Source of the DNA: an uncultured Chromatiaceae bacterium
Lineage (GTDB): Bacteria > Pseudomonadota > Gammaproteobacteria > Chromatiales > Chromatiaceae
Direction of reading: 5' to 3'
Length of the DNA stretch: 64,000 nt
Assembly (NCBI GenBank): GCA_937923175.1
Contig: CALALB010000014.1
Coordinates: 1 to 64,000, forward strand
This document shows positions 1-64,000 of this stretch, piece by piece. A program made the position numbers and the translations under genes. Under the pieces are notes generated by a model. It worked only from the letters and a program-made list of their open reading frames with translations. It made no database searches and was not told the origin of the DNA. Each line of letters starts with the position of its first letter. The stretch's first letter is position 1.

Positions 1-321
1 CGCGCCTCCAGTGGCTGGAGGAACATGATCAGCTGGGTTGCAGCAGCCATCGGGATGGGCATGCTCAGCTTGGCAGAGAGGATCTCTGCGAGAGTTGGGA
101 AGGTCCTGTCTGTCAGGAACGAACGCGGCCAATAAGACCCGTCTGGGCAGAAAGAAAAGCCTGCGTAATAGCGCAGGTTCTCGAGAGCAGAAATCGCTCA
201 TGAGTCACTGATTCAGTAGGCTGAGGCCGCCTTGGCCCGCGCCAAGGAGCCGGGGGCGCAATCGGGGTTGGGTCGGAGTGGCCGGCAATCCGGTCTGGAG
301 TCTGGATCGATCCCTCTTAGA
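1..321. other. Left-edge region without a confident gene
   Basis: No complete gene is visible here. On the plus strand an open frame enters from the left edge and stops near 132; on the minus strand the first 117 bases are also open. Both readings have similar third-position GC, so I cannot say which, if either, is the end of a real gene. A hairpin at 160-177 may terminate the gene to the right. Confidence 0.4.
150..177 (-). terminator. Possible Rho-independent terminator of the PAP2 gene
   Basis: On the minus strand the arms CCTGCG and CGCAGG enclose a 6-base loop and are followed by the pyrimidine run CTTTTCTTTCT. The hairpin lies about 145 bases beyond the stop codon of the PAP2 gene. The stem is short and the U-tract is interrupted by C, so it is a modest candidate. 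Confidence 0.35.
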
Positions 322-1131
322 TCAGTGCTGCTCGTCTGACCAGTGAATGAGAAAGATGGCCCGCAATAAACCCTGACCCAGCCAGACCAGGGCGATTGAG
401 GTCAAAACGTCGCTGAAAAAATGCCCGCCGGCGGCAATGCGCGCGCTCCCGACCGCAAGCGTATAAAGCAGCGCCAACTGAAACCAGAGCGAGCGCCTTC
501 CCGCCAAGGTGGCGGCGACGACCATCAGGTAGGCTGCAGCCGCCACATGTCCTGAACTGAAGGATCTCCCGCCCTGCTCGGAAACGACGAAGGCCGGGGT
601 AAAGTGCTGGCCCCCCCCGAAGTCAGCGATGTCGATAGGACGCACCCGACCCCAATGGGCCTTGAGCGTCTGGTTGACCAGGAGACCAGGGATCAGGATC
701 AGCAGGGCCAGCAGAAAGGCGAGTTGGCGTCCACCCAGCCCCAGCCAACGCCGCCCGCTACGCCGGTTAAGCCACCATAGACCGATCAGTCCCACATTGA
801 CTACAAGGGTTAGGAGGGGCACCGAACCATATAATGCCTGTTCCCAGGCAGTCCCTTTCAGGCTAAAACCCACCCCAGGGGTATAGAGGCTGCGCGATAG
901 GGCAAGATCGATCTCAGGGAAGGCGCGCATCACCCAGACCCCGGCGATGCAGCCGAGCCAAAACGCCAGGGATAGATTGAGCCAACGCGCGCGCAGGATC
1001 TGGACGAGAAACAGTAGCTTGAGCGAAGGGTCAGGAATAGACCTGCGATCATCTCTGATTGAACCTATCCCCAGGGCCAGGGCTCTTAGGGTTTTGTCGA
1101 TGATTGAGGGTAGCGAATAAGGTATCGTCAT
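322..1131 (-). CDS. PAP2-family membrane phosphatase
   Basis: This 269-residue polytopic membrane protein belongs to the PAP2 (type 2 phosphatidic acid phosphatase) superfamily, which removes phosphate from lipid phosphates at the membrane. The three signature motifs are in order: K157 with RP at 164-165, SSGH at 192-195 (usual PSGH), and S229/R231 with H237 and D241. Several hydrophobic helices surround them. The substrate could be phosphatidylglycerophosphate, undecaprenyl diphosphate or lipid A; the sequence does not decide. Its start codon overlaps that of the divergent gene at 1130. A run of eight C at 611-618 lies in the coding sequence and encodes the glycines before the second motif. 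Confidence 0.85.
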   Translation of the reverse strand: MTIPYSLPSIIDKTLRALALGIGSIRDDRRSIPDPSLKLLFLVQILRARWLNLSLAFWLGCIAGVWVMRAFPEIDLALSRSLYTPGVGFSLKGTAWEQALYGSVPLLTLVVNVGLIGLWWLNRRSGRRWLGLGGRQLAFLLALLILIPGLLVNQTLKAHWGRVRPIDIADFGGGQHFTPAFVVSEQGGRSFSSGHVAAAAYLMVVAATLAGRRSLWFQLALLYTLAVGSARIAAGGHFFSDVLTSIALVWLGQGLLRAIFLIHWSDEQH

Positions 1132-2644
1132 GCGCAGATCGTTTGGGATGGTTCTGATGGTGTTGGCCGGTGGGTCACTGGCCCAGATCCCAGCAACCCC
1201 AGTCTTGACCGTCTATCAGTTTAACGGGCCGCCGGAGGTTCCCTATCAGACGATCGAGTCCCTGACTGGGCCCCAGACCTCGGCTCAACCTGCGGGTACG
1301 CTCATGCAAGGCACCTCGCTCATCCCCTGTCTAGTGATCCGGGAGGGTGTACCCCTGACCGACCCTGCGGGTATGCCCTATGTCGGTTTCGAGATCGTGG
1401 TCGATCCGCGCACAGCTACCCCAGACTCAACCCAGACTTTCAAACAGGCCGTCGCTGCGCGCCAGGGGCTGCGGGTGCCCAACCATCATTGTCCGCCAGG
1501 GATAAGCCAGGTCATCGGGGTGCGCAGGCTCTATGCGTTGGATAAGGCGCCTTTCTTTGAGCCACCGCGTTCGGTAGCCGCGCCGAGAGAACCTGGGGGT
1601 ATCAGTGCGCTTGACCGGATCGTGCGCGCCTTTCATGACTCTGAGGATTGCGCTGTCGTCAATAGGCGGCTGTGGGGACGTCGACAATCCCTGGAGCAGG
1701 CTTGGGAGTCCTTTATCGCCAGCCGTTCGGATCTGGGCCCGCCCGAGATGCTCAAACGCGCCCGCGATCTGGATTATGCGCTGCGCACTGCACTCTATGA
1801 GGGTCACCTCGGGCGCGGCTGTTCGGCCTATGGGGCCTGTGAGCGCAATATCGTGGTGCTCTCGATCCGCAACCGCGCCTTTGGCCAATGCCAGCAGGCG
1901 CAAGGCTGTCGATTTCCAGGCGACATCCAGGGTGTCGCCTCGACACCTGCGCAATATAACATCTGGGATGAATATCTCACCCAGATCTCTGGTCTGACCG
2001 CCTGTTATCTGCGTCCGGATCTCGCCGACCGCGAGCCTTACGGCAAGCTTCAAGCCATGTATGTCCAGAGCCTTCCGGATGCCGAGCGGATCCTGTATGG
2101 CAGTGAGACGGATCTCATGGCGATCTTTCCGGACACACCGCTTTCGGATCTGCTTGCCACCCGCCATTATTATCATGCGCCGGCCATGGGTCAGTGTTTT
2201 CCCAATCACCCGCGCGTTGTGTATCTCAGCGGGGCAGTGGCCCAGCGCGGCGATGATTTTGCCCTACTTGCCAATACCCGCATCGCGGTGGCCGAACACC
2301 TTAAGACCGGCTATGCCTTTAGGGTCTTCAGGGTCCATGCCGAGCCAGATGGCGACCGCGTCGAGCTTCAAGATCTCTATCCAGGCTTTGCGATCGATGC
2401 GCGCAAGGTCAAATTCAATAAACCGGCAAATTGCCTAGCCTATGGTATCCCATCGGGCTGTCCAGCCTTGGGCACTGGGCGCTATCGCCGGGTGCCCAGC
2501 TGGCTTGCCCAGGGCCGACCCGTTGAGATCCATTGCCGGCCTGTCGACCGTGGCCCTGCTTGTACCGAGTCTGCTGTGAGGCGCCCAGTGAGTGTAGGCG
2601 GGTCCTGTGATACCGAGATGCGCCCGACGGCGGGTGTGCCTTAG
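1130..2644 (+). CDS. Secreted protein of unknown function
   Basis: I do not recognise this 504-residue protein. It begins with a short basic stretch, a hydrophobic core and Ala-Gln around residue 19, which reads as a Sec signal peptide, so the mature protein is probably periplasmic or secreted. The rest is soluble in character, rich in Pro and Arg, with many cysteines spread along its length that could form disulfides. No lipobox, catalytic motif or repeat stands out. It is divergent from the PAP2 gene, with ATG at 1130 overlapping the opposite start by two bases, so the two 5-prime regions interpenetrate. The codon bias and length support a real gene. Confidence 0.75.
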   Translation: MRRSFGMVLMVLAGGSLAQIPATPVLTVYQFNGPPEVPYQTIESLTGPQTSAQPAGTLMQGTSLIPCLVIREGVPLTDPAGMPYVGFEIVVDPRTATPDSTQTFKQAVAARQGLRVPNHHCPPGISQVIGVRRLYALDKAPFFEPPRSVAAPREPGGISALDRIVRAFHDSEDCAVVNRRLWGRRQSLEQAWESFIASRSDLGPPEMLKRARDLDYALRTALYEGHLGRGCSAYGACERNIVVLSIRNRAFGQCQQAQGCRFPGDIQGVASTPAQYNIWDEYLTQISGLTACYLRPDLADREPYGKLQAMYVQSLPDAERILYGSETDLMAIFPDTPLSDLLATRHYYHAPAMGQCFPNHPRVVYLSGAVAQRGDDFALLANTRIAVAEHLKTGYAFRVFRVHAEPDGDRVELQDLYPGFAIDARKVKFNKPANCLAYGIPSGCPALGTGRYRRVPSWLAQGRPVEIHCRPVDRGPACTESAVRRPVSVGGSCDTEMRPTAGVP

Positions 2645-2678
2645 AAAAAGGCTGGTTCAATGGTTTTGCCTGGCCGAC

Positions 2679-3332
2679 TCAGAGCTCAGCGTTCAAGATA
2701 GGTTCTTGCCTGAGCTGGCGGGCAAGATGCCTGGCCAGGGGCTCGGCAAGCGCAGCGAGCTTGAGGCCGGGGGCATGAGCGGCGACCTGGGTGACCGCAA
2801 GCCCAGGGTAACCGCATGGATTGATCCGGGCAAAGGGCGCTAGGTCCATATCGACATTGAGCGCCAGACCGTGATAACAGCAGCCATTGCGCACCCGCAG
2901 CCCTAGGGCTGCGATCTTGGCCCCCGCGATATAAACCCCAGGTGCACCTGGGCGCCGCTCGGCCTGGATGTCATGCTCGGCGAGCAGATCGATGACCGCC
3001 TGTTCCAGCAGTCCGACCAGGCACCTCACCCCAATCCCAGCGCGGCGCAGATCAAAGAGCAGATAGGCAACGAGCTGGCCTGGTCCGTGATAGGTCACCT
3101 GACCGCCGCGGTCGGTCTGGATCACTGGGATTGCACCTGGGGCGAGGAGATGTTCAGGCCGTCCCGCCTGGCCCAGGGTAAAAACGGGTGGATGTTCGAG
3201 CAGCCACAGCTCATCTGGGGTGGTCGTCTCCCGGGCCTCGGTGAATGCGCGCATCGCCGCCCAGGTGACCAGATAATCCTGCCGCCCGGCAAGGATCCTA
3301 ACCCGCAGGCTTGGGACAGCTGCGTTCATCAT
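2679..3332 (-). CDS. lipB: Octanoyltransferase LipB
   Basis: LipB moves the octanoyl group from octanoyl-ACP to lipoyl domains of 2-oxoacid dehydrogenases and GcvH, the first step of endogenous lipoate synthesis in the cytosol. The 217-residue protein shows the [12 protein letters not shown] substrate-binding segment, the catalytic lysine in GAKIAALG and the catalytic cysteine in NPCGYPGL. The frame stays open upstream to 3440, but that part overlaps dacC and lacks family similarity; I choose the ATG at 3332 (a second ATG follows directly). In many gammaproteobacteria a small DUF493 gene (ybeD) sits between dacA/C and lipB; here only about 60 bases separate them and ybeD is missing. Confidence 0.95.
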
Positions 3333-3393
3333 GGCCTGCGTCAGGGGATGGCGTTTCAGGATGGATAGGTCCTCGGTGTATCCACCAGAGGCT

Positions 3394-4533
3394 TTAAAAT
3401 AGACGCAAGAGCGAGTCCTTTGTCTGGCGCCAGAGCCCACCCTTGGGTAGATCCTCGAGGGCGATCAGAGGGACGCGCAGGATCTCGTCCTCGCCCAGAC
3501 GCACGACCACATCGCCCAGCCGGTCACCGCGGGCGATAGGGGCTCTCAGGTCGGGAAGCCTTTCGATATAGGCATTCAGACGGTCATACTGACCGCGCGG
3601 GATGGTGGCCACCACATCCCATTGCGGGCCAGCCGGCAGTGTCTCCCGTTCGCCATACCAAACCCGCAGATTGATCAGCGGCTGGGTTGCTGGATAGAGC
3701 TTATCGGCCTCATAGATGCGAAAACCATAGTTCAGCAAGGCAAGACTCGCCTCGGCGCGCGCCTTTGGACTGGGCGCGCCCATGACCACTGAGATCAGGC
3801 GCATATCGCCGCGTTTAGCCGAACCGACCAAACAATAACCGGCACCACGGGTGTAGCCGGTCTTGACGCCGTCAGCGGAGGGGTCGCGTTTAAGCAAGGG
3901 GTTGCGATTTTGTTGGGTGATTCCGTTGTAGGTGAATTCAGGCAGCGAATACCAGGCGTAATATTGCGGGAATTCGCGAATCAGCGCTGCTGCGACCCGC
4001 GCGATGTCGCGGGCGGTCGTATAAAGCTCAGGGTCGGGCAGACCATTTGGATTGGTGAAATGGCTATTGGTCATGCCGAGGCGCTGGGCGTTTGCATTCA
4101 TCAGGTTGGCGAATGACTCGACAGTACCGGCAACATATTCGGCAAGGGCCACGCTGGCATCATTGCCTGACTGGACGATCATCCCCTTGAGTAGATCCTC
4201 AAGGATGACCTGTTTGCCCACCTCGATGAACATCTTTGAGCCGCCGGTGCGCCAGGCGCGCTCGCTGATCATGACCGGATCGCTGAGCCTGATACGCCCT
4301 GAGGCGAGCTCGCGAAAGACCGTATAGGCGGTCATAATCTTGGTCAGACTTGCGGGTTCGAGACGCTCATCGGCGTTGAACTCGGCTAGGCTGCGCCCGC
4401 TCTGAAAATCGACCAACAGATATCCCTTAACATTGAGCTCTGGCGGCGGGGGGGCCGTTGGCGTCTGGGCGTTGACGGCCAGGCTAACCGTCAGAAACAG
4501 AGGGAGAAACAGACGCTGGATGATCCGATTCAT
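3394..4533 (-). CDS. dacC: D-Ala-D-Ala carboxypeptidase (PBP5/6 type)
   Basis: This is a low-molecular-mass penicillin-binding protein that trims the terminal D-alanine from peptidoglycan pentapeptides in the periplasm. The 379 residues start with a signal peptide cut near NAQ (21-23). The serine-peptidase motifs are present: S62-L-T-K65, S122-G-N124 and K224-T-G226. A C-terminal beta domain follows, and the last residues form the amphipathic helix that anchors this class to the inner membrane. It lies upstream of lipB on the same strand, in a block of cell-wall genes. A sigma-70-like promoter lies just upstream. Whether to call it dacA or dacC cannot be decided from sequence alone. Confidence 0.93.
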
Positions 4534-4591
4534 TGAGCTGCACTGCCTGGGGGCAGGATTGTTGCATCATTTGCACTTTTCTATATCAAAA

Positions 4592-4620
4592 ATCATACAG
4601 ATCTTTTATCCGCTCGCCAA
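4592..4620 (-). promoter_or_regulatory. Sigma-70-type promoter for dacC
   Basis: On the minus strand TTGGCG (4615-4620) and TATGAT (4592-4597) are separated by exactly 17 bases. The site lies about 60 bases upstream of the dacC ATG in an AT-rich patch of the otherwise GC-rich gap between rlpA and dacC. It matches consensus at 4 of 6 and 5 of 6 positions. Confidence 0.5.
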
Positions 4621-4638
4621 CTGGTTTTGGCAGCCGCC

Positions 4639-5199
4639 TTAGCGGCAGAACCAGCCCCAAGGCCAGGGGCAAGACCTGGGTTCGATCCCTTCGACCCTGA
4701 CCCAAACCTTGCCTTGTGCCTTGATACCGAGTTTGACTGCTGCAGCATAGGATAGATCGATCAGCCTATCCTCTTTGAAAGGTCCGCGATCGTTGACCCG
4801 CACCACCACCTGGCGGCCATCGTTGAGATTGGTGATCCGCACATAGGAAGGCAGGGGCAGGGTGCGGTGCGCTGCGGTCATGCCATAGCGATCATAGGGC
4901 TCGCCCGAACTGGTGAGGCGTCCTTGGAAGGGCTCCCCATACCAGGAGGCCAAACCATATTCGACATAGCCGCGCGCCGAGTTCAGCCTGACATAACGTC
5001 GGCCATTGAAGATATAGGTTTCGGCGTTGCCGGAGCGCGCCAGCGGCTCAATCCTGGGCACTGCGTCGGGGATACGGGCGATCTCGGGCGGGATGTCATC
5101 ATCGCGCCTCCCCGGTCCAGCACAGCCTGCAAGCCCGATGATCAGGAGGGCGATGGCCCAGGGTGCGCCTGGGCCGGATCGAGGGTCATGATCAGACAT
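4639..5199 (-). CDS. rlpA: RlpA-family lipoprotein, short form without SPOR domain
   Basis: RlpA proteins are outer-membrane lipoproteins with a double-psi beta-barrel; characterised members cleave naked (stem-peptide-free) glycan strands at the septum. The N-terminus carries a hydrophobic stretch ending in the lipobox LAGC (C26). The barrel begins at GLASWYG near residue 81 and contains TSSGEPYD, TAAHRTLP and VVRVNDRGPF. The protein ends at 186 residues soon after the barrel, so the C-terminal SPOR domain found in many homologues is absent. Its start overlaps the end of rodA by 8 bases, placing it in the rodA-mrdA transcription unit. Confidence 0.92.
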   Translation of the reverse strand: MSDHDPRSGPGAPWAIALLIIGLAGCAGPGRRDDDIPPEIARIPDAVPRIEPLARSGNAETYIFNGRRYVRLNSARGYVEYGLASWYGEPFQGRLTSSGEPYDRYGMTAAHRTLPLPSYVRITNLNDGRQVVVRVNDRGPFKEDRLIDLSYAAAVKLGIKAQGKVWVRVEGIEPRSCPWPWGWFCR

Positions 5200-6334
5200 C
5201 CTGATAGCGCCGACTGCGGCGTGTCTCGATCGCCATCAACATCCCGAACCCAGCCATCAGGGTGACCATCGAGGTCCCGCCATAGCTGATCAGGGGGAGG
5301 GGCACGCCGACCACTGGCAATAGACCGCTGACCATGCCGGTATTGACGAATAGATAGACGAAAAAGACCAGGGTTAGACTGCCAGCCAACAGACGCTCAT
5401 AGGTATCCTGGGCACGGGCAGCGATCATCAGGCCTCGACCGATGACAAAGAGATATAAGGCCATGAGCGCCAGGATCCCGGTAAACCCAAACTCCTCGCC
5501 GATCACTGCAAAGATGAAATCGGTATGACGCTCGGGCAAAAATTCCAGATGCGACTGGGTCCCATGTAGCCAGCCCTTACCGGATAGCCCGCCTGAGCCG
5601 ATCGCGATCTGCGACTGGATGATGTGATAACCGCTGCCGAGCGGGTCGGATTGAGGATTAAGAAAGGTTAGGATGCGCGCGCGCTGGTAGTCTTGCAGAT
5701 GTCCCCAAACCAGTGGGGCCAGGGCGACGAGGAACCCAAGCAGGCCGATGATCAGACGCCAGCGGACACCGGCGATAAACAGCACCAAGATCCCGGCACT
5801 TGCCACCAACAGCGCCGTTCCGAGATCGGGTTGTTTGGCGATGAGTGCCGCAGGGACGAGGGTAAGTATCCCAACCAGCAGGATGTCTGGCAGACGCGGC
5901 GGTAGCGGTCGGCGGGCCAGGGCCCAGGCCGTGGTCATTGGCACGACCAGTTTCAGGATTTCCGAGGGCTGAAAGCGGATAAAGCCGAAATCGAGCCAGC
6001 GCTGGGCACCCTTGCCGATGTCGCCGATCGCCAGCACTGCTACCAACATCAGCACCCCTAGGCCATAAAGGGCGAGCGACCAGCGTTTGAGCTGGAGCGG
6101 ATGGATCTGGGCAATGGCCAGCATCAGGGCCAACGCCAGGGTCTGGCGGGCGAGCTGGCGTTCGACCATTGCCCATTCCCGATCGCCTGCGCTATAGATC
6201 ACCACTAGGCTAAAACCGCACAGGGCCAATAGGCCAATTAGGAGGGGCGCATCCAGATGCAGCCGGGACAGCCAGCCGCCCTGAGGCGGCTCGACCGACC
6301 AGTCGGTACATCCTGAGAGTGGATTAATCGCCAC
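5192..6334 (-). CDS. rodA: RodA (MrdB), SEDS peptidoglycan glycosyltransferase
   Basis: RodA polymerises lipid II into glycan strands in the elongasome and pairs with PBP2, encoded directly upstream. About ten hydrophobic helices are visible. SEDS landmarks include GAQRW followed by FQPSEILK, the EEFGFTG segment and the C-terminal PLPLISYGGTS motif. The frame is open to an ATG at 6382, which would overlap mrdA by 59 bases. I prefer the GTG at 6334 because it gives an N-terminus of usual length before the LHLDAPLL segment; GTG at 6346 is also possible. No strong ribosome-binding site settles this. Confidence 0.93.
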   Translation of the reverse strand: MAINPLSGCTDWSVEPPQGGWLSRLHLDAPLLIGLLALCGFSLVVIYSAGDREWAMVERQLARQTLALALMLAIAQIHPLQLKRWSLALYGLGVLMLVAVLAIGDIGKGAQRWLDFGFIRFQPSEILKLVVPMTTAWALARRPLPPRLPDILLVGILTLVPAALIAKQPDLGTALLVASAGILVLFIAGVRWRLIIGLLGFLVALAPLVWGHLQDYQRARILTFLNPQSDPLGSGYHIIQSQIAIGSGGLSGKGWLHGTQSHLEFLPERHTDFIFAVIGEEFGFTGILALMALYLFVIGRGLMIAARAQDTYERLLAGSLTLVFFVYLFVNTGMVSGLLPVVGVPLPLISYGGTSMVTLMAGFGMLMAIETRRSRRYQDV

Positions 6335-8195
6335 CGGCTGTTTCACCCGAGTGAGTGAGCGGACTGCCACCCAGATAGGCATCGATCAGCCGGCGGGCGA
6401 TGGGCGCAGCGGTCGCCCCCCCGGAACCGCCGTTTTCGACGAGTACCGCCACCGCGATCCGCGGGTCCTCGACCGGGGCAAAGGCGATAAACAGGGCATG
6501 ATCGCGCAGATGCATTGGCACCTTGGCGGCCTCATAGCGTTCCTTTTGACCGATGGTAAACACCTGCGAGGTGCCGGTCTTGCCAGCGATTCGATAATCG
6601 GGGGAATGGATATGTTTGGCCGTGCCCTTTGGGCTTTCCACGACCTTGGCCATGGCATCGATGATGATATCCCAGTCCCCTGGATTGGGGATCTGGATCT
6701 GGCGGCTGACCATCGGGAAGACCGTGGCGGTTACCGCGCCAGGGACTCGGCGGGCATAGGCCAGACGCGGCTGGATGAAGCGCCCCTTGTTGGCAAGGGC
6801 TGCAGTTGCCGCGGCCAATTGCATGGGGGTGGCCAAAAAATATCCCTGACCGATCCCCATGATCAGGGTCTCGCCTGGATACCAGGTTTGTTTGCGAACA
6901 CCTTCCTTCCAGGCGCGCGAGGGCAAAAGTCCGGCAAGCTCACCGGCGATATCGACCCCGGTACGCCGGCCAAAACCAAATTCGGATAAAAACTCATGGA
7001 GCTTATCGACCCCCATCTGATTGGCCAATGCATAAAAATAGACATCGCAGGATTGCACGATGCCCAGCTCCAGATCCACCGTGCCATGCCCGCCGCGCCG
7101 CCAGCAGCGAAAACGATGCGTTTGCCCAGGCAGGCTGAAATAACCCGGGCAGTAGACCGTCTTGCGCGTGGTGATGAATCCCAGGGCCAATCCGCCGAGA
7201 CCGATAAAGGGTTTGATCGTTGAGCCGGGCGGATACTGACCGCGGATGGCGCGGTTATAGAGCGGGCGGTCTGGCGCATTGAGCAGGGTCTGATAATCGG
7301 TTTGGCTGATCCCCTCGACGAACGGATTGGGATCGAAGGTCGGCTGGCTGACCATCGCCAGAACTCCACCGGTACGCGGGTCAATGGCCACGATTGCGCC
7401 CCGATTGGCGCCGAGCGCCTCACTAGCCGCCTGTTGCAGGCGGACATCGAGATAGAGATAGAGATCCTGACCCGGAATGGGAGGGGTGCTGGCGAGGGTG
7501 CGCAGGATACGCCCCCGCGCATTGACCTCGACCTGCTGGTAGCCGACCCGCCCATGTAATACATCCTCGTGGGCCAGTTCAACACCCCCCTTACCGATGA
7601 AGTTGGTTCCGGCATAGTTGGATTTGTCGATGCGCTTGAGATCCTCTTCATTGATGCGCCCGACATAACCCAGCACATGGGCCGTCAATGGGCCCTGGGG
7701 ATAGCTGCGAATCAGCTCGGCCTGGACCTCGACGCCGGGAAAGCGATAGCTATCGACCGCAAAGCGTGCAACCTCTTCGGGGGTTAGGTTTTGCCGGATC
7801 GGGATGGGCTGAAAACGCATCCGTTTGCGTTTGAGGCGTTCAAAACGGGCCAGATCGCTGTCCTGGATGGTAATCAGCCCCTTTAATGCCTCGATCGTGG
7901 TAGCCAGGTCGCCGACCTTCTCGATCGTGATCATCAGCGAGAAGGAGGGGTGGTTGTCCGCCAACAGGACCCCCCTGGAATCGAAGATCAGGCCGCGGCT
8001 GGGTGGAACTGGCTGGATCTTGACCCGATTTTCGGTCGACAGGGCCGCAAAATGGTCGTGATACTCGAGCTGGAGGCGATAGAGCTGAAATAGGATCACT
8101 CCGAGCCCGAGGAGGACGAACAGGGCGGCGGTCGCCAAGCGGGTTCCGACCAGCCGGCGCTCGCGCTCGCGCTCCTCGAGGCTATTGGCAAGCAT
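6324..8195 (-). CDS. mrdA: Penicillin-binding protein 2, elongasome transpeptidase
   Basis: PBP2 is the class B transpeptidase that crosslinks lateral-wall peptidoglycan together with RodA and MreBCD. The 623 residues have one N-terminal membrane helix (about 21-38), a dimerisation/pedestal domain with SRGLIFDSRG near 66-75, and a transpeptidase domain with S325-TIK328, S382-C-D384 and K539-TGTS. The active-site serine is preceded by PPG as usual. The gene lies 4 bases downstream of mreD and overlaps rodA, consistent with one operon mreB-mreC-mreD-mrdA-rodA-rlpA. Confidence 0.96.
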   Translation of the reverse strand: MLANSLEERERERRLVGTRLATAALFVLLGLGVILFQLYRLQLEYHDHFAALSTENRVKIQPVPPSRGLIFDSRGVLLADNHPSFSLMITIEKVGDLATTIEALKGLITIQDSDLARFERLKRKRMRFQPIPIRQNLTPEEVARFAVDSYRFPGVEVQAELIRSYPQGPLTAHVLGYVGRINEEDLKRIDKSNYAGTNFIGKGGVELAHEDVLHGRVGYQQVEVNARGRILRTLASTPPIPGQDLYLYLDVRLQQAASEALGANRGAIVAIDPRTGGVLAMVSQPTFDPNPFVEGISQTDYQTLLNAPDRPLYNRAIRGQYPPGSTIKPFIGLGGLALGFITTRKTVYCPGYFSLPGQTHRFRCWRRGGHGTVDLELGIVQSCDVYFYALANQMGVDKLHEFLSEFGFGRRTGVDIAGELAGLLPSRAWKEGVRKQTWYPGETLIMGIGQGYFLATPMQLAAATAALANKGRFIQPRLAYARRVPGAVTATVFPMVSRQIQIPNPGDWDIIIDAMAKVVESPKGTAKHIHSPDYRIAGKTGTSQVFTIGQKERYEAAKVPMHLRDHALFIAFAPVEDPRIAVAVLVENGGSGGATAAPIARRLIDAYLGGSPLTHSGETAGGD

Positions 8196-8199
8196 GGAT

Positions 8200-8718
8200 T
8201 CAATGGGCCTCGAGACGCCGCTCGAAGGGGATCAACAACCAGGCCAGGATCGGCCAGCAGGCCAGACCTGCGAGGGCCGAGAACCAATAATCGAGCGAGG
8301 GCAGGGTCTGACCGGTCGCGCCAATGATCCAGAGGGTCAGCAAACGCTCGCTCAACAGGATCAGGGCAACAAAGAATGTCTGCTGCCAGGGAGGGAAGAT
8401 GCGGATACGGGGTCGGATGATGAGGGCCAGATAGGCGGTGACAGACAGGCTGAGGGCATGCTGGCCAAGCAGGGTGCCCGTGAGCACATCCAGCAGCAGA
8501 CCCATGACAAAGGCCGTCAGGATGCCAACCCGACGCGGCTCGGCAAAGCACCAGAAAAGGATCGCGAGTGCTGCCCAAGGTGGCCGATAGTCCCAAGGCC
8601 AGCCTGGGATAGGCAGGATCGTGAGATACATCGCCAAGATCAGGCTCAGCGGGATCGGCCAGACTGCCTGACGCCCTGAGTGAGAGGATCGTTTGGCGCG
8701 TTTGCCGGCGCCCTTCAT
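8200..8718 (-). CDS. mreD: Rod-shape protein MreD
   Basis: MreD is a small inner-membrane protein of the elongation complex that bridges MreC and PBP2/RodA. The 172-residue product has a basic cytoplasmic N-terminus and about five hydrophobic helices, with the typical GLLLDVLTGTLLGQHALS segment (residues near 78-95). It sits between mreC and mrdA. Its ATG overlaps the stop of a short open frame that fills the unusually long mreC-mreD gap. Confidence 0.9.
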   Translation of the reverse strand: MKGAGKRAKRSSHSGRQAVWPIPLSLILAMYLTILPIPGWPWDYRPPWAALAILFWCFAEPRRVGILTAFVMGLLLDVLTGTLLGQHALSLSVTAYLALIIRPRIRIFPPWQQTFFVALILLSERLLTLWIIGATGQTLPSLDYWFSALAGLACWPILAWLLIPFERRLEAH

Positions 8719-9072
8719 AGGCCCTCCGCAAGGACACCCGCGCTTGGAATCGCCGGTGACTGGAATGCAGAATTGAGGTTATCCCGAACCGCTTTGCCTT
8801 GCACCGACAGGCTGACTGCCATCTGGGCCTTGGAACACCGCTGAGCAGGTAGACAAGCTCCTCTGCGGGCGGATTGGAGGGGCGCTTTGCCTGCCCTCAT
8901 CGGGATCTGCGGGCGTACGGCGACCTGCATGCCAGGCGGACCCATGTCCGGATTGGCGAGAGGGCAGCCCTGCCACGGGCAGCCGTCACAACCCACCTGA
9001 TGGGGGAGGCGCGGGCGTGGGCAACCATGCTCTTGCTTTTCCATACAGCCTGCGTCTTGCGGGACGGGCGAT
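8719..9072. other. 354-base gap between mreC and mreD
   Basis: mreC and mreD are normally adjacent or overlapping. Here the gap holds a minus-strand frame of 109 residues (8715-9044) whose stop overlaps the mreD ATG as ATGA. It is rich in Cys, Pro and Arg and resembles nothing I recognise, and it is not in frame with mreC. It could be a chance ORF, a frame-shifted remnant of a longer MreC tail, or an inserted repeat. I do not call it a gene. Confidence 0.4.
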
Positions 9073-9981
9073 TTACTTGGGGATCTCTCGGGGCTTGAAG
9101 GCCTCGGCGGTCAGGGCCTGGGCACGCAGACTCTCGTTTTGGCTCCAGACGAGCAAGACCTCCCGGCTGCGGTCGAGCCGAGCGGTCGGCTCAGCGATGA
9201 CCGTGGTGAATGGATTATCCGGGTCATGACGTACGGTCTTGATCCGGGCAACCGGATAGCCGGTTGGAAAACGTCCATCCATTCCCGAGGTGAGTACCAG
9301 GTCGCCGACCTGGACGTCGGCGTTCTTGGGGATATACAACAGTTCCAGATCCAGATTCGGCCCTCTGCCAGCGGCGATGGTTCTAAATCCGGTGCGGCTG
9401 ATCTCGACCGGCAAGGCATGATCTGGATCGGTGATCAGGAGGACGATCGAATAGAAGGGCGTGACCCGGATGACCTGGCCCATCACTGCCCTGGCATCGA
9501 GCACCGGCTGACCGACAAAGACGCCGGCATTTGAACCCTTGTTGAGCATCACCTGCTGGCGATAGGGTGCAAGATCAATCGCCATGACCTCGGCGATCAA
9601 GACCCGATCGCTGACGTCGAGCGACGAACCCAGCAGCTCGCGCAGCCGGGCGTTCTCGGCCTCGAGGGCGTCAAACTGTTGGAGCCTGGCCTTCAGCAGC
9701 AGGTTTTCCCGTTGCAGATCGATATTTTCATCGCGCAGACGCTGTTGATTGACAAAGCGCGCCCGTACCTCGCGCACCATCTGGGTGGGTCGATCGGTAG
9801 CAAACTGCAATGGATAGGTCAATACAGACAAAGCCGTGCGCAGCCATTCGAGCGGCTGTTCGCTATAGTCGGCGATGATCAGCGCAAGGGCCAAAGAGAC
9901 CGCCAGGATAATGCGGAGATGAGGCGAAGGGCCGGATTTGAAGAGAGGCTTAATGGTCGCTATCCTCTTTACCTGCGCCAA
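9073..9981 (-). CDS. mreC: Rod-shape protein MreC
   Basis: MreC is the periplasmic scaffold of the elongasome and contacts PBP2 and MreB. The 302-residue protein has a basic N-terminus, one membrane helix (about 23-41, SLALALIIADY), a coiled coil rich in Glu/Arg/Leu (about 75-115), and the beta-rich domain with NKGSNAGVFVGQPV and TSGMDGRFPTGYPV. It is 39 bases downstream of mreB. The C-terminus ends shortly after the conserved domain. Confidence 0.94.
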   Translation of the reverse strand: MAQVKRIATIKPLFKSGPSPHLRIILAVSLALALIIADYSEQPLEWLRTALSVLTYPLQFATDRPTQMVREVRARFVNQQRLRDENIDLQRENLLLKARLQQFDALEAENARLRELLGSSLDVSDRVLIAEVMAIDLAPYRQQVMLNKGSNAGVFVGQPVLDARAVMGQVIRVTPFYSIVLLITDPDHALPVEISRTGFRTIAAGRGPNLDLELLYIPKNADVQVGDLVLTSGMDGRFPTGYPVARIKTVRHDPDNPFTTVIAEPTARLDRSREVLLVWSQNESLRAQALTAEAFKPREIPK

Positions 9982-10020
9982 AACCCAACCGAGGAGACAC
10001 AGAGGTGCGCCATTCAGCCC

Positions 10021-11163
<1,143 letters not shown>

Positions 11164-11179
11164 CTAGGATCGGGGCGCT

Positions 11180-11209
11180 AATCTAGCAGTCCCCGCCTGG
11201 ATTGGACAA
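11180..11209 (-). promoter_or_regulatory. Candidate sigma-70 promoter for mreB
   Basis: On the minus strand TTGTCC (11204-11209) and TAGATT (11180-11185) are 18 bases apart. This would start transcription about 105 bases before the mreB ATG. The site lies in the divergent mreB/gatC intergenic region. The match is fair, 4 of 6 in each box. Confidence 0.35.
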
Positions 11210-11279
11210 GGCGCCGACCGCCCAAGTCATTTTGTGATATGTTCTCATATCCCGGTTGGTTTGTAATCGCGCAGCACTC

Positions 11280-11567
11280 ATGCACCTGGATCTGGATGAT
11301 ATCGACAAGATTGCCCACTTGGCGCGTTTGGCCATCTCGCCCGAACAGCGGGCACGTTATGCAACGGACCTGAGCGCCATCCTCGACCTGGTCGCTCAGA
11401 TGAATGCGGTCGAGACCACAGGGGTCGAGCCCATGGCTCACCCCCTCCAGATGACCCAGCGTCTGCGCCCCGACATCCCGAGCGAGCCCGATCAGCGCGC
11501 ACGCTTTCAAGCCATTGCCCCCCTGACCGAATCTGGGCTCTATCTCGTTCCAAAGGTCATCGACTGA
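11280..11567 (+). CDS. gatC: Asp/Glu-tRNA amidotransferase subunit GatC
   Basis: GatC is the small belt subunit of GatCAB, which converts Asp-tRNA(Asn) and/or Glu-tRNA(Gln) to the amidated forms. The 95-residue product shows the family pattern: [14 protein letters not shown] near the start, a central VEPMAHPL turn and RPD near residue 65. The frame begins at a TTG at 11256, but the ATG at 11280 starts the conserved helix. It overlaps the gatA start by one base. gatB does not follow. Confidence 0.93.
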
Positions 11568-13021
11568 TGCAAAACAAGACCATTGCTCAGCTGGCCGCCG
11601 ATCTGCGGCTGCGCCTCTATTCAAGTGTCGAGCTGACCCAGCATTATCTCGAGCGTATCGCCCGGCTCGACCCACGTCTGAATAGCTTTATCACCGTGAC
11701 CGCCGAACAGGCATTGGCCGAGGCCGCGCGCGCCGATCAGCTCTTGCGCTCGGGCGAGGCCGGTCCCTTGACCGGCATCCCCATCGCCCATAAAGACATC
11801 TTTTGTACCCAGGGGGTCAAAACGAGCTGCGGCTCGCGCATGCTCGATCCCTTTATCGCCCCTTATGATGCCACTGTGGTCGAGCGTTTGGCCGCAGCAG
11901 GGGCAGTCATGCTCGGCAAGACCAACATGGATGAGTTTGCGATGGGCTCGAGCAACGAGACGAGCTGGTATGGGCCGGTCAAAAATCCCTGGGATGAAGG
12001 CCGCGTCCCTGGAGGTTCATCCGGCGGCTCGGCGGCAGCAGTGGCCGCCCGTCTGTGTGCGGCTGCCACCGGCACCGACACCGGCGGCTCGATCCGCCAG
12101 CCAGCGGCCTTCTGCGGGATCACGGGCTTAAAGCCGACCTATGGTCTATGTTCGCGCTGGGGAATGGTCGCCTTTGCCTCCTCACTCGATCAAGCGGGGG
12201 TCCTGGCGCGTTCGGCTGCCGATGCTGCCTGTCTCCTCGATGAGATGGCCGGTTTTGACCCACGCGATTCGACCAGCGCCGAGGTCAGTGTACCCGATTA
12301 TGTCGATGCCCTGGACAATGATCTCCACGGACTGCGCATCGGTCTGCCCAGGGAATACTTCGGAGGGGGACTTGATCCAGCGATCGGCGACCGGGTGATG
12401 GATGCGGTCCGCGAGTATGAAAGGCTGGGTGCCTGTATCCAGGAGATCAGCCTGCCCAATAGCCCCCTGGCCGTACCTGTTTATTATGTCATTGCGCCGG
12501 CCGAGTGCTCGTCAAACCTGGCGCGTTTCGATGGGGTCCGCTATGGCTATCGCTGCGCTGATCCCAGCGATCTCGAGGATCTATACAAACGCAGCCGCGC
12601 CGAAGGCTTTGGCGCCGAGGTCAAGCGGCGGATCATGATCGGGACCTATGTCCTTTCCGCAGGCTATTACGACGCCTATTATCTCAAGGCCCAACGGGTT
12701 CGGCAGCTGATCGCCGCTGATTTCAGGCGCGCCTTTGAGCAGGTCGATGTCATCATGGGCCCGACCACCCCGACCACTGCCTTTGCGCTTGGCGCCAAGC
12801 TCGATGACCCGGTGGCCATGTATCTCAACGATATCTATACCATCCCCGCCAATCTCGCAGGCCTACCGGCACTCTCAATCCCGATCGAGCCGCTGGCTGG
12901 ATTGCCAGTGGGTTTGCAGATCATCGGCGATCATTTCCAGGAGGCCCGGTTGCTCAATGTCGCCCATCGCTATCAGCATGTGACCCATTGGCATCAGGCC
13001 GCGCCCCCGGGTTTCGATTGA
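11567..13021 (+). CDS. gatA: Asp/Glu-tRNA amidotransferase subunit GatA
   Basis: GatA is the amidase subunit that releases ammonia from glutamine for transamidation on GatB. The 484-residue protein has the amidase-signature triad: K76 in AHKD, S151 in the [10 protein letters not shown] loop, and S175 in [11 protein letters not shown]. Its length is standard. The usual third gene, gatB, is absent; the next gene (ptsI) is convergent and ends 8 bases away, so gatB must be elsewhere in the genome if the complex is functional. Confidence 0.96.
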
Positions 13022-13028
13022 GCCCCCG

Positions 13029-14759
13029 TTACAGCGCATTCAAGTTGGCCACGAACTGGGCTGGGTCGATCTCATCCAGGTGCTCGAACAGGTGATCGAC
13101 GGATCGGCTCAGGGCGGCGATCTCAGAGCCGAGCACGACCTCCTTGACATCGAGCAGGGCACCTGGATGCATGCTGAATTCGCGCAGCCCCATCCCGAGC
13201 AGCAGGCGGGTGAAACGCGGGTCGCCCGCCATCTCGCCGCACATCCCCACCGGGATCGGGAGTGCGCGTCCGGCCTCAAGGGTCAGGCGGATCAGGCGTA
13301 GGATCGCTGGATGGAGGGGATCAAAGAGGTCGTTGACCGATTCATCCAGACGGTCGATAGCCAGGGTGTATTGAATCAGGTCATTGGTGCCAATCGAGAG
13401 AAAATCCAGGCGGCGGGCGATGGCTGCGGCAGTCAGCGCCGCCGCTGGGACCTCGATCATGGCGCCGATTGGCATGCGCGAGTCATAAGCCAGACCCTCG
13501 CGGTCGAGCTGGCGCTTGCATTCGACGATGAGAGCAAGCGCCCGCTCGACCTCATGGATACTGGTGACCAAGGGCAGCATCAGGCGCACTGGCCCAAATG
13601 CCGAGGCACGCAGGATGGCGCGCACCTGGGGGATGAACAGCTCTGGTTCCTTGAGACACAGCCGGATCGCCCGCAGCCCCAGGGCGGGGTTGCTCATGTT
13701 CGGGCCAGACCCCTTGAAGGCCGGGCCGTGCTTGTCGAGCCCCAGGTCGAGGGTGCGGATGGTGATCGGGCGCCCCTCGAGTTGGCTGAGGATGGCGCAA
13801 TAGTTGGCCAGATGTTCCTCCTCGTCCGGTAGGTCGGGACGGTTCATATAGAGGAACTCGGTGCGATACAGGCCGATGCCGCATGCCCCTGCCTGTCTGG
13901 CCAGTTCGACGTCCTCGGGCAGCTCCAGATTGGCCTGGAGCTGGATCTCGAACCCATCGCGGGTGCGCGTCGGTCGCTGGACCAGGGCACCTAGCCGTCC
14001 CTGCCGAGCGGCAAAGGTCCGCAGATGGGCGCGATAGTCATCGAGAATGCGTTCGTCGGCATTGGCGATGACCGTGCCCGTATGACCGTCGACGATCAGA
14101 AGCTCACCGGCGCGCAGATAACGGCTGATCGAATGGACCCCCACGACAGCCGGGATCCCCAGGCTGCGCGCCAGGATGGCAGTATGCGACATCGGACCGC
14201 CATATTCGGTGACAAAGGCAATCGCGCCACGTTGACGGAGGAGGATGGCATCGGCTGGCATGAGATCCTGGGCAACCACGACATAGCCGCTGAGCTCACT
14301 TTCGCCCCGTTCGGCGAGGGAGGCTGTATCGCTGAGGAAACGCTGGATTTGATGGACGACATGGGCAACATCATCGCGCCGCGCCCGCAGATAGGGATCC
14401 TCCATCTGCTCGAAGACCGCCAGTAGGCTATCGAGATGGCGCTGCAGGGCCCATTCAGCTGAGCAATGCTCATCAGCGACCAGGCGACGCACCCCTTCAA
14501 GCAGTACCTGGTCCTCGAGCATCAAGAGATGGGCATCGATGAACTCGGTGAGCTCGCGGGGGATCTGGGCACGCACCAATTGCAGCGACTGACGGGCGGC
14601 CTCGACCGCTAGCTCGAAGCGGGCAAGCTCGCGGGGGACCTCCTCGCTGGCAATCTCCGCCTGAACCAGGCTCAGCTGTCCGCCGCGATCGATCAAGGCG
14701 GGCCCCAAGGCGATCGCCTGCACCGAGCCGATCCCAATGCCCTGAAAGGCCAGGGTCAC
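13029..14759 (-). CDS. ptsI: PTS phosphotransferase enzyme I
   Basis: Enzyme I takes phosphate from phosphoenolpyruvate and passes it to HPr. The 576-residue protein has the N-terminal HPr-binding/phosphohistidine domain with active-site H192 in GGPMSHTAILARSLG, and a C-terminal PEP-binding barrel with YRTEFLYMNR, MIEVPAA, SIGTNDLIQYTLA and the cysteine motif GMCGEMAGD. No N-terminal GAF domain is present, so it is not PtsP. It overlaps ptsH by 4 bases. With no IIB/IIC genes nearby, the chain probably serves regulation rather than sugar uptake. Confidence 0.94.
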   Translation of the reverse strand: MTLAFQGIGIGSVQAIALGPALIDRGGQLSLVQAEIASEEVPRELARFELAVEAARQSLQLVRAQIPRELTEFIDAHLLMLEDQVLLEGVRRLVADEHCSAEWALQRHLDSLLAVFEQMEDPYLRARRDDVAHVVHQIQRFLSDTASLAERGESELSGYVVVAQDLMPADAILLRQRGAIAFVTEYGGPMSHTAILARSLGIPAVVGVHSISRYLRAGELLIVDGHTGTVIANADERILDDYRAHLRTFAARQGRLGALVQRPTRTRDGFEIQLQANLELPEDVELARQAGACGIGLYRTEFLYMNRPDLPDEEEHLANYCAILSQLEGRPITIRTLDLGLDKHGPAFKGSGPNMSNPALGLRAIRLCLKEPELFIPQVRAILRASAFGPVRLMLPLVTSIHEVERALALIVECKRQLDREGLAYDSRMPIGAMIEVPAAALTAAAIARRLDFLSIGTNDLIQYTLAIDRLDESVNDLFDPLHPAILRLIRLTLEAGRALPIPVGMCGEMAGDPRFTRLLLGMGLREFSMHPGALLDVKEVVLGSEIAALSRSVDHLFEHLDEIDPAQFVANLNAL

Positions 14760-15025
14760 TCTGGTTCTCCGAAACGTTCTGCGATCAACTGTTCGATGGC
14801 TGCCATCGCCTCTTGCTCATCGCTGCCGTCGGTCTCAACCAGGATTCGACTCCCTTGACTGGCAGCCAGCATCATCAGGCCCATGATGCTCTTGCCGTTG
14901 ACGCTTTGTCCGTCGCGCCCGATCCGCACCTCGCTGGCGAAGCGATCGGCACATTTCACCAATTTGGCCGCAGCCCTGGCATGCAGCCCCAGTTTATTGA
15001 TGATCTCGAGCTCTTTGCGGATCAT
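14756..15025 (-). CDS. ptsH: Phosphocarrier protein HPr
   Basis: HPr relays phosphate from enzyme I to EIIA proteins. The 89-residue protein has the catalytic H15 in GLHARAAAK and a serine at position 46 in GKSIMGLM. Position 46 is the residue phosphorylated by HprK, and hprK is encoded four genes upstream, so dual His/Ser control of this HPr is likely. The gene lies between the EIIA-Man gene and ptsI, overlapping ptsI by 4 bases. Confidence 0.95.
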   Translation of the reverse strand: MIRKELEIINKLGLHARAAAKLVKCADRFASEVRIGRDGQSVNGKSIMGLMMLAASQGSRILVETDGSDEQEAMAAIEQLIAERFGEPE

Positions 15026-15089
15026 CCGCAGGGCCCCTTTGTCCTGAGGTTAGACCTAAACATTCAACCAAACCCTGATCCCCGGGATC

Positions 15090-15473
15090 CTACTCGCGCA
15101 CCCCCTCGCGTCCGCCGCTGAGAGCCTTTTCAGTCAGGCGATCGAGGTCGAGGTCGGCATAATTGAGCGTTCGCAGCAGCATGGGTAGATTCAGGCCGCT
15201 GACCACGCGCAGCCGGCTGTGAGAGGCGGCAAGCGCATGCGCGATATTGGCCGGGGTCGACCCATAGAGATCGGTGAGTACCAAGATACCCTGGCCCTGG
15301 TCAAGCGCGGCAGCCAGTGTCTGGCAATGTTTGAGGATTTCCTCTGTCGAGGTGTCATTGATCACCTCGCAGCAGGCAATCCCCGGCGGCAGCTCGCCCA
15401 GGATCTCGGCGGCAATCCTGAGCAGATCACCGGCAAGCGGGCGATGGGTCAAAAGCAGGATGCCAACGCTCAC
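15090..15473 (-). CDS. PTS EIIA component, mannose (Man) family
   Basis: This 127-residue protein matches the EIIA-Man fold: active-site H10 in ILLLTHRPLAG, then VLTDLYGSTPANIA, which shapes the active site. It accepts phosphate from HPr. No IIB, IIC or IID genes accompany it, as in many proteobacteria with a truncated, regulatory PTS. It overlaps rapZ by 4 bases and precedes ptsH by 64 bases. Confidence 0.9.
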   Translation of the reverse strand: MSVGILLLTHRPLAGDLLRIAAEILGELPPGIACCEVINDTSTEEILKHCQTLAAALDQGQGILVLTDLYGSTPANIAHALAASHSRLRVVSGLNLPMLLRTLNYADLDLDRLTEKALSGGREGVRE

Positions 15474-16327
15474 GCGAGCTCGCGATGGCGAACGATGACC
15501 CGATGTCCCAGGGCCGCGAAACGTTCGCGCAGACGCTCGATCAGATAGACCGAGCGATGCTGGCCGCCGGTACAGCCGATGGCAATGGTCAGATAGCTGC
15601 GCCCGTCGTTCTCGAAGTGAGGTATCCAGCGCTCGAAGAAACCGAGGATCTCATCGCGCATCTGCACGACCTCCGGGCTGGACTCCAAGAATTGGACGAC
15701 CTCGGGATCAAGACCGGTGCGCATCCGCAAACCAGGTTGCCAATGCGGATTGGGCAGACAGCGCACGTCGAACACGAAATCGACGTCTAGCGGCACCCCG
15801 TGCTTGAAACCGAATGATTTCAATAGGATCGACAAGCGCGGTGAGGCATCCCCCAGGACCCAACCCCGTATCCGGTCGCGCAGCTCATGGACATTGGTCT
15901 GACTAGTGTCGATGCGCAGATCTGCCTGGGCGCGCACCGGGGCGAGCAGCTCTTGTTCGAGCAGGATCGCCTCGCGCAGGGGACGATCGCCCTGGGTCAG
16001 CGGATGGCGACGGCGGGTCTCGCTATACCGCCGAATCAGGGTGTCGAGCTGGGACTCTAGAAACAACAGCTGGCAGTCGATGCCTTGGGCGCGCGCTGAC
16101 TCCATGAGCTCTGGCAGTCGGTAGAGGGCCTCGGGTGTCCCGCGGGCGTCGATGCCGACCGCAGTCTTGCTGAGGGCCGGATCCGGCTGGGTCTGAAGCC
16201 TGAGGACCAGATCCTGCAGCAGGAAAAAGGGTAGATTGTCGATACAATAAAAGCCGATGTCCTCCAGGGTATGAAGCGCAATACTCTTACCTGCCCCCGA
16301 TAGACCGCTGAGGATGATCAGCTGCAT
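15470..16327 (-). CDS. rapZ: RNase adapter RapZ
   Basis: RapZ is a nucleotide-binding protein; in enterobacteria it binds sRNA GlmZ and presents it to RNase E, tuning glucosamine-6-phosphate synthesis. The 285-residue product has the Walker A GLSGAGKS (8-15), the FLESQ segment, and the conserved C-terminal GCTGGQHRSVYL motif. It overlaps hprK by 10 bases and the EIIA gene by 4, so it is translated within the PTS-Ntr block. The sRNA partner was not found in this window. Confidence 0.94.
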   Translation of the reverse strand: MQLIILSGLSGAGKSIALHTLEDIGFYCIDNLPFFLLQDLVLRLQTQPDPALSKTAVGIDARGTPEALYRLPELMESARAQGIDCQLLFLESQLDTLIRRYSETRRRHPLTQGDRPLREAILLEQELLAPVRAQADLRIDTSQTNVHELRDRIRGWVLGDASPRLSILLKSFGFKHGVPLDVDFVFDVRCLPNPHWQPGLRMRTGLDPEVVQFLESSPEVVQMRDEILGFFERWIPHFENDGRSYLTIAIGCTGGQHRSVYLIERLRERFAALGHRVIVRHRELA

Positions 16328-17289
16328 GGATATCCCTCCCTTGCCTGGCCCTTGGCCGGCGGCTCGGGACGATCCTGTTGGATGGCGTGGGTCTGACGAT
16401 CGATCAGGTCGGCGCTTGCGTCATAGCCGCGGATCCGGAGAATCTGTTGTCTGACCGCGGCCTCGACCAGGATTGCAAGATTGCGCCCCGGCGCGACCGG
16501 CATGGTAATCCGCGGGATCCTGACCCCCAGGATGGCCGTTGCCGAGAGGCTGCCCTCGAGCCGATTGGCAAGTTGGGGATGGTCGAGTGGCTGCAGATCA
16601 ATGATCAGATCGAGCGATTTGCTGGGCACAACCGCCCCTTCGCCGAACATGGCGCGGATATTGAGGATTCCTAGGCCCCGCACCTCGAGGAAGTCTTGAA
16701 GCACCTCTGGACAACGGCCCTCGATGATCCCAGGCGCGATCCGGGCAAAGGAGGGTGCGTCATCGGCGATCAGACGATGGCCGCGGCTGATCAGATCGAG
16801 CGCAAGCTCGCTCTTGCCGACGGCAGGCGCACCAGTCAGAAGCACCCCCATCCCTAAGACCTCGATGAAGACCCCATGGAGGATGATACGCTCGGCAAGC
16901 GCCTGGGTGAGGAAATAGTGCAGATGATCGATCAGATCCTGGTTGCCCAGGGGTGAGGCGAGCAGGGGGGTTGCCGAGGCTTGGGCGCGCTCCAGCCATT
17001 CGGCCGTCGGCAGGATGTCGTCGCTGAAGATGATGGCCACTGGATGATCGGCAAAGAGCCTGTCGAGCATCTCGGTATGGGCTGGACCCCCCAGGCCTGC
17101 CAGATAACGTTGCTCTGGGGGTCCAACCACCTGGAGACGGTTGGGATGAATGAGATTGAGCGAGCCGATCAGCGATTGTTCGGGATCGTCGCCGCGCAAG
17201 GGGCAGGGTATTGCCGGCTCTGGCGTCAGCCAGCGCAGCTTGAGCTGGTTACCGATCTGGGCCACAAGGCCTTGCAGGCTGTCGATCAT
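16318..17289 (-). CDS. hprK: HPr kinase/phosphorylase
   Basis: HprK phosphorylates and dephosphorylates Ser46 of HPr. The 323-residue protein has an N-terminal regulatory domain, then the HGV segment (139-141), Walker A GAPAVGKS (153-160), IADDAP (near 175-179) and the signature EVRGLGILNIRAMFG. The ptsH in the same unit keeps Ser46, so kinase and target are both encoded here. It lies 14 bases downstream of ptsN. Confidence 0.94.
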   Translation of the reverse strand: MIDSLQGLVAQIGNQLKLRWLTPEPAIPCPLRGDDPEQSLIGSLNLIHPNRLQVVGPPEQRYLAGLGGPAHTEMLDRLFADHPVAIIFSDDILPTAEWLERAQASATPLLASPLGNQDLIDHLHYFLTQALAERIILHGVFIEVLGMGVLLTGAPAVGKSELALDLISRGHRLIADDAPSFARIAPGIIEGRCPEVLQDFLEVRGLGILNIRAMFGEGAVVPSKSLDLIIDLQPLDHPQLANRLEGSLSATAILGVRIPRITMPVAPGRNLAILVEAAVRQQILRIRGYDASADLIDRQTHAIQQDRPEPPAKGQAREGYPCS

Positions 17290-17302
17290 GGCTTGGGTCG
17301 CA

Positions 17303-17752
17303 CTAGCGGGCGTTTAAGACCCTCAAGATCTCCTCGTTTGCCCGGGCCTCGCGCAACTGGGCCCGAATATTGGGGTCGCTAAACAGGGTGGCCAGATGGG
17401 CGAGCAGGCGCAGATGCTCGTCATTGGCGGTATCGGGCACGAGCAGGGCAAAGGCCAGATCGACCGGCTGGCCATCAACGGCATCATAGTCAATCCCATG
17501 GGTGGTCCGCACAAAGGATCCAATGGCCTCACCGACTTGGGTCATTCGCGCATGGGGCAGGGCGACTCCATACCCCAGACCCGTGCTTCCGAGACGCTCG
17601 CGTTCAATCAGATGTTCAAAAACGCTTTCGGCCTGTAAACGGGGATGACCGCTGGCAAGCAGCTCGGCGAGGGTCTCGATCAAACGCTTTTTGCTGGCGA
17701 CCTCGACCCCGCAGCGGATACGCTCGGGCGTGATCAATTCGGGCATCAGCAT
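17303..17752 (-). CDS. ptsN: Nitrogen-regulatory EIIA protein PtsN
   Basis: EIIA-Ntr is the output protein of the nitrogen-related PTS and, in enterobacteria, modulates potassium transport and other functions according to its phosphorylation. The 149-residue protein carries the phosphorylatable H67 in GYGVALPHARM and the conserved GSTGLG before it. It sits downstream of rpoN and hpf, as is typical. A 245-base gap with no gene separates it from hpf. Confidence 0.94.
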   Translation of the reverse strand: MLMPELITPERIRCGVEVASKKRLIETLAELLASGHPRLQAESVFEHLIERERLGSTGLGYGVALPHARMTQVGEAIGSFVRTTHGIDYDAVDGQPVDLAFALLVPDTANDEHLRLLAHLATLFSDPNIRAQLREARANEEILRVLNAR

Positions 17753-17997
17753 AGCCCTGGTCTCCCTGGCGACCTAGGCCAAGCCGAGATGGTGAGCCCG
17801 AGGTGCTGGGCCGGATAATCTGAGCGCGGACGGGATGCAGTACGCATCATGGTCGTTTTCCCCCTTGCGGCGGGTGGTCAGGCCGGGCCTTGCCATTGGG
17901 CGAGGGCGATAGCCTGCCGCTTGTTTGAAACCTGCAGACGCCGCGGTCTCCATCGGGCGCACGGCGTCCATCTATCAGGCAAGGTTGATACCCACGC

Positions 17998-18312
17998 TCA
18001 GTCAGCGGTCTTGGTCGCAGCAGTGCGGTGATTCTGCCGCTTTTCTTTATAACGCAGGATCTGGCGATCGAGTTTATCCACCAGTCCGTCAATGGCGGCA
18101 TAGAGATCCTCATGGACCGCATCGGCGAATAGGGTCCCGCCGTTGACATGCAAGGTGGCCTCGGCCTTTTGCTCGAGCTTTTCGACGCTCAGGATGACAT
18201 GGGCGTTGATGACGTGGTCGAAATGGCGCGCCAGACGCTCGAACTTGGTGTCCACATAGGACCTTAGCGCGTCCGTGACCTCGATATGATGACCCGTCAG
18301 GTTGATATGCAT
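17998..18312 (-). CDS. hpf: Ribosome hibernation promoting factor Hpf
   Basis: Short-form Hpf binds the 30S decoding region and promotes 100S dimers of inactive ribosomes. The 104-residue protein reads INLTGHHIEVTDALRSYV at the start, then HVILSVEK and AVHEDLYAAIDGLVDKLDRQ, as in the family. An upstream extension to 18396 is open but overlaps rpoN; the ATG at 18312 gives the normal start. It lies 34 bases downstream of rpoN. Confidence 0.94.
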   Translation of the reverse strand: MHINLTGHHIEVTDALRSYVDTKFERLARHFDHVINAHVILSVEKLEQKAEATLHVNGGTLFADAVHEDLYAAIDGLVDKLDRQILRYKEKRQNHRTAATKTAD

Positions 18313-18346
18313 CTTGGACTCCTTAGCAGAGGTTTCAAACGGCCTG

Positions 18347-19834
18347 TCAAGCCAGGCGTTTGCGCTCACTCGAGGCTGGTATACCCATGGCCTCACGGTA
18401 TTTGGCGACGGTTCGACGCGCGATCCGAATCCCCTGGTTTGCCAAGGCCCGAGCGATCTGCTGGTCGCTTAAGGGTTTGGAGGGCGATTCGGCAGCAATG
18501 AGCCTGCGAATCAGTGCCCGGATCGCGGTGGCCGAACAGGCGCCGCCAGAAAGGGTGCTGACATGGGACGAAAAGAAATACTTGAGCTCGAAGGTCCCGC
18601 GCGGGGTCAGCATATATTTTTGGGTAGTGACCCGCGAGACGGTCGATTCATGAAGCCCCAGGGCCTCGGCAACGTCGCGCAGCACCAAGGGATGCATCCA
18701 TTCCTCGCCGTGGTCTAGGAAATCCTGTTGCAGTTCCACGATCTTGGCGCCCACCCGCAGCACGGTCTCGTTGCGACTCGCCAGGCTTTTGATGAACCAG
18801 CGCGCCTCCTGGAGATGGCTTTTGAGCATCAGGCCAGCGGCGCTTTGATCGGCCCGACGGATCAGGCGCGCATAATCGGTCTTGATCCGCAGCCTGGGTG
18901 TGATCTCGGGATTCAATTCGACCTGCCAGCGACCATCTCTCTTGTGAACCAGGAGATCGGGTACAACGTACTCCGGCGCCGTCTCCTCGATCAAGCGGCC
19001 GGGGCGCGGATTTAGCCGGCGGATGAGGGCAAGCGCCCTAACCACTGCCTCGACCTCGACCTTGAGCAGACGCGCAAGCCCACCGATATCGCCCTGAGAT
19101 AATTGCCCAAAACCCGAGGTGCAGATGGCGAGCGCCAGATCGCGTTCAGGCAGGCTCTGCGGAAGTTGATGTAACTGGATCAACAGACATTCGCGTAGAT
19201 CGCGCGCCCCGACCCCAGGCGGATCCAGCGATTGAATCCGGTGGATCTCGGTGGCAACCTCATCCGGATCGATCCCAGGATCACCCAGGGTGGCGACCAG
19301 CTCATCCAGGCCGGCTCGCAGATAGCCGTCCGCATCGATGGCATCGAGCACAGTGTAGGCGATCATCAGCTCGCGTTCATTGAGCCGGATAAGATTCAGT
19401 TGCCACAACAGATAATCGCGTAGGCTCTGGGGACGGCTGTGACGGAGCAAGGGGTCCTGGGTCTCCTCATCACCCATCCTCGCGGAGACGAACGGCAGAT
19501 CGTTCTCGAAGACATCCTGCCATTGCACATCGACCGGCAGCTCCTGGGGGATGATCTCGGCGCCAGTATCGATCTCGCGTTCTGCCGCATCTACTGGTGA
19601 ATCGCCCTGGTCGCCTGAATCATCCTCTAACCAATCCAGATCCGGTTCGGAGCCGTTTGGCGCATCCCAAGGATCGGTCTCATCGGCCTCCTCGAGCAAG
19701 ATATTGCCTTCCAAGGCAGCCTGGATCTCCTGCTGCAATTCGAGCGTCGAGAGCTGCAACAGACGGATCGCCTGTTGCAGCTGAGGCGTCATGGTCAACT
19801 GCTGGTTGAGTCGCAACTGGAGGCTAGGCTTCAT
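18347..19834 (-). CDS. rpoN: RNA polymerase sigma-54 factor RpoN
   Basis: RpoN directs transcription from -24/-12 promoters with AAA activators. The 495-residue protein has the Gln/Leu-rich region I (LRLNQQLTMTPQLQQAIRLL), an acidic linker, the core-binding region, a helix-turn-helix with LHESTVSRVTTQKY, and the C-terminal RpoN box ARRTVAKYRE. The frame opens at 19864, but the ATG at 19834 gives the family start MKPSLQLR. It lies 86 bases downstream of lptB. Confidence 0.96.
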   Translation of the reverse strand: MKPSLQLRLNQQLTMTPQLQQAIRLLQLSTLELQQEIQAALEGNILLEEADETDPWDAPNGSEPDLDWLEDDSGDQGDSPVDAAEREIDTGAEIIPQELPVDVQWQDVFENDLPFVSARMGDEETQDPLLRHSRPQSLRDYLLWQLNLIRLNERELMIAYTVLDAIDADGYLRAGLDELVATLGDPGIDPDEVATEIHRIQSLDPPGVGARDLRECLLIQLHQLPQSLPERDLALAICTSGFGQLSQGDIGGLARLLKVEVEAVVRALALIRRLNPRPGRLIEETAPEYVVPDLLVHKRDGRWQVELNPEITPRLRIKTDYARLIRRADQSAAGLMLKSHLQEARWFIKSLASRNETVLRVGAKIVELQQDFLDHGEEWMHPLVLRDVAEALGLHESTVSRVTTQKYMLTPRGTFELKYFFSSHVSTLSGGACSATAIRALIRRLIAAESPSKPLSDQQIARALANQGIRIARRTVAKYREAMGIPASSERKRLA

Positions 19835-19920
19835 CGCACCGGCCAGGGATCGTTCAAACTGCAATAAAGATGCCTGATTCGATTGTAGTCGATTTTCTGG
19901 GGTTTTAGACCGCAGGCGCC

Positions 19921-20646
19921 TTATAGGGCGAAATCTGCGCCCAAATAGACCTCCCGGACCTGCTGGTTGGCAAGCAGACTGGCAGGTGGACCAGCGGCGA
20001 TCACTGTGCCAGCGTTTAGGATATAACCCCGGTCGCAGATATCGAGGGTCTCGCGCACATTGTGGTCGGTGATCAGCACCCCGATCGATCGGTCGCGCAG
20101 ATGGGCGATGATCGATTTGATGTCGCCAACCGCGATTGGATCGACCCCGGCGAAGGGCTCATCGAGCAACATCACCCTAGGCTCCAATACCAGGGCGCGG
20201 GCGATCTCCAGCCGCCGTCGCTCGCCGCCGGAGAGACTCAGGGCCAGCGAATCGGCAACATGGGCGATACCCAGATCCTCGAGCAAGCGCTCGCAGCGGG
20301 CCTCGCGCGCGGCGCGGCCGAGGTCACGGCGAGTCTCGAGGATGGCGAGGAGATTGTCGCGGACGCTCAGTTTGCGAAAGGCCGAAGGCTCCTGCGGGAG
20401 ATAGCTCAACCCAGCGCGCGCCCGCGCGTGCATGGGCAGACGGGTCAGATCGCGTCCGTTGAGCAGGATACGTCCTCGATCGGCATGGATCAGGCCCACG
20501 ATCAGATAAAAGCAGGTCGTTTTGCCTGCGCCATTTGGCCCGAGCAAACCCACGACCTCGCCCGGCTCGACCTGGACGCTGACGTCTTTGAGCACCTGGC
20601 GTCCGCCATAGTGCTTCATCAGGTGTTCAGCGCACAGACCCTTCAT
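19921..20646 (-). CDS. lptB: LPS export ABC ATPase LptB
   Basis: LptB powers extraction of lipopolysaccharide from the inner membrane with LptFG. The 241-residue ATPase shows Walker [12 protein letters not shown], the Q-loop [13 protein letters not shown], signature [15 protein letters not shown], Walker [14 protein letters not shown] and the switch histidine in [10 protein letters not shown]. It overlaps lptA by 4 bases. lptF and lptG are not in the window. Confidence 0.96.
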
Positions 20647-21152
20647 CGTTGTTGATCGGGATTGAGCCTGATCCTGACCCGACCCGAGCCGCCAGCGCGA
20701 AAGCGTCCCTGGGCACGTTCATAGATGATGTGCTCTCCGGTGAGCCGATCCTCGCCCTGGATCAACAGCCCATCACCGATCAGCACCAATGCATCCTTGT
20801 CGGCGTCGTATTCCATCCGCCGGGCAAAGGCCTGGACCTCACCTCGCTGGTCATCGAGCAGCTGGCGATAGCTGGCTGGCTGGCCGATGGCAATAATCAG
20901 ACGCGGTTGTCGGTCGGGGCGATGATAGACAGTGACATGATCGGCACGCAGGGACATCGAGCCCTGTTCAACCTGGACATGGCCGGCATAGATGCTGGTA
21001 TTGTCCGCCTCGCGCACCTCGACCTCGTCCGCCTCGATCAGGAGGGGTTGCTGGGCGTCCGACTCCAAGGCCTGGCTGTGGGACCAGACGAAAAGCATTC
21101 CCGCCAGCAGTCTGCGTTGGATATGGCCAAAGACTCGGCGCTCTGGGCTCAT
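20643..21152 (-). CDS. lptA: Periplasmic LPS bridge protein LptA
   Basis: LptA forms the beta-jellyroll bridge that carries LPS across the periplasm. The 169-residue product has an N-terminal signal sequence (hydrophobic LLAGMLFVW) and the family pattern [22 protein letters not shown] with later [13 protein letters not shown]. It overlaps lptB and lptC by 4 bases each, indicating translational coupling. Confidence 0.93.
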
Positions 21153-21754
21153 GGTTGGTGGGGATTCGTCGCTGGGTTGAGATGCATGCGGACGCGGCCT
21201 GTGAATTGGCCGCGGATGGCATCCTCCAGATACCAGAGGCGCATGCCATTGGCAACCAGGGTCTCGCCATCGCTCTCGATCCGGACGGATCGATCGGTTT
21301 CGGCAAGCCCTTGCTGGGGCCAGATATCCAGCCGTTCGGTCTCGAGCCGGACGGGGCGATTGTGGGTTCCACGCGCACGCTCCAGCTGCACCGCCCCCGA
21401 CAGCTCTAATGCATCGCCGTTGTTGCGGATCAGAGCGGCGCGTGCCCTGGCCTGCCAGGGTGGTCCATCAGGCCGATACAGGACGAGCTGGGGGGCAGTG
21501 AGCTCAGCGAGGTCCTCATCGGCAAAATAGCGCAACTCGGTTGCGGCCAACCGCCGAGTTGGCTGACCCTGGGGGTCTGTTTCCAGGGCGACCAAGCCTA
21601 GGACCCGATAGTCTGGCTCACGCGAGCGCAGTGTTCTGGGTTCAGCATCCGGGGGCAGTTGCCGAACCTGCCACCAGGTGATCAGGCCAAGCAGCCCTAG
21701 CCCGATCCCCAGGAGCCAATCGCGGCGGCGGGCACGGCCGGATTCAACGGGCAT
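21149..21754 (-). CDS. lptC: LPS export protein LptC
   Basis: LptC anchors the LptB2FG complex to the LptA bridge. The 201-residue protein has a single N-terminal membrane helix (about 13-29) followed by a periplasmic jellyroll domain with the conserved LVLYRPDG and GLAETDRSVRIES segments. It overlaps kdsC by 11 bases and lptA by 4. Confidence 0.92.
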   Translation of the reverse strand: MPVESGRARRRDWLLGIGLGLLGLITWWQVRQLPPDAEPRTLRSREPDYRVLGLVALETDPQGQPTRRLAATELRYFADEDLAELTAPQLVLYRPDGPPWQARARAALIRNNGDALELSGAVQLERARGTHNRPVRLETERLDIWPQQGLAETDRSVRIESDGETLVANGMRLWYLEDAIRGQFTGRVRMHLNPATNPHQP

Positions 21755-22271
21755 CTGGAGAAGGGATAAAGGGGATCAGGTGGCCCTGGGACTCCAGGAT
21801 CAGCTCGCAGACCTCGCGCGCTGCCCCGCGCCCGCCTGGTGCCGTCGTACACCAATGGGCCAGGGCGCGCACCCGCGGATCGGCATCGGCGACCGCGATC
21901 GCAAGCCCTACCTGGACCATCACCGGCAGGTCCACCAGGTCATCGCCGACATAGGCGATCTCGTCGTCGGCCAATCCATAACGACGTTTGAGTTCCTCAT
22001 AAGCCAAACGTTTGTCGCGATAGCCCTGGAAGACATCCGAGATGCCCAGACTCTCCATGCGCAGGCGTACTACGTTTGAGGTCCGGCCCGTGATCACGGC
22101 CAGGACTATCCCGGCCTCCCGCAGCAAGACCATGCCGTGCCCGTCGCGGGCATTGAATGCCTTGTATTCCTGACCATCATCGCCCAGAAACAGGCTGCCG
22201 TCGGTGAGTACCCCATCGACATCGAAGATCACCAGACGGATACGGGCGGCGCGTTCACGGATCGTCTGCAT
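21744..22271 (-). CDS. kdsC: 3-deoxy-D-manno-octulosonate 8-phosphate phosphatase KdsC
   Basis: KdsC is a HAD-superfamily phosphatase that yields free KDO for lipopolysaccharide. The 175-residue protein shows HAD motif I DVDGVLTDG with the nucleophile and acid aspartates, motif II VITGRTS, and motif IV YVGDDLVDLPVM. No large cap domain is present, as expected for this tetrameric C0 phosphatase. It sits between kdsD and lptC. Confidence 0.95.
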   Translation of the reverse strand: MQTIRERAARIRLVIFDVDGVLTDGSLFLGDDGQEYKAFNARDGHGMVLLREAGIVLAVITGRTSNVVRLRMESLGISDVFQGYRDKRLAYEELKRRYGLADDEIAYVGDDLVDLPVMVQVGLAIAVADADPRVRALAHWCTTAPGGRGAAREVCELILESQGHLIPFIPSPDAR

Positions 22272-22349
22272 GAGTGATACTCAGGCCCTTTGGGTTTGGC
22301 GCTGTCTTGTAAGCCGCTGTCTCATCCAGGTCAAGATGGTTGGGCCGGA

Positions 22350-23369
22350 TTAGACAACCCCCGCGCGCAACAGGTCATGCATGTTGAGTGCACCGACTAG
22401 CCGACCGGCGCCATCGATCACCAATAGGCCATTGATAGCGCGCGTCTCCATGAGCTCGATCGCCTCGATGGCGAGCGCCCCTGAGCAGATGGTAACGCCA
22501 GGTGAACTCATGACCGCATCGACCGGTGTCCAGCGGACATCGACACCGCGATCGAGCGCCCGGCGCAGATCCCCGTCGGTAAAGACGCCAAGCAGTTGAC
22601 CATCGGCAGCAAGCACTGCCGTCATCCCCAAACCCTTGGCTGACATCTCCTCCAGGGCCTCAAGCACCGTCGTTCCGCTTGGCACGGCCGGTATGTGCTC
22701 GCCACGGTGCATCACCTCATCGACATGCAACAGCAGGCGTCTGCCCAGACGTCCGCCCGGGTGCGAACGGGCAAAGTCCTCGGCGGTGAATCCGCGCTGT
22801 TCAAGCAAAGCGATCGCCAGGGCATCACCCATCGCCAAGGTTGCAGTCGTGCTGGCAGTCGGCGCCAGGCCCAAGGGGCAGGCCTCGGTGGCGACGCTGA
22901 CGTCGAGATGGACATCGGCATTGCGCGCCAGGGTCGAATCGCCTCTACCGGTCAGCGCGATCAAAGGGACACCTAGACGTTTGAGGATGGGAAGCAGAGT
23001 CAGGAGCTCCTCGGTCTCGCCTGAGTTTGAGATTGCCAGGACCACATCGCGCGGGGTGATCATCCCTAGGTCGCCGTGGCTTGCCTCGCCGGGGTGGACA
23101 AAGAAGGCCGGGCTGCCGGTGCTCGCCAGGGTCGCAGCGATCTTGCCGCCGATATGGCCAGATTTGCCCATCCCCAGGACCACGATTCGTCCCTCACAGG
23201 CCAACATATAGCGACAGGCCAGGACAAAGGCAGCATCGATCCGGTCAACCAGGGCAGAGACGGCTTGGGCCTCTGTCTCGATCACTGCCCGTCCCAGGCG
23301 CTGGATCCGCTCGGTTTGCTCCGGTGCCAGCGTCAGAGGTTGGGTGCCGAGCTGACGGCGTTCGGTCAT
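22350..23369 (-). CDS. kdsD: Arabinose-5-phosphate isomerase KdsD
   Basis: KdsD interconverts ribulose-5-phosphate and arabinose-5-phosphate at the start of KDO synthesis. The 339-residue product has an N-terminal SIS domain (GMGKSGHIGGKIAATLASTG, ISNSGETEELL) and two C-terminal CBS domains (VFTDGDLRRALDRG; INGLLVIDGAGRLVG). The frame is open up to 23648, but that part has no family similarity; the ATG at 23369 is the standard start. It is the first gene of the LPS/rpoN/PTS unit and abuts the gene-poor 23.4-25.1 kb region. In E. coli yrbG lies upstream; it is missing here. Confidence 0.95.
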   Translation of the reverse strand: MTERRQLGTQPLTLAPEQTERIQRLGRAVIETEAQAVSALVDRIDAAFVLACRYMLACEGRIVVLGMGKSGHIGGKIAATLASTGSPAFFVHPGEASHGDLGMITPRDVVLAISNSGETEELLTLLPILKRLGVPLIALTGRGDSTLARNADVHLDVSVATEACPLGLAPTASTTATLAMGDALAIALLEQRGFTAEDFARSHPGGRLGRRLLLHVDEVMHRGEHIPAVPSGTTVLEALEEMSAKGLGMTAVLAADGQLLGVFTDGDLRRALDRGVDVRWTPVDAVMSSPGVTICSGALAIEAIELMETRAINGLLVIDGAGRLVGALNMHDLLRAGVV

Positions 23370-23680
23370 CTTGGGTTCCAAAAGGGGTTCGGTCGAATTG
23401 GTAATCTTGGGCGGATTCAACCGCGAAGTGCAACGCGGTCTTATGATTGCATAAATCCCTGCTGAGTGGCTTTGGCGTCCAGGGGCTTGAACAGTTCGAT
23501 TGAAACATCGCCAAGACCATGGATCCTCGACATGGAGGGCTTGGTCAGCCTCGGTGAGGCCGCCTCGGCAGGAGGGATGTCGATGACGAGGCTGCGCCCT
23601 TGGGAAACTAAGGGCAAGCGGGTTGCCCAGCACCCAGCAGGCGGCCACCGAGGCTGCGACCTCGCCAGGCTCGAACCGGA

Positions 23681-24287
23681 CAGGCCGCCCTGCGGCGGCA
23701 GTTGAACGCGCTCCAGCGCGAGCGGTTTCCGGGGATGCCGGAGGTAACCAAAAACGCCCCGCAGATAGCGATTATCCAGTTGGGTGAGTCCTTCAGGAAG
23801 TTCTTTGCTGGTTGTGCGGGCTCCATATCCTCACTATCTGAGGATTTAAACGGGCCCGGCCTTATGCAAAACCGGCCTCTGGTGCGTTCGCTTGCGGATA
23901 TGGGCTTCTTTGGGTTTCGTCGGCAATTGAAATACCAGATGACAGAGGCGGGCAGCTCGTGGTTGCGGAACGTCTCCTTGCCAGCAGCAAGACCTGCTCG
24001 GCCTGGGGTTTGGTGCAGGACAAAATGCCGTTGTCCGTGCAGAGATGGATTTGCCCGGATTGTGGAACCCCCAAGATCGGGACTTAAATGCGGCAAGGAA
24101 CCTGGTGAACCATGGGCTGGCCGCCCGAGGCGGCCCTGCGCTGAGTTTCGCCGGCTCAGGCCTGGGGAGAGGCAGGCGCTGGCTGCGGCCGCAAGGTAGT
24201 GGTAAAAGCGGCCTCGATGAGGCAGGAGTCAGGCAGCAGCCTTGGCCAGTCATGGTCAGATCTGCGGAGGTATTGCGGAACGGATAG
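23681..24287 (+). pseudogene. tnpB: Decayed tnpB (IS200/IS605 family orfB) remnant
   Basis: Fragments of a TnpB-type RNA-guided transposon nuclease can be read in three frames. Frame one holds ALRRQLNALQRERFPGMPE then VTKNAPQIAIIQLGE and FFAG (about 23684-23815), part of the N-terminal half, followed after an apparent internal deletion by GFFGFRRQLKYQMTEAG (to about 23950). A second frame reads VVAERLLASSKTCSAWG and later WICPDCGTP, part of the zinc ribbon. A third reads DRDLNAARNL (about 24078-24110), the last RuvC motif. At least two frameshifts, a stop and loss of one zinc cysteine (CSAW instead of CSxC) make it non-functional. No tnpA was seen beside it. Confidence 0.8.
23827..23845. repeat. 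Short inverted repeat in the tnpB relic
   Basis: ATCCTCA and TGAGGAT form a perfect 7-base stem around CTATC. It lies where the N- and C-terminal parts of the tnpB relic are joined, so it could be a deletion scar or an element end. No U-tract of terminator length follows. Confidence 0.45.
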
Positions 24288-25125
24288 CAGGCCAAACCCT
24301 AGCCTGGGCGCCGAGGCGCGCTAGGCCGCTCGCCAGTCGGACTGGATACCTTGGGGTGGAGTGGCGAACACAAGCGGCTGCGGCTGTCTCTTGCCTGGCC
24401 GGTCCCAGGGGGACATCAGCCAGCAGCCGCTCATCCCTGAGGGGTGAGGATCACGCTGGCCCTGGTGACCGTCATTCCCGCCTCGGGGTCGCAAGTTGGC
24501 GGTTCAGCAGACAACCCGTGCGACCCTGGATATATCCAGCCTTTAGGACAATCCTCTCCTCCCCCTGGACCGAGAGGCCTTGGGCGATCGGTATGGGCCT
24601 TGACCTGCCAAGGCGGGATATGGTCCATTTTACAAGAATGATAGGTACAAGGACTATATAAGGTCCAGTCTGGTAATTTGCGATATCGATCACCCTTTTT
24701 GGCAAAGTCGCCTGCGGCAGCGCCTGGATATATTGCGCGCAGTGGGAGCGAGCGACCGTCCCGGCGGATGGTAAGCCCGCAAAACAAAGCCGCCGCAGAT
24801 GGCAAGACGAGATTTCGGTCCTTCTGCAGAAACCCTCTCCCAAAGGCCCGGACAAGGCAGCGGTGCGGCAACTCGATACGAATGACACCCTGCGCCGGCA
24901 TACCAGGCGGACACCCACACTCGAGACTGCCGATGCCGGGCCCGGAAACAGTTCTGGCGTCGCCAGGGCCATCCATCGGTTGTGCACCCGAGTCTGATCC
25001 ATCCGCCTTAAGGGGAGCAGGCGGGGACAGTGCGCCCAAGAAACCAGGCAGGGCTTCGGCTTTTGCCTGGCTTTAACCGAACATGCCGATCGACGCTGAG
25101 TCATGCCGGATGCCCAGGTTTGAAC

Positions 25126-25980
25126 ATGTTCGCTGAACCCCCGGTCAACCCGGACAGCGGGGCGAGCTCCAAGGAGAGCCATGCCGAACCCCTGGTTGAG
25201 ATCCGCGATCTTTGTTTTCGACGCGGCGACCAGCTCATCTTCGCGGACCTGAATCTTGACCTCCCGTGCGGTTTGGTGACTGCCGTGATGGGGCCGAGCG
25301 GGAGCGGCAAGACGACCCTGTTGAAGCTGATCACCGGCCAGCTCAAGCCGGATGCAGGAAGCATCCGGGTCGCTGGCGAGGAGATCACCCGGCTCGATCA
25401 ACAAGGGCTATTCCGCTTGCGCCGTCGGATGGGGATGCTGTTTCAGTCGAGCGCCTTGCTGACCGATCTGAGTGTCTTCGATAATGTTGCCTATCCGCTG
25501 CGTGAGCACACCAGGCTTTCCCCCTCGCTGATCCGCAAGCTGGTTTTACTCAAGCTTGAGGCCGTCGGTCTACGCGGCGCCTGGAGTCTCATGCCGAGCG
25601 AGCTTTCAGGCGGCATGGCGCGGCGGGTGGCCCTGGCGCGGGCGATTGCCCTTGATCCGATGATGATCCTCTATGACGAGCCTTTCACCGGCCAAGACCC
25701 GATCTCGATGGGGATGCTCATGGCCTTGATCCGCAAGCTCAATGATGCTGCCCGTCTCACCTCGATCCTGGTGTCGCATGACGTCCAAGAGACCCTGCGG
25801 ATCGCCGACTGGATCTATCTCATCGCCGAGGGCCGGGTGCTTGCCCAGGGGACACCGGCGGCCTTGACTCGAGATCCTTCCCCCTGGGTCCGTCAATTCC
25901 TGGATGGTCTGCCGGATGGCCCGGTGCACTTCCATTATCCGGCTCCGCCCTTGGCTAAGGATCTTTTGGGATGGGGATGA
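25126..25980 (+). CDS. mlaF: Mla phospholipid transport ATPase MlaF
   Basis: MlaF is the ATPase of MlaFEDB, which moves phospholipids between inner and outer membranes to keep lipid asymmetry. The 284-residue product shows Walker A GPSGSGKTTLLK, the Q-loop LFQSSALLTDLSV, signature ELSGGMARRVALARAI, Walker B MILYDEPFTGQDP and H-loop LVSHDVQET. The frame opens at 25030, but the ATG at 25126 fits the family. It starts the mlaFEDCB-murA-his unit, overlapping mlaE. Confidence 0.95.
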   Translation: MFAEPPVNPDSGASSKESHAEPLVEIRDLCFRRGDQLIFADLNLDLPCGLVTAVMGPSGSGKTTLLKLITGQLKPDAGSIRVAGEEITRLDQQGLFRLRRRMGMLFQSSALLTDLSVFDNVAYPLREHTRLSPSLIRKLVLLKLEAVGLRGAWSLMPSELSGGMARRVALARAIALDPMMILYDEPFTGQDPISMGMLMALIRKLNDAARLTSILVSHDVQETLRIADWIYLIAEGRVLAQGTPAALTRDPSPWVRQFLDGLPDGPVHFHYPAPPLAKDLLGWG

Positions 25981-26762
25981 CGCGCACTGCCCTGATGCAG
26001 CTCGGAACCAGCGTGCTCGCTGGTCTGGAACGGCTCGGACGGGCGCATCTGCTGTTGTTGGCAACCCTCTGCGCCTCGGATGAGGTGCTGCGCCGCCCGC
26101 GTCTGGTGCTCGAACAGGTCTTCAACATCGGCACCCTGTCCTTGGTGATCGTCGGGGTCTCGGGCCTATTCGTGGGCATGGTCTTGGGCCTGCAAGGCTA
26201 CACTGTGCTCGCCAAGTTCGGTGCCGCCGAGAGCCTGGGTATCCTGGTCGCTGCCTCCCTGGTGCGCGAGCTGGGGCCGGTGGTGACAGCTCTCTTGGTT
26301 GCAGGACGGGCGGGCTCAGCGCTCACCGCTGAGATCGGTCTGATGAAGGCGACCGAGCAGCTAGCGGCGCTCGAGATGATGGCGGTCGATCCAATCCGTC
26401 GGATCCTCGCCCCGCGTCTGCTCGGTGGCTTGATCAGCATGCCGCTGCTTGCAGCCATCTTTAGCGCGGTGGGGGTCGTAGGCGGCTATTTCGTTGGGGT
26501 CGGACTCCTGGGCGTGGATGCCGGGGCCTATTGGGGTCAGATGCAGGCCAGGATCGATGTCCAAGAGGACCTGGTCAACGGGGTCATCAAGAGCCTGGTC
26601 TTTGGTTTGGTGGTCACCTCGGTGGCGCTTTTTCAGGGCTATGAGGCAGTGCCAACCGCTGAGGGGGTCAGCCGGGCGACGACACGCGCAGTGGTCCAGT
26701 CGGCCTTGTTGGTCCTAGGGCTCGATTTCATCCTGACGGCCCTGATGTTTGGGGGTGACTGA
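25971..26762 (+). CDS. mlaE: Mla permease MlaE
   Basis: MlaE is the inner-membrane permease of the MlaFEDB phospholipid transporter. The 263-residue protein has five or six hydrophobic segments and the MlaE/PqiA-like permease motifs LGLQGYTVLAKFGA, RELGPVVTALLVAGRAGSA and EIGLMKATEQ. It overlaps mlaF by 10 bases; a second ATG lies at 25977. Two bases separate its stop from the mlaD start. Confidence 0.95.
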   Translation: MGMTRTALMQLGTSVLAGLERLGRAHLLLLATLCASDEVLRRPRLVLEQVFNIGTLSLVIVGVSGLFVGMVLGLQGYTVLAKFGAAESLGILVAASLVRELGPVVTALLVAGRAGSALTAEIGLMKATEQLAALEMMAVDPIRRILAPRLLGGLISMPLLAAIFSAVGVVGGYFVGVGLLGVDAGAYWGQMQARIDVQEDLVNGVIKSLVFGLVVTSVALFQGYEAVPTAEGVSRATTRAVVQSALLVLGLDFILTALMFGGD

Positions 26763-26763
26763 G

Positions 26764-27228
26764 ATGGTCAAACGCGGCATGCTCGAGCTTCTCGTCGGGC
26801 TCTTTGTGTCCCTGGGTTTTGTCGCCCTGTTTTTTCTTGCCATGCAGGTCAGCAATCTCAGCCTGAATCTGGATCAGGGCGGCTACCGGTTGACGGCGCG
26901 CTTTGGTAATGTCGGCAGTCTCAGGGCACGCGCGCCAGTGACCATGGCCGGGGTGCGTATCGGCCGGGTCGAATCGATCCAATTCGATCAACACACCTAT
27001 GAGGCCGTCGTGGTGATGCGGATCGACCCCCAGATCAATGCCATTCCAGAGGATACCATCGCCAGCATCCTGACGGCTGGACTGCTTGGTGAACAATATA
27101 TCGGTCTCGAACCGGGCAGCAGCCCTGATTTCTTGCAGGATGGCGATGAGATTACCCACACCCAATCGGCATTGGTGCTCGAACGGATGATCGGACAGTT
27201 TCTTTTCAAAAAGGCAGGTGAGGGTTGA
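26764..27228 (+). CDS. mlaD: Mla MCE-domain protein MlaD
   Basis: MlaD is the hexameric MCE-domain ring anchored in the inner membrane that receives phospholipid from or passes it to MlaC. The 154-residue protein has one N-terminal membrane helix (about 7-26) and an MCE domain with RFGNVGSLRARAPVTMAGV and TAGLLGEQYIGLEPG. The frame is open 15 bases upstream, but the ATG at 26764 right after mlaE is the likely start. The mlaC ATG follows its stop directly. Confidence 0.94.
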   Translation: MVKRGMLELLVGLFVSLGFVALFFLAMQVSNLSLNLDQGGYRLTARFGNVGSLRARAPVTMAGVRIGRVESIQFDQHTYEAVVVMRIDPQINAIPEDTIASILTAGLLGEQYIGLEPGSSPDFLQDGDEITHTQSALVLERMIGQFLFKKAGEG

Positions 27229-27845
27229 ATGCTGACGCGACGTCAGGTCCTGTCATTGCCGGTGATTGGTCTTGCGCTGGTTCAATCCGGCGCGCAGGCG
27301 GCTGAGCTCGGCGAGGCCACCGAGCTGGTCAAACGCACGGCCGAACAGATGCTGGAGATCCTCAGGACGCGCCGCGCCGAGATCGAGCAACAGCCTGCTC
27401 TGCTCGGTGAGCTCGTCGAGAGTATCGTGTTACCCTATTTTGACTTCGAGCGGATCACCCAAGGGGCGGTTGGACCTGCCTGGCGCCAGGCGACCCCCGC
27501 CCAGCAGCGCCGTTTAATCGAGGGATTTAAGCAGCTGCTCATCCGCACCTATGGCCGTGCCCTGCTTAATTATTCTGGCCAAGAGATCCGTTATCTGCCT
27601 GAACGTCCGGGTCAGCGCCCAGGTATGACCACAGTCACCATTGAGGTCCGCTCCCCAGGATCTGCGCCCATTCCGATTGAATATCGCATGCACTCAGCTA
27701 GCGGACGTTGGCAGGTCTATGATGTGATCATCGACCATGCCAGTCTGGTCGGCAATTATCGCAGCAGTTTCATCGAGGAGATCCGGCAAAACGGGATCGA
27801 TGGGCTGATCGAGCGGCTCGAGTCCATGAATCGCCAAGGTGGGGC

Positions 27846-27849
<4 letters not shown>
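27229..27849 (+). CDS. mlaC: Mla periplasmic phospholipid carrier MlaC
   Basis: MlaC shuttles phospholipids between MlaD and the outer-membrane MlaA complex. The 206-residue protein has a twin-arginine-like but ordinary signal peptide (LTRRQVLSLPVIGLALV, cut near AQA-AE) and the family segments YFDFERITQGAVG and GRWQVYDVIIDHASLVGNYRSSF. No mlaA is in this window. It ends overlapping the TTG start of mlaB. Confidence 0.94.
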
Positions 27850-30152
<2,303 letters not shown>

Positions 30153-30199
30153 GGGCCAGCGATCCCTGTTTCTCTGATGATTTGCTCGGAGCGATCTCC

Positions 30200-31507
30200 G
30201 TGACCGATATTCAACGTCTCTCAACCGCCGACCCTGGCTTTAGGGCCCAACTCGAGCGCCTGCTTGCTTGGGAATCGCTCGTCGATGAGCGGGTCCAGAC
30301 GACCGTAGCCGAGATCATCCGGGCAGTTCGCACGCACGGCGACCTGGCGCTCATGGAGTACACCGCCCGGTTCGATCGCTGGACGCCTGGTTCAGCCAGT
30401 GCGCTTGAGATCCCCCGCGCGCGTCTCAAGGCAGCCTGGGAGGGGATAGCGGATGAGCAGCGTTCGGCATTAAGGCTTGCTGCCGAGCGCATCCGCACCT
30501 ATGCCGAGCATCAAAAGCTCAACGGTTGGCGCTATCGTGAGCCCGACGGCACCCTGCTCGGCCAACAGGTCACGCCCTTGGATCGGGTCGGTCTCTATGT
30601 CCCGGGCGGCAAGGCGGCCTATCCCTCCTCGGTCCTGATGAATGCACTGCCAGCCAAGGTCGCCGGTGTCCCTGAGCTCATCATGGTGGTCCCGACCCCG
30701 GCGGGTGAGCTCAATGAGCTGGTGCTTGCTGCGGCCCAGATCGCTGGGGTAGATCGCGCCTTTGCCATTGGCGGCGCCCAGGCGATCGCCGCCCTGGCCT
30801 ATGGCACCCAGACTATCCCCCCCGTCGATAAGATCGTCGGCCCAGGCAATGTCTATGTCGCTGCTGCTAAGCGCGCTGTCTTCGGGCGGGTAGGGATCGA
30901 CATGGTCGCTGGTCCCTCCGAGATCCTGGTGATCTGCGATGGGCAGACCGATCCCGACTGGATCGCCATGGACCTGTTCTCCCAGGCTGAGCATGACGAG
31001 GATGCCCAGGCGATACTTGTCAGCTGGGATGAGCGGTTTTTAGATCAGGTAGCGGCAAGCATCGATCGGCTACTCCCCGGCATGGAGCGCGCCCCGATCA
31101 TTGCCAAGGCACTGACGCGCCGCGGTGCCCTGATTCTGGCCTGTGACCTCGATGATGCCCTCGCGGTGGCCAACCTGGTTGCTCCTGAGCATCTGGAGCT
31201 CTCGATTGCTGACCCAGAGTCAGTGGTGGGGCGGATCCGGCATGCCGGCGCCATCTTTATGGGGCGGCACACCCCAGAGGCCCTGGGCGATTATTGCGCC
31301 GGGCCCAACCATGTCCTGCCGACCTCGCGCACCGCGCGGTTTTCCTCCCCCCTCGGGGTTTATGACTTCCAGAAACGCTCGAGTCTCCTGCAGGTCTCGC
31401 CAGAGGCCGCTGCCGTCCTGGCCGAGACCGCCTCGATCCTGGCCCGGGGCGAGGGTCTGACCGCGCATGCGCGCTCGGCCGAGTATCGCGGGAATCGCCG
31501 CCCATGA
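30200..31507 (+). CDS. hisD: Histidinol dehydrogenase HisD
   Basis: HisD oxidises histidinol to histidine in two NAD-dependent steps and binds zinc. The 435-residue protein has the NAD/substrate segments [35 protein letters not shown] and VAGPSEILV, here cited in parts, and the C-terminal [20 protein letters not shown] choose the GTG at 30200 because GGAG lies 9 bases before it; the frame otherwise opens at a TTG at 30182. It overlaps hisC by 4 bases. Confidence 0.95.
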
Positions 31508-32580
31508 GCGCACGTCTGCAAGACCTCATCCGCCCTGAGATCCAGGCATTGTCAGCCTATGCGGTGCCTGATGCCCAGGGCCTCGTCAAGCTCGATGCGA
31601 TGGAAAACCCCTATCCGCTGCCCGAGTCATTGCGCGGACCCTGGCTGGCGGCGCTGAGGGACCTTGCGCTCAATCGCTATCCAGACCCGCGCGCATCTGA
31701 GCTGGCTGTGATTCTGCGCGAGACGATGTCTATCCCCCCAGAGGCCGGCATTTTGCTTGGCAATGGCTCGGATGAGCTGATCCAGATGCTGGCCCTGGCG
31801 GTAGCGTGGCCGGGGGCTAAGCTCCTTGCGGTTGAGCCAAGCTTTGTGATGTACCGGCTGATCGGTCTTTTTGCCGGTTTAGACTATGTCGGGGTCCGCT
31901 TGAGGGCCGATGATTTCGCGCTGGATCTGGAGGCGGTGCTGGCCGCTATTGAACGCGAACGGCCTGTGCTCACCTATCTGGCCTATCCAAACAACCCAAC
32001 CGGTAATCGCTTTGAGTCCGAGGAGTTGGTGCAGATCATCGAGGCCTCATCTGGGCTCGTGGTGATCGACGAGGCCTATGCGCCCTTCACCGATGCGAGT
32101 TTTCTGGGGCGGGTCGGGGATTGGGACAATCTTTTAGTCTTGCGCACCCTGTCCAAAATGGGCCTGGCAGGGCTTCGGCTCGGTTATCTGGTGGGTCCAA
32201 CCGCCTGGATCGCCGAGATCGACAAAGTCCGTCTGCCTTATAACATCAATCTCCTAACCCAGACCACAGCGGCCTTCGCCCTGCGCCACAAGGCGATCTT
32301 CGATGAGCAGGCCCAGCGGATTCGTCATGAGCGCACCAGGTTGTATGAGGCGCTCGAACAGCTCCGTGGCTGCTATCCCTATCCCAGCGAGGCCAATTTC
32401 ATCCTGGTTCGCGTCTCCCCGGGTCAGGCCGGGCAGCTATTTGCCGGCCTGAGGGCAGCAGGGATCTTGGTGAAAAATCTCGACGGCACCCATCCCTTAT
32501 TGCAGGACTGCCTGCGGATCACTGTAGGCACCCCCGAGGAGAACGACCAGCTGTTACAGGCCTTGGCAGGCTTGTTGTAA
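31504..32580 (+). CDS. hisC: Histidinol-phosphate aminotransferase HisC
   Basis: HisC is a PLP-dependent aminotransferase of histidine synthesis. The 358-residue protein has ALNRYPDP (57-63), the PLP-phosphate loop LGNGSDE (85-91), [18 protein letters not shown] and the Schiff-base lysine K218 in [15 protein letters not shown]. It ends the mla-murA-his unit; the remaining his genes are not here. A tRNA-Val gene follows. Confidence 0.95.
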
Positions 32581-32671
32581 CCTTGACAGGTGCGCAGCTT
32601 GGGTCGGGCTGAATTGCCAGATCTGCCCGGCAGCCCTCTGATTCTATCCATCTCGACTGACCCCTTGGGTC

Positions 32672-32700
32672 TTGTCAGCGCCAAGTATTGCGGTTACCAT
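32672..32700 (+). promoter_or_regulatory. Sigma-70-type promoter for tRNA-Val
   Basis: TTGTCA (32672-32677) and TACCAT (32695-32700) are separated by 17 bases. The site ends 13 bases before the mature tRNA 5-prime end, which is a typical distance for a tRNA promoter. The -35 box matches consensus at 5 of 6 positions. Confidence 0.5.
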
Positions 32701-32713
32701 CCTCCCCTCAAAG

Positions 32714-32788
32714 GGGCGCATAGCTCAGCGGGAGAGCACTGCCTTCACACGGCAGGGGTCACAGGTTCAATCCCTGTTGCGCCCACCA
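32714..32788 (+). tRNA. tRNA-Val (anticodon CAC)
   Basis: The 75-base gene folds as a complete cloverleaf. The acceptor arms are GGGCGCA and TGCGCCC, D-stem GCTC/GAGC, anticodon stem CTGCC/GGCAG with loop TTCACAC (anticodon CAC at 32746-32748), and T-stem ACAGG/CCTGT with loop TTCAATC. The discriminator A and an encoded CCA end follow. It reads GUG codons. It stands alone between hisC and a yjbQ-family gene. Confidence 0.97.
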
Positions 32789-32797
32789 TCCCTTGAT

Positions 32798-32814
32798 CAT
32801 GGCTGCAAGCCATG
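32798..32814. repeat. Perfect hairpin overlapping the yjbQ-family start
   Basis: CATGGCT and AGCCATG form a 7-base stem with loop GCA, starting ten bases after the tRNA end. The ATG of the next gene (32812) lies in the right arm. It lacks a U-tract, so it may guide tRNA 3-prime processing or limit translation of the next gene rather than terminate. Confidence 0.5.
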
Positions 32815-33228
32815 CGCGAGCTCATCCATCTCTCCTCCCATCGTCCCCAGCAACTGATCGATATCACCGAGCGCGTACGGACTATCGTTGCCCAAAGCGG
32901 TGTCCGGGAGGGGCTGGTCAATGTGTATGCCCAGGGCGCGACGGCTGCCATCCTGATCCAGGAAAACTGGGACGAGAGCGTCCAATTGGATGTCATCGAT
33001 CTGTTGAGCCGGCTGATCCCCAAGGGCATCTGGCGGCATGATCGGCAAGACGGCAACGGCGATGCCCATCTGAAGGCCGGTCTCATCGGCCCTTCCGAGA
33101 CCATCCCTGTGATTGCAGGCGAATTAGGCCTGTCGCGCTGGCAGAATATCTTTTTTTGTGAGTTCGACGGTCCCCGCCCCGATCGACGGGTCATGGTCAC
33201 CGTAATGCCTGATTCGCCGCACGGCTAG
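32812..33228 (+). CDS. YjbQ-family (UPF0047) protein
   Basis: This 138-residue protein belongs to the widespread YjbQ/UPF0047 family of small trimeric enzymes; some members show weak thiamin-phosphate synthase activity, and the true role is unclear. The family signature is visible: GLVNVYAQGATAAILIQEN, then DGNGDAHLKAGLIGPSETIPV and WQNIFFCEFDGPR. The conserved histidine in DAHLK is present. Its ATG lies in a hairpin after the tRNA gene, so it may be cotranscribed with the tRNA. Confidence 0.88.
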   Translation: MRELIHLSSHRPQQLIDITERVRTIVAQSGVREGLVNVYAQGATAAILIQENWDESVQLDVIDLLSRLIPKGIWRHDRQDGNGDAHLKAGLIGPSETIPVIAGELGLSRWQNIFFCEFDGPRPDRRVMVTVMPDSPHG

Positions 33229-33285
33229 ATTCTGGCTTGCCTGGGTGGTCGATTGCATCTGCTGCCAGGGTCTAGAAACGCAGAG

Positions 33286-36200
33286 ATGTCAGGTAACCTC
33301 GACCCCCCTGTTTCGCCAATCCCTGAGGATTGGGCCCTGGATCCACTCGCCAGCCCTGAATCGGTCGCGCGCGCCTTTCGCGCCCGGGTCTTCAAGCCAG
33401 CCGAGGGCGTGTTTCTCTTCCATCCGCGCGCCATCGAACGGATGGTTGCTGAGCAGTTCGATCCATTTGGCGATGCCGGCGCGATCCCACCCCTGACCTA
33501 TCAGGTGATGTCGCGCCCAGCATTTTTGGCCGCGCTCGAACATGAAAACCCCGAGGCCCTGACCGTCATCGAAGTCTTGGATCTCCCCGACTCGGTGATC
33601 CTGCTGCCGCTCCCTGGAGAGCTGCCGCCGGATGGCAGGGGTTTGATTCGGCTGTTACGCGACTATTGGGCACGCCGTTTCGAGGGCGAGGTGGCGCGTA
33701 TCTGGCAGAGGGCGCGCGACCGTGACCCTGAGCCTAGTGACTTTGGTGCGGCTGGGCTGCGTCGGTTGATTGGCGAGACCGCCTGGTTTGAGCTTCGCGC
33801 GGTTTTGATCCAGGATGACCTTCTGCCGTCCGGAGCGGACGACAGCTGGATCTGTCGATCATTCGTCGCCTTGGTGATGCGCCTACGCTATTTCAGCCCG
33901 GGCGCACGCGGTTGTTTCTTTCCGGCGGTCCGGGATTGGTCGGCTTTCGATCAGTGGGTGCAACAGGGCGGCCTGGATTGGCCGGCGCCAAGCCTTGATG
34001 GGCCCCTGCCTGCACCCCTGATCGCCGCCTGTCCGGATCCGGTCTGCGGCCATCCCACCCGTCTGCTCCAGCTGCCCGCCGGTCTGCACAGTGGGCGCTC
34101 GGATAGGGATATGCAGCTCTATCGGGGGCAGAGCAGAGTCACCTCGCCTTCTCCTTCTCCCGCTCCCGCTCAATTCAACCCAGATCCTCTCCCAAAGAAT
34201 CTAGTCAATGGGGCAGATGTCTGCCCTGGGTCTTGGACGGGGCGCCCGGGATCGAGCCTGCAATTGGCCCGCTGGTTTCCTGCCCTCGAGCAGGGGTTTA
34301 AACCAGAGCGGCTCGAAGGTTTGCCCGGGTTTCTGGAGCCCCTGTTTATCCTGCTCGCCGGTCTGTTACGACCCTTGCTCGGTTTGATCGGTCATGCCCA
34401 AGGCCTTTGGCAGGCCATTGCATTTTGGTTGTTTGTCCGCGCCGTTCGCCATGCCCAGCGCGCCGAGCGTTCGGGACGGTTCAGCGCTGCGATCCATCAG
34501 CTTGCCCAGGCGAGGCGGCTTGCGATCCCTCTTGCCCATCCAAAGTCACCTGAGTCCGAGCAGCTCCTAGAGCTGCTTGCTCAGCATCAACAAGAGGTTG
34601 AGGCGTCCTTCGCCGCTGCCCTGTTGAGTCGTTGGCCGCTTAACCCGGGACGGGCGCGTGCCCTGAGATCCCTGATCGAGCGTTTGGGTGAGGCGGACTA
34701 TCTGGATAATGAGGCAGCCCAACGGGTCCTTGCCGACCTGGAGCGGGCGCTCCAGGAGTATTCCACTGTCTATTATCGGATACGGCCCTTCAGCTGGTTT
34801 CTGGGGCGCGGCCCTCTAAGTCAGCCTTTGCCCTTGCAAGCCGAGCTAAAATCATTGCGTGCCCTTGAATCTGCCCAAAGTCACCTGGAACGGCTCGGTT
34901 GGCCATACGCTGAGCTCGAAGGCCTCATTCAGCCGCTTCAGGCCCTGACTGCCTGCATCCGAACGCACCTGGAACAGCAACTCGTCCCGCTCCTAACCGA
35001 GTCCCTGAATCAGGCAGGCCTGACCCCCCGCGATCATCGCGAGGCGGTGGCCTTCAATAAGCTGGTGCGCGAGCTTTTGGATGTCATCGAACGCCGTCGG
35101 CATCTCAAATTCACCGATGTACGCGACCTTTTGGCCCGCAATCCCTTGCGTCTACCCGATCTCACCCTTGCTGAGTGGTTTAAGGGCGATCGCCTGGGCC
35201 GTTTCGATCGGCAGGTAGGGCGTCTCTTGCCCGGCCTTTATCGCCCCGGCGAGGTTTATCTCAAGGGTCTGCAACGTCTCTCCGCGCCGCTGTTCGGGAC
35301 CCCGATGGGTCGGCTGCTCGTACGCCACTTGATCCTGCCGGTGGGGATTGCCTTTTTGGTCCTAAAGACCCTGGATATCCTCGCCGGCATCCTGCCGATG
35401 CTCGAGGCAACCTTTCATCTCACCAGTCTTTGGCTGATCCTGGGATTGGGTCTATTGATCAACGCCCTGGCCTATACCCGTCCTGGACGTCTGGGCGTAC
35501 ATCTATTGTCGCGCGTTCTCTGGTGGACAGTGCGCCTGCTGCTTTTCGACGGGCTCAGGCGTCTGATGCGCTGGCCGCCGGTGCGCCGGATCATCGAGAC
35601 CGAACTGATGCGCGGTCTGGGGCGCAATCTGGTGCGCCCCTTTTTGAGCGGGGCGCTTATCGTCATGCCGATTGTTGCGTTCCTAAGCCTGATCCGCGGC
35701 GACCTGGTCGAGCCAAATCTCTCACTCATCGCCTTGACCTTGCTGCTGGGAATCCTGGTGCGCAACACCCCGAGCGGTCGGCGTCTGCTCGATGAGTTGA
35801 TTAGCACCCTGGGCCGCCTTATCCGGCGGATCAACCAGACCCTGGTCCTCGGGGTGATTCAGGAGTTGCTCGTATTCTTCAAGGAGATCACCCGGCGTTT
35901 CCAGCAGGGCCTGCATTGGATCGGGGAGCTTCTCAGCCATAAACACGGCGAATCCTGGATAGTGCTCGGAGTGAAATCATTATTGGCGCCGCTCTGGCAG
36001 GTATGCGAATGGTTGATCCAGTTTTATGTCACCGTCTTGATCGAGCCCCAGATCAACCCGATCAAGCATTTCCCGCTGGTGACTGTGGCGCATAAACTCA
36101 TGCTGCCCTTTTTGCCCTGGCTGACGATGCTCATGGTCGAGGCGCTCGATCCCTTTCTGCCGAAATGGATCAGCATCCCTTTCGTGACCCTGACCATCCT

Positions 36201-36963
36201 GCTCTTGCCTGGCTTGGCCGGATTTCTCGTCTGGGAGCTGAAGGAAAACTGGAGGCTCTATGCCGCCAATCACCAGCGCCCGAGCCCCGGGATTGCGGTT
36301 CGCCCCGGGTTCTCTGCCATCCCGTCTGATGACTCACATGCGCTGCTTGAGCCGGCGGTCATCGGTAGCCATGGTGAGACCCTGCGCGCCTTTCTGTGCC
36401 GCGGTCTGCATAGCGGGACTCAACCCAAGGTATTCGACCGCCTGCGTCGGGCCTTGCGCCGGCAAATGGAGGGGGGGGATGAAGCAGGTGCGCGCGTGCG
36501 CGAGGTCCAGCGTCAGCTGTCCGAAGTCAGCCGCTTGATTGCGGCCTTTTGTGACCGCGAATTGGTATATGCCCTAAGCAGGCGCACCCAAGACCCAGGC
36601 TGCGCCCTGGGAAGCATTCGGATGCGTCGACCGCGTCTAGCCAGCGAATCCTTTGCCATCACCCTGGATCTGCGGCTCAAACCGCCCCAGGGAAGGGTGC
36701 GGCTGGAACTGGATCTGGAGGTAGTTTGGCGTGCGCCGGATCTGTCTCTCAGCGCCAGACTGTTAGGGGCTGGGGTAGGGTTGGACCCGCGCTCGCGCGA
36801 GCAGCTTGAGGAGGATCTGCGGGTCTTTGCGGCGCGTGCCGGCGCAACCGAGATCGCGATCGATTTGGGTGAAGCGGGATCTCAGGATGGAGCGCAAGCC
36901 GAGGGATCGGATCGATCGGACAGAGTGGATCAGACACCCAAAATCGGCCACACTGTTATCTAG
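33286..36963 (+). CDS. Large multi-pass membrane protein of unknown function
   Basis: I do not recognise this 1225-residue protein. The first 350 residues are soluble-looking. A first hydrophobic stretch lies near 352-372; a helical, Leu/Ala/Arg-rich region follows to about 680; then clusters of hydrophobic segments appear near 681-704, 715-731, 788-825, 906-920 and 940-985. The last 240 residues are again polar. No nucleotide-binding or protease motif is evident. The frame opens at TTG 33253; the ATG at 33286 is preceded by GCAGAG and seems more likely. It stands alone between the yjbQ-family gene and a small unknown gene. A run of eight G lies at 36471-36478. Transport, envelope or stress roles are all possible. 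Confidence 0.8.
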   Translation: MSGNLDPPVSPIPEDWALDPLASPESVARAFRARVFKPAEGVFLFHPRAIERMVAEQFDPFGDAGAIPPLTYQVMSRPAFLAALEHENPEALTVIEVLDLPDSVILLPLPGELPPDGRGLIRLLRDYWARRFEGEVARIWQRARDRDPEPSDFGAAGLRRLIGETAWFELRAVLIQDDLLPSGADDSWICRSFVALVMRLRYFSPGARGCFFPAVRDWSAFDQWVQQGGLDWPAPSLDGPLPAPLIAACPDPVCGHPTRLLQLPAGLHSGRSDRDMQLYRGQSRVTSPSPSPAPAQFNPDPLPKNLVNGADVCPGSWTGRPGSSLQLARWFPALEQGFKPERLEGLPGFLEPLFILLAGLLRPLLGLIGHAQGLWQAIAFWLFVRAVRHAQRAERSGRFSAAIHQLAQARRLAIPLAHPKSPESEQLLELLAQHQQEVEASFAAALLSRWPLNPGRARALRSLIERLGEADYLDNEAAQRVLADLERALQEYSTVYYRIRPFSWFLGRGPLSQPLPLQAELKSLRALESAQSHLERLGWPYAELEGLIQPLQALTACIRTHLEQQLVPLLTESLNQAGLTPRDHREAVAFNKLVRELLDVIERRRHLKFTDVRDLLARNPLRLPDLTLAEWFKGDRLGRFDRQVGRLLPGLYRPGEVYLKGLQRLSAPLFGTPMGRLLVRHLILPVGIAFLVLKTLDILAGILPMLEATFHLTSLWLILGLGLLINALAYTRPGRLGVHLLSRVLWWTVRLLLFDGLRRLMRWPPVRRIIETELMRGLGRNLVRPFLSGALIVMPIVAFLSLIRGDLVEPNLSLIALTLLLGILVRNTPSGRRLLDELISTLGRLIRRINQTLVLGVIQELLVFFKEITRRFQQGLHWIGELLSHKHGESWIVLGVKSLLAPLWQVCEWLIQFYVTVLIEPQINPIKHFPLVTVAHKLMLPFLPWLTMLMVEALDPFLPKWISIPFVTLTILLLPGLAGFLVWELKENWRLYAANHQRPSPGIAVRPGFSAIPSDDSHALLEPAVIGSHGETLRAFLCRGLHSGTQPKVFDRLRRALRRQMEGGDEAGARVREVQRQLSEVSRLIAAFCDRELVYALSRRTQDPGCALGSIRMRRPRLASESFAITLDLRLKPPQGRVRLELDLEVVWRAPDLSLSARLLGAGVGLDPRSREQLEEDLRVFAARAGATEIAIDLGEAGSQDGAQAEGSDRSDRVDQTPKIGHTVI

Positions 36964-37031
36964 GCCGGTGGGCCGGATGGCTCGGAGTCCCAATCGCCCG
37001 CGCCTTCTGCTGAGCCATTGAGCAAACGGTT

Positions 37032-37367
37032 ATGCACTATCGCGTCTTTTATCTGTTTGAACGCACGGGCGAGGCGCTCTCGTCGACCCGCGCGATCGAG
37101 ATGGCTGCCAAGTCCATCTGGGAACAGCTTGTGCCTCGGCTCCAGACCGAGGATGACTATCTCGGTTTGCTGGACGCCCGCGATACCGTCCTGCAAATCC
37201 TGTATGAACCGGCCCAGCGGCGTTACTGGGTTGAGCTGCCGATCGACGCCGCTAAGGCATCCTATGGGCGCTATCTGGCGCTTGAGGAACTCGAATCCTT
37301 TCTCTTGGCGCTCCCCGAGGTCTTTGACCAGGGATCTATCCCTGGGCTTGAGTATCGCCCCTGGTAA
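37032..37367 (+). CDS. Small conserved-looking protein of unknown function
   Basis: This 111-residue protein is not recognised. It is acidic, soluble, has no signal peptide, and begins YRVFYLFERTGEAL. It looks like a compact alpha/beta domain with alternating hydrophobic strands. It follows the 1225-residue membrane protein by 68 bases on the same strand, so the two may be cotranscribed. The codon usage matches neighbours. Confidence 0.65.
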   Translation: MHYRVFYLFERTGEALSSTRAIEMAAKSIWEQLVPRLQTEDDYLGLLDARDTVLQILYEPAQRRYWVELPIDAAKASYGRYLALEELESFLLALPEVFDQGSIPGLEYRPW

Positions 37368-37397
37368 AGGCGATTCGCCGAAAACCGAGCATGGTGT

Positions 37398-38036
37398 TCA
37401 GGGAGCTTGCATGGTCCCGCGCACCAGGCGGATACGCCCGTTTTGGGCGGTGCCGACGCGAAAGGGCTGGCCGGTAAAAAAGCTCACCGCCCACACCCGT
37501 CCAACCCCCCCTGTATCGATGGAGGATGACCAGAATAAAACGCCCGGTGTATTGGGAAATACCTGGGGATTGATCGCCGGTCCATCGTGACAGCGCTCGA
37601 CAATGGTCATCAACTCATCCCCTGTCGGCAAACGCCAGCCATCGCCAACCTGTTCGGCCCTTTTGACCGCTTCCTTCCAGGTGTGCACCGCCGGACGGCC
37701 GGCACAGGTCCTGGATTCAGCCTCCCAGCGTTGTCCGAAGGCGCAGCGCTGCCACTCCAGACCGGTGCGCTCGTGGCGTACCATTGCACCGTCCTCAAGC
37801 GCCGTGAATTCAGCCGAGGGGGTAGTCTCGGCCAGACCCCGGAAACAGGCATCGGTGGCCGGCGGGATCTCCTGAGCCTGGATCTCGGGCCCGGCCCAGA
37901 GGAGCAGGCCAAGCAGGAGATAGACTGGATCCCTGGGTCTTGTCGCATCCCGGGCAGGCCGGCAATGGCGAGCGAAACAAATTCGTATATCCTTAGGGAC
38001 TGATCGCCTTGAACCTCGATCCGCTCTCCAAAACAT
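37398..38036 (-). CDS. DUF1566 domain protein, probably exported
   Basis: The C-terminal half shows the DUF1566 (Lcl C-terminal-like) pattern: DGAMVRHERTGLEWQRCAFG, a WKEAVKRAEQVGDGWRLPTGDEL core and FWSSSIDTGG with the closing RIRLVRG; these domains resemble sulfatase-modifying/lectin-type folds and are often secreted. A hydrophobic stretch VYLLLGLLLWAG lies before AQ, suggesting a signal peptide with an unusually long polar lead. The start is uncertain: ATG at 38036 or 38066, both close to the divergent fliW start at 38050. No function is known. Confidence 0.75.
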   Translation of the reverse strand: MFWRADRGSRRSVPKDIRICFARHCRPARDATRPRDPVYLLLGLLLWAGPEIQAQEIPPATDACFRGLAETTPSAEFTALEDGAMVRHERTGLEWQRCAFGQRWEAESRTCAGRPAVHTWKEAVKRAEQVGDGWRLPTGDELMTIVERCHDGPAINPQVFPNTPGVLFWSSSIDTGGVGRVWAVSFFTGQPFRVGTAQNGRIRLVRGTMQAP

Positions 38037-38049
38037 GCAGGAGCCTCCT

Positions 38050-38472
38050 ATGAACCAGCAGTCCAACGCGACCTATGAGTTCGACTCGCCGGTGACCATC
38101 GTTTTCCCCGAGGGTATCCCCGGTTTCGAGCACCTGAAAGCCTATCATCTCACCTATTCGGATACAGCGGGGGGACGACTATACCGACTGCGCCCCGAGG
38201 ATGATCCGGAGATCGAGTTTACCCTAGTCGATCCGCAGTTCTACTCGCTCAACTATGTCCTTGCCCTCGATGATACAGAGCAGGCGTTGCTTCAAGCCGA
38301 GCGTCCCGAGGAGATCCTGGTCCTGCTCATGCTGTGGAAGGATAGTGAAAACACCCCGGGCGGTTTACATGCCAATATCTCAGGACCCATCCTCATCAAT
38401 ATGGCTAAACGGTTAGGGATGCAGAAGGTCATCGGTAATCCGCGGATGGAGGTCAGTATCTCCAACGCCTGA
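38050..38472 (+). CDS. fliW: Flagellar assembly factor FliW
   Basis: FliW binds flagellin and, in characterised bacteria, antagonises the translational repressor CsrA so that flagellin synthesis matches secretion. The 140-residue product reads IVFPEGIPGFEHLKAYHL near the start, then EFTLVDPQFY, and GGLHANISGPILINMAKRLGMQ, typical of the family. The ATG at 38050 is preceded by CAGGAG at a suitable distance. No csrA or flagellin gene lies in this window. An inverted repeat follows the stop. Confidence 0.9.
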   Translation: MNQQSNATYEFDSPVTIVFPEGIPGFEHLKAYHLTYSDTAGGRLYRLRPEDDPEIEFTLVDPQFYSLNYVLALDDTEQALLQAERPEEILVLLMLWKDSENTPGGLHANISGPILINMAKRLGMQKVIGNPRMEVSISNA

Positions 38473-38479
38473 GCGCCGC

Positions 38480-38505
38480 AAGGCAGGCGATCCAAGCCCT
38501 GCCTT
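38480..38505. repeat. Inverted repeat between fliW and the rhodanese gene
   Basis: AAGGCAGG and CCTGCCTT form a perfect 8-base stem around a 10-base loop, 8 bases after the fliW stop and 23 bases before the GTG of the next gene. There is no U-tract, so it is more likely an mRNA-stability or attenuation hairpin than a strong terminator. Confidence 0.5.
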
Positions 38506-38528
38506 GACCGAAGCAGCGAGACTGAAAG

Positions 38529-38993
38529 GTGAAAACCTTTATCGAGTTGATTAAACACTGTCTTACCGAGGTCCGCGAGATCATGCCTTGGGATCTCGCG
38601 GAGCGTATTCGGGCTAATCCGGATCTATTGATCGTCGATGTGCGCGAGCCCTATGAGTTCGAGGCTATGCATATCCCAGGCTCGCTCAATGTCCCGCGCG
38701 GGATCCTGGAATCGGCCTGCGAATGGGACTATGAAGAAACCATCCCTGAGCTCGTTCGGGCGCGCGAGCGCGAGATCGTGGTCGTCTGCCGTTCGGGCTA
38801 TCGCAGCGTCCTGGCCGCGCACTCGTTGAATCTACTCGGGTATCAAAACGTCGCCTCACTCAAGCTCGGACTGCGCGGCTGGAAGGATGACGAGCAGCCC
38901 CTGGTCGATGGAGACAATCAGCCGGTGGATCCAGAGAGCGCGGACGAGTATTTCACCCCTAAGCTGAGTCCCGAACAACGCCGTCCCCACTGA
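38529..38993 (+). CDS. Rhodanese-like sulfurtransferase
   Basis: Rhodanese domains carry sulfane sulfur on a cysteine. The 154-residue single-domain protein has DVREPYEFEAMHIPGSLNVPRG and the active-site loop C87-RSGYRS, so it should be catalytically competent. It starts with GTG at 38529. The next gene begins exactly at its final base (ATG within TGATG), indicating coupling. In a sulfur-oxidising host it could serve sulfur trafficking, but this is inference. Confidence 0.9.
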   Translation: MKTFIELIKHCLTEVREIMPWDLAERIRANPDLLIVDVREPYEFEAMHIPGSLNVPRGILESACEWDYEETIPELVRAREREIVVVCRSGYRSVLAAHSLNLLGYQNVASLKLGLRGWKDDEQPLVDGDNQPVDPESADEYFTPKLSPEQRRPH

Positions 38994-39238
38994 TGTCAGA
39001 CCCTTTTGATCGCCCGACCAGAGAGCAGCGCCACGAGATGATTGCGGTTGCGGCCTATTATCTAGCTGAGCGCCGCGGTTTTGCCCCTGGCCATGCCGAG
39101 GCCGATTGGTTTGAGGCCGAGCGGGTGATCGATGCCCTGATCGCTAGCCGCTCGCTACGCGCCGACCAGGAGCAGACCGAACAGCATCGCACTATCCGCA
39201 ATGCCCTGATCTTGCGCCAGCCTGAATCGGCTCTTTGA
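38993..39238 (+). CDS. DUF2934 family protein
   Basis: This 81-residue protein matches the small DUF2934 pattern: an initial R-x2-R-x2-MIAVAAYYLAERRGF helix, then DWFEAERVIDALI. The function of the family is unknown. It is coupled to the rhodanese gene by overlap and lies 6 bases before rsmA, so the three form a unit. Confidence 0.8.
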   Translation: MSDPFDRPTREQRHEMIAVAAYYLAERRGFAPGHAEADWFEAERVIDALIASRSLRADQEQTEQHRTIRNALILRQPESAL

Positions 39239-39244
39239 CCGGCC

Positions 39245-40039
39245 ATGGCACACCAAGCGCGCAAACGCTTTGGGCAGAACTTTCTCCATGATCCCCAGGT
39301 GATCCAACGTCTCCTGGCGGCAGTCGCTGTTCAACCAGGCGACCAGGTCGTCGAGATCGGCCCTGGCCAGGGGGCGCTGACGGCTGGTCTCTTGGAACAG
39401 GCAGGGCGACTGGATGTGATCGAGATCGACCGCGATCTCATCGAGCCTCTACGCAGACGCCTGGGGGATTCAGCTAGGCTCCAGATCCATCAGGGCGATG
39501 CCCTGGATTTTGATCTACGCGCTCTGACCTCGACCCCTGCCTCGCTGCGCATCGTCGGCAATCTACCCTATAACATCTCCACCCCCTTGCTTTTTCATCT
39601 GCTCGATCAGCTCGAGGTCATCCGCGATCTCCATCTGATGCTGCAAAGGGAGGTCGTCGAACGCATCGTCGCGCTGCCCGGTACCAAGATCTATGGGCGC
39701 CTGTCGGTCATGGTTCAGGCCCGCTGCGCAGCGACTGAACTCATGCGGATTGGACCAGGCGCCTTCAAACCTGTCCCTAAGGTCGATTCGGCCTTTTTGC
39801 GTCTGATCCCTTGGTGCCCGCCGCGTTATGGGCTCGCTGACCCCGCATTCCACGCCCGTCTCGTTGCTGCCGCCTTCAGCCAGCGGCGTAAAACCCTGCG
39901 CAATAGCCTTGCTGGTCTTATCCCAACGGAGCTACTCGAACAGGCCGGCCTCGACCCCCAGGCACGTGCTGAGGAGATCGGGGTTGCCGACTATGCGCGT
40001 CTTGCCAATCTTGCCGCGGCTTCCGGGGTGACCGCTTGA
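39245..40039 (+). CDS. rsmA: 16S rRNA dimethyladenosine transferase RsmA (KsgA)
   Basis: RsmA dimethylates two adjacent adenines in helix 45 of 16S rRNA during late 30S assembly. The 264-residue protein has RFGQNFLHD near the start, the SAM-binding motif VVEIGPGQGALT, DVIEIDRDL, and the catalytic GNLPYNIS. The C-terminal domain with FSQRRKTLRNSL is intact. It is the last gene of the rhodanese-DUF2934-rsmA unit. Confidence 0.97.
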   Translation: MAHQARKRFGQNFLHDPQVIQRLLAAVAVQPGDQVVEIGPGQGALTAGLLEQAGRLDVIEIDRDLIEPLRRRLGDSARLQIHQGDALDFDLRALTSTPASLRIVGNLPYNISTPLLFHLLDQLEVIRDLHLMLQREVVERIVALPGTKIYGRLSVMVQARCAATELMRIGPGAFKPVPKVDSAFLRLIPWCPPRYGLADPAFHARLVAAAFSQRRKTLRNSLAGLIPTELLEQAGLDPQARAEEIGVADYARLANLAAASGVTA

Positions 40040-40109
40040 GCGCAAGGCCGCAGGCGGCACGGACCAAACACCGAGGCTGCCACACATGGCCTCACCCTGA
40101 GAGAGCGCT

Positions 40110-40155
40110 GACCCCAGGTTGGTGGATTCCGTTTTGCGCCGGCATGACCGAGCGA
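40110..40155. repeat. Degenerate dispersed intergenic element (WIPAFAGMT type)
   Basis: The stretch TGGATTCCGTTTTGCGCCGG followed by CATGACCGAG resembles the hairpin elements found in many proteobacterial genomes that translate as WIPAFAGMTE. The usual inverted arms are degraded here. It lies in the 265-base gap between rsmA and the DUF5610 gene. The rest of that gap has no gene. Confidence 0.35.
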
Positions 40156-40244
40156 GCTAGGCGTGCCGAACCGGCTTAGCAGATTAGAGTGGTTGCACTG
40201 ATGTTTTGCGATGGCCGCCAGCGGCTGTGACCTAGAGAGCGCCC

Positions 40245-40271
40245 TCAAGTGACAAACCTAGCTGCCGTTAA
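40245..40271 (+). promoter_or_regulatory. Flagellar sigma-28-type promoter for the DUF5610 gene
   Basis: TCAAGTGA (40245-40252), 11 bases, then GCCGTTAA (40264-40271) matches the FliA consensus TAAAGTTT-N11-GCCGATAA at 5 of 8 and 7 of 8 positions with exact spacing. It ends 33 bases before the ATG at 40305. This places the downstream gene in the late flagellar/chemotaxis regulon. Confidence 0.55.
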
Positions 40272-40304
40272 AAAAGGTATACCCACTGGTTTGGGAGCAG
40301 GCTG

Positions 40305-41465
40305 ATGAATCCCCTGACCCATCTTTCGCCTTCCCCGAATAGTCTGACCCTCAGATCCCAACCGAGCCTCAAGCCCCAGGAGCAAGGGCAGCCGCCGGCT
40401 CGAGAATCTGTGGGGGCCTTGGGACAACTCCAGGAGCGGGCCCTCAGCTCGATCGGCCGCGCCCTCGGCATGGAGCTCGGACAGCTTAAAACGCTCCAGA
40501 CAGAGGACTATACGCCGGATCAGGTCGCAGGCAGGATCACCAGCTTTGTTGCCCAGGGTCTGGAAAACGCCCGCCTGCGCGGCAAATCCGAGGATCAGCT
40601 TCAGTCGCTCTATGAGAGCGCCATCCAGGGGGCGCAGCGGGGCTTTCGAGAGGCACGCGAGCTTCTCGATAGTCTCCAGGTGCTCACTGGCGACATCGCC
40701 AAGCAGGTCGACGAGACCGAGCGGCTCACCTTCGCGGGCCTGGACAAGCTGGCACCACGTAAAACCTCTGCCTCATCCCTGACCGGTATGGCAGCGGCCC
40801 AGCGTTTTGCAGAGGCCCAGGATTTTAGCCTGATGCTTAAGACACGCGAGGGCGATATCGTCCAGATCCGCTTTGGCCGAAACCTCGAGGCCCAGGGGAA
40901 TATGGCGCTGGCCCGCGATGGCTCAGGCAATCAAGCCGCCATCCTCGATGTCAGCCGCAGCGAACGGACGGGCCTAGAATTTAGGATCGAGGGGGATCTC
41001 AATGCCGATGAACTTAAGGCGATCCAGACCTTGGTGCAGGATGTTGCGGGTCTGGCGCGTGACTTTTTCAATGGTGATGTGCAAAAGGCGTTTTCCCAGG
41101 CGCCAACCATTCGCTTCGATGCCGGCCAGCTTGCCTTGATGAGCCTGAATCTGAGTCACTCCGAGCGTTTTAGCGCCGCCCAGGTTTATGAGGGGGTCCA
41201 GCGTCTGGACGATCCTGCCCAAGGGGAAGGCAGTCTGCGGCTTGGCCATCTATTGCGCGAACTGCGCGAGCTGAGCGGACGGCCTGCGCTCGGCTTTGTC
41301 GAGCAGCCCTTCCAGGCCATAGGGCAGATCCTCCAGGGTCTTGTCGAACAGGATAGCGCGTTCACCGCTGCTCAACCTGACCAGCAGGCGCTCTATCGCC
41401 TGCATCTCGGTCAGCTGCTGGAGTCGCTCAAGCCCACCGAGGGACTAGGCCCACCCAGCCTTTAA
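40305..41465 (+). CDS. DUF5610 domain protein, probably motility-linked
   Basis: The 386-residue protein carries a DUF5610-like domain around residues 60-150: YTPDQVAGRITSFVAQGL, then AIQGAQRGFREARELLDSL and GDIAKQVDET. The first 40 residues are rich in Pro, Gln and Ser. No signal peptide or membrane helix is seen, though proteins of this sort are often coded near flagellar genes. A sigma-28-like promoter precedes it and a good terminator follows it, so it is probably a single-gene transcript. The chemotaxis cluster begins 266 bases downstream. Function unknown. Confidence 0.8.
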   Translation: MNPLTHLSPSPNSLTLRSQPSLKPQEQGQPPARESVGALGQLQERALSSIGRALGMELGQLKTLQTEDYTPDQVAGRITSFVAQGLENARLRGKSEDQLQSLYESAIQGAQRGFREARELLDSLQVLTGDIAKQVDETERLTFAGLDKLAPRKTSASSLTGMAAAQRFAEAQDFSLMLKTREGDIVQIRFGRNLEAQGNMALARDGSGNQAAILDVSRSERTGLEFRIEGDLNADELKAIQTLVQDVAGLARDFFNGDVQKAFSQAPTIRFDAGQLALMSLNLSHSERFSAAQVYEGVQRLDDPAQGEGSLRLGHLLRELRELSGRPALGFVEQPFQAIGQILQGLVEQDSAFTAAQPDQQALYRLHLGQLLESLKPTEGLGPPSL

Positions 41466-41497
41466 CCCTTAAAACCGCTCCCTTGGGATCGCCCAAT

Positions 41498-41527
41498 GGC
41501 CCAGCGGGCGGGGTCTCTGGGCCTTTT
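41498..41527 (+). terminator. Rho-independent terminator after the DUF5610 gene
   Basis: GGCCCAG (41498-41504) pairs with CTGGGCC (41517-41523) and is followed by TTTT. It lies 33 bases after the stop codon and before the promoter of the chemotaxis cluster, separating the two units. Confidence 0.7.
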
Positions 41528-41543
41528 GCGTGCAAAGGCAGTG

Positions 41544-41572
41544 TTGATCTTCCCTGGGCTGCAGTGAATAAT
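41544..41572 (+). promoter_or_regulatory. Sigma-70-type promoter of the chemotaxis cluster
   Basis: TTGATC (41544-41549) and AATAAT (41567-41572) are exactly 17 bases apart, matching 4 of 6 and 5 of 6 consensus positions. The site lies between a terminator and cheY, giving a leader of about 150 bases. No sigma-28 or sigma-54 match was seen in this gap. Confidence 0.5.
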
Positions 41573-41731
41573 CCGGCGGCTTGAGGTATGAGGTCAAGGC
41601 GGCATTTGCCCTGGTGGTTGAACCCCAGCGTTATCCTCCTGGTTGAGCAGACTCAGGCAGGGTAAGTGCACGCCTGGGCAAGGCGGTGATGGGTGCCGCC
41701 GGGCATGTCGATTCTCGGAGAGGCAAGGGTA

Positions 41732-42100
41732 ATGGCCAAAACGATCCTGGTCGTGGATGATTCGGCATCCTTTCGCAGCGTGGTCGGGCTTGCGCTCAAG
41801 GGCGCAGGCTATGAGATCATCGAGGCCTGCGATGGTCAGGATGCGCTTGCCAAGCTCGATGGGCGCAAGATCCATCTCATCATCAGTGATGTCAACATGC
41901 CAAACATGGATGGCATCACCCTGGTCAAAGAGATCCGTAAACTCCCCAATTACAAGTTCACCCCAATCATGATGCTGACCACTGAGAGCCAGCCGGAGAA
42001 GAAGGAGGCCGCCCGGGCCGCTGGTGCCAAGGCCTGGTTGGTCAAGCCCTTTCAACCGCCGGCCCTGTTGGATGCAGTCGCCAAGCTGGTCCTCCCCTAG
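41732..42100 (+). CDS. cheY: CheY-like single-domain response regulator
   Basis: This 122-residue receiver domain has the acidic pair D9/D10, phospho-acceptor D53 in IISDVNMPNMDG, T84 and K105 in LVKPF. It has no output domain, so it fits a CheY acting on the flagellar switch or a phosphate sink for the CheA encoded two genes on. The ATG at 41732 follows AGGCAAGGG. It heads the che cluster. Confidence 0.93.
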   Translation: MAKTILVVDDSASFRSVVGLALKGAGYEIIEACDGQDALAKLDGRKIHLIISDVNMPNMDGITLVKEIRKLPNYKFTPIMMLTTESQPEKKEAARAAGAKAWLVKPFQPPALLDAVAKLVLP

Positions 42101-42134
42101 AGTCTCTCGGTCGCCGGATCAATGGGAGTACTGA

Positions 42135-42443
42135 ATGAATGCTGCAGGCAAGGACACCCTAAGCGACCGGCTTATCCTGGCCGGTGAACTGACCATCTAT
42201 ACGGTATCCGAGACCTTCAAGCGGGTGCAGGATTATCTCAACCGCCCCCCCCCATATATCCTGGATCTTTCGGGTATCACCGAACTCGACGGTGCTGGAC
42301 TGCAACTCCTGTTATGGTTGCGTGATATGATCTGCGCCCGCGGTGATTCCTTGCGGCTAGCAGGCCAAAGCCCAACGGTGTCTGAGATCTTTGCGCTGTT
42401 GCAGCTGGGATCAAGCTTTGGCGACAGCGGGGGCTGTGCATGA
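42135..42443 (+). CDS. STAS-domain protein of the chemotaxis cluster
   Basis: The 102-residue protein is a lone STAS domain: ILAGELTIYTVSE at the start and ILDLSGITELDGAGLQLLLWLRD in the core. The site phosphorylated in anti-sigma-antagonist relatives (Ser/Thr in DSSG or DTAG) reads DGAG, so it probably is not controlled by phosphorylation. It overlaps cheA by ATGA, implying coupling and a role beside CheA. A run of nine C at 42245-42253 lies in the coding sequence. Confidence 0.85.
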   Translation: MNAAGKDTLSDRLILAGELTIYTVSETFKRVQDYLNRPPPYILDLSGITELDGAGLQLLLWLRDMICARGDSLRLAGQSPTVSEIFALLQLGSSFGDSGGCA

Positions 42444-44599
42444 ATCTGGATAGTGCGCGTCAGGCATTCGCAGCCGAGGTGGCGGAACTCCTTCAATCCA
42501 TGGAGGATGCGCTTTTGGCTTTGGAACAAGACCCGGCGGATCCCGAGGCGTTGAACGCGGTCTTTCGGGCCATGCATACCATCAAGGGTACAGCCGGGGT
42601 CTTCGGCTATGAGCCGATCGTCGCCTTTACCCATGCGGTCGAAGGGCTCATGGAGCAGGTGCGCGCCGGTGAGATTAAGCTGACCGCTGAGCTGATTGCC
42701 GCCTTGCTCGAATGCCGAGACCATACCGATCGTCTGGTGTCTGCCTGTCTGGCCGCTGATTCGCCCGAGGCTGAGCTGGCGCCTGATTTGGTGGGGGCCG
42801 GCGCTGGGTTACTGGCGCGGCTTGCCCAAGGACGCCCATCGTCTGCCTCCTCGCCGCCTGTTCAGTCTAAGCATCTGCCGATCGGTCGCGATCTGTGGAT
42901 GATCAGCCTGCGTTTTACCTGTGATGCCTTCCGGCATGGGATCGATCCCCTGTCCTTTCTCCGTTATCTCGCCTCATTAGGTGAGTTAGTCCATGTCACC
43001 GTGCGTCTCGATCCCGAGGCCGGCTGTACCCCGGGCTTTGATCCCGAGACCTGTTATCTCCAGTTTGGGATCGGTTTTCGCGGGGATGTCGATAAACCTC
43101 GGCTGGCGAGCGTCTTTGAGTTTGCCGATCAGGACTGCGAAATCCGCATCCTCGAGCCTGATAGCGCCCATGCCAAATATCTCGAGTTACTCGATACCCT
43201 CCCGGCTGAGCAGGTCGGTTGCATCGGCGAGCTTTTGGTGCGCATCGGCGCGCTGACCCAGGCCGAGCTGGAGCGCGCCCTGGCCATCCAGTCTGCCGAA
43301 GGTGGACAGCGGCGCATCGGTGAGATCCTGGTTGACCAGGGCTCGATCAAGCCGGCCGTGGTTGAACAAGCGGCCCGGGTGCAGGCCGCGGCGCGCAATC
43401 GCGTGCAAGAGGAGGCGCGCTTTATCCGAGTCGATGCCCAGCGTCTTGGGCATCTCATCGATCTAATCGGCGAGCTAGTCACCAGCAGCGCAGCCATTCG
43501 CGTCATGGCCAAGCGCGCCGGCATCGAGGCCCTGGATGAGGTGGTGGATGGGGTCGATTATCTGGTCTCCGAGATCCGCGATCAGGCCCTACAGCTGCGC
43601 ATGGTACCGATCGGCGATACCTTTTCGCGCTTTAAACGGGTGGTGCGCGATGCGGCGCAAGAGCTCGGCAAACAGATCGAGCTGGTCATCAATGGCGCTG
43701 AAACCGAGCTCGATAAGACCGTGGTCGAAAAGATGGTCGATCCGCTCACCCATCTGATCCGCAACGCTATTGATCACGGGATCGAGCCGCCTCATGTGCG
43801 CATCGCCCAGGGTAAACCCTCACAGGGGACGATCGCGCTCACCGCCTACCATGATTCTGGCCATATCGTCATCGAGATCGCTGACGATGGGGCGGGTCTG
43901 AATACGGCAAAGATCCGCGCCAAGGCCGAAGCCTTGGGGTTGGTTCGGCCTGATGAGACCCTCGCCCGGGAAGAGATCTTAAACTTGATCTTTGTCCCCG
44001 GTCTGTCCACTAAGGAACAGGCCACCAATCTCTCGGGGCGCGGGGTGGGGATGGATGTGGTCAAGCGCAATATCGAGGCCCTGCGCGGCACGATCGAGCT
44101 GGCGAGCGAGCCAGGCCAAGGAACGCGGTTTACGATCGCCCTGCCTTTGACCCTGGCCATCATCGACGGCTTTATGGTCGGTGCTGGTGACGGACAATAT
44201 GTCATTCCCCTGGCCCAGGTGGTCGAATGCGTCGAACTCCAACCAGAACAGGGCAGTGGGAGACATGGGCATTATGTCAACCTGCGTGGCGAGGTCATGC
44301 CCTTTATCCGGCTCATTGAACTCTTTGGCCCTGGACGATCCTTATCGAGCCAGAGACGCGAGAGTCTGGTGGTGGTGCGTTTTGGCCATCACAAGATTGC
44401 TCTGGTGGTCGATGCGCTCTATGGCGAACTGCAGGCGGTGATCAAACCGCTCGGCAAGGTCTTTGAGCAGCTCAAAGGCATTGCCGGTGCGACTATCCTA
44501 GGCACCGGTGAGATCGCCTTGATCCTCGATGTTGCTGAATTGGCGGCCATTGCAACCGAGCAGCCTCTGATGACTCGAGGGGTCGGGGCTGCCGTTTGA
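42440..44599 (+). CDS. cheA: Chemotaxis histidine kinase CheA
   Basis: CheA autophosphorylates in response to receptor arrays and feeds CheY and CheB. The 719 residues contain an HPt domain (1-105) with H46 in [10 protein letters not shown]; a P2-like segment about 150-245 ([20 protein letters not shown]); an unusual paired motif at 262-316 ([39 protein letters not shown]); the dimerisation helices (325-390); an HATPase domain with [21 protein letters not shown] and GRGVGMDVV; and a C-terminal CheW-like domain. There is no fused receiver. It overlaps the STAS gene, and an MCP gene follows. Confidence 0.95.
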
Positions 44600-44640
44600 G
44601 ATCAAAGGCTTATGAGCAAAGCTGCAAGGGGAATGGCTTT

Positions 44641-46587
44641 ATGGCGCGTTCGATGACCATGTTCCAGAAGCTCAGTCTGGGATTTGCGACGGTTATATTA
44701 CTGCTCGTGATCCTGGGCGTTCTGTCCTATGCCACGATCCAGAGAAATTCGGACAGTTTCGAGTATTACAGCGAGCGGACCGATCGCTCTAATCGGATGG
44801 GTGAGATGCAGGCTGCCATGCTTATGGGACGGATTAAGGTCAAGGATTATCTCAAGACCCATAGCGAGCAGGATGTGGCCGAACTCAGACAATATTTGAA
44901 GAAGACCCAAGATGGCCTCGATGAGATGATACGGCTCCTCAAAAACCCCGAGCGTCAGGCTAAGCTCAAAAGGGCGGCGGACCAGGTTGAAGCCTATGGC
45001 AAGACCTTCGAGCAGAGCGTGGCCCTGACCAACCAGGCCGACAAGCTGGATACCGAAATACTGATCGTCGATGGCAAGGCATGCGAGCAGGCGCTCACCA
45101 AGCTGTTGGAAGAGTCCAGTCAAGCCAATGATGCCGAAGGCGCCCTTTATGCAGCGCGTGCCCTGCGTTCGCTGCTGGTCGGGCGTATCCATGTGCGCTA
45201 TTTCATAGAGAACAATGACCCCAAAGAAGCCGAACATGTCGATCGGGAATGGGCCGCGCTCAACCAATACCTTCAGGAGCTGGATCGCCGGGTACAACAT
45301 GCCGAGCTGCACGCATTGGTCAGCGAGGCCAGACGTCTGAAGGATAGTTACAAGGCTGCCTTCGATCGAATCGTGCAGCTTATGCTCGAGCGTAAGCGAC
45401 TCGTCGAGCAGAGCCTGAATGTCTGGGGGCCTCAGTTTGCTGCCGAGATCGATGGGATCCGGTCTTCTTATAAACAGGAACTAGAGGCCTTAGGCGAAGA
45501 ATTCCAAGCATCCAATCGGCGCACGAGACTGATCGTCACGGCGCTCTCTATCGCTGCTGTACTCCTAGGGATCCTCATTGCATGGCTCATTATCCGCAGC
45601 ATCATGGCCCAGCTTGGCAAGGATCCGGCTATAATCGCCGAGATAAGCCGCCAGGTCGCCTCGGGCAACCTCGCGCTTGAATTCGACCAAACCAGACTGC
45701 GCGGCGTTTATAAGGACATGTCAGAGATGGTCGAACGGCTACGCCAGATTGTCAGCGAGGTGCGTGCAGGCGCCGATAATCTATCCTCGGCCTCGAGCCA
45801 GGTGAGTGCAACCGCCCAGTCGCTGAGCCAGAGTGCAACCGAACAGGCGGCGAGCGTCGAAGAGACGAGCTCGAGCGTGGAGCAACTCAATGCCTCGGTC
45901 CAACAGAATGCCGAGAATGCGCGATTGACCAATGGGATGGCGAGAAGTTCGGCAGAAGAGGCGCGGCGCGGCGGCGAGGCAGTGGCGCGGACGGTGGCGG
46001 CGATGAAAGAGATCGCCAACAAGATCGGTCTGATCGAGGACATCGCCTACAAGACCAATCTCTTGGCGTTGAATGCGGCCATCGAGGCGGCACGCGCTGG
46101 CGAGCATGGCAAGGGCTTTACTGTGGTCGCTGCCGAGGTGCGCAAGCTTGCTGAAAACAGCGGCTCGACCGCGCAAGAGATCAATCAATTGGCGACCAAC
46201 AGCCTGGTGATCGCCGAGGAGGCCGGGCGCTTGTTAGAGCAGATGGTACCCAACATCATCAAAACGGCCGATTTGGTCGAAGAGATCACCGCGGCCTCGG
46301 CTGAGCAGGCCCAGGGGATTGCCCAGATCACCGAGGCGATGAACCAGTTGGATAAGGCGACCCAGCAGAATGCCTCCGCCTCAGAGGAATTGGCAGCGAC
46401 GGCGCAGGAACTCAATGGTCAGGCGAGTCAATTGCAGGAGACCATGGGGTTCTTTCGGCTTGGCACGGCTGTGGGCGCTGGCGGGGGACGGGCGCGGGTG
46501 CAGCCAATGTCCTCGGTGTCCGCAGGGCGAGGGCGCGAGGCGACCGAGGTGATCGAGTTCGATCCCAAGGACTTTGAGCGCTTTTAG
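44641..46587 (+). CDS. Methyl-accepting chemotaxis protein, HBM-like sensor
   Basis: This 648-residue receptor has a membrane helix near 13-31, a roughly 265-residue all-helical periplasmic domain that looks like a helical bimodular (HBM) sensor, a second membrane helix near 300-322, a HAMP-like linker and a long cytoplasmic signalling coiled coil. The hairpin tip is intact: [26 protein letters not shown] sensors in characterised receptors bind organic acids; the ligand here is unknown. The last residues are DFERF, resembling the xWxxF tether for CheR/CheB but with Phe for Trp. The ATG at 44641 follows AAGGGG. Confidence 0.92.
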
Positions 46588-46598
46588 AGGGTACCACC

Positions 46599-47153
46599 AT
46601 GGGCGAACTCATAGCGGTACAGCGCAGCGGGGTGCATCTCGATCTCAATGCCGAGGTCGGTCAGTACCTGACCTTTATAGTCGCCAGTGAGCGCCTGGCG
46701 GTCCCAATCGAGGTGGTCAAAGAGATCATCGAGCTGCCAGCGATCACCCGGGTGCCCATGACCCCGGAGGCGATCCGCGGGGTGATCAATCTGCGCGGGT
46801 CGGTGGTGCCGGTGATCGATCTGGGGGCGCGTTTGGTCCGCAGGCCGATTGCCCCAACCCGACGCAGCTGTATCGTGCTGGTCGAGGTTCAGGCGGGCGA
46901 GGATGGACAGGTCTTGGGGATGCTGGTCGATGAGGTCAAGAATATCCTCGAGATTGAGCGCGAAGACATCAAACCGCCGCCGAGCTTTGGCGCTACGATC
47001 CGAACCGATTTCATCGCTGCCATGGGTCGGGTGGACGAGATCTTTGTGATTATCCTGGATGTCGATCAGCTCCTCTCTATCCAGGAGCTTGCCGCTCTGC
47101 GCGCCCTGAGCGCCGAGCCGGTGGCGGCCAGGGTTGAGGATGGCGCTGCTTGA
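46599..47153 (+). CDS. cheW: Chemotaxis coupling protein CheW
   Basis: CheW links receptors to CheA in the signalling array. The 184-residue protein has the CheW fold: YLTFIVASERLAVPIEVVKEII, the conserved RGVINLRGSVVPVIDL, and MLVDEVKNILEIEREDIKPPP. A 20-residue N-terminal and a C-terminal Ala-rich tail extend the domain. It overlaps cheR by 14 bases, so the two are coupled. Confidence 0.95.
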   Translation: MGELIAVQRSGVHLDLNAEVGQYLTFIVASERLAVPIEVVKEIIELPAITRVPMTPEAIRGVINLRGSVVPVIDLGARLVRRPIAPTRRSCIVLVEVQAGEDGQVLGMLVDEVKNILEIEREDIKPPPSFGATIRTDFIAAMGRVDEIFVIILDVDQLLSIQELAALRALSAEPVAARVEDGAA

Positions 47154-47982
47154 GGTTGAACGGGCACCGACCCCAGCGCCGATCGCGCTGGACGAGGCTG
47201 GCTTTTGGCGTCTGACCCAGTTCATCCGGGGGAAGACGGGTATTGTGCTAACCTCCGCTAAACGCCCGATGGTCAGCGCCCGCCTTCAGCGGCGTCTGCG
47301 CGAGCTGGGTTGTGATAGCCTGTCTGCCTATCTCGATCGGGCGCTGGCGCCTGATCAGGCCAGCGAGCGCCAGCTGCTCATCGATCTCCTGACCACCAAC
47401 GAGACCTTCTTTTATCGCGAGCCGCCTCATTTTGAATATCTGATTGCAGAGGTCCTCCCGAGCTATCGGGGACATGGGGTGCGTGCCTGGAGCGCTGCCT
47501 GTTCCTCGGGCGAGGAGGCCTATACCTTGGCGATGGCCTGTGCTGAGGTCTTGGGCGCGGGGGATTGGTCGGTATTGGGGACCGACATCAACGCCCAGGT
47601 CCTTGATCAGGCGCGTTTGGGCCTTTATCCCCTGGAGCGCGCCCGCCATCTCCCGCGCCCCTGGCTTGAACGCTATTGTCTCAAAGGGGTAAGACGCCAT
47701 ACCGGGAAGATTTTGATCGATCCCCGGCTGAAGGCGCGGGTGCGCTGGGACCGGCATAATCTATTGCAGCCGCGGCGCGAGGACGCGCCCTTCGACATCG
47801 TGTTTTTGCGCAATGTATTGATCTATTTCGATCGCCCCATCAAACAGCGGGTTATCGATTGTATCTATGAAGCGATCCGGCCTGGCGGTTGGCTATTCAT
47901 CAGTCATGTCGAATCGCTGCATGGTCTTGTGACACCTCTGGTGATGCAGCGGCCTTCGATCCTCCGTCGTCCACCCTGTTGA
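47140..47982 (+). CDS. cheR: Chemotaxis receptor methyltransferase CheR
   Basis: CheR methylates glutamates on receptors with SAM during adaptation. The 280-residue protein has the N-terminal helical domain (IRGKTGIVLTSAKRPMVSARL), TTNETFFYREPPHF, the SAM motif RAWSAACSSGEEAYTLAM, a GTDINAQVLDQA acidic strand and IVFLRNVLIYFD. The frame opens at a TTG at 47134; the ATG at 47140 is preferred. cheD starts 6 bases after its stop. Confidence 0.95.
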   Translation: MALLEVERAPTPAPIALDEAGFWRLTQFIRGKTGIVLTSAKRPMVSARLQRRLRELGCDSLSAYLDRALAPDQASERQLLIDLLTTNETFFYREPPHFEYLIAEVLPSYRGHGVRAWSAACSSGEEAYTLAMACAEVLGAGDWSVLGTDINAQVLDQARLGLYPLERARHLPRPWLERYCLKGVRRHTGKILIDPRLKARVRWDRHNLLQPRREDAPFDIVFLRNVLIYFDRPIKQRVIDCIYEAIRPGGWLFISHVESLHGLVTPLVMQRPSILRRPPC

Positions 47983-47988
47983 TCCCTT

Positions 47989-48576
47989 ATGGTGGATGGG
48001 CTCAAACGCCACTTTCTCTATCCAGGCGATTATTTCGTCACCGCCAAGCCGATGATCCTCAGTACCCTGCTTGGTTCCTGTGTGGCAGTCTGTCTCTTTG
48101 ATCCAGAGGCTAGGGTGATGGGGATGAATCATTTCTTATTGCCGATGCGTCACCACGCAAACCGCGAGCCTTTATTGGCGACCGAGGCTGGGCGTTATGG
48201 CGTCTGGGCCATGGAGATCCTGATCAATGGGTTGATCAAACAGGGCGCCCAGCGCGAGCATCTTAAGGCCAAGGCATTTGGTGGCGCCAATATGCTCACT
48301 ACCCAGGGAAAGGGCTCAAACCATTTCAACATCGGTGCCGCTAATGTCTCATTCGTGCTCGATTTCTTGAAACGGGACGGGATCCCATTGGTGGCGCAAG
48401 ATCTAGGCGGGTTGCATGGACGGCAGATCCATTTCCATGGCGGCGATTATTCTGTCTTCGTGCGCCGGATCACGCGTTCGGGGATTGAGACCCTGGTGCG
48501 CGATGAAGAGCGCTATCTCAACCGAGCATCCGGGCAGAGGTACCAGCAAGCGGATAGCTCGGCTGAGTTCTTTTAA
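47989..48576 (+). CDS. cheD: Receptor glutamine deamidase CheD
   Basis: CheD deamidates receptor glutamines so they can be methylated. The 195-residue protein shows the catalytic triad region: STLLGSCVAVCLFD (Cys), GMNHFLLP (His), and the later GGANML and NIGAANVSF segments. It ends the first part of the che cluster; a peptidase gene on the opposite strand separates it from cheB. Confidence 0.93.
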   Translation: MVDGLKRHFLYPGDYFVTAKPMILSTLLGSCVAVCLFDPEARVMGMNHFLLPMRHHANREPLLATEAGRYGVWAMEILINGLIKQGAQREHLKAKAFGGANMLTTQGKGSNHFNIGAANVSFVLDFLKRDGIPLVAQDLGGLHGRQIHFHGGDYSVFVRRITRSGIETLVRDEERYLNRASGQRYQQADSSAEFF

Positions 48577-48593
48577 CGCAAATCCCTAGATCC

Positions 48594-49763
48594 TCAATCC
48601 GTCTGGGCATAAGATTCTATGAATTCATCCCAATACGTTGCTTGAGAAAAGGTCAGTTTTTCCCTGTAGTATTCAAAATCAAACCAATCTGCAGAGGATG
48701 GTTCATCAAGGTCCCCTGGCCGGCGGGGCCAAAAGATGCTGATCCCGCGGGCCCTGGGTAAGGACACGCGGTGAGATTCAGCAAGCACAACGCCCAGCGC
48801 TGCTTGGATGACCCTATCGCAGGCGGCCTGGATCTCGGGATCTGGCACCTGGGATTTGATTTGGATAGCGGCATCGATGAGATCCTTGAATAAGGGATCA
48901 TCGAATCCTTGGGTCCTTTCCCAGGCGATATCATAAAGTCTTTTATAATACGGCAGTCCAGTATACAAAACATGGGACCATCGATCTATTGCTGTGGCCA
49001 ATTCATCCCAGCCCTGGTCGAGTTTGATCGCAGAAATTGCCCTATCGGTATTCATGCTTCGATAAAAACTGAATGCCAGGGATTCCGCGGGCATATCGGG
49101 TTGCTCATGGAGTGCTGCCAAGACCCTATGGTAATTGAAACCTCGGCCGCTGACCGTTTCTTGCGAAGCAATGATATAGTCGGCATATTCCCTGAGGGTT
49201 GCCTGGACCTCAATGGTTTGCATGAGACAGGCGTCGAATGCGATCAGATCCAAATGACCAATCGCCTCAAGTGCCGCCAGGAGCTCATCCAGATCAAGCG
49301 CATCCTGATCTGTTTGATCCCAAAGATTTTGCGAAGGCCGCCATCCCCAGCCATGTCCCCACAGGACTAGGGCATAGCGCTGGGCGGGGTAAAAGGATTT
49401 AGACCATTGGATAAAATCGACCAATGTTTGAGGATCGCCCAGATTTCTCTCACCCCAATCTTCTATGGCATTTTGGACACTGGCCTTGGTGCCAGGCTCG
49501 ATATAAAAAAGCTTGGTCGAGGTCCAGTTGCCGCTCCCTCGATAGCCACCGCCCTTGCGGTCGGCTAAGGTTAAGACATGAATACCATTTCCCGATCCAT
49601 AGCGACCCAGTTCCCGGTTGATATCATGGGTAATATAGGATTCGAGGTCATTGTCTCCGCTCATATAGATCATGAGCGTCCAATGGGCGAGATCCTCGGC
49701 ACTGGCATCAAGGGATGTCCAAGACAGCAGGATTAAGGCCAATAGGTGATAAATTTTGATCAT
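48594..49763 (-). CDS. Secreted clostripain-like (C11) cysteine peptidase
   Basis: This 389-residue protein has a signal peptide (hydrophobic LLALILLSW, cut near ASA-ED) and the C11/clostripain pattern: LMIYMSGDNDLESY at the start of the domain, catalytic histidine in LWGHGWGW, and catalytic cysteine in IAFDACLMQ. It should cleave after basic residues by family knowledge. It lies in the opposite direction between cheD and cheB, with only 17 bases to cheD, and its base composition is visibly more AT-rich than the flanking genes. That suggests insertion into an older cheD-cheB junction. Confidence 0.88.
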   Translation of the reverse strand: MIKIYHLLALILLSWTSLDASAEDLAHWTLMIYMSGDNDLESYITHDINRELGRYGSGNGIHVLTLADRKGGGYRGSGNWTSTKLFYIEPGTKASVQNAIEDWGERNLGDPQTLVDFIQWSKSFYPAQRYALVLWGHGWGWRPSQNLWDQTDQDALDLDELLAALEAIGHLDLIAFDACLMQTIEVQATLREYADYIIASQETVSGRGFNYHRVLAALHEQPDMPAESLAFSFYRSMNTDRAISAIKLDQGWDELATAIDRWSHVLYTGLPYYKRLYDIAWERTQGFDDPLFKDLIDAAIQIKSQVPDPEIQAACDRVIQAALGVVLAESHRVSLPRARGISIFWPRRPGDLDEPSSADWFDFEYYREKLTFSQATYWDEFIESYAQTD

Positions 49764-49820
49764 GGTCAGGGACCCTAGATTTTAGGCAATGATTTGAACC
49801 TCGAAAGTGGGCGACAGCAG

Positions 49821-50930
49821 ATGGCGATCCGGGTTTTGATCGTCGATGATTCGGCCGTAGTCCGGCAAGTCCTCACCGAGCAGCTGGCTGCAATCGCTGG
49901 CATCGAGGTGATAGGGGCGGCGCGCGACCCATTGTTCGCGCGCCAGCTCATGGCCAAACAATGGCCGGATGTCATCGTGCTCGATATCGAGATGCCGCGC
50001 ATGGACGGTCTGACCTTTTTGCGCCAGCTGATGAACGAGCGTCCCACGCCAGTAGTGATCTGTTCGACCCTGGCCGAGGCAGGTTCAGACATCGCGTTGC
50101 AGGCACTGAGCGCCGGGGCCGTTGACATCATCGCCAAGCCCAAATTGGGGCTGCGCCAATTTTTGGAAGAGTCGCGAACCCTCTTAGGGGATACGATCAG
50201 GGCCGCAGCCCAGGCGCGTCTGGATCGGCGCCCAGTGTTTGGCCCTTCCCGAGGCGCGGCCGCCTCTGTCTCCTTGGCAGCCGATGTCGTTTGCAGCGGC
50301 GAACGTCCCCCCCCGGTCGGGACCACAGAGCGGGTAGTCGCGATCGGGACCTCGACCGGCGGGACCCAGGCGCTTGAATATATCCTGACGCGGCTACCGC
50401 GCACGGTCCCAGGGATCGTCATCGTCCAGCACATGCCGGCTCAGTTTACCGCTGCCTTTGCCGCGCGTTTAAATCAACTTTGCGCGATCGAGGTGCGCGA
50501 GGCATGCGATGGCGAGCGGGTCCTGCCCGGTCTGGCGCTGATCGCCCCGGGCAATGCCCATCTGCTGCTGCGGCGCAGCGGGGCGCAATATCGGGTCGAG
50601 GTCAAGGGTGGGCCCTTGATCAGCCGCCATCGCCCATCGGTCAATGTATTATTCCGCTCCACGGCCCAGGCAGCCGGACCCAATGCCATCGGGATCATCA
50701 TGACCGGTATGGGCGATGATGGGGCCAGGGGTCTTCTCGAGATGCATCAGGCTGGTGCCTTGACCATCGCCCAGGATGAACAAAGCTGTGTCGTCTATGG
50801 GATGCCCAAAGAGGCGGTCAAGCTGGGCGCCGTGGATGCCGTGTTGACTTTGGAACAGCTCCCCGCCCTCATTTGCCAGGCGCCGACCCGCTTCGAATAT
50901 CATCAACGCCCTCAGGCCATTACACCTTGA
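49821..50930 (+). CDS. cheB: Receptor methylesterase CheB
   Basis: CheB removes methyl groups from receptors and is activated by CheA. The 369-residue protein has an N-terminal receiver with D9/D10 and D55 in [11 protein letters not shown], a linker, and the esterase domain with nucleophile Ser in IGTSTGGTQ, His in IVQHMPAQF and Asp in [11 protein letters not shown]. The linker has a run of eight C (50307-50314). The frame opens at TTG 49794; the ATG at 49821 gives the domain start. It overlaps the convergent heme-MCP gene by 11 bases. Confidence 0.95.
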
Positions 50931-52536
50931 ATTGACCGACCAGCTCTTGCAGTTCGCTGGCCAGCTGCGCTACCTGCTCAGAGGACTCGGCGGTCTGCTG
51001 GGCCGCCCGGGCATTGTCCTCGGCGGCATCCGAGATGCCGGTGACATTGCGGCTCATCTCCTCGGTAACTGCGCTTTGTTCTTCAGCAGAACTGGCGACC
51101 TGGGCATTCACATCATTGAGGGTATTGACTGCATGAGCGATATCATCAAGCGCCTCGCCGGCCGCAAGCGCTCGATCGCGGTTGTCTAAGGCTAGACGCC
51201 GGCTTTCATCCATGGTCGCGACTGCCCGGCGGCTGGCCTCCTGGAGACGCTCGATCATCGCCTGGATCTCCTGGGTTGAGGTCTGGGTTCGGTTGGCAAG
51301 CGCCCGCACCTCATCGGCAACGACCGCAAAGCCTCGCCCCGCCTCGCCGGCGCGCGCCGCCTCGATCGCGGCATTCAATGCCAGCAGATTGGTCTGATCG
51401 GCCACCTCGCGGATCACATCCAGGATCTTCCCGATCGCTTGGCTATCCTGGCCGAGCGCATCGATGACCTCAGCAGCCTGCTGAATCTCGGCGGCCAATT
51501 CATCGATATGGGCCATGGTATCGCCGACGATCTGTTTACCAGTTGCAGCCGCCATCTGGACAGTCTGGGTGACATCGGCGCCGTGCTGGGCGCTGCGCGC
51601 GACCTCTTGCGCGGTTGCGCTCATCTCTTGCATGGCTGAGGCCAGTTGATCGATCTCCTGGCGTTGGCTGGCGATGCGGCTGGTGGTTTGATCGGTCGCT
51701 TGGGCGAGATCGCGCGCGGCCCGAGCGAGTTGGTGGGTCGATTTCAGGACCCGCGCGATCAGTTCGTGGAAGTTGTCCATCATGGCATTGAAGGCGCTGC
51801 AGGCGCGCCCGATCTCGTCTTGGCCCTTAACCAATAAGCGTTGGCTAAGATCGCCACGACCCCGGGCGATCCCCTCAAGCCCCTGGGTCATCTGCTGGAG
51901 AGGGCGGGTGACGAAATGCTTGGTGAAGAGATACAGCAATACCAGAACGGGTATGCTCAAGGCACCGGCGATCGCAAAGAGCTTGAGCGCAAACAACCGC
52001 ACCGAGCGATTGACCTCCTCCAGATTGATCCGCAGGCTGACCGCCCCCAAGACCGAATCGCGCGGGGCCAGGGCATGACAGGTTGTGCAGTTCTTGCCGA
52101 GATAGTTCTCGCGGGCAAAGGCAGGCATCACCGCGCGGAGGCTGCGCCTGTCCTCGGCAAGCTGGATATAGGGCTCGCCGGTCGCCAAGACCTGGCGTTC
52201 GATCTCATCGCGCGGCTGTTCTTGAGCGGTACCGGGTCCGAACTGTTTGGCGACGTGCTCGCCGCGCAAGACCCTTAAATCCTCGACATTGGCCAGTTCC
52301 ACGATCTGATCGAGAAAGGCGGCGCGCTGATTGATGGTGCCGGTAATCATCAGGGTCGTGAGACCAGCCAGGGTCATTTCATGCAGGGTGTGGGTAAAGA
52401 CAGTCGCTTGGTCGATCGCAGTCTGACGCTGCTCATTGGCCGCCCAGAGGATGAGGCCGCTCCAGGCGGGAAAGAGGATCAACCAGAGCGCGCCCACTAG
52501 TCTGATCCAGATCGGCAGATCGTTGAATCGCGGCAT
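50920..52536 (-). CDS. Methyl-accepting chemotaxis protein with a c-type heme site
   Basis: This 538-residue receptor has a membrane helix near 11-32, a periplasmic domain of about 150 residues, a second helix near 182-205, a HAMP domain ([21 protein letters not shown]) and a signalling domain with [23 protein letters not shown]. The periplasmic domain contains C150-T-T-C153-H154, the covalent heme c attachment motif, just before the second helix. Such receptors can sense redox state, oxygen or nitric oxide. The ATG at 52536 is preferred over the upstream in-frame ATG at 52584. It is convergent with cheB. Confidence 0.93.
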
Positions 52537-52591
52537 CTCCGAGTCCTCGTAGGGGTGATGAGTCGCGGCACCTCGACCGCGCAAGGCTCAT

Positions 52592-52619
52592 ATTGCAACC
52601 TTTTTTCAGCCGTTATCAA
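52592..52619 (-). promoter_or_regulatory. Candidate promoter for the heme-MCP gene
   Basis: On the minus strand TTGATA (52614-52619) and TGCAAT (52592-52597) are 16 bases apart, in an AT-rich patch about 55 bases before the ATG. The -35 matches 5 of 6; the -10 matches 4 of 6. No sigma-28 pattern was found here. Confidence 0.35.
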
Positions 52620-52662
52620 TGATCCCTAGGGATTCTCATGCCGAAATCGGGCAGGCGGTCTC

Positions 52663-53259
52663 TTACGGATGTCCTTCAAACAAAAAGCGGTTGTCCATCC
52701 CTACCTCGCCGCGCATCTCGGCATAGAGGGCGCTCACCTGATCCCAGGCCAGTTCGGGAAAACGTCGGCGTGCCTCCTCGATCCGCTGGTGCAGCCTTTG
52801 TTCGGTCAGTTCGGCGACCAGAGCAGCATGTCGCCCGATGCCTTCCTCGCGGATAAATAGACAACCATCCATCAGATCAGCCAGTTTGACCAACTCCGCC
52901 AGGGCGGTGCCGGCAAGGGTCTGTTTGCGCGCGCTGATCTCGGGCGCGATCTCCTGTTCGATCTGGGTCAAGGGGTTGTGTTCCCCGGCGATCTCAGCGA
53001 CTCGGCGCTTGAGGGGGGCGGGTAGATCCCCAGTCAAGAGCTCGGGCGCGTCATGGGTGAGCGCATATTCGAGCACCTGCAGCCGGGTCTCGGGCGAGAG
53101 CCGATCCCCGAACAGCCGGTCCATCAGTTCGCGCGCGATCATGGTCACCAGATAATGGTGTTCGGCAAGGGTCTGGTTGCGCGCGCAACGCACCGAGTGC
53201 CAACGGGTGACATGACCCGAGCGGGCGATATCCTGCATATTAAGCCTAAGATGACGCAT
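52663..53259 (-). CDS. yfbR: HD-domain 5-prime-deoxynucleotidase, YfbR family
   Basis: YfbR enzymes dephosphorylate deoxyribonucleoside 5-prime-monophosphates. The 198-residue protein keeps the landmarks: R19-W20, H34 in LAEHHY, H69-D70 in ALTHDAPE, and the later aspartate in VKLADLMDG. It therefore has a full metal site. It is divergent from the DamX-like gene and downstream of no clear operon partner. Confidence 0.85.
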   Translation of the reverse strand: MRHLRLNMQDIARSGHVTRWHSVRCARNQTLAEHHYLVTMIARELMDRLFGDRLSPETRLQVLEYALTHDAPELLTGDLPAPLKRRVAEIAGEHNPLTQIEQEIAPEISARKQTLAGTALAELVKLADLMDGCLFIREEGIGRHAALVAELTEQRLHQRIEEARRRFPELAWDQVSALYAEMRGEVGMDNRFLFEGHP

Positions 53260-53393
53260 CCTGACAATCCGTCATTAGGTTGAACGCTATCGAACTGGCG
53301 AGCCCCTGGGTCTGCCAAAGGGCGCACCCTAACAATCATGCAACAGCCTGGTCGATGGGCCAATGTTAAGATCCTGGTGCCACCCATCCAGAG

Positions 53394-55085
53394 ATGATTG
53401 CCAGCATGCCTCTAGACCCCGATTGCCTAGTGCGGCTTAAGCTCCGGCAGCACCCCTTCGCTGGACTGCCCAATGAGACCTTCCTCTACAGCGATCCGCT
53501 GCTCGAGAGTCTGGTCGAGACAGCGGCGCGGGCATTGGCGGAGCAGGGCGCAGTCGTCATCCTGGCTGGCCCAGATGGCTCGGGACGAAGCGTCCAGTTG
53601 ATGCGGCTCCTCGGCACACTCGAGGGGCAATATGAACTGATCGCCTTTCGCAGCCGCCCAAATATTCCATTCGATGCCGTTGATGTCACCATCCGTGCCC
53701 ATCTCAGGGCCTCGGGTCTCGATCGACCGACGCGCACCCTGGCCGAGTTACTGAGCGAACGCGCTCAGGGTCAGGTTGGGCTGGTATTGGCGATCGACGA
53801 TGCGCATCTGTTGGGTCCAGAGGGTCTGATGAAGCTCATCCGGTTGCGCGCTGCTGTCTTGGAAAACGGCGCTCAGGGTCTGAGGCTCATCCTCGTCGGC
53901 GATCCTGCCTTGGCACGCTATCCGCTGCCATTGCCCGATCTGCTCGAGGATGTCCAGATCGTACGCCTGAATCTGCGTCCATTGAATCTCGAACAGGCGG
54001 GCGCCTATCTCAGACATCGCTTGAGGGCCGCCGGTCTCGATGACCCGGATACCCTGCTTAGTCGAGGCGACATCGCCGTACTCCAGGGCAATGCCAAAGG
54101 CCTACCCGCAGCGCTCAATGCCCAGGCAACCGCTTGGCTGATGCGCCGTTGCCGTAGCCTAGAGACGGGTCTTAAGGCAGCCTTAGGGGTCAATCTGGCG
54201 GCGCACCAGCCCGGGTTGCACCCTGAGCAGTCGCCGGCAGCCATTGCGCCAGAGGCGGCAGAAGAACCCCCCCGGGCAGTCTCCGAACTCAAGGCCGATG
54301 TCTATGAGCCGAGCCCTCGTCCAGCCAGGGAGCCTCAGCTTTCGGATTTTTTACGCGATGAAGAAACCCCGACCGCCCTTGCCCAAAGCGAGTTTGAAGA
54401 GATCCTGAAACGCGTGCGCCAGCATCAGCCCTGGGATGAACCACCCGAGCCCAAGGCAGCAAGCCGCGAGGAGATCCGTGCCGTCACTACTAAACCGAAA
54501 CCGCCGACCCCCTATTGGAATCGGCCCTGGTTTATTCCCCTGATCCTATTGATGGTCCTGCTTGCGATTGCCGCCCCTGTATTCTGGCAATTGGCGCGCG
54601 ACGCGCGCCGTTCGGTTGCACTCGATCGACCGGTGCAGGCAAAACCGGCGATCGTAGCCGCCAAGTCCCAGTCCGAACCCACTGCCCCTCGACCTGCACC
54701 GCCTGAGCCTCAGCCAGACGTTGTCAATGAGTCCAACCCTGTCCCTGGGCCTGAACAATCAGGGGCTGAGCCTGCGGCAGATACAGAGCTGGTGCTAGCG
54801 GATGAATTGGCCGAGGATCTGGCCTGGCTGATGCGCCAGGATCCCGAGCGCTTTACCATCCAACTCGTGGCCGCTCGGGACTTGGCGACCGCCCGCCGGG
54901 TCCTTGAACCCCATGGTTTAGAGGGCGTCCATTACATCCAGACGCGCTCCTATATCATCGCCGTGCTCGGCAGTTTTCCTAGCCGCGCCCAGGCTGCCCG
55001 CGAGCTGCCTGCCTTGCCTGCCGGGGTGCGCGACAATGGGCCTTGGATTAGAACCCTCGGATCGATTCGCGACAACCTGCCCTAA
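53394..55085 (+). CDS. DamX-like AAA/SPOR membrane protein
   Basis: The 563-residue protein has an N-terminal ExeA/DamX-type AAA domain (about 15-250), a disordered acidic/proline-rich stretch, one membrane helix (about 376-396), a second proline-rich linker, and a C-terminal SPOR domain (about 487-560). SPOR domains bind denuded septal glycan, so the protein probably localises to the division site, as DamX does. The Walker A reads GPDGSGRS (59-66) with Arg in place of the usual Lys; Walker B is VLAIDDAHLL. The N-terminal side would be cytoplasmic and SPOR periplasmic. Start ATG 53394; ATG 53406 is possible. Confidence 0.85.
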   Translation: MIASMPLDPDCLVRLKLRQHPFAGLPNETFLYSDPLLESLVETAARALAEQGAVVILAGPDGSGRSVQLMRLLGTLEGQYELIAFRSRPNIPFDAVDVTIRAHLRASGLDRPTRTLAELLSERAQGQVGLVLAIDDAHLLGPEGLMKLIRLRAAVLENGAQGLRLILVGDPALARYPLPLPDLLEDVQIVRLNLRPLNLEQAGAYLRHRLRAAGLDDPDTLLSRGDIAVLQGNAKGLPAALNAQATAWLMRRCRSLETGLKAALGVNLAAHQPGLHPEQSPAAIAPEAAEEPPRAVSELKADVYEPSPRPAREPQLSDFLRDEETPTALAQSEFEEILKRVRQHQPWDEPPEPKAASREEIRAVTTKPKPPTPYWNRPWFIPLILLMVLLAIAAPVFWQLARDARRSVALDRPVQAKPAIVAAKSQSEPTAPRPAPPEPQPDVVNESNPVPGPEQSGAEPAADTELVLADELAEDLAWLMRQDPERFTIQLVAARDLATARRVLEPHGLEGVHYIQTRSYIIAVLGSFPSRAQAARELPALPAGVRDNGPWIRTLGSIRDNLP

Positions 55086-55106
55086 AGACCCCATCCCTGC
55101 TGGTGA

Positions 55107-55129
55107 GTGATGCGCGCTGCGTCACTTTT
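55107..55129 (+). terminator. Rho-independent terminator after the DamX-like gene
   Basis: GTGATGC (55107-55113) pairs with GCGTCAC (55119-55125), with one G-U pair and a 5-base loop, followed by TTTT. It lies 22 bases after the stop codon and upstream of the SprA-related gene. Confidence 0.6.
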
Positions 55130-55184
55130 AGATTTCAGGTCATCGGCTAGACTATGATAATCAATCCCTAAAGAGACGGATGCC

Positions 55185-55916
55185 GTGGAGATCCAAGCCT
55201 ATATCCACAGCCTTCCGGCGGCCATGTCATCTCGATCCGAGATGAAGGGGGGAGCCTTTTCAGGTCTCCAGGCGGTTAACCAATCAGAGACCCCGGCTGC
55301 CGAGGCGGTTATCCCGCAAGGGGAGGAGGCTACCGCAGAGCAGCAGTGGGCTAAAGGCGCCCATCCAGATCGGGTGAAGGGTGAAGGTCAAGCTCCGTTG
55401 TCCTCAAAAGACCCAAAGGGCAAGGCCCTTTCCAAGGAAGAGCTCCGTCTCATCGAACAGCTCAAGGAGCGCGACGCTGAGGTGCGTGCCCATGAGCAGG
55501 CCCATATTGCTGCCGGCGGCGCCTATATCACCAGCGGGCCGAGTTATTCCTATCAAACCGGACCGGATGGGCGGCGTTATGCCATTGGCGGGGAGGTGGG
55601 AATCGATACCTCGATGAATCCGGATGACCCCGAAGGCAATCTCGCCAAGGCGCGTGCCATCATCCGGGCCGCCCTGGCACCGGCCGAACCCTCAGGTCAA
55701 GACATGCGGGTTGCCCAGGCTGCGCGCAACATGGAGCTGCGGGCCCAGCAAGAGCTTCGCGACCGTCAGATCCGCATCTATGAGACCGTGATGCGAGCGG
55801 GTCGAGATCTGGCGCACCCCCTGACCCCTGGCCGCTCTGGGGCAGGACAAGGGGGCGAGGCGCGCCTGGCCGCCCCTCTTGCCCAAGCCAGCGCTGGGTT
55901 TAGTCAGTTTGCCTAG
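55185..55916 (+). CDS. SprA-related family protein (putative metalloprotease)
   Basis: This 243-residue protein matches the SprA-related/putative metalloprotease family: a low-complexity N-terminal third, then ELRLIEQLKERDAEVRAHEQAH, GPSYSYQTGPDGRRYAIGGEV and IDTSMNPDDPEGNLAKARAI. The HEQAH (about residues 104-108) has the HExxH zinc-protease form. No signal peptide is evident. It begins with GTG at 55185. Activity has not been shown for most members, so protease function is a family-level guess. It converges on the yjfB-like gene. Confidence 0.82.
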   Translation: MEIQAYIHSLPAAMSSRSEMKGGAFSGLQAVNQSETPAAEAVIPQGEEATAEQQWAKGAHPDRVKGEGQAPLSSKDPKGKALSKEELRLIEQLKERDAEVRAHEQAHIAAGGAYITSGPSYSYQTGPDGRRYAIGGEVGIDTSMNPDDPEGNLAKARAIIRAALAPAEPSGQDMRVAQAARNMELRAQQELRDRQIRIYETVMRAGRDLAHPLTPGRSGAGQGGEARLAAPLAQASAGFSQFA

Positions 55917-55926
55917 GGGCACTAGT

Positions 55927-56139
55927 CTAGGCAGTGACATTGAGATTGCGACCCAGATGATCCGGCAGCGCCTGCACGCTGGGAGTGGATTGCTGGATGC
56001 TCGAGAGCAGCTGTTTCGCTGAATCGCTCTGGATCTGATTGGCCTTATTGAGCAGCGCAATGGCAACACTGGTGTCTCTCTTGGTGCTGGCCAGGTTACT
56101 GGGAGAGTTGGGGAGGGCGGAGGTAGATGCGATATCCAT
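55927..56139 (-). CDS. YjfB-like putative motility protein
   Basis: The 70-residue product matches the small YjfB pattern: it starts MDIAST, has a central VAIALLNKANQIQSDSAKQLL helix, and ends with PDHLGRNLNVTA. Family members are called putative motility proteins; the biochemical role is unknown. The frame opens 21 bases upstream, but the ATG at 56139 gives the usual start. It is convergent with the SprA-related gene and divergent from the gene at 56380. Confidence 0.75.
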   Translation of the reverse strand: MDIASTSALPNSPSNLASTKRDTSVAIALLNKANQIQSDSAKQLLSSIQQSTPSVQALPDHLGRNLNVTA

Positions 56140-56319
56140 GAGTGCTGACTCTGTTGACAAGGTTGGATAGTGAGCCCGATTGGAGGTGGATGACCGCTTC
56201 CTTCAGAAGAATCATAGAACGGATTGCAGGTGGTCAATGCGATCTAAGGCACATTTTAAAATGCCTTGGGAGGGATCTCCCGATGCTACTCTTCATCGAT
56301 TCAGACCTTTGCTGAGGTT

Positions 56320-56346
56320 TAAAGTTTTACCGGGGGAGGTCGTTAA
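56320..56346 (+). promoter_or_regulatory. Flagellar sigma-28-type promoter before the 56380 gene
   Basis: TAAAGTTT (56320-56327) is a perfect match to the FliA -35 box. After exactly 11 bases comes GTCGTTAA (56339-56346), 6 of 8 to GCCGATAA. It ends 33 bases before the ATG at 56380. This is the strongest sigma-28 match in the window and suggests late flagellar control of the following small genes. Confidence 0.65.
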
Positions 56347-56379
56347 GGCATTGAACATCCGAGATGAGGAGCCCAAACC

Positions 56380-56682
56380 ATGCCACTCAAACCGGATCTG
56401 ATTTTAAACATCGGGGCTGATAGTTTGGAGACGAGCGGATTGACCCGCGGTTTCATGCCGGCCTTTCGCCATCTGAGAACGGGTGAGATCCGGCTCTGTC
56501 GGTTCACCGATGGGCAGTTAGCGAGGGCGCATCTGCTCGACACCTTGCCTGACGACTGGATCGAGGAGCGCGATCCAGAGGGTCGCCCGGCGTCCCTGAT
56601 CAGCGAGGTCGAACCCGGCTTTTTACGGGGGATTCAATTCTGGACCCTGGACAATCTAGTACATCCCCGCCTGGACGGATGA
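56380..56682 (+). CDS. Small protein of unknown function under a sigma-28-like promoter
   Basis: I do not recognise this 100-residue soluble protein. It has no signal peptide and shows a compact mixed composition with FRHLRTGEIRLCRFTDGQLA and EVEPGFLRGIQFWTLDNL. It is the first gene after a sigma-28-type promoter, then PilZ and EF-hand-type genes follow on the same strand, so it is probably part of a motility-related unit. A run of ten G (56690-56699) lies just after its stop. Confidence 0.7.
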   Translation: MPLKPDLILNIGADSLETSGLTRGFMPAFRHLRTGEIRLCRFTDGQLARAHLLDTLPDDWIEERDPEGRPASLISEVEPGFLRGIQFWTLDNLVHPRLDG

Positions 56683-56689
56683 AAGGTGC

Positions 56690-56699
56690 GGGGGGGGGG
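56690..56699. repeat. Ten-G homopolymer before the PilZ gene
   Basis: A run of ten G lies between the 56380 gene and the PilZ ATG at 56725. Such tracts can change length by slippage; here it is in the 5-prime leader, so a change would affect mRNA structure or spacing rather than a reading frame, unless the GTG at 56686 is the real start. Confidence 0.6.
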
Positions 56700-56724
56700 T
56701 AAACCTACCCAAAGAGGTCTACCA

Positions 56725-57027
56725 ATGGAACCGCCCCAAGACCGGCGCAGGTTTATGCGTCTGCCCTTTCAGGTTGAGGTCGAGCTGTATTGTCCAGATC
56801 GTCCGCCCTATGTGGTTTGGACCGAGGACCTGAGTAAAGGGGGTGTGTTGCTACTCATGAATGGTCATGAATACCGGCCACCGATCGGCACCAGGGTGCA
56901 AGTCCGGGTCGCGGGCATGCTGGAGTGCGGTGAGCGCGCCCCCCTGGTCGAGGCGACAGTGGTCCGTTATACCGATAGCGGTATCGCCCTGTCGTTCGAC
57001 CGACCCTGCGAATGTGCTGAGCCATGA
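56725..57027 (+). CDS. PilZ-domain c-di-GMP receptor protein
   Basis: The 100-residue protein is a single PilZ domain: D-R-R-R-F-M-R at residues 6-12 gives the RxxxR c-di-GMP motif and EDLSKGGVLL gives the D/NxSxxG motif. Both ligand motifs are intact, so c-di-GMP binding is likely. The ATG at 56725 follows AAAGAGGT; an in-frame GTG at 56686 would add residues encoded by the poly-G tract. The EF-hand-type gene follows by 33 bases. Confidence 0.9.
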   Translation: MEPPQDRRRFMRLPFQVEVELYCPDRPPYVVWTEDLSKGGVLLLMNGHEYRPPIGTRVQVRVAGMLECGERAPLVEATVVRYTDSGIALSFDRPCECAEP

Positions 57028-57060
57028 ACCGCCTTGCCCATGAGGGGGAGGGCCAAAACC

Positions 57061-57975
57061 ATGCTTCTCAATTCTATCAATCCCGCGATTCGGCCTGGGG
57101 TATCCGTGTTGCGCCCGGCCGGCTTACAGGGGACAGCTACAGCCTCCAATGCCAATCCCTCGACACCCGTCTCTGATCCCGAGGATCTCAATGCCGAGAT
57201 CCGGGCCCAGGTCGAACAGGATCCAGACTATCAGATCCTGCGCCGAGCCTTTAAGCTGAGCGGTGAGCTGGATGAGCGCAGCGATGACTCTGTCAGCCCC
57301 CCCCAGGTCCAATCTGGCGAACCCGAGCCATTCATCATGCCGAAACCGCCGCCAGGGTTGCAGGTACAGGGCCTGCAGATCCAAATCTCTCAGCGATTCG
57401 AACTTGCGATCCACGTCGAGGGCAGCGCCGTTGTCTTCCAGCAGCTTGCGCTTGAGATTAACGGGCAGAGCGTCCAGCAAGGCGATCCCTTGGTGCTCGA
57501 TCTCGGCGGGCGGGGTATCACCACCACTGGGATCAGCGACGGGGTTGACTTTGATCTCGATGGCGACGGTCGGCTCGAGCGCATGAGCACAGTCTATGGC
57601 CAGACCTGGTTTTTGGCCCTCGACCATAACGACAATGGTCGCATCGATGACGGACGCGAGCTCTTCGGTGACCAAAACGGGGCCGCGCATGGATTTGCCG
57701 AGCTTGGGCGCTATGACGACAATGGAGACGGACGCATCGATCGCCAGGATCAGGTCTTTAGCCGTTTGCGTCTGCTCCAACTTGGGGCTAGGGGTACCCA
57801 AGACATCCAGACGCTCGATCAGGCAGGAGTCAAGGCGATCGAATTGAATTATCGGGAGGTGCAAAGGGCGCTTTCGACCTATGATCAAATCGCCCAGAGC
57901 GGGCGTTTCGTCCGCGCCGATGGAACGACAGGTGAGGCGGCTGATCTATTGCTCGGCTATCGACGGCTCGTTTGA
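57061..57975 (+). CDS. Protein with EF-hand/calcium-type Asp-rich repeats
   Basis: The 304-residue protein has a disordered N-terminal third and then three Asp-rich loops: DFDLDGDGRLE, LDHNDNGRIDDGRELFGD and YDDNGDGRIDRQD. These resemble calcium-binding loops seen at the ends of large secreted adhesins and hemolysins, but here the protein is short and has no clear signal peptide. The gene follows the PilZ gene by 33 bases, so c-di-GMP and calcium signals may meet in this unit; that is inference. The ATG at 57061 is chosen over 57034 because it starts the hydrophobic/Ser-rich region after an AGGG. Confidence 0.7.
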   Translation: MLLNSINPAIRPGVSVLRPAGLQGTATASNANPSTPVSDPEDLNAEIRAQVEQDPDYQILRRAFKLSGELDERSDDSVSPPQVQSGEPEPFIMPKPPPGLQVQGLQIQISQRFELAIHVEGSAVVFQQLALEINGQSVQQGDPLVLDLGGRGITTTGISDGVDFDLDGDGRLERMSTVYGQTWFLALDHNDNGRIDDGRELFGDQNGAAHGFAELGRYDDNGDGRIDRQDQVFSRLRLLQLGARGTQDIQTLDQAGVKAIELNYREVQRALSTYDQIAQSGRFVRADGTTGEAADLLLGYRRLV

Positions 57976-58090
57976 GGGCAGGTGGCAGGGCATCAGGCCT
58001 TGTCGCCAGCGGGCGCGATCCTGCTAGACTAGCGGGTAAAGACAAGTGTGGTTGTCACATCCCTGGAAAGCCCGTTAGAGCTGATCGAAC

Positions 58091-59311
58091 ATGCAGCAGA
58101 AGGCAGAACCGCAGCAGGCCCTTTCGATATTGGGCGAACTCGATCTCACCCGCTCGCTAAGTGAGGAACTGCGTCTCAGTCTGGCGGAATCCTGTCGGTT
58201 TCTCGAATGTTCGGCCAAGCATCGGATCAAGCTGACCGAGCTTCATCCTGATCGGTTGTATTTGATCGACGGTCATATCGCCCGGCTTGAGAATGGGGTC
58301 ATCGAGCGGCTGCAATCCTTTCGCGGTTTAAGCGAGCCGATCGATCTCATCGGCGAAAATCTAGCACCCGATGCCTGCTTGGTCACCGAGACCCCCTGTC
58401 TATTCCTGCGCATCCCTGCCAAGGCGCTTGAGTCGATCGTCCCGACGCGAAGCGAGGTCAATGACATCGAGCTCGATCCAGCGGAGGGCGAGTTTCTCGC
58501 CGAGCTGTATCAGCTGATTAACAATAACAAACTGGTCCTGCCGGCACGCCCTGAGGTCGCGCTCAAGATCCAGGAGATGACCAATGATCCTGAGACTGGG
58601 ATCGATGCCTTGACCGAGATCATCCAACGCGACCCGACCATCGCGGGTGCGCTCTTACATGCCACCAATAGCCCCCTGTTTCGCGCTGCCAAAGAGATCA
58701 AGACCATCCGCGAGGCAGTCTTGCGTCTGGGTTTTCGCAATACCCGAATGCTGGCAGTCAATCTGGCCTTGCGCCAGGCCTTTCGGGCCAAGAGCGAAAT
58801 CACGCGCCAGGCCATGGAAGAGGTTTGGAACGATAGCGTGCTGTGCTCGGCCTATAGCTATGTGGTCGCCGAGGTCTGTCAACGGCTCGACCGGGAGCGG
58901 GCGTTGCTAGCGGGATTGGTTGCAGGGGTTGGGGCAGTCCCCATCATCCAATTCATCGAAAACCGCGCCCCCGATAAGGGGTTGGCGATGATCCGCTCGC
59001 TCATCAATAAACTCGCCAGTATCACGGGGGTCTTGGTCATCAACTATTGGGGCTTGGGTGAGGATCTGGTGAACGTAGCCGAGCACTATAACGACTGGGG
59101 TTACCAGGCGCCGCAGCCGGATTATGCCAGCATCGCCCTGGTCGCGCGCTGGTCTGCCCTGCGGGATGAGGGCCGTGAGGTGCCCGATGCCGCCTTGATA
59201 CCGGCCTTCCGGCTACTCAGACTCACCCCACCCCTGCCGGGGGAGCCTATCCCAGAGCTTGCTGACCGCCAACGCCAGCTCAATCAGCTGAAATCCATGT
59301 TTAGCCTTTGA
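58091..59311 (+). CDS. HDOD-domain signalling protein, degenerate site
   Basis: The 406-residue protein has an N-terminal part resembling a cyclic-nucleotide-binding jellyroll (about 30-120) and a C-terminal HDOD domain with ITEIIQRDPTIAGALLHATN-like sequence and RNTRMLAVNLALRQAF. Where HDOD proteins usually have LLHDIG, this one reads LVAGVGAVP, so the metal histidine and aspartate are lost, as in many regulatory HDODs. The next HDOD gene (59334) follows by 22 bases and keeps the HD pair. Confidence 0.85.
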   Translation: MQQKAEPQQALSILGELDLTRSLSEELRLSLAESCRFLECSAKHRIKLTELHPDRLYLIDGHIARLENGVIERLQSFRGLSEPIDLIGENLAPDACLVTETPCLFLRIPAKALESIVPTRSEVNDIELDPAEGEFLAELYQLINNNKLVLPARPEVALKIQEMTNDPETGIDALTEIIQRDPTIAGALLHATNSPLFRAAKEIKTIREAVLRLGFRNTRMLAVNLALRQAFRAKSEITRQAMEEVWNDSVLCSAYSYVVAEVCQRLDRERALLAGLVAGVGAVPIIQFIENRAPDKGLAMIRSLINKLASITGVLVINYWGLGEDLVNVAEHYNDWGYQAPQPDYASIALVARWSALRDEGREVPDAALIPAFRLLRLTPPLPGEPIPELADRQRQLNQLKSMFSL

Positions 59312-59333
59312 CCAGGGCGAGGGGACCACGCCC

Positions 59334-60206
59334 ATGCCCTCACCGACCATCGATGGCCTTGTGCAAGGCGCAGGACGCCTCCTGGCGATGCCGCGGGTGG
59401 TGGGGGAGGTGATACGTCTGCTCGATGATCCAAACAGCCGCCAGACCGATATCGCCCGTGTCCTGGAGCAAGACCCTGCCCTGGTGGCGCTGCTCTTGCG
59501 CCTGGCCAACAGCGCAGCATTTGCGCCTGCCCGCACGGTGGATTCGGTCGAACGCGCCATCATGCTCCTGGGGCGTGAGCCGCTGCGCCGCTTGGTGATT
59601 GCAAGCGCTGTGACTCAGGCCACCGATCGGCTGCCACGTCAGGAGATGCTCCCGCTCGAGCTTTTTTGGCGCCATTCGTCCTATTGCGCGCTCATTGCCC
59701 GTCTGTTGGCCGAACGGGTCGAGCCGAGCCTGTCGGGTGCCGTCTTTCTGGGCGGTTTATTGCATGACCTGGGGCAGCTTTTGCTCTTTACCCAGGCCCC
59801 CCAGACCGAACATCGGGCATTTTTGGATTCTTTGGCCGAGATCGACCACCTCTCGCCGGTCGAGGCCGAGCGCGCATTGCTTGGCTTTGACCATGCCGAG
59901 CTCGGGGGCGCCTTGGCCGAGCATTGGGGCCTGCCCGCAGGGCTGGTCGCCTGCATCCGCTATCATCATGACCCGCTTGCTGCCCCTCAGCCGCACGCCT
60001 TGGCGGTAGGTCTCGTGCATGTCGCCAATACCCTGGCCCATCTCGCCGAGATCGACTCGCGCGATCTGCGCGATGCCCCGCCGATCGTCCCTGAGGTCAT
60101 CGAGCGCCTGGGCTTGGGTCTCCATACCCTGCTGACCCTGATCGAACCGGCCCAGTCCCAGATCCTCGGGGTCGAGGCCCTGCGTAATCCAAGGCTTGCC
60201 CAATAG
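59334..60206 (+). CDS. HDOD-domain signalling protein with intact HD
   Basis: The 290-residue protein is almost entirely an HDOD domain: LLAMPRVVGEVIRLLDDP, IARVLEQDPALVALLLRLANS, RAIMLLGREPLRRLVI and GGLLHDLGQLLLF. The HD pair in LLHDLG is present, unlike its upstream neighbour. HDOD proteins often act in motility, c-di-GMP or phosphorelay control. It is probably cotranscribed with the preceding HDOD gene, and the pair may work together. Confidence 0.87.
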   Translation: MPSPTIDGLVQGAGRLLAMPRVVGEVIRLLDDPNSRQTDIARVLEQDPALVALLLRLANSAAFAPARTVDSVERAIMLLGREPLRRLVIASAVTQATDRLPRQEMLPLELFWRHSSYCALIARLLAERVEPSLSGAVFLGGLLHDLGQLLLFTQAPQTEHRAFLDSLAEIDHLSPVEAERALLGFDHAELGGALAEHWGLPAGLVACIRYHHDPLAAPQPHALAVGLVHVANTLAHLAEIDSRDLRDAPPIVPEVIERLGLGLHTLLTLIEPAQSQILGVEALRNPRLAQ

Positions 60207-60253
60207 CAGGCCCCGCGTGGGCATTGCGTACCCTGGATTGCCCTGGCTGGGAT

Positions 60254-60928
60254 CTAGCCCAAATAGACCCCGATCACTAGGACCGCCGAGGCCGAGACGG
60301 TGATCAGGACATTGTCGTCGATCGGCCCGAACTCATAGCGCTCGATGAAGGTCGCAACCAGCGCTGAGATCAGCCCCCAGACAGGGATCGGGGGATGGGA
60401 CAGGGCCCCGATGAACCAACCCAGGGGCGCACAGACTACAAGCATGAAGATGCTGCCGATAGCGCCTTTGGAGCGGCGACGGAGGAAGGCATTGCGGGCA
60501 ATCCCAGTCACCCCATCCCCAAAGGCCATATAAAGCCCGGGCAAGACCGCAAGCCAGGGATCGCCGAGCAGCCACCACAGGCCGGCGACCGACAGCGCCC
60601 ACATCAAGGCGAATTTCACGTCATTGCGGTTCTCGGCCGTTTGAAACCAATAAAACCGCAAGCCCGTCGCATGAGCCAGATTCACCAACAGGGTCACCAC
60701 GAGGCCGCTGACCAGGGGAAACCAGGGATCGGTAAAGACCAGGGGAACAGCCAGCGATCCCACGCCACCGGCAAGCATATGGACGATTTTGCGGTTGTAA
60801 TACAGGGCGCGAACAGGCTCGAGACCCCGCTCGATCATGGCCTGATAGGGCAGGCGGGTCAAAAATAGGACAGCCAGGACATATAGACCCAAGACCAGGG
60901 CCCAGTAAAATTGCGGATCAAGTCTCAT
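60254..60928 (-). CDS. CTP-dependent lipid-kinase-like membrane protein
   Basis: The 224-residue protein has six or seven hydrophobic segments and the motif pattern of the dolichol/phytol kinase and DGK1 family: NRKIVHMLAGGVGSLAVPL near the start, YMAFGDGVTGIARNAF, and KGAIGSIFMLVVCAPLGWF. Family members phosphorylate isoprenoid alcohols or diacylglycerol with CTP. In a phototroph phytol recycling would make sense, but the substrate is not shown by the sequence. It stands alone, 108 bases from hrpA. Confidence 0.75.
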   Translation of the reverse strand: MRLDPQFYWALVLGLYVLAVLFLTRLPYQAMIERGLEPVRALYYNRKIVHMLAGGVGSLAVPLVFTDPWFPLVSGLVVTLLVNLAHATGLRFYWFQTAENRNDVKFALMWALSVAGLWWLLGDPWLAVLPGLYMAFGDGVTGIARNAFLRRRSKGAIGSIFMLVVCAPLGWFIGALSHPPIPVWGLISALVATFIERYEFGPIDDNVLITVSASAVLVIGVYLG

Positions 60929-61036
60929 CGATCAAACCAACCCCAGAGAGAAGGTAGCGATACCTAACCTACCCTGAGGGGTGTAAGCGGGCAAGCTCAG
61001 CGACCGGCCGGTAACCTGGGGTAGCCAGGGTATACC

Positions 61037-64000
61037 CTATAACCCCAGCTCCTGCCAACGCGCCTCGATCCGCTTGGACGAAACCGGAACGCGTGTTCCC
61101 AACTGCTGAGCAAAGAGCGAGACGCGCAGTTCTTCGATTAACCAGCGGATCTCATCGAGACGGGGATCGGTCCGCCCTGAGGCGCGCGCTGCGGCAGCGC
61201 GCCAACGCCCCAGAACCTCGGCCATCTCGGCCATCCAACGGCGGTCGCGGTCCGGGGCATACTGCAGGCGATCGAGCCTGATCCCGATCGCCTTGAGATA
61301 ACGCGGGTAATCCTTGAGACGATCATAGGGGATGGCCTGCAAGAAGCCGCGAAATACCAGGCCATCGAGTTGTTCCCGGATATCCCGGATGCTTTCCTGC
61401 CAATTGACCTGGGTGGCTCCAGCCAGACGTTGGCGAAGGGCATGATAATCGGCAAGGATCCCCGAGATGAGACGGCAGACCTCCTCCGCAGTGCTGAATA
61501 GGCGCGTTTTACCGGCATGCAGGCGTTGAACGAAGGCCTGCTGCTCACGGATGGGCGGCTGCCCCTCGATGAAGCTGAGGTCCAGGATCAGATCGATCAC
61601 TTCATCGGCGAGATCAGCCTGCTTGCCGCCTGAGGGCTCAGACCGGTCAGGGGGCGGGGGGGCCTTGGCATATTGCAGGCGCATGCGCTCGATCCCAGCC
61701 AGAAAGGGCGCGAGTTGCTGGTTCAGGTTGCCTAGATGCAGGCGGATCAGCCGTCGTACCCCGGCGCGATGGGCGCGCTCGGCGCGATCCGCCGCCTCGA
61801 GTATCCGGATGGCTAGGCTGTCGCCGCAATCGATCAGGGCTGGATAGCCGCGTACGCGTAGCCCGCCGTGGTCAAGATCCAACGATTCCGGTAGATCGCC
61901 GAAATCCCAGCGCCGGATCCCATTGCGTTCATCTGCCAGCTGGTAGAGTTGACCAAAGCCTAGGGTGGCCTGGGCACCATAGGCGCGCTGGAGCGCGCGC
62001 AGATCCTCGCTCATCGTCAGGGTCCGTCCCTGCTCATCGATGAGCCTGACCTTCATCCGCAGATAGGGCGGGATCTCAGCGGTGTTCCAGGCATCCTCGG
62101 GGATCTGGAGTCCAGTCGTGGTTCGGATCTCCTCGGCAAGGGCCTGGATCAGCGGTCGGTCGCTAGGGACGAGGCGATCTGCCAGCCTGCGGGCGGTATC
62201 CGGGATCGGCACCAGGGGTTTGCGCAATGATTTGGGCAGGCCGCGCAATAAAGCGGCGATCCGTTCGGCCAAAAGGCCTGGTACCAGCCATTCCAAGCGC
62301 TCGGGGACGAGCTGATTGAGGAGCGGCAAGGGCACCACCAGGGTCAGGCCATCCTCAGACTCGCCGGGACGCAAGCAATATTCGAGGGGCAATCGGCTGG
62401 CCCCGACCTGAATGAAATCGGGAAAATCCTCGGCCCTGACTGCCTGTGTCTCATCGATGAGATCGGACAGGCGCATGTGCAGGATCTTGGGTTGCTGGCG
62501 CACCGCCTCGCGTAACCAACGCTCGAAAAGCGGCTTGGAATAGATGCCGGCAGGGATGCGCTCGGCATAAAAGGCGTAGATGGATTCTTCGTCCAACAGC
62601 TCGCGCCGGCGTTTGGCCTCGAGCCGGCGGATGGAATCGATCAGATCGCGGTTATGACGCCAGAAGGGGGCGCGGGTATGAAACTCGCCCCCGACCAAGG
62701 CTGAGCGGATAAAGATCTCGCGTGCCTCGGCCGGATTGATCGGGCCATAGTTGACGCGGCGCTTGGGGATCAGGGTGATGCCAAAGAGGGTCACCTGTTC
62801 GAAGGCGGCTACCTGTCCGCTTGCTGCCTGCCAATATGGCTCGAAATAGCTGCGCTTGACCAGATGCCCAGCCGCCTGCTCGACCCAGGCGGGCTCGATG
62901 GCGGCGGCGATCCGCCCGTAGGCGCGAGTGGTCTCCACCCGTTCAGCGACCATGACCCATTTGGGAGGCTTGGCAAAGAGTGCCGAGCTTGGATGGATCA
63001 GGAAATGGCTACCGCGCGCCCCCTGAAACTCGCGCTCGGACTCGCGAAACCCGATATGGCTTAAGAGGCCGATCAGCAAGGCGCGATGAATACGGGCATA
63101 GGCGTCCGGATCATAGGGCGGCTGGCCGACCGATGAGTCTTTGAAACCCATCTCGAGCAGCTGCTCGCGTAGCTGCAGATAGACATCCCGCCATTCCTGG
63201 ACCCGGCTCCAGGCCAGAAAATGTCTCTGGCAGAGCGCTTGAAACTGACGGCGCGAGAGATGGGCGCGCTCGCGCTCCAGAAACTGCCAGAGATGCAAGA
63301 GCCCTATGAAATCCGATTCAGGATGATGGAAGGTGGCGTGGATCTCATCGGCCGATTGCTGTTTGTCCAAAGGTCGCTCCCGCGGGTCCTGGATACTCAG
63401 GGCGGCGGCGATCACCAAAACCTCTTCTAGACAGCGGAAGCGATCGGCCTCCAACAGCATTCGCCCGAGGCGTGGATCGAGCGGCAGGTGGGCGAGCCGC
63501 TGACCAAGCGGCGTCAGATGCCCTTGCTGATTGAGCGCGCCCAATTCCTCGAGGGTGCGATAGCCATCGCGGATCAGCCTGGAATCCGGGGGGTCAATGA
63601 ATGGAAACTGCTCGATCGCCCCGAACCCCAAGAGTTTCATGCGCAGGATCACTGCAGCCAGATTGGTTCGCAGAATCTCGGGTTCGGTGAAGGCGGGGCA
63701 GGATTGAAAACGCTCCTTGCTATAAAGCCGGATACAGACCCCTTGCGCCACCCGGCCGCAGCGTCCAGCGCGCTGATTGGCGCTAGCCTGGGAGATCCGC
63801 TCGACCGGCAACCGCTGGACCTGAGTGCGATGGCTATAGCGGCTGATCCGGGCAAAGCCCGTATCCACCACATAATGGATACCCGGGACGGTCAGGGAGG
63901 TCTCGGCGACATTAGTCGCCAGCACGATGCGTCGGGTCGCATGCGGCTGAAAGATACGCGCCTGTTCTTGGGGACCCTGGCGGGCATACAGAGGCAGGAT
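61037..64000 (-). CDS. hrpA: ATP-dependent RNA helicase HrpA (partial)
   Basis: This frame runs off the right edge; the N-terminal helicase motifs (I, II) lie outside. The visible 987 residues begin in the second RecA domain (motif IVLATNVAETSLTVPGI, then QRAGRCGRVAQGVCIRLYS) and continue through the winged-helix/HA2 and OB regions to the long C-terminal extension typical of HrpA, ending in RWQELGL. Full-length HrpA is about 1300 residues. In E. coli it handles stalled ribosomes and mRNA processing. The reading frame is open all the way to 64000, so the true start is beyond the window. Confidence 0.95.
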   Translation of the reverse strand: MLPLYARQGPQEQARIFQPHATRRIVLATNVAETSLTVPGIHYVVDTGFARISRYSHRTQVQRLPVERISQASANQRAGRCGRVAQGVCIRLYSKERFQSCPAFTEPEILRTNLAAVILRMKLLGFGAIEQFPFIDPPDSRLIRDGYRTLEELGALNQQGHLTPLGQRLAHLPLDPRLGRMLLEADRFRCLEEVLVIAAALSIQDPRERPLDKQQSADEIHATFHHPESDFIGLLHLWQFLERERAHLSRRQFQALCQRHFLAWSRVQEWRDVYLQLREQLLEMGFKDSSVGQPPYDPDAYARIHRALLIGLLSHIGFRESEREFQGARGSHFLIHPSSALFAKPPKWVMVAERVETTRAYGRIAAAIEPAWVEQAAGHLVKRSYFEPYWQAASGQVAAFEQVTLFGITLIPKRRVNYGPINPAEAREIFIRSALVGGEFHTRAPFWRHNRDLIDSIRRLEAKRRRELLDEESIYAFYAERIPAGIYSKPLFERWLREAVRQQPKILHMRLSDLIDETQAVRAEDFPDFIQVGASRLPLEYCLRPGESEDGLTLVVPLPLLNQLVPERLEWLVPGLLAERIAALLRGLPKSLRKPLVPIPDTARRLADRLVPSDRPLIQALAEEIRTTTGLQIPEDAWNTAEIPPYLRMKVRLIDEQGRTLTMSEDLRALQRAYGAQATLGFGQLYQLADERNGIRRWDFGDLPESLDLDHGGLRVRGYPALIDCGDSLAIRILEAADRAERAHRAGVRRLIRLHLGNLNQQLAPFLAGIERMRLQYAKAPPPPDRSEPSGGKQADLADEVIDLILDLSFIEGQPPIREQQAFVQRLHAGKTRLFSTAEEVCRLISGILADYHALRQRLAGATQVNWQESIRDIREQLDGLVFRGFLQAIPYDRLKDYPRYLKAIGIRLDRLQYAPDRDRRWMAEMAEVLGRWRAAAARASGRTDPRLDEIRWLIEELRVSLFAQQLGTRVPVSSKRIEARWQELGL

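Follow-up and report, generated by a model that had tools for sequence, protein, structure and literature searches.

Chemoreceptors that carry a covalent heme c in a periplasmic sensor domain have been characterised in Geobacter, where excerpts of the study of GSU0935 and GSU0582 (PMC8396549) describe crystal structures of both domains. His144-Met60 ligation was seen in one of the two hemes of GSU0935, whereas water was the distal ligand of its second heme and of the GSU0582 heme. In both domains Met60 is bound in the reduced state and released upon oxidation, a redox-linked ligand switch placed at −156 and −251 mV, and CO and NO displace Met60 from the reduced domains (PMC8396549, excerpts). 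Sensors with a heme motif similar to that of GSU0935 have been reported for Anaeromyxobacter (excerpt of PMC3831638). The sCache_heme domains, in turn, are described with their CxxCH motif in an insertion between strands β3 and β4 (excerpt of PMC12889525).

The predicted heme c chemoreceptor that we compared with these systems is encoded in a 64,000-nucleotide stretch of contig CALALB010000014.1 from an uncultured Chromatiaceae bacterium, referred to here as the window. The open frame spans positions 50920-52584 on the minus strand and, with the ATG at 52536, corresponds to a gene (50920..52536, minus strand) for 538 aa plus the stop codon; intact orthologues have open frames of 540-627 aa. 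An earlier note on this DNA had regarded the protein as an otherwise standard MCP, and hydropathy and Pfam bear this out. The first transmembrane segment (TM1, 52444..52512, approximately residues 9-31, from hydropathy and the AF2 model) begins a long helix of residues 9-64 and is followed by the periplasmic sensor domain (52021..52443, approximately residues 32-172). The second transmembrane segment (TM2, 51925..51996, approximately residues 181-204, from hydropathy and AF2 helix 173-204) leads to a HAMP domain (51766..51918, residues 207-257; PF00672, E 4.2e-15, 56.3 bits against a cut-off of 25) and to the MCP signalling domain (51031..51576, residues 321-502; PF00015, E 2.2e-41, 142 bits against a cut-off of 34.6), all of them on the minus strand.

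Window positions 52075-52089 (minus strand), reverse-complemented (TGCACAACCTGTCAT), encode CTTCH at residues 150-154, the sole CxxCH of the 538-aa receptor, in which Cys150 and Cys153 are the predicted thioether residues and His154 the predicted proximal ligand. The motif sits between the two membrane helices, as had been stated before, and away from the cytoplasmic HAMP and MCP part. From the composition of the receptor 0.0003 CxxCH motifs were expected, and one in 20,000 shuffled sequences had one; this test and the conservation among homologues rule out a chance origin, conservation being, on comparison of the sequences, the stronger evidence. CxxCH was kept in all 26 aligned close sequences (the window and 25 orthologues 58-87% identical to it; the set omits the window copy L011, L024, which is like L023, the split L038 and the second G004 copy). 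A search of 146 Chromatiaceae genomes, the receptor's own included, with the first 205 residues of the receptor gave a match in 69 of them, and the 109 resulting rows, all of which were read, represent 108 places when the split G018 gene is counted once and the window's own place is included. Ninety-nine of these places have CxxCH, four of them in copies split by frameshift or stop (L038, L111, L133 and L148), and nine have C-x5-CH; the places were found without a motif pattern, though the similarity scores take in the motif. Loss of CxxCH from orthologues, which the earlier note had named as evidence against its reading, was not observed, and no place among the 108 lacks CH. When 205 aligned segments from 188 loci were considered, 190 reached the motif columns (181 CxxCH and 9 C-x5-CH), the loci being partly non-independent in that L011 is the window, L038 and L177 look like one gene and some apparently belong to the same genome. 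Among relatives from genome_contigs, of which 80 of 244 were kept, the motif was present in 80/80 loci (in L177 in a split copy), a count that is partly by construction because the search used two patterns, of which one stopped at the first Cys.

Comparison of 66 divergent sequences (the window and homologues, with 19-87% identity to it) revealed that only R91, P138, C150, C153 and H154 are invariant, with M63, G100 and G164 conserved in at least 90%. This set derives from 71 homologues plus the window, thinned at 72% identity, minus six C-x5-CH members, and is free of split copies, of L124 and of L123 and L125, which gave no local tblastn match. Of the 205 segments from 188 loci, 192 extend to column 63 and 190 of these have Met there, the exceptions being Gln in L146 and Leu in a second, probably spurious, L121 segment; column 154 was His in 190/190. 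His52, invariant in the 26 close sequences, was rejected as distal ligand, as only 102 of 191 aligned residues in the wider set are His. This variability leads us to prefer Met63 (52348..52350, minus strand), which aligns to Met60 of GSU0935 and GSU0582, as the candidate distal axial heme ligand. The nine C-x5-CH homologues (L121, L128, L130, L134, L136, L137, L138, L139 and L140) have the form C[SA][ED]x[DA]GCH, keep the equivalent of Met63 (LMR) and have a long stretch inserted behind strand 1; seven of them are labelled GGDEF, L121 with confirmation by Pfam. From its sequence, C-x5-CH is a possible non-canonical heme c motif, and the open-access literature matches listed contained no mention of CX5CH or CXXXXXCH.

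The structure prediction proposed in the earlier note was carried out with AF2 and yielded a single-Cache model with pLDDT 95.6 and pTM 0.85 when 66 sequences were used, and pLDDT 83.3 with the 26 close sequences. The model contains, in this order, helix 9-64, helix 68-81, strand 84-91, helices 93-99 and 111-119, strands 123-126 and 132-140, the motif loop, strand 162-171 and helix 173-204, so that in the predicted topology CTTCH lies between the third and fourth strand of the Cache sheet (132-140 and 162-171), in the β3-β4 loop. The best solved Foldseek match was GSU0935 (3b42_B; E 5.8e-6, and E 6.5e-6 with the 26-sequence model), with an alignment rmsd of 14 Å that is perhaps due to a domain-swapped crystal form. 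In VIA-align, Tll0287 (5b82) reached Z 11.1 with rmsd 3.5 over 122 aligned residues, and the top Z values, tied with or above that of Tll0287, belonged to WalK sensors (11.2-13.3, the WalK-YycH model giving 13.3); 3b42 and 3b47 were not among the best 50 VIA rows, an absence that is perhaps due to domain-swapped crystal forms and to which we give no weight. Matches to CitA and DcuS also supported the Cache assignment. The predicted fold, in summary, speaks for a Cache domain, and the motif and the conserved Met speak for heme.

WalK, CitA and DcuS are Cache sensors that we take to be heme-free. The fold they have in common with the receptor, and the nine homologues with another Cys spacing, seven of them labelled GGDEF, would also agree with an ordinary ligand-binding Cache domain devoid of heme, in which the Cys pair forms a disulfide or a metal site. 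We consider this very unlikely, since His after the second Cys in 190/190 segments and Met in 190/192 would be expected for heme ligation but not for a disulfide, the host has a Ccm gene and the solved relatives bind heme. Instead, sequence and model together indicate that the sensing domain very probably holds a covalent heme c, as in the few characterised Geobacter receptors. The original identification of a heme c motif is thus supported by the conservation of CxxCH and by a fold, a motif position and a candidate distal Met that match those of GSU0935 and GSU0582.

As a single sequence, the receptor matched nothing relevant in the PDB (best E 1.7); the two best PDB matches of the 66-member profile were 3b47 (E 7.7e-5) and 3b42 (E 1.4e-4), the sensor domains of GSU0582 and GSU0935, and in both the profile position M63 fell on chain residue 26. 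This residue is Met60 of GSU0935, given that the first Cys of CQSCH, chain residue 106, is Cys140. A profile without the motif segment (48 of the 66 sequences) still ranked 3b42 first at a non-significant E of 0.91, which means that kinship with the Geobacter domains depends, at the sequence level, on the motif for its significance. PF21563 (Mcp40H-20_sensor), whose match to 3b42 and 3b47 scored 142.5 and 159.9 bits, hit the isolated domain below its cut-off (E 0.0013, 19.4 bits against 27) and gave no match at E≤1 in the receptor's own genome. At E≤1 it matched 9/26 close and 25/66 wider sequences, and it exceeded its cut-off in one of 55 related genomes. The receptor has both residue features of the PF21563 type, the CxxCH motif and a Met that corresponds to Met60.

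A search of the full receptor against Pfam returned no match for the sensor domain, and NCBIfam held no family for this domain alone. PF11845, the Tll0287-type model, did not match the window protein at E≤1; at that threshold it matched one of the 26 close sequences (E 0.29) and 15/66 of the wider ones (best E 1.1e-4). One homologue, L124 (G012:C21), exceeds the PF11845 cut-off, indicating that the families run into each other, and a profile-profile comparison with PF11845 domains (21 of the 30 loci L041-L070) gave a probability of 96.8% over only 49 columns around the motif. Excerpts of PMC12889525 place GSU0582 and GSU0935 in Tll0287-like datasets; in our searches 3b47 and 3b42 matched PF21563, and PF11845 did not match them at E≤1. 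The host genome also encodes a stand-alone PF11845 protein in a 221-aa open frame (L058, G000:C18:11919-12410), a type for which redox rather than signalling roles have been proposed (excerpt of PMC12889525). In the alignment to heme-MCP families proposed in the earlier note, the Geobacter domains ranked top by profile and the cut-offs of PF21563 and PF11845 were not reached. Taken together, the Pfam, profile and fold results lead us to group the receptor with the c-heme single-Cache receptors as one kind, outside both Pfam families.

The host genome (2.53 Mb, 91% complete) contains two Photo_RC genes, and Allochromatium provides the nearest named relatives among the matches listed, in agreement with the phototrophic sulfur bacterium assumed in the earlier note. 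It encodes CcmF (E 2.0e-119), flagellin and, on another contig than the receptor, cytochrome c'; no PF00115 (heme-copper oxidase/NorB) match was found in it. This genome has nine other MCP-type matches, and for eight of them (all but L004) the stretch read contains no CxxCH. A che neighbourhood ends beside the receptor gene. Its plus-strand genes include a response regulator, probably cheY (41693..42100), which is followed by a STAS gene, and then cheA (42440..44599), a second MCP of 4HB type without CxxCH (44596..46587), cheW (46599..47153), cheR (47134..47982) and cheD (47989..48576). Between cheD and cheB lies, on the minus strand, a gene for a clostripain-family (C11) peptidase (48594-49763), and cheB (49794..50930, plus strand) runs convergently towards the receptor gene, with an 11-base overlap at the end of the latter. 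Eight of the 80 genome_contigs loci, all Chromatiaceae by title, likewise have three or more of the genes cheB, cheD, cheR and cheA next to the receptor (L149, L151, L153, L154, L155, L160 and L190 with cheB and cheD, and L156 without cheB); no che genes were detected beside the receptor in the other 72 loci, some of which are ended by contig edges. A separate observation concerns an EF-hand-like ORF at 57034-57975, a relative of which lies just upstream of the receptor in 19/80 genome_contigs loci (L205, L216, L226 and 16 more), nearly all of them in Betaproteobacteria-titled loci.

Purple sulfur bacteria inhabit steep oxygen, sulfide and light gradients. We consider it somewhat probable that the receptor is a heme c MCP in which a redox-linked ligand switch at Met63 steers the cell by redox poise. 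One heme c would be attached to the periplasmic single-Cache domain through Cys150 and Cys153, with His154 as proximal and Met63, close to where the long first helix ends, as distal ligand. Oxidation of the periplasm, or binding of a diatomic gas such as NO to the iron, would cause Met63 to release the iron and the first helix to shift against the β sheet; this shift would be relayed via TM2 and HAMP to the kinase-control tip, with an output probably directed to CheA and CheW from the neighbouring cluster. In this way the cell would steer by redox poise.

The distribution of the receptor bears on the nature of the signal. A receptor orthologue (at least 58% identity) occurs in 28/146 family genomes, and eight of the nine family genomes without a PF00115 match carry one, the window's own among them. 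Genomes lacking PF00115 thus make up 8/28 of those with the orthologue and 1/118 of those without it (Fisher P 5.8e-6, uncorrected for relatedness), in a count that covers PF00115 but not bd oxidases and in which two of the nine are less than 85% complete. As PF00115 comprises heme-copper oxidases and NO reductases, the receptor in these genomes is probably not serving respiration through such enzymes, and its presence there favours redox poise or an outside oxidant as the signal.

NO is the main and serious rival to redox poise as the signal. The same heme c receptor would then bind NO at its ferrous heme, with displacement of Met63, and steer the cell away from or towards NO, which we regard as a possible but not a probable reading. 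It draws on the displacement of Met60 by CO and NO in the reduced Geobacter domains (PMC8396549, excerpts) and on a signalling-type sCache_heme protein that binds NO tightly, with a slow koff, but does not give a stable complex with O2; the description of that protein as an NO sensor with a presumed water ligand, rather than as a redox switch, weighs against the redox-switch model (PMC12889525, excerpts). In all eight Azoarcus-titled genome_contigs loci (L182, L200, L211, L217, L218, L220, L225 and L227), moreover, a divergent cytochrome c' gene lies 284-359 bases from the receptor match; PF01322 was tested for L218 only (E 1.3e-34), the other genes being 73-84% identical to that of L218. The cytochrome c' family is known to bind NO. 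Many homologues also belong to Azoarcus, Zoogloea and Dechloromonas, genera containing denitrifiers, and one to 'Candidatus Nitricoxidireducens'. Against an NO signal, this neighbourhood represents a single lineage, and cytochrome c' occurs in 121/146 family genomes anyway (E≤0.001; 115 over the cut-off), which makes its co-occurrence with the receptor uninformative, its gene in the window's genome being located on another contig. In addition, the 8 of 28 orthologue-bearing genomes without a PF00115 match, the window's own included, would have no NO-respiring partner of that family.

Direct sensing of O2 through an oxy complex, leading to aerotaxis, is the weakest part of the reading in the earlier note, which had suggested guidance along oxygen or redox gradients, and we regard it as very unlikely. 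DcrA has been reported as a sensor of O2 concentration or of redox potential (excerpts of PMC3460858 and PMC8396549), but the sCache_heme proteins tested are described as forming no stable O2 complex (excerpt of PMC12889525), and a conserved distal Met would be expected to compete with O2. The redox-linked switch at Met63 is the reading that we prefer.

By title, the genome_contigs relatives belong to Chromatiaceae and Ectothiorhodospira, followed by Gallionellaceae, Sulfuricella, Rhodocyclaceae, Azoarcus, Zoogloea, Dechloromonas and unplaced MAGs. No receptor homologue was found in the phage collection or the viral contigs, and the plasmid collection gave one match, in a record labelled Aeromonas caviae whose length of 4.9 Mb suggests that it is presumably chromosomal. 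As a wider and rather speculative proposal, which we put forward with some doubt, the receptor could be the phototroph end of a Beta- and Gammaproteobacterial lineage of single-Cache heme c sensors with MCP, GGDEF and probably kinase outputs. The conserved distal Met would act as a redox switch. It would steer purple sulfur bacteria, among them those for which our searches gave no heme-copper oxidase or NO reductase of PF00115, by outside redox poise and not by respiration, and one diguanylate-cyclase sublineage would carry its heme c on C-x5-CH. Among the open-access literature matches listed, none dealt with a heme c redox receptor of purple sulfur bacteria or with this receptor in Chromatiaceae. 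The predicted receptor is widespread in Chromatiaceae and adjoins che genes both in the window and in part of the related loci, which makes redox steering testable, and the alignment singles out Met63 as the residue bearing on the ligand-switch model.

Compared with GSU0935 and GSU0582, the receptor has in common the two-TM MCP layout with HAMP and MCP signalling part, a periplasmic PAS/Cache-like domain, a CxxCH ahead of the last strand and a Met of the N-terminal helix aligned to Met60. It differs from them in sequence, with 17-20% identity in the Foldseek alignments and a domain below the PF21563 cut-off, in five extra residues before the motif (YLGKN) and in the length from strand 1 to the motif. 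With DcrA of Desulfovibrio vulgaris, compared here by description only, it shares an MCP architecture with periplasmic heme c, the heme being predicted in our case; DcrA has a cytoplasmic PAS domain and the window receptor has none by Pfam (DcrA from excerpts of PMC8396549). The sCache_heme domains (DUF3365/Tll0287-like) resemble it in the single Cache fold with CxxCH in the β3-β4 insertion, which the AF2 model reproduces and with which the match to 5b82 agrees, and they differ in the distal ligand, which is Cys in Tll0287 (excerpt of PMC12889525) and a predicted Met in the window receptor. Neither Pfam heme-sensor model captures the receptor branch over its cut-off. The receptor is accordingly a new branch, unannotated by Pfam, of a known kind of heme c sensor, and not a new kind; the prediction of a heme c chemoreceptor of this known type is well supported, and what is new lies in the lineage and in a testable ligand-switch residue.
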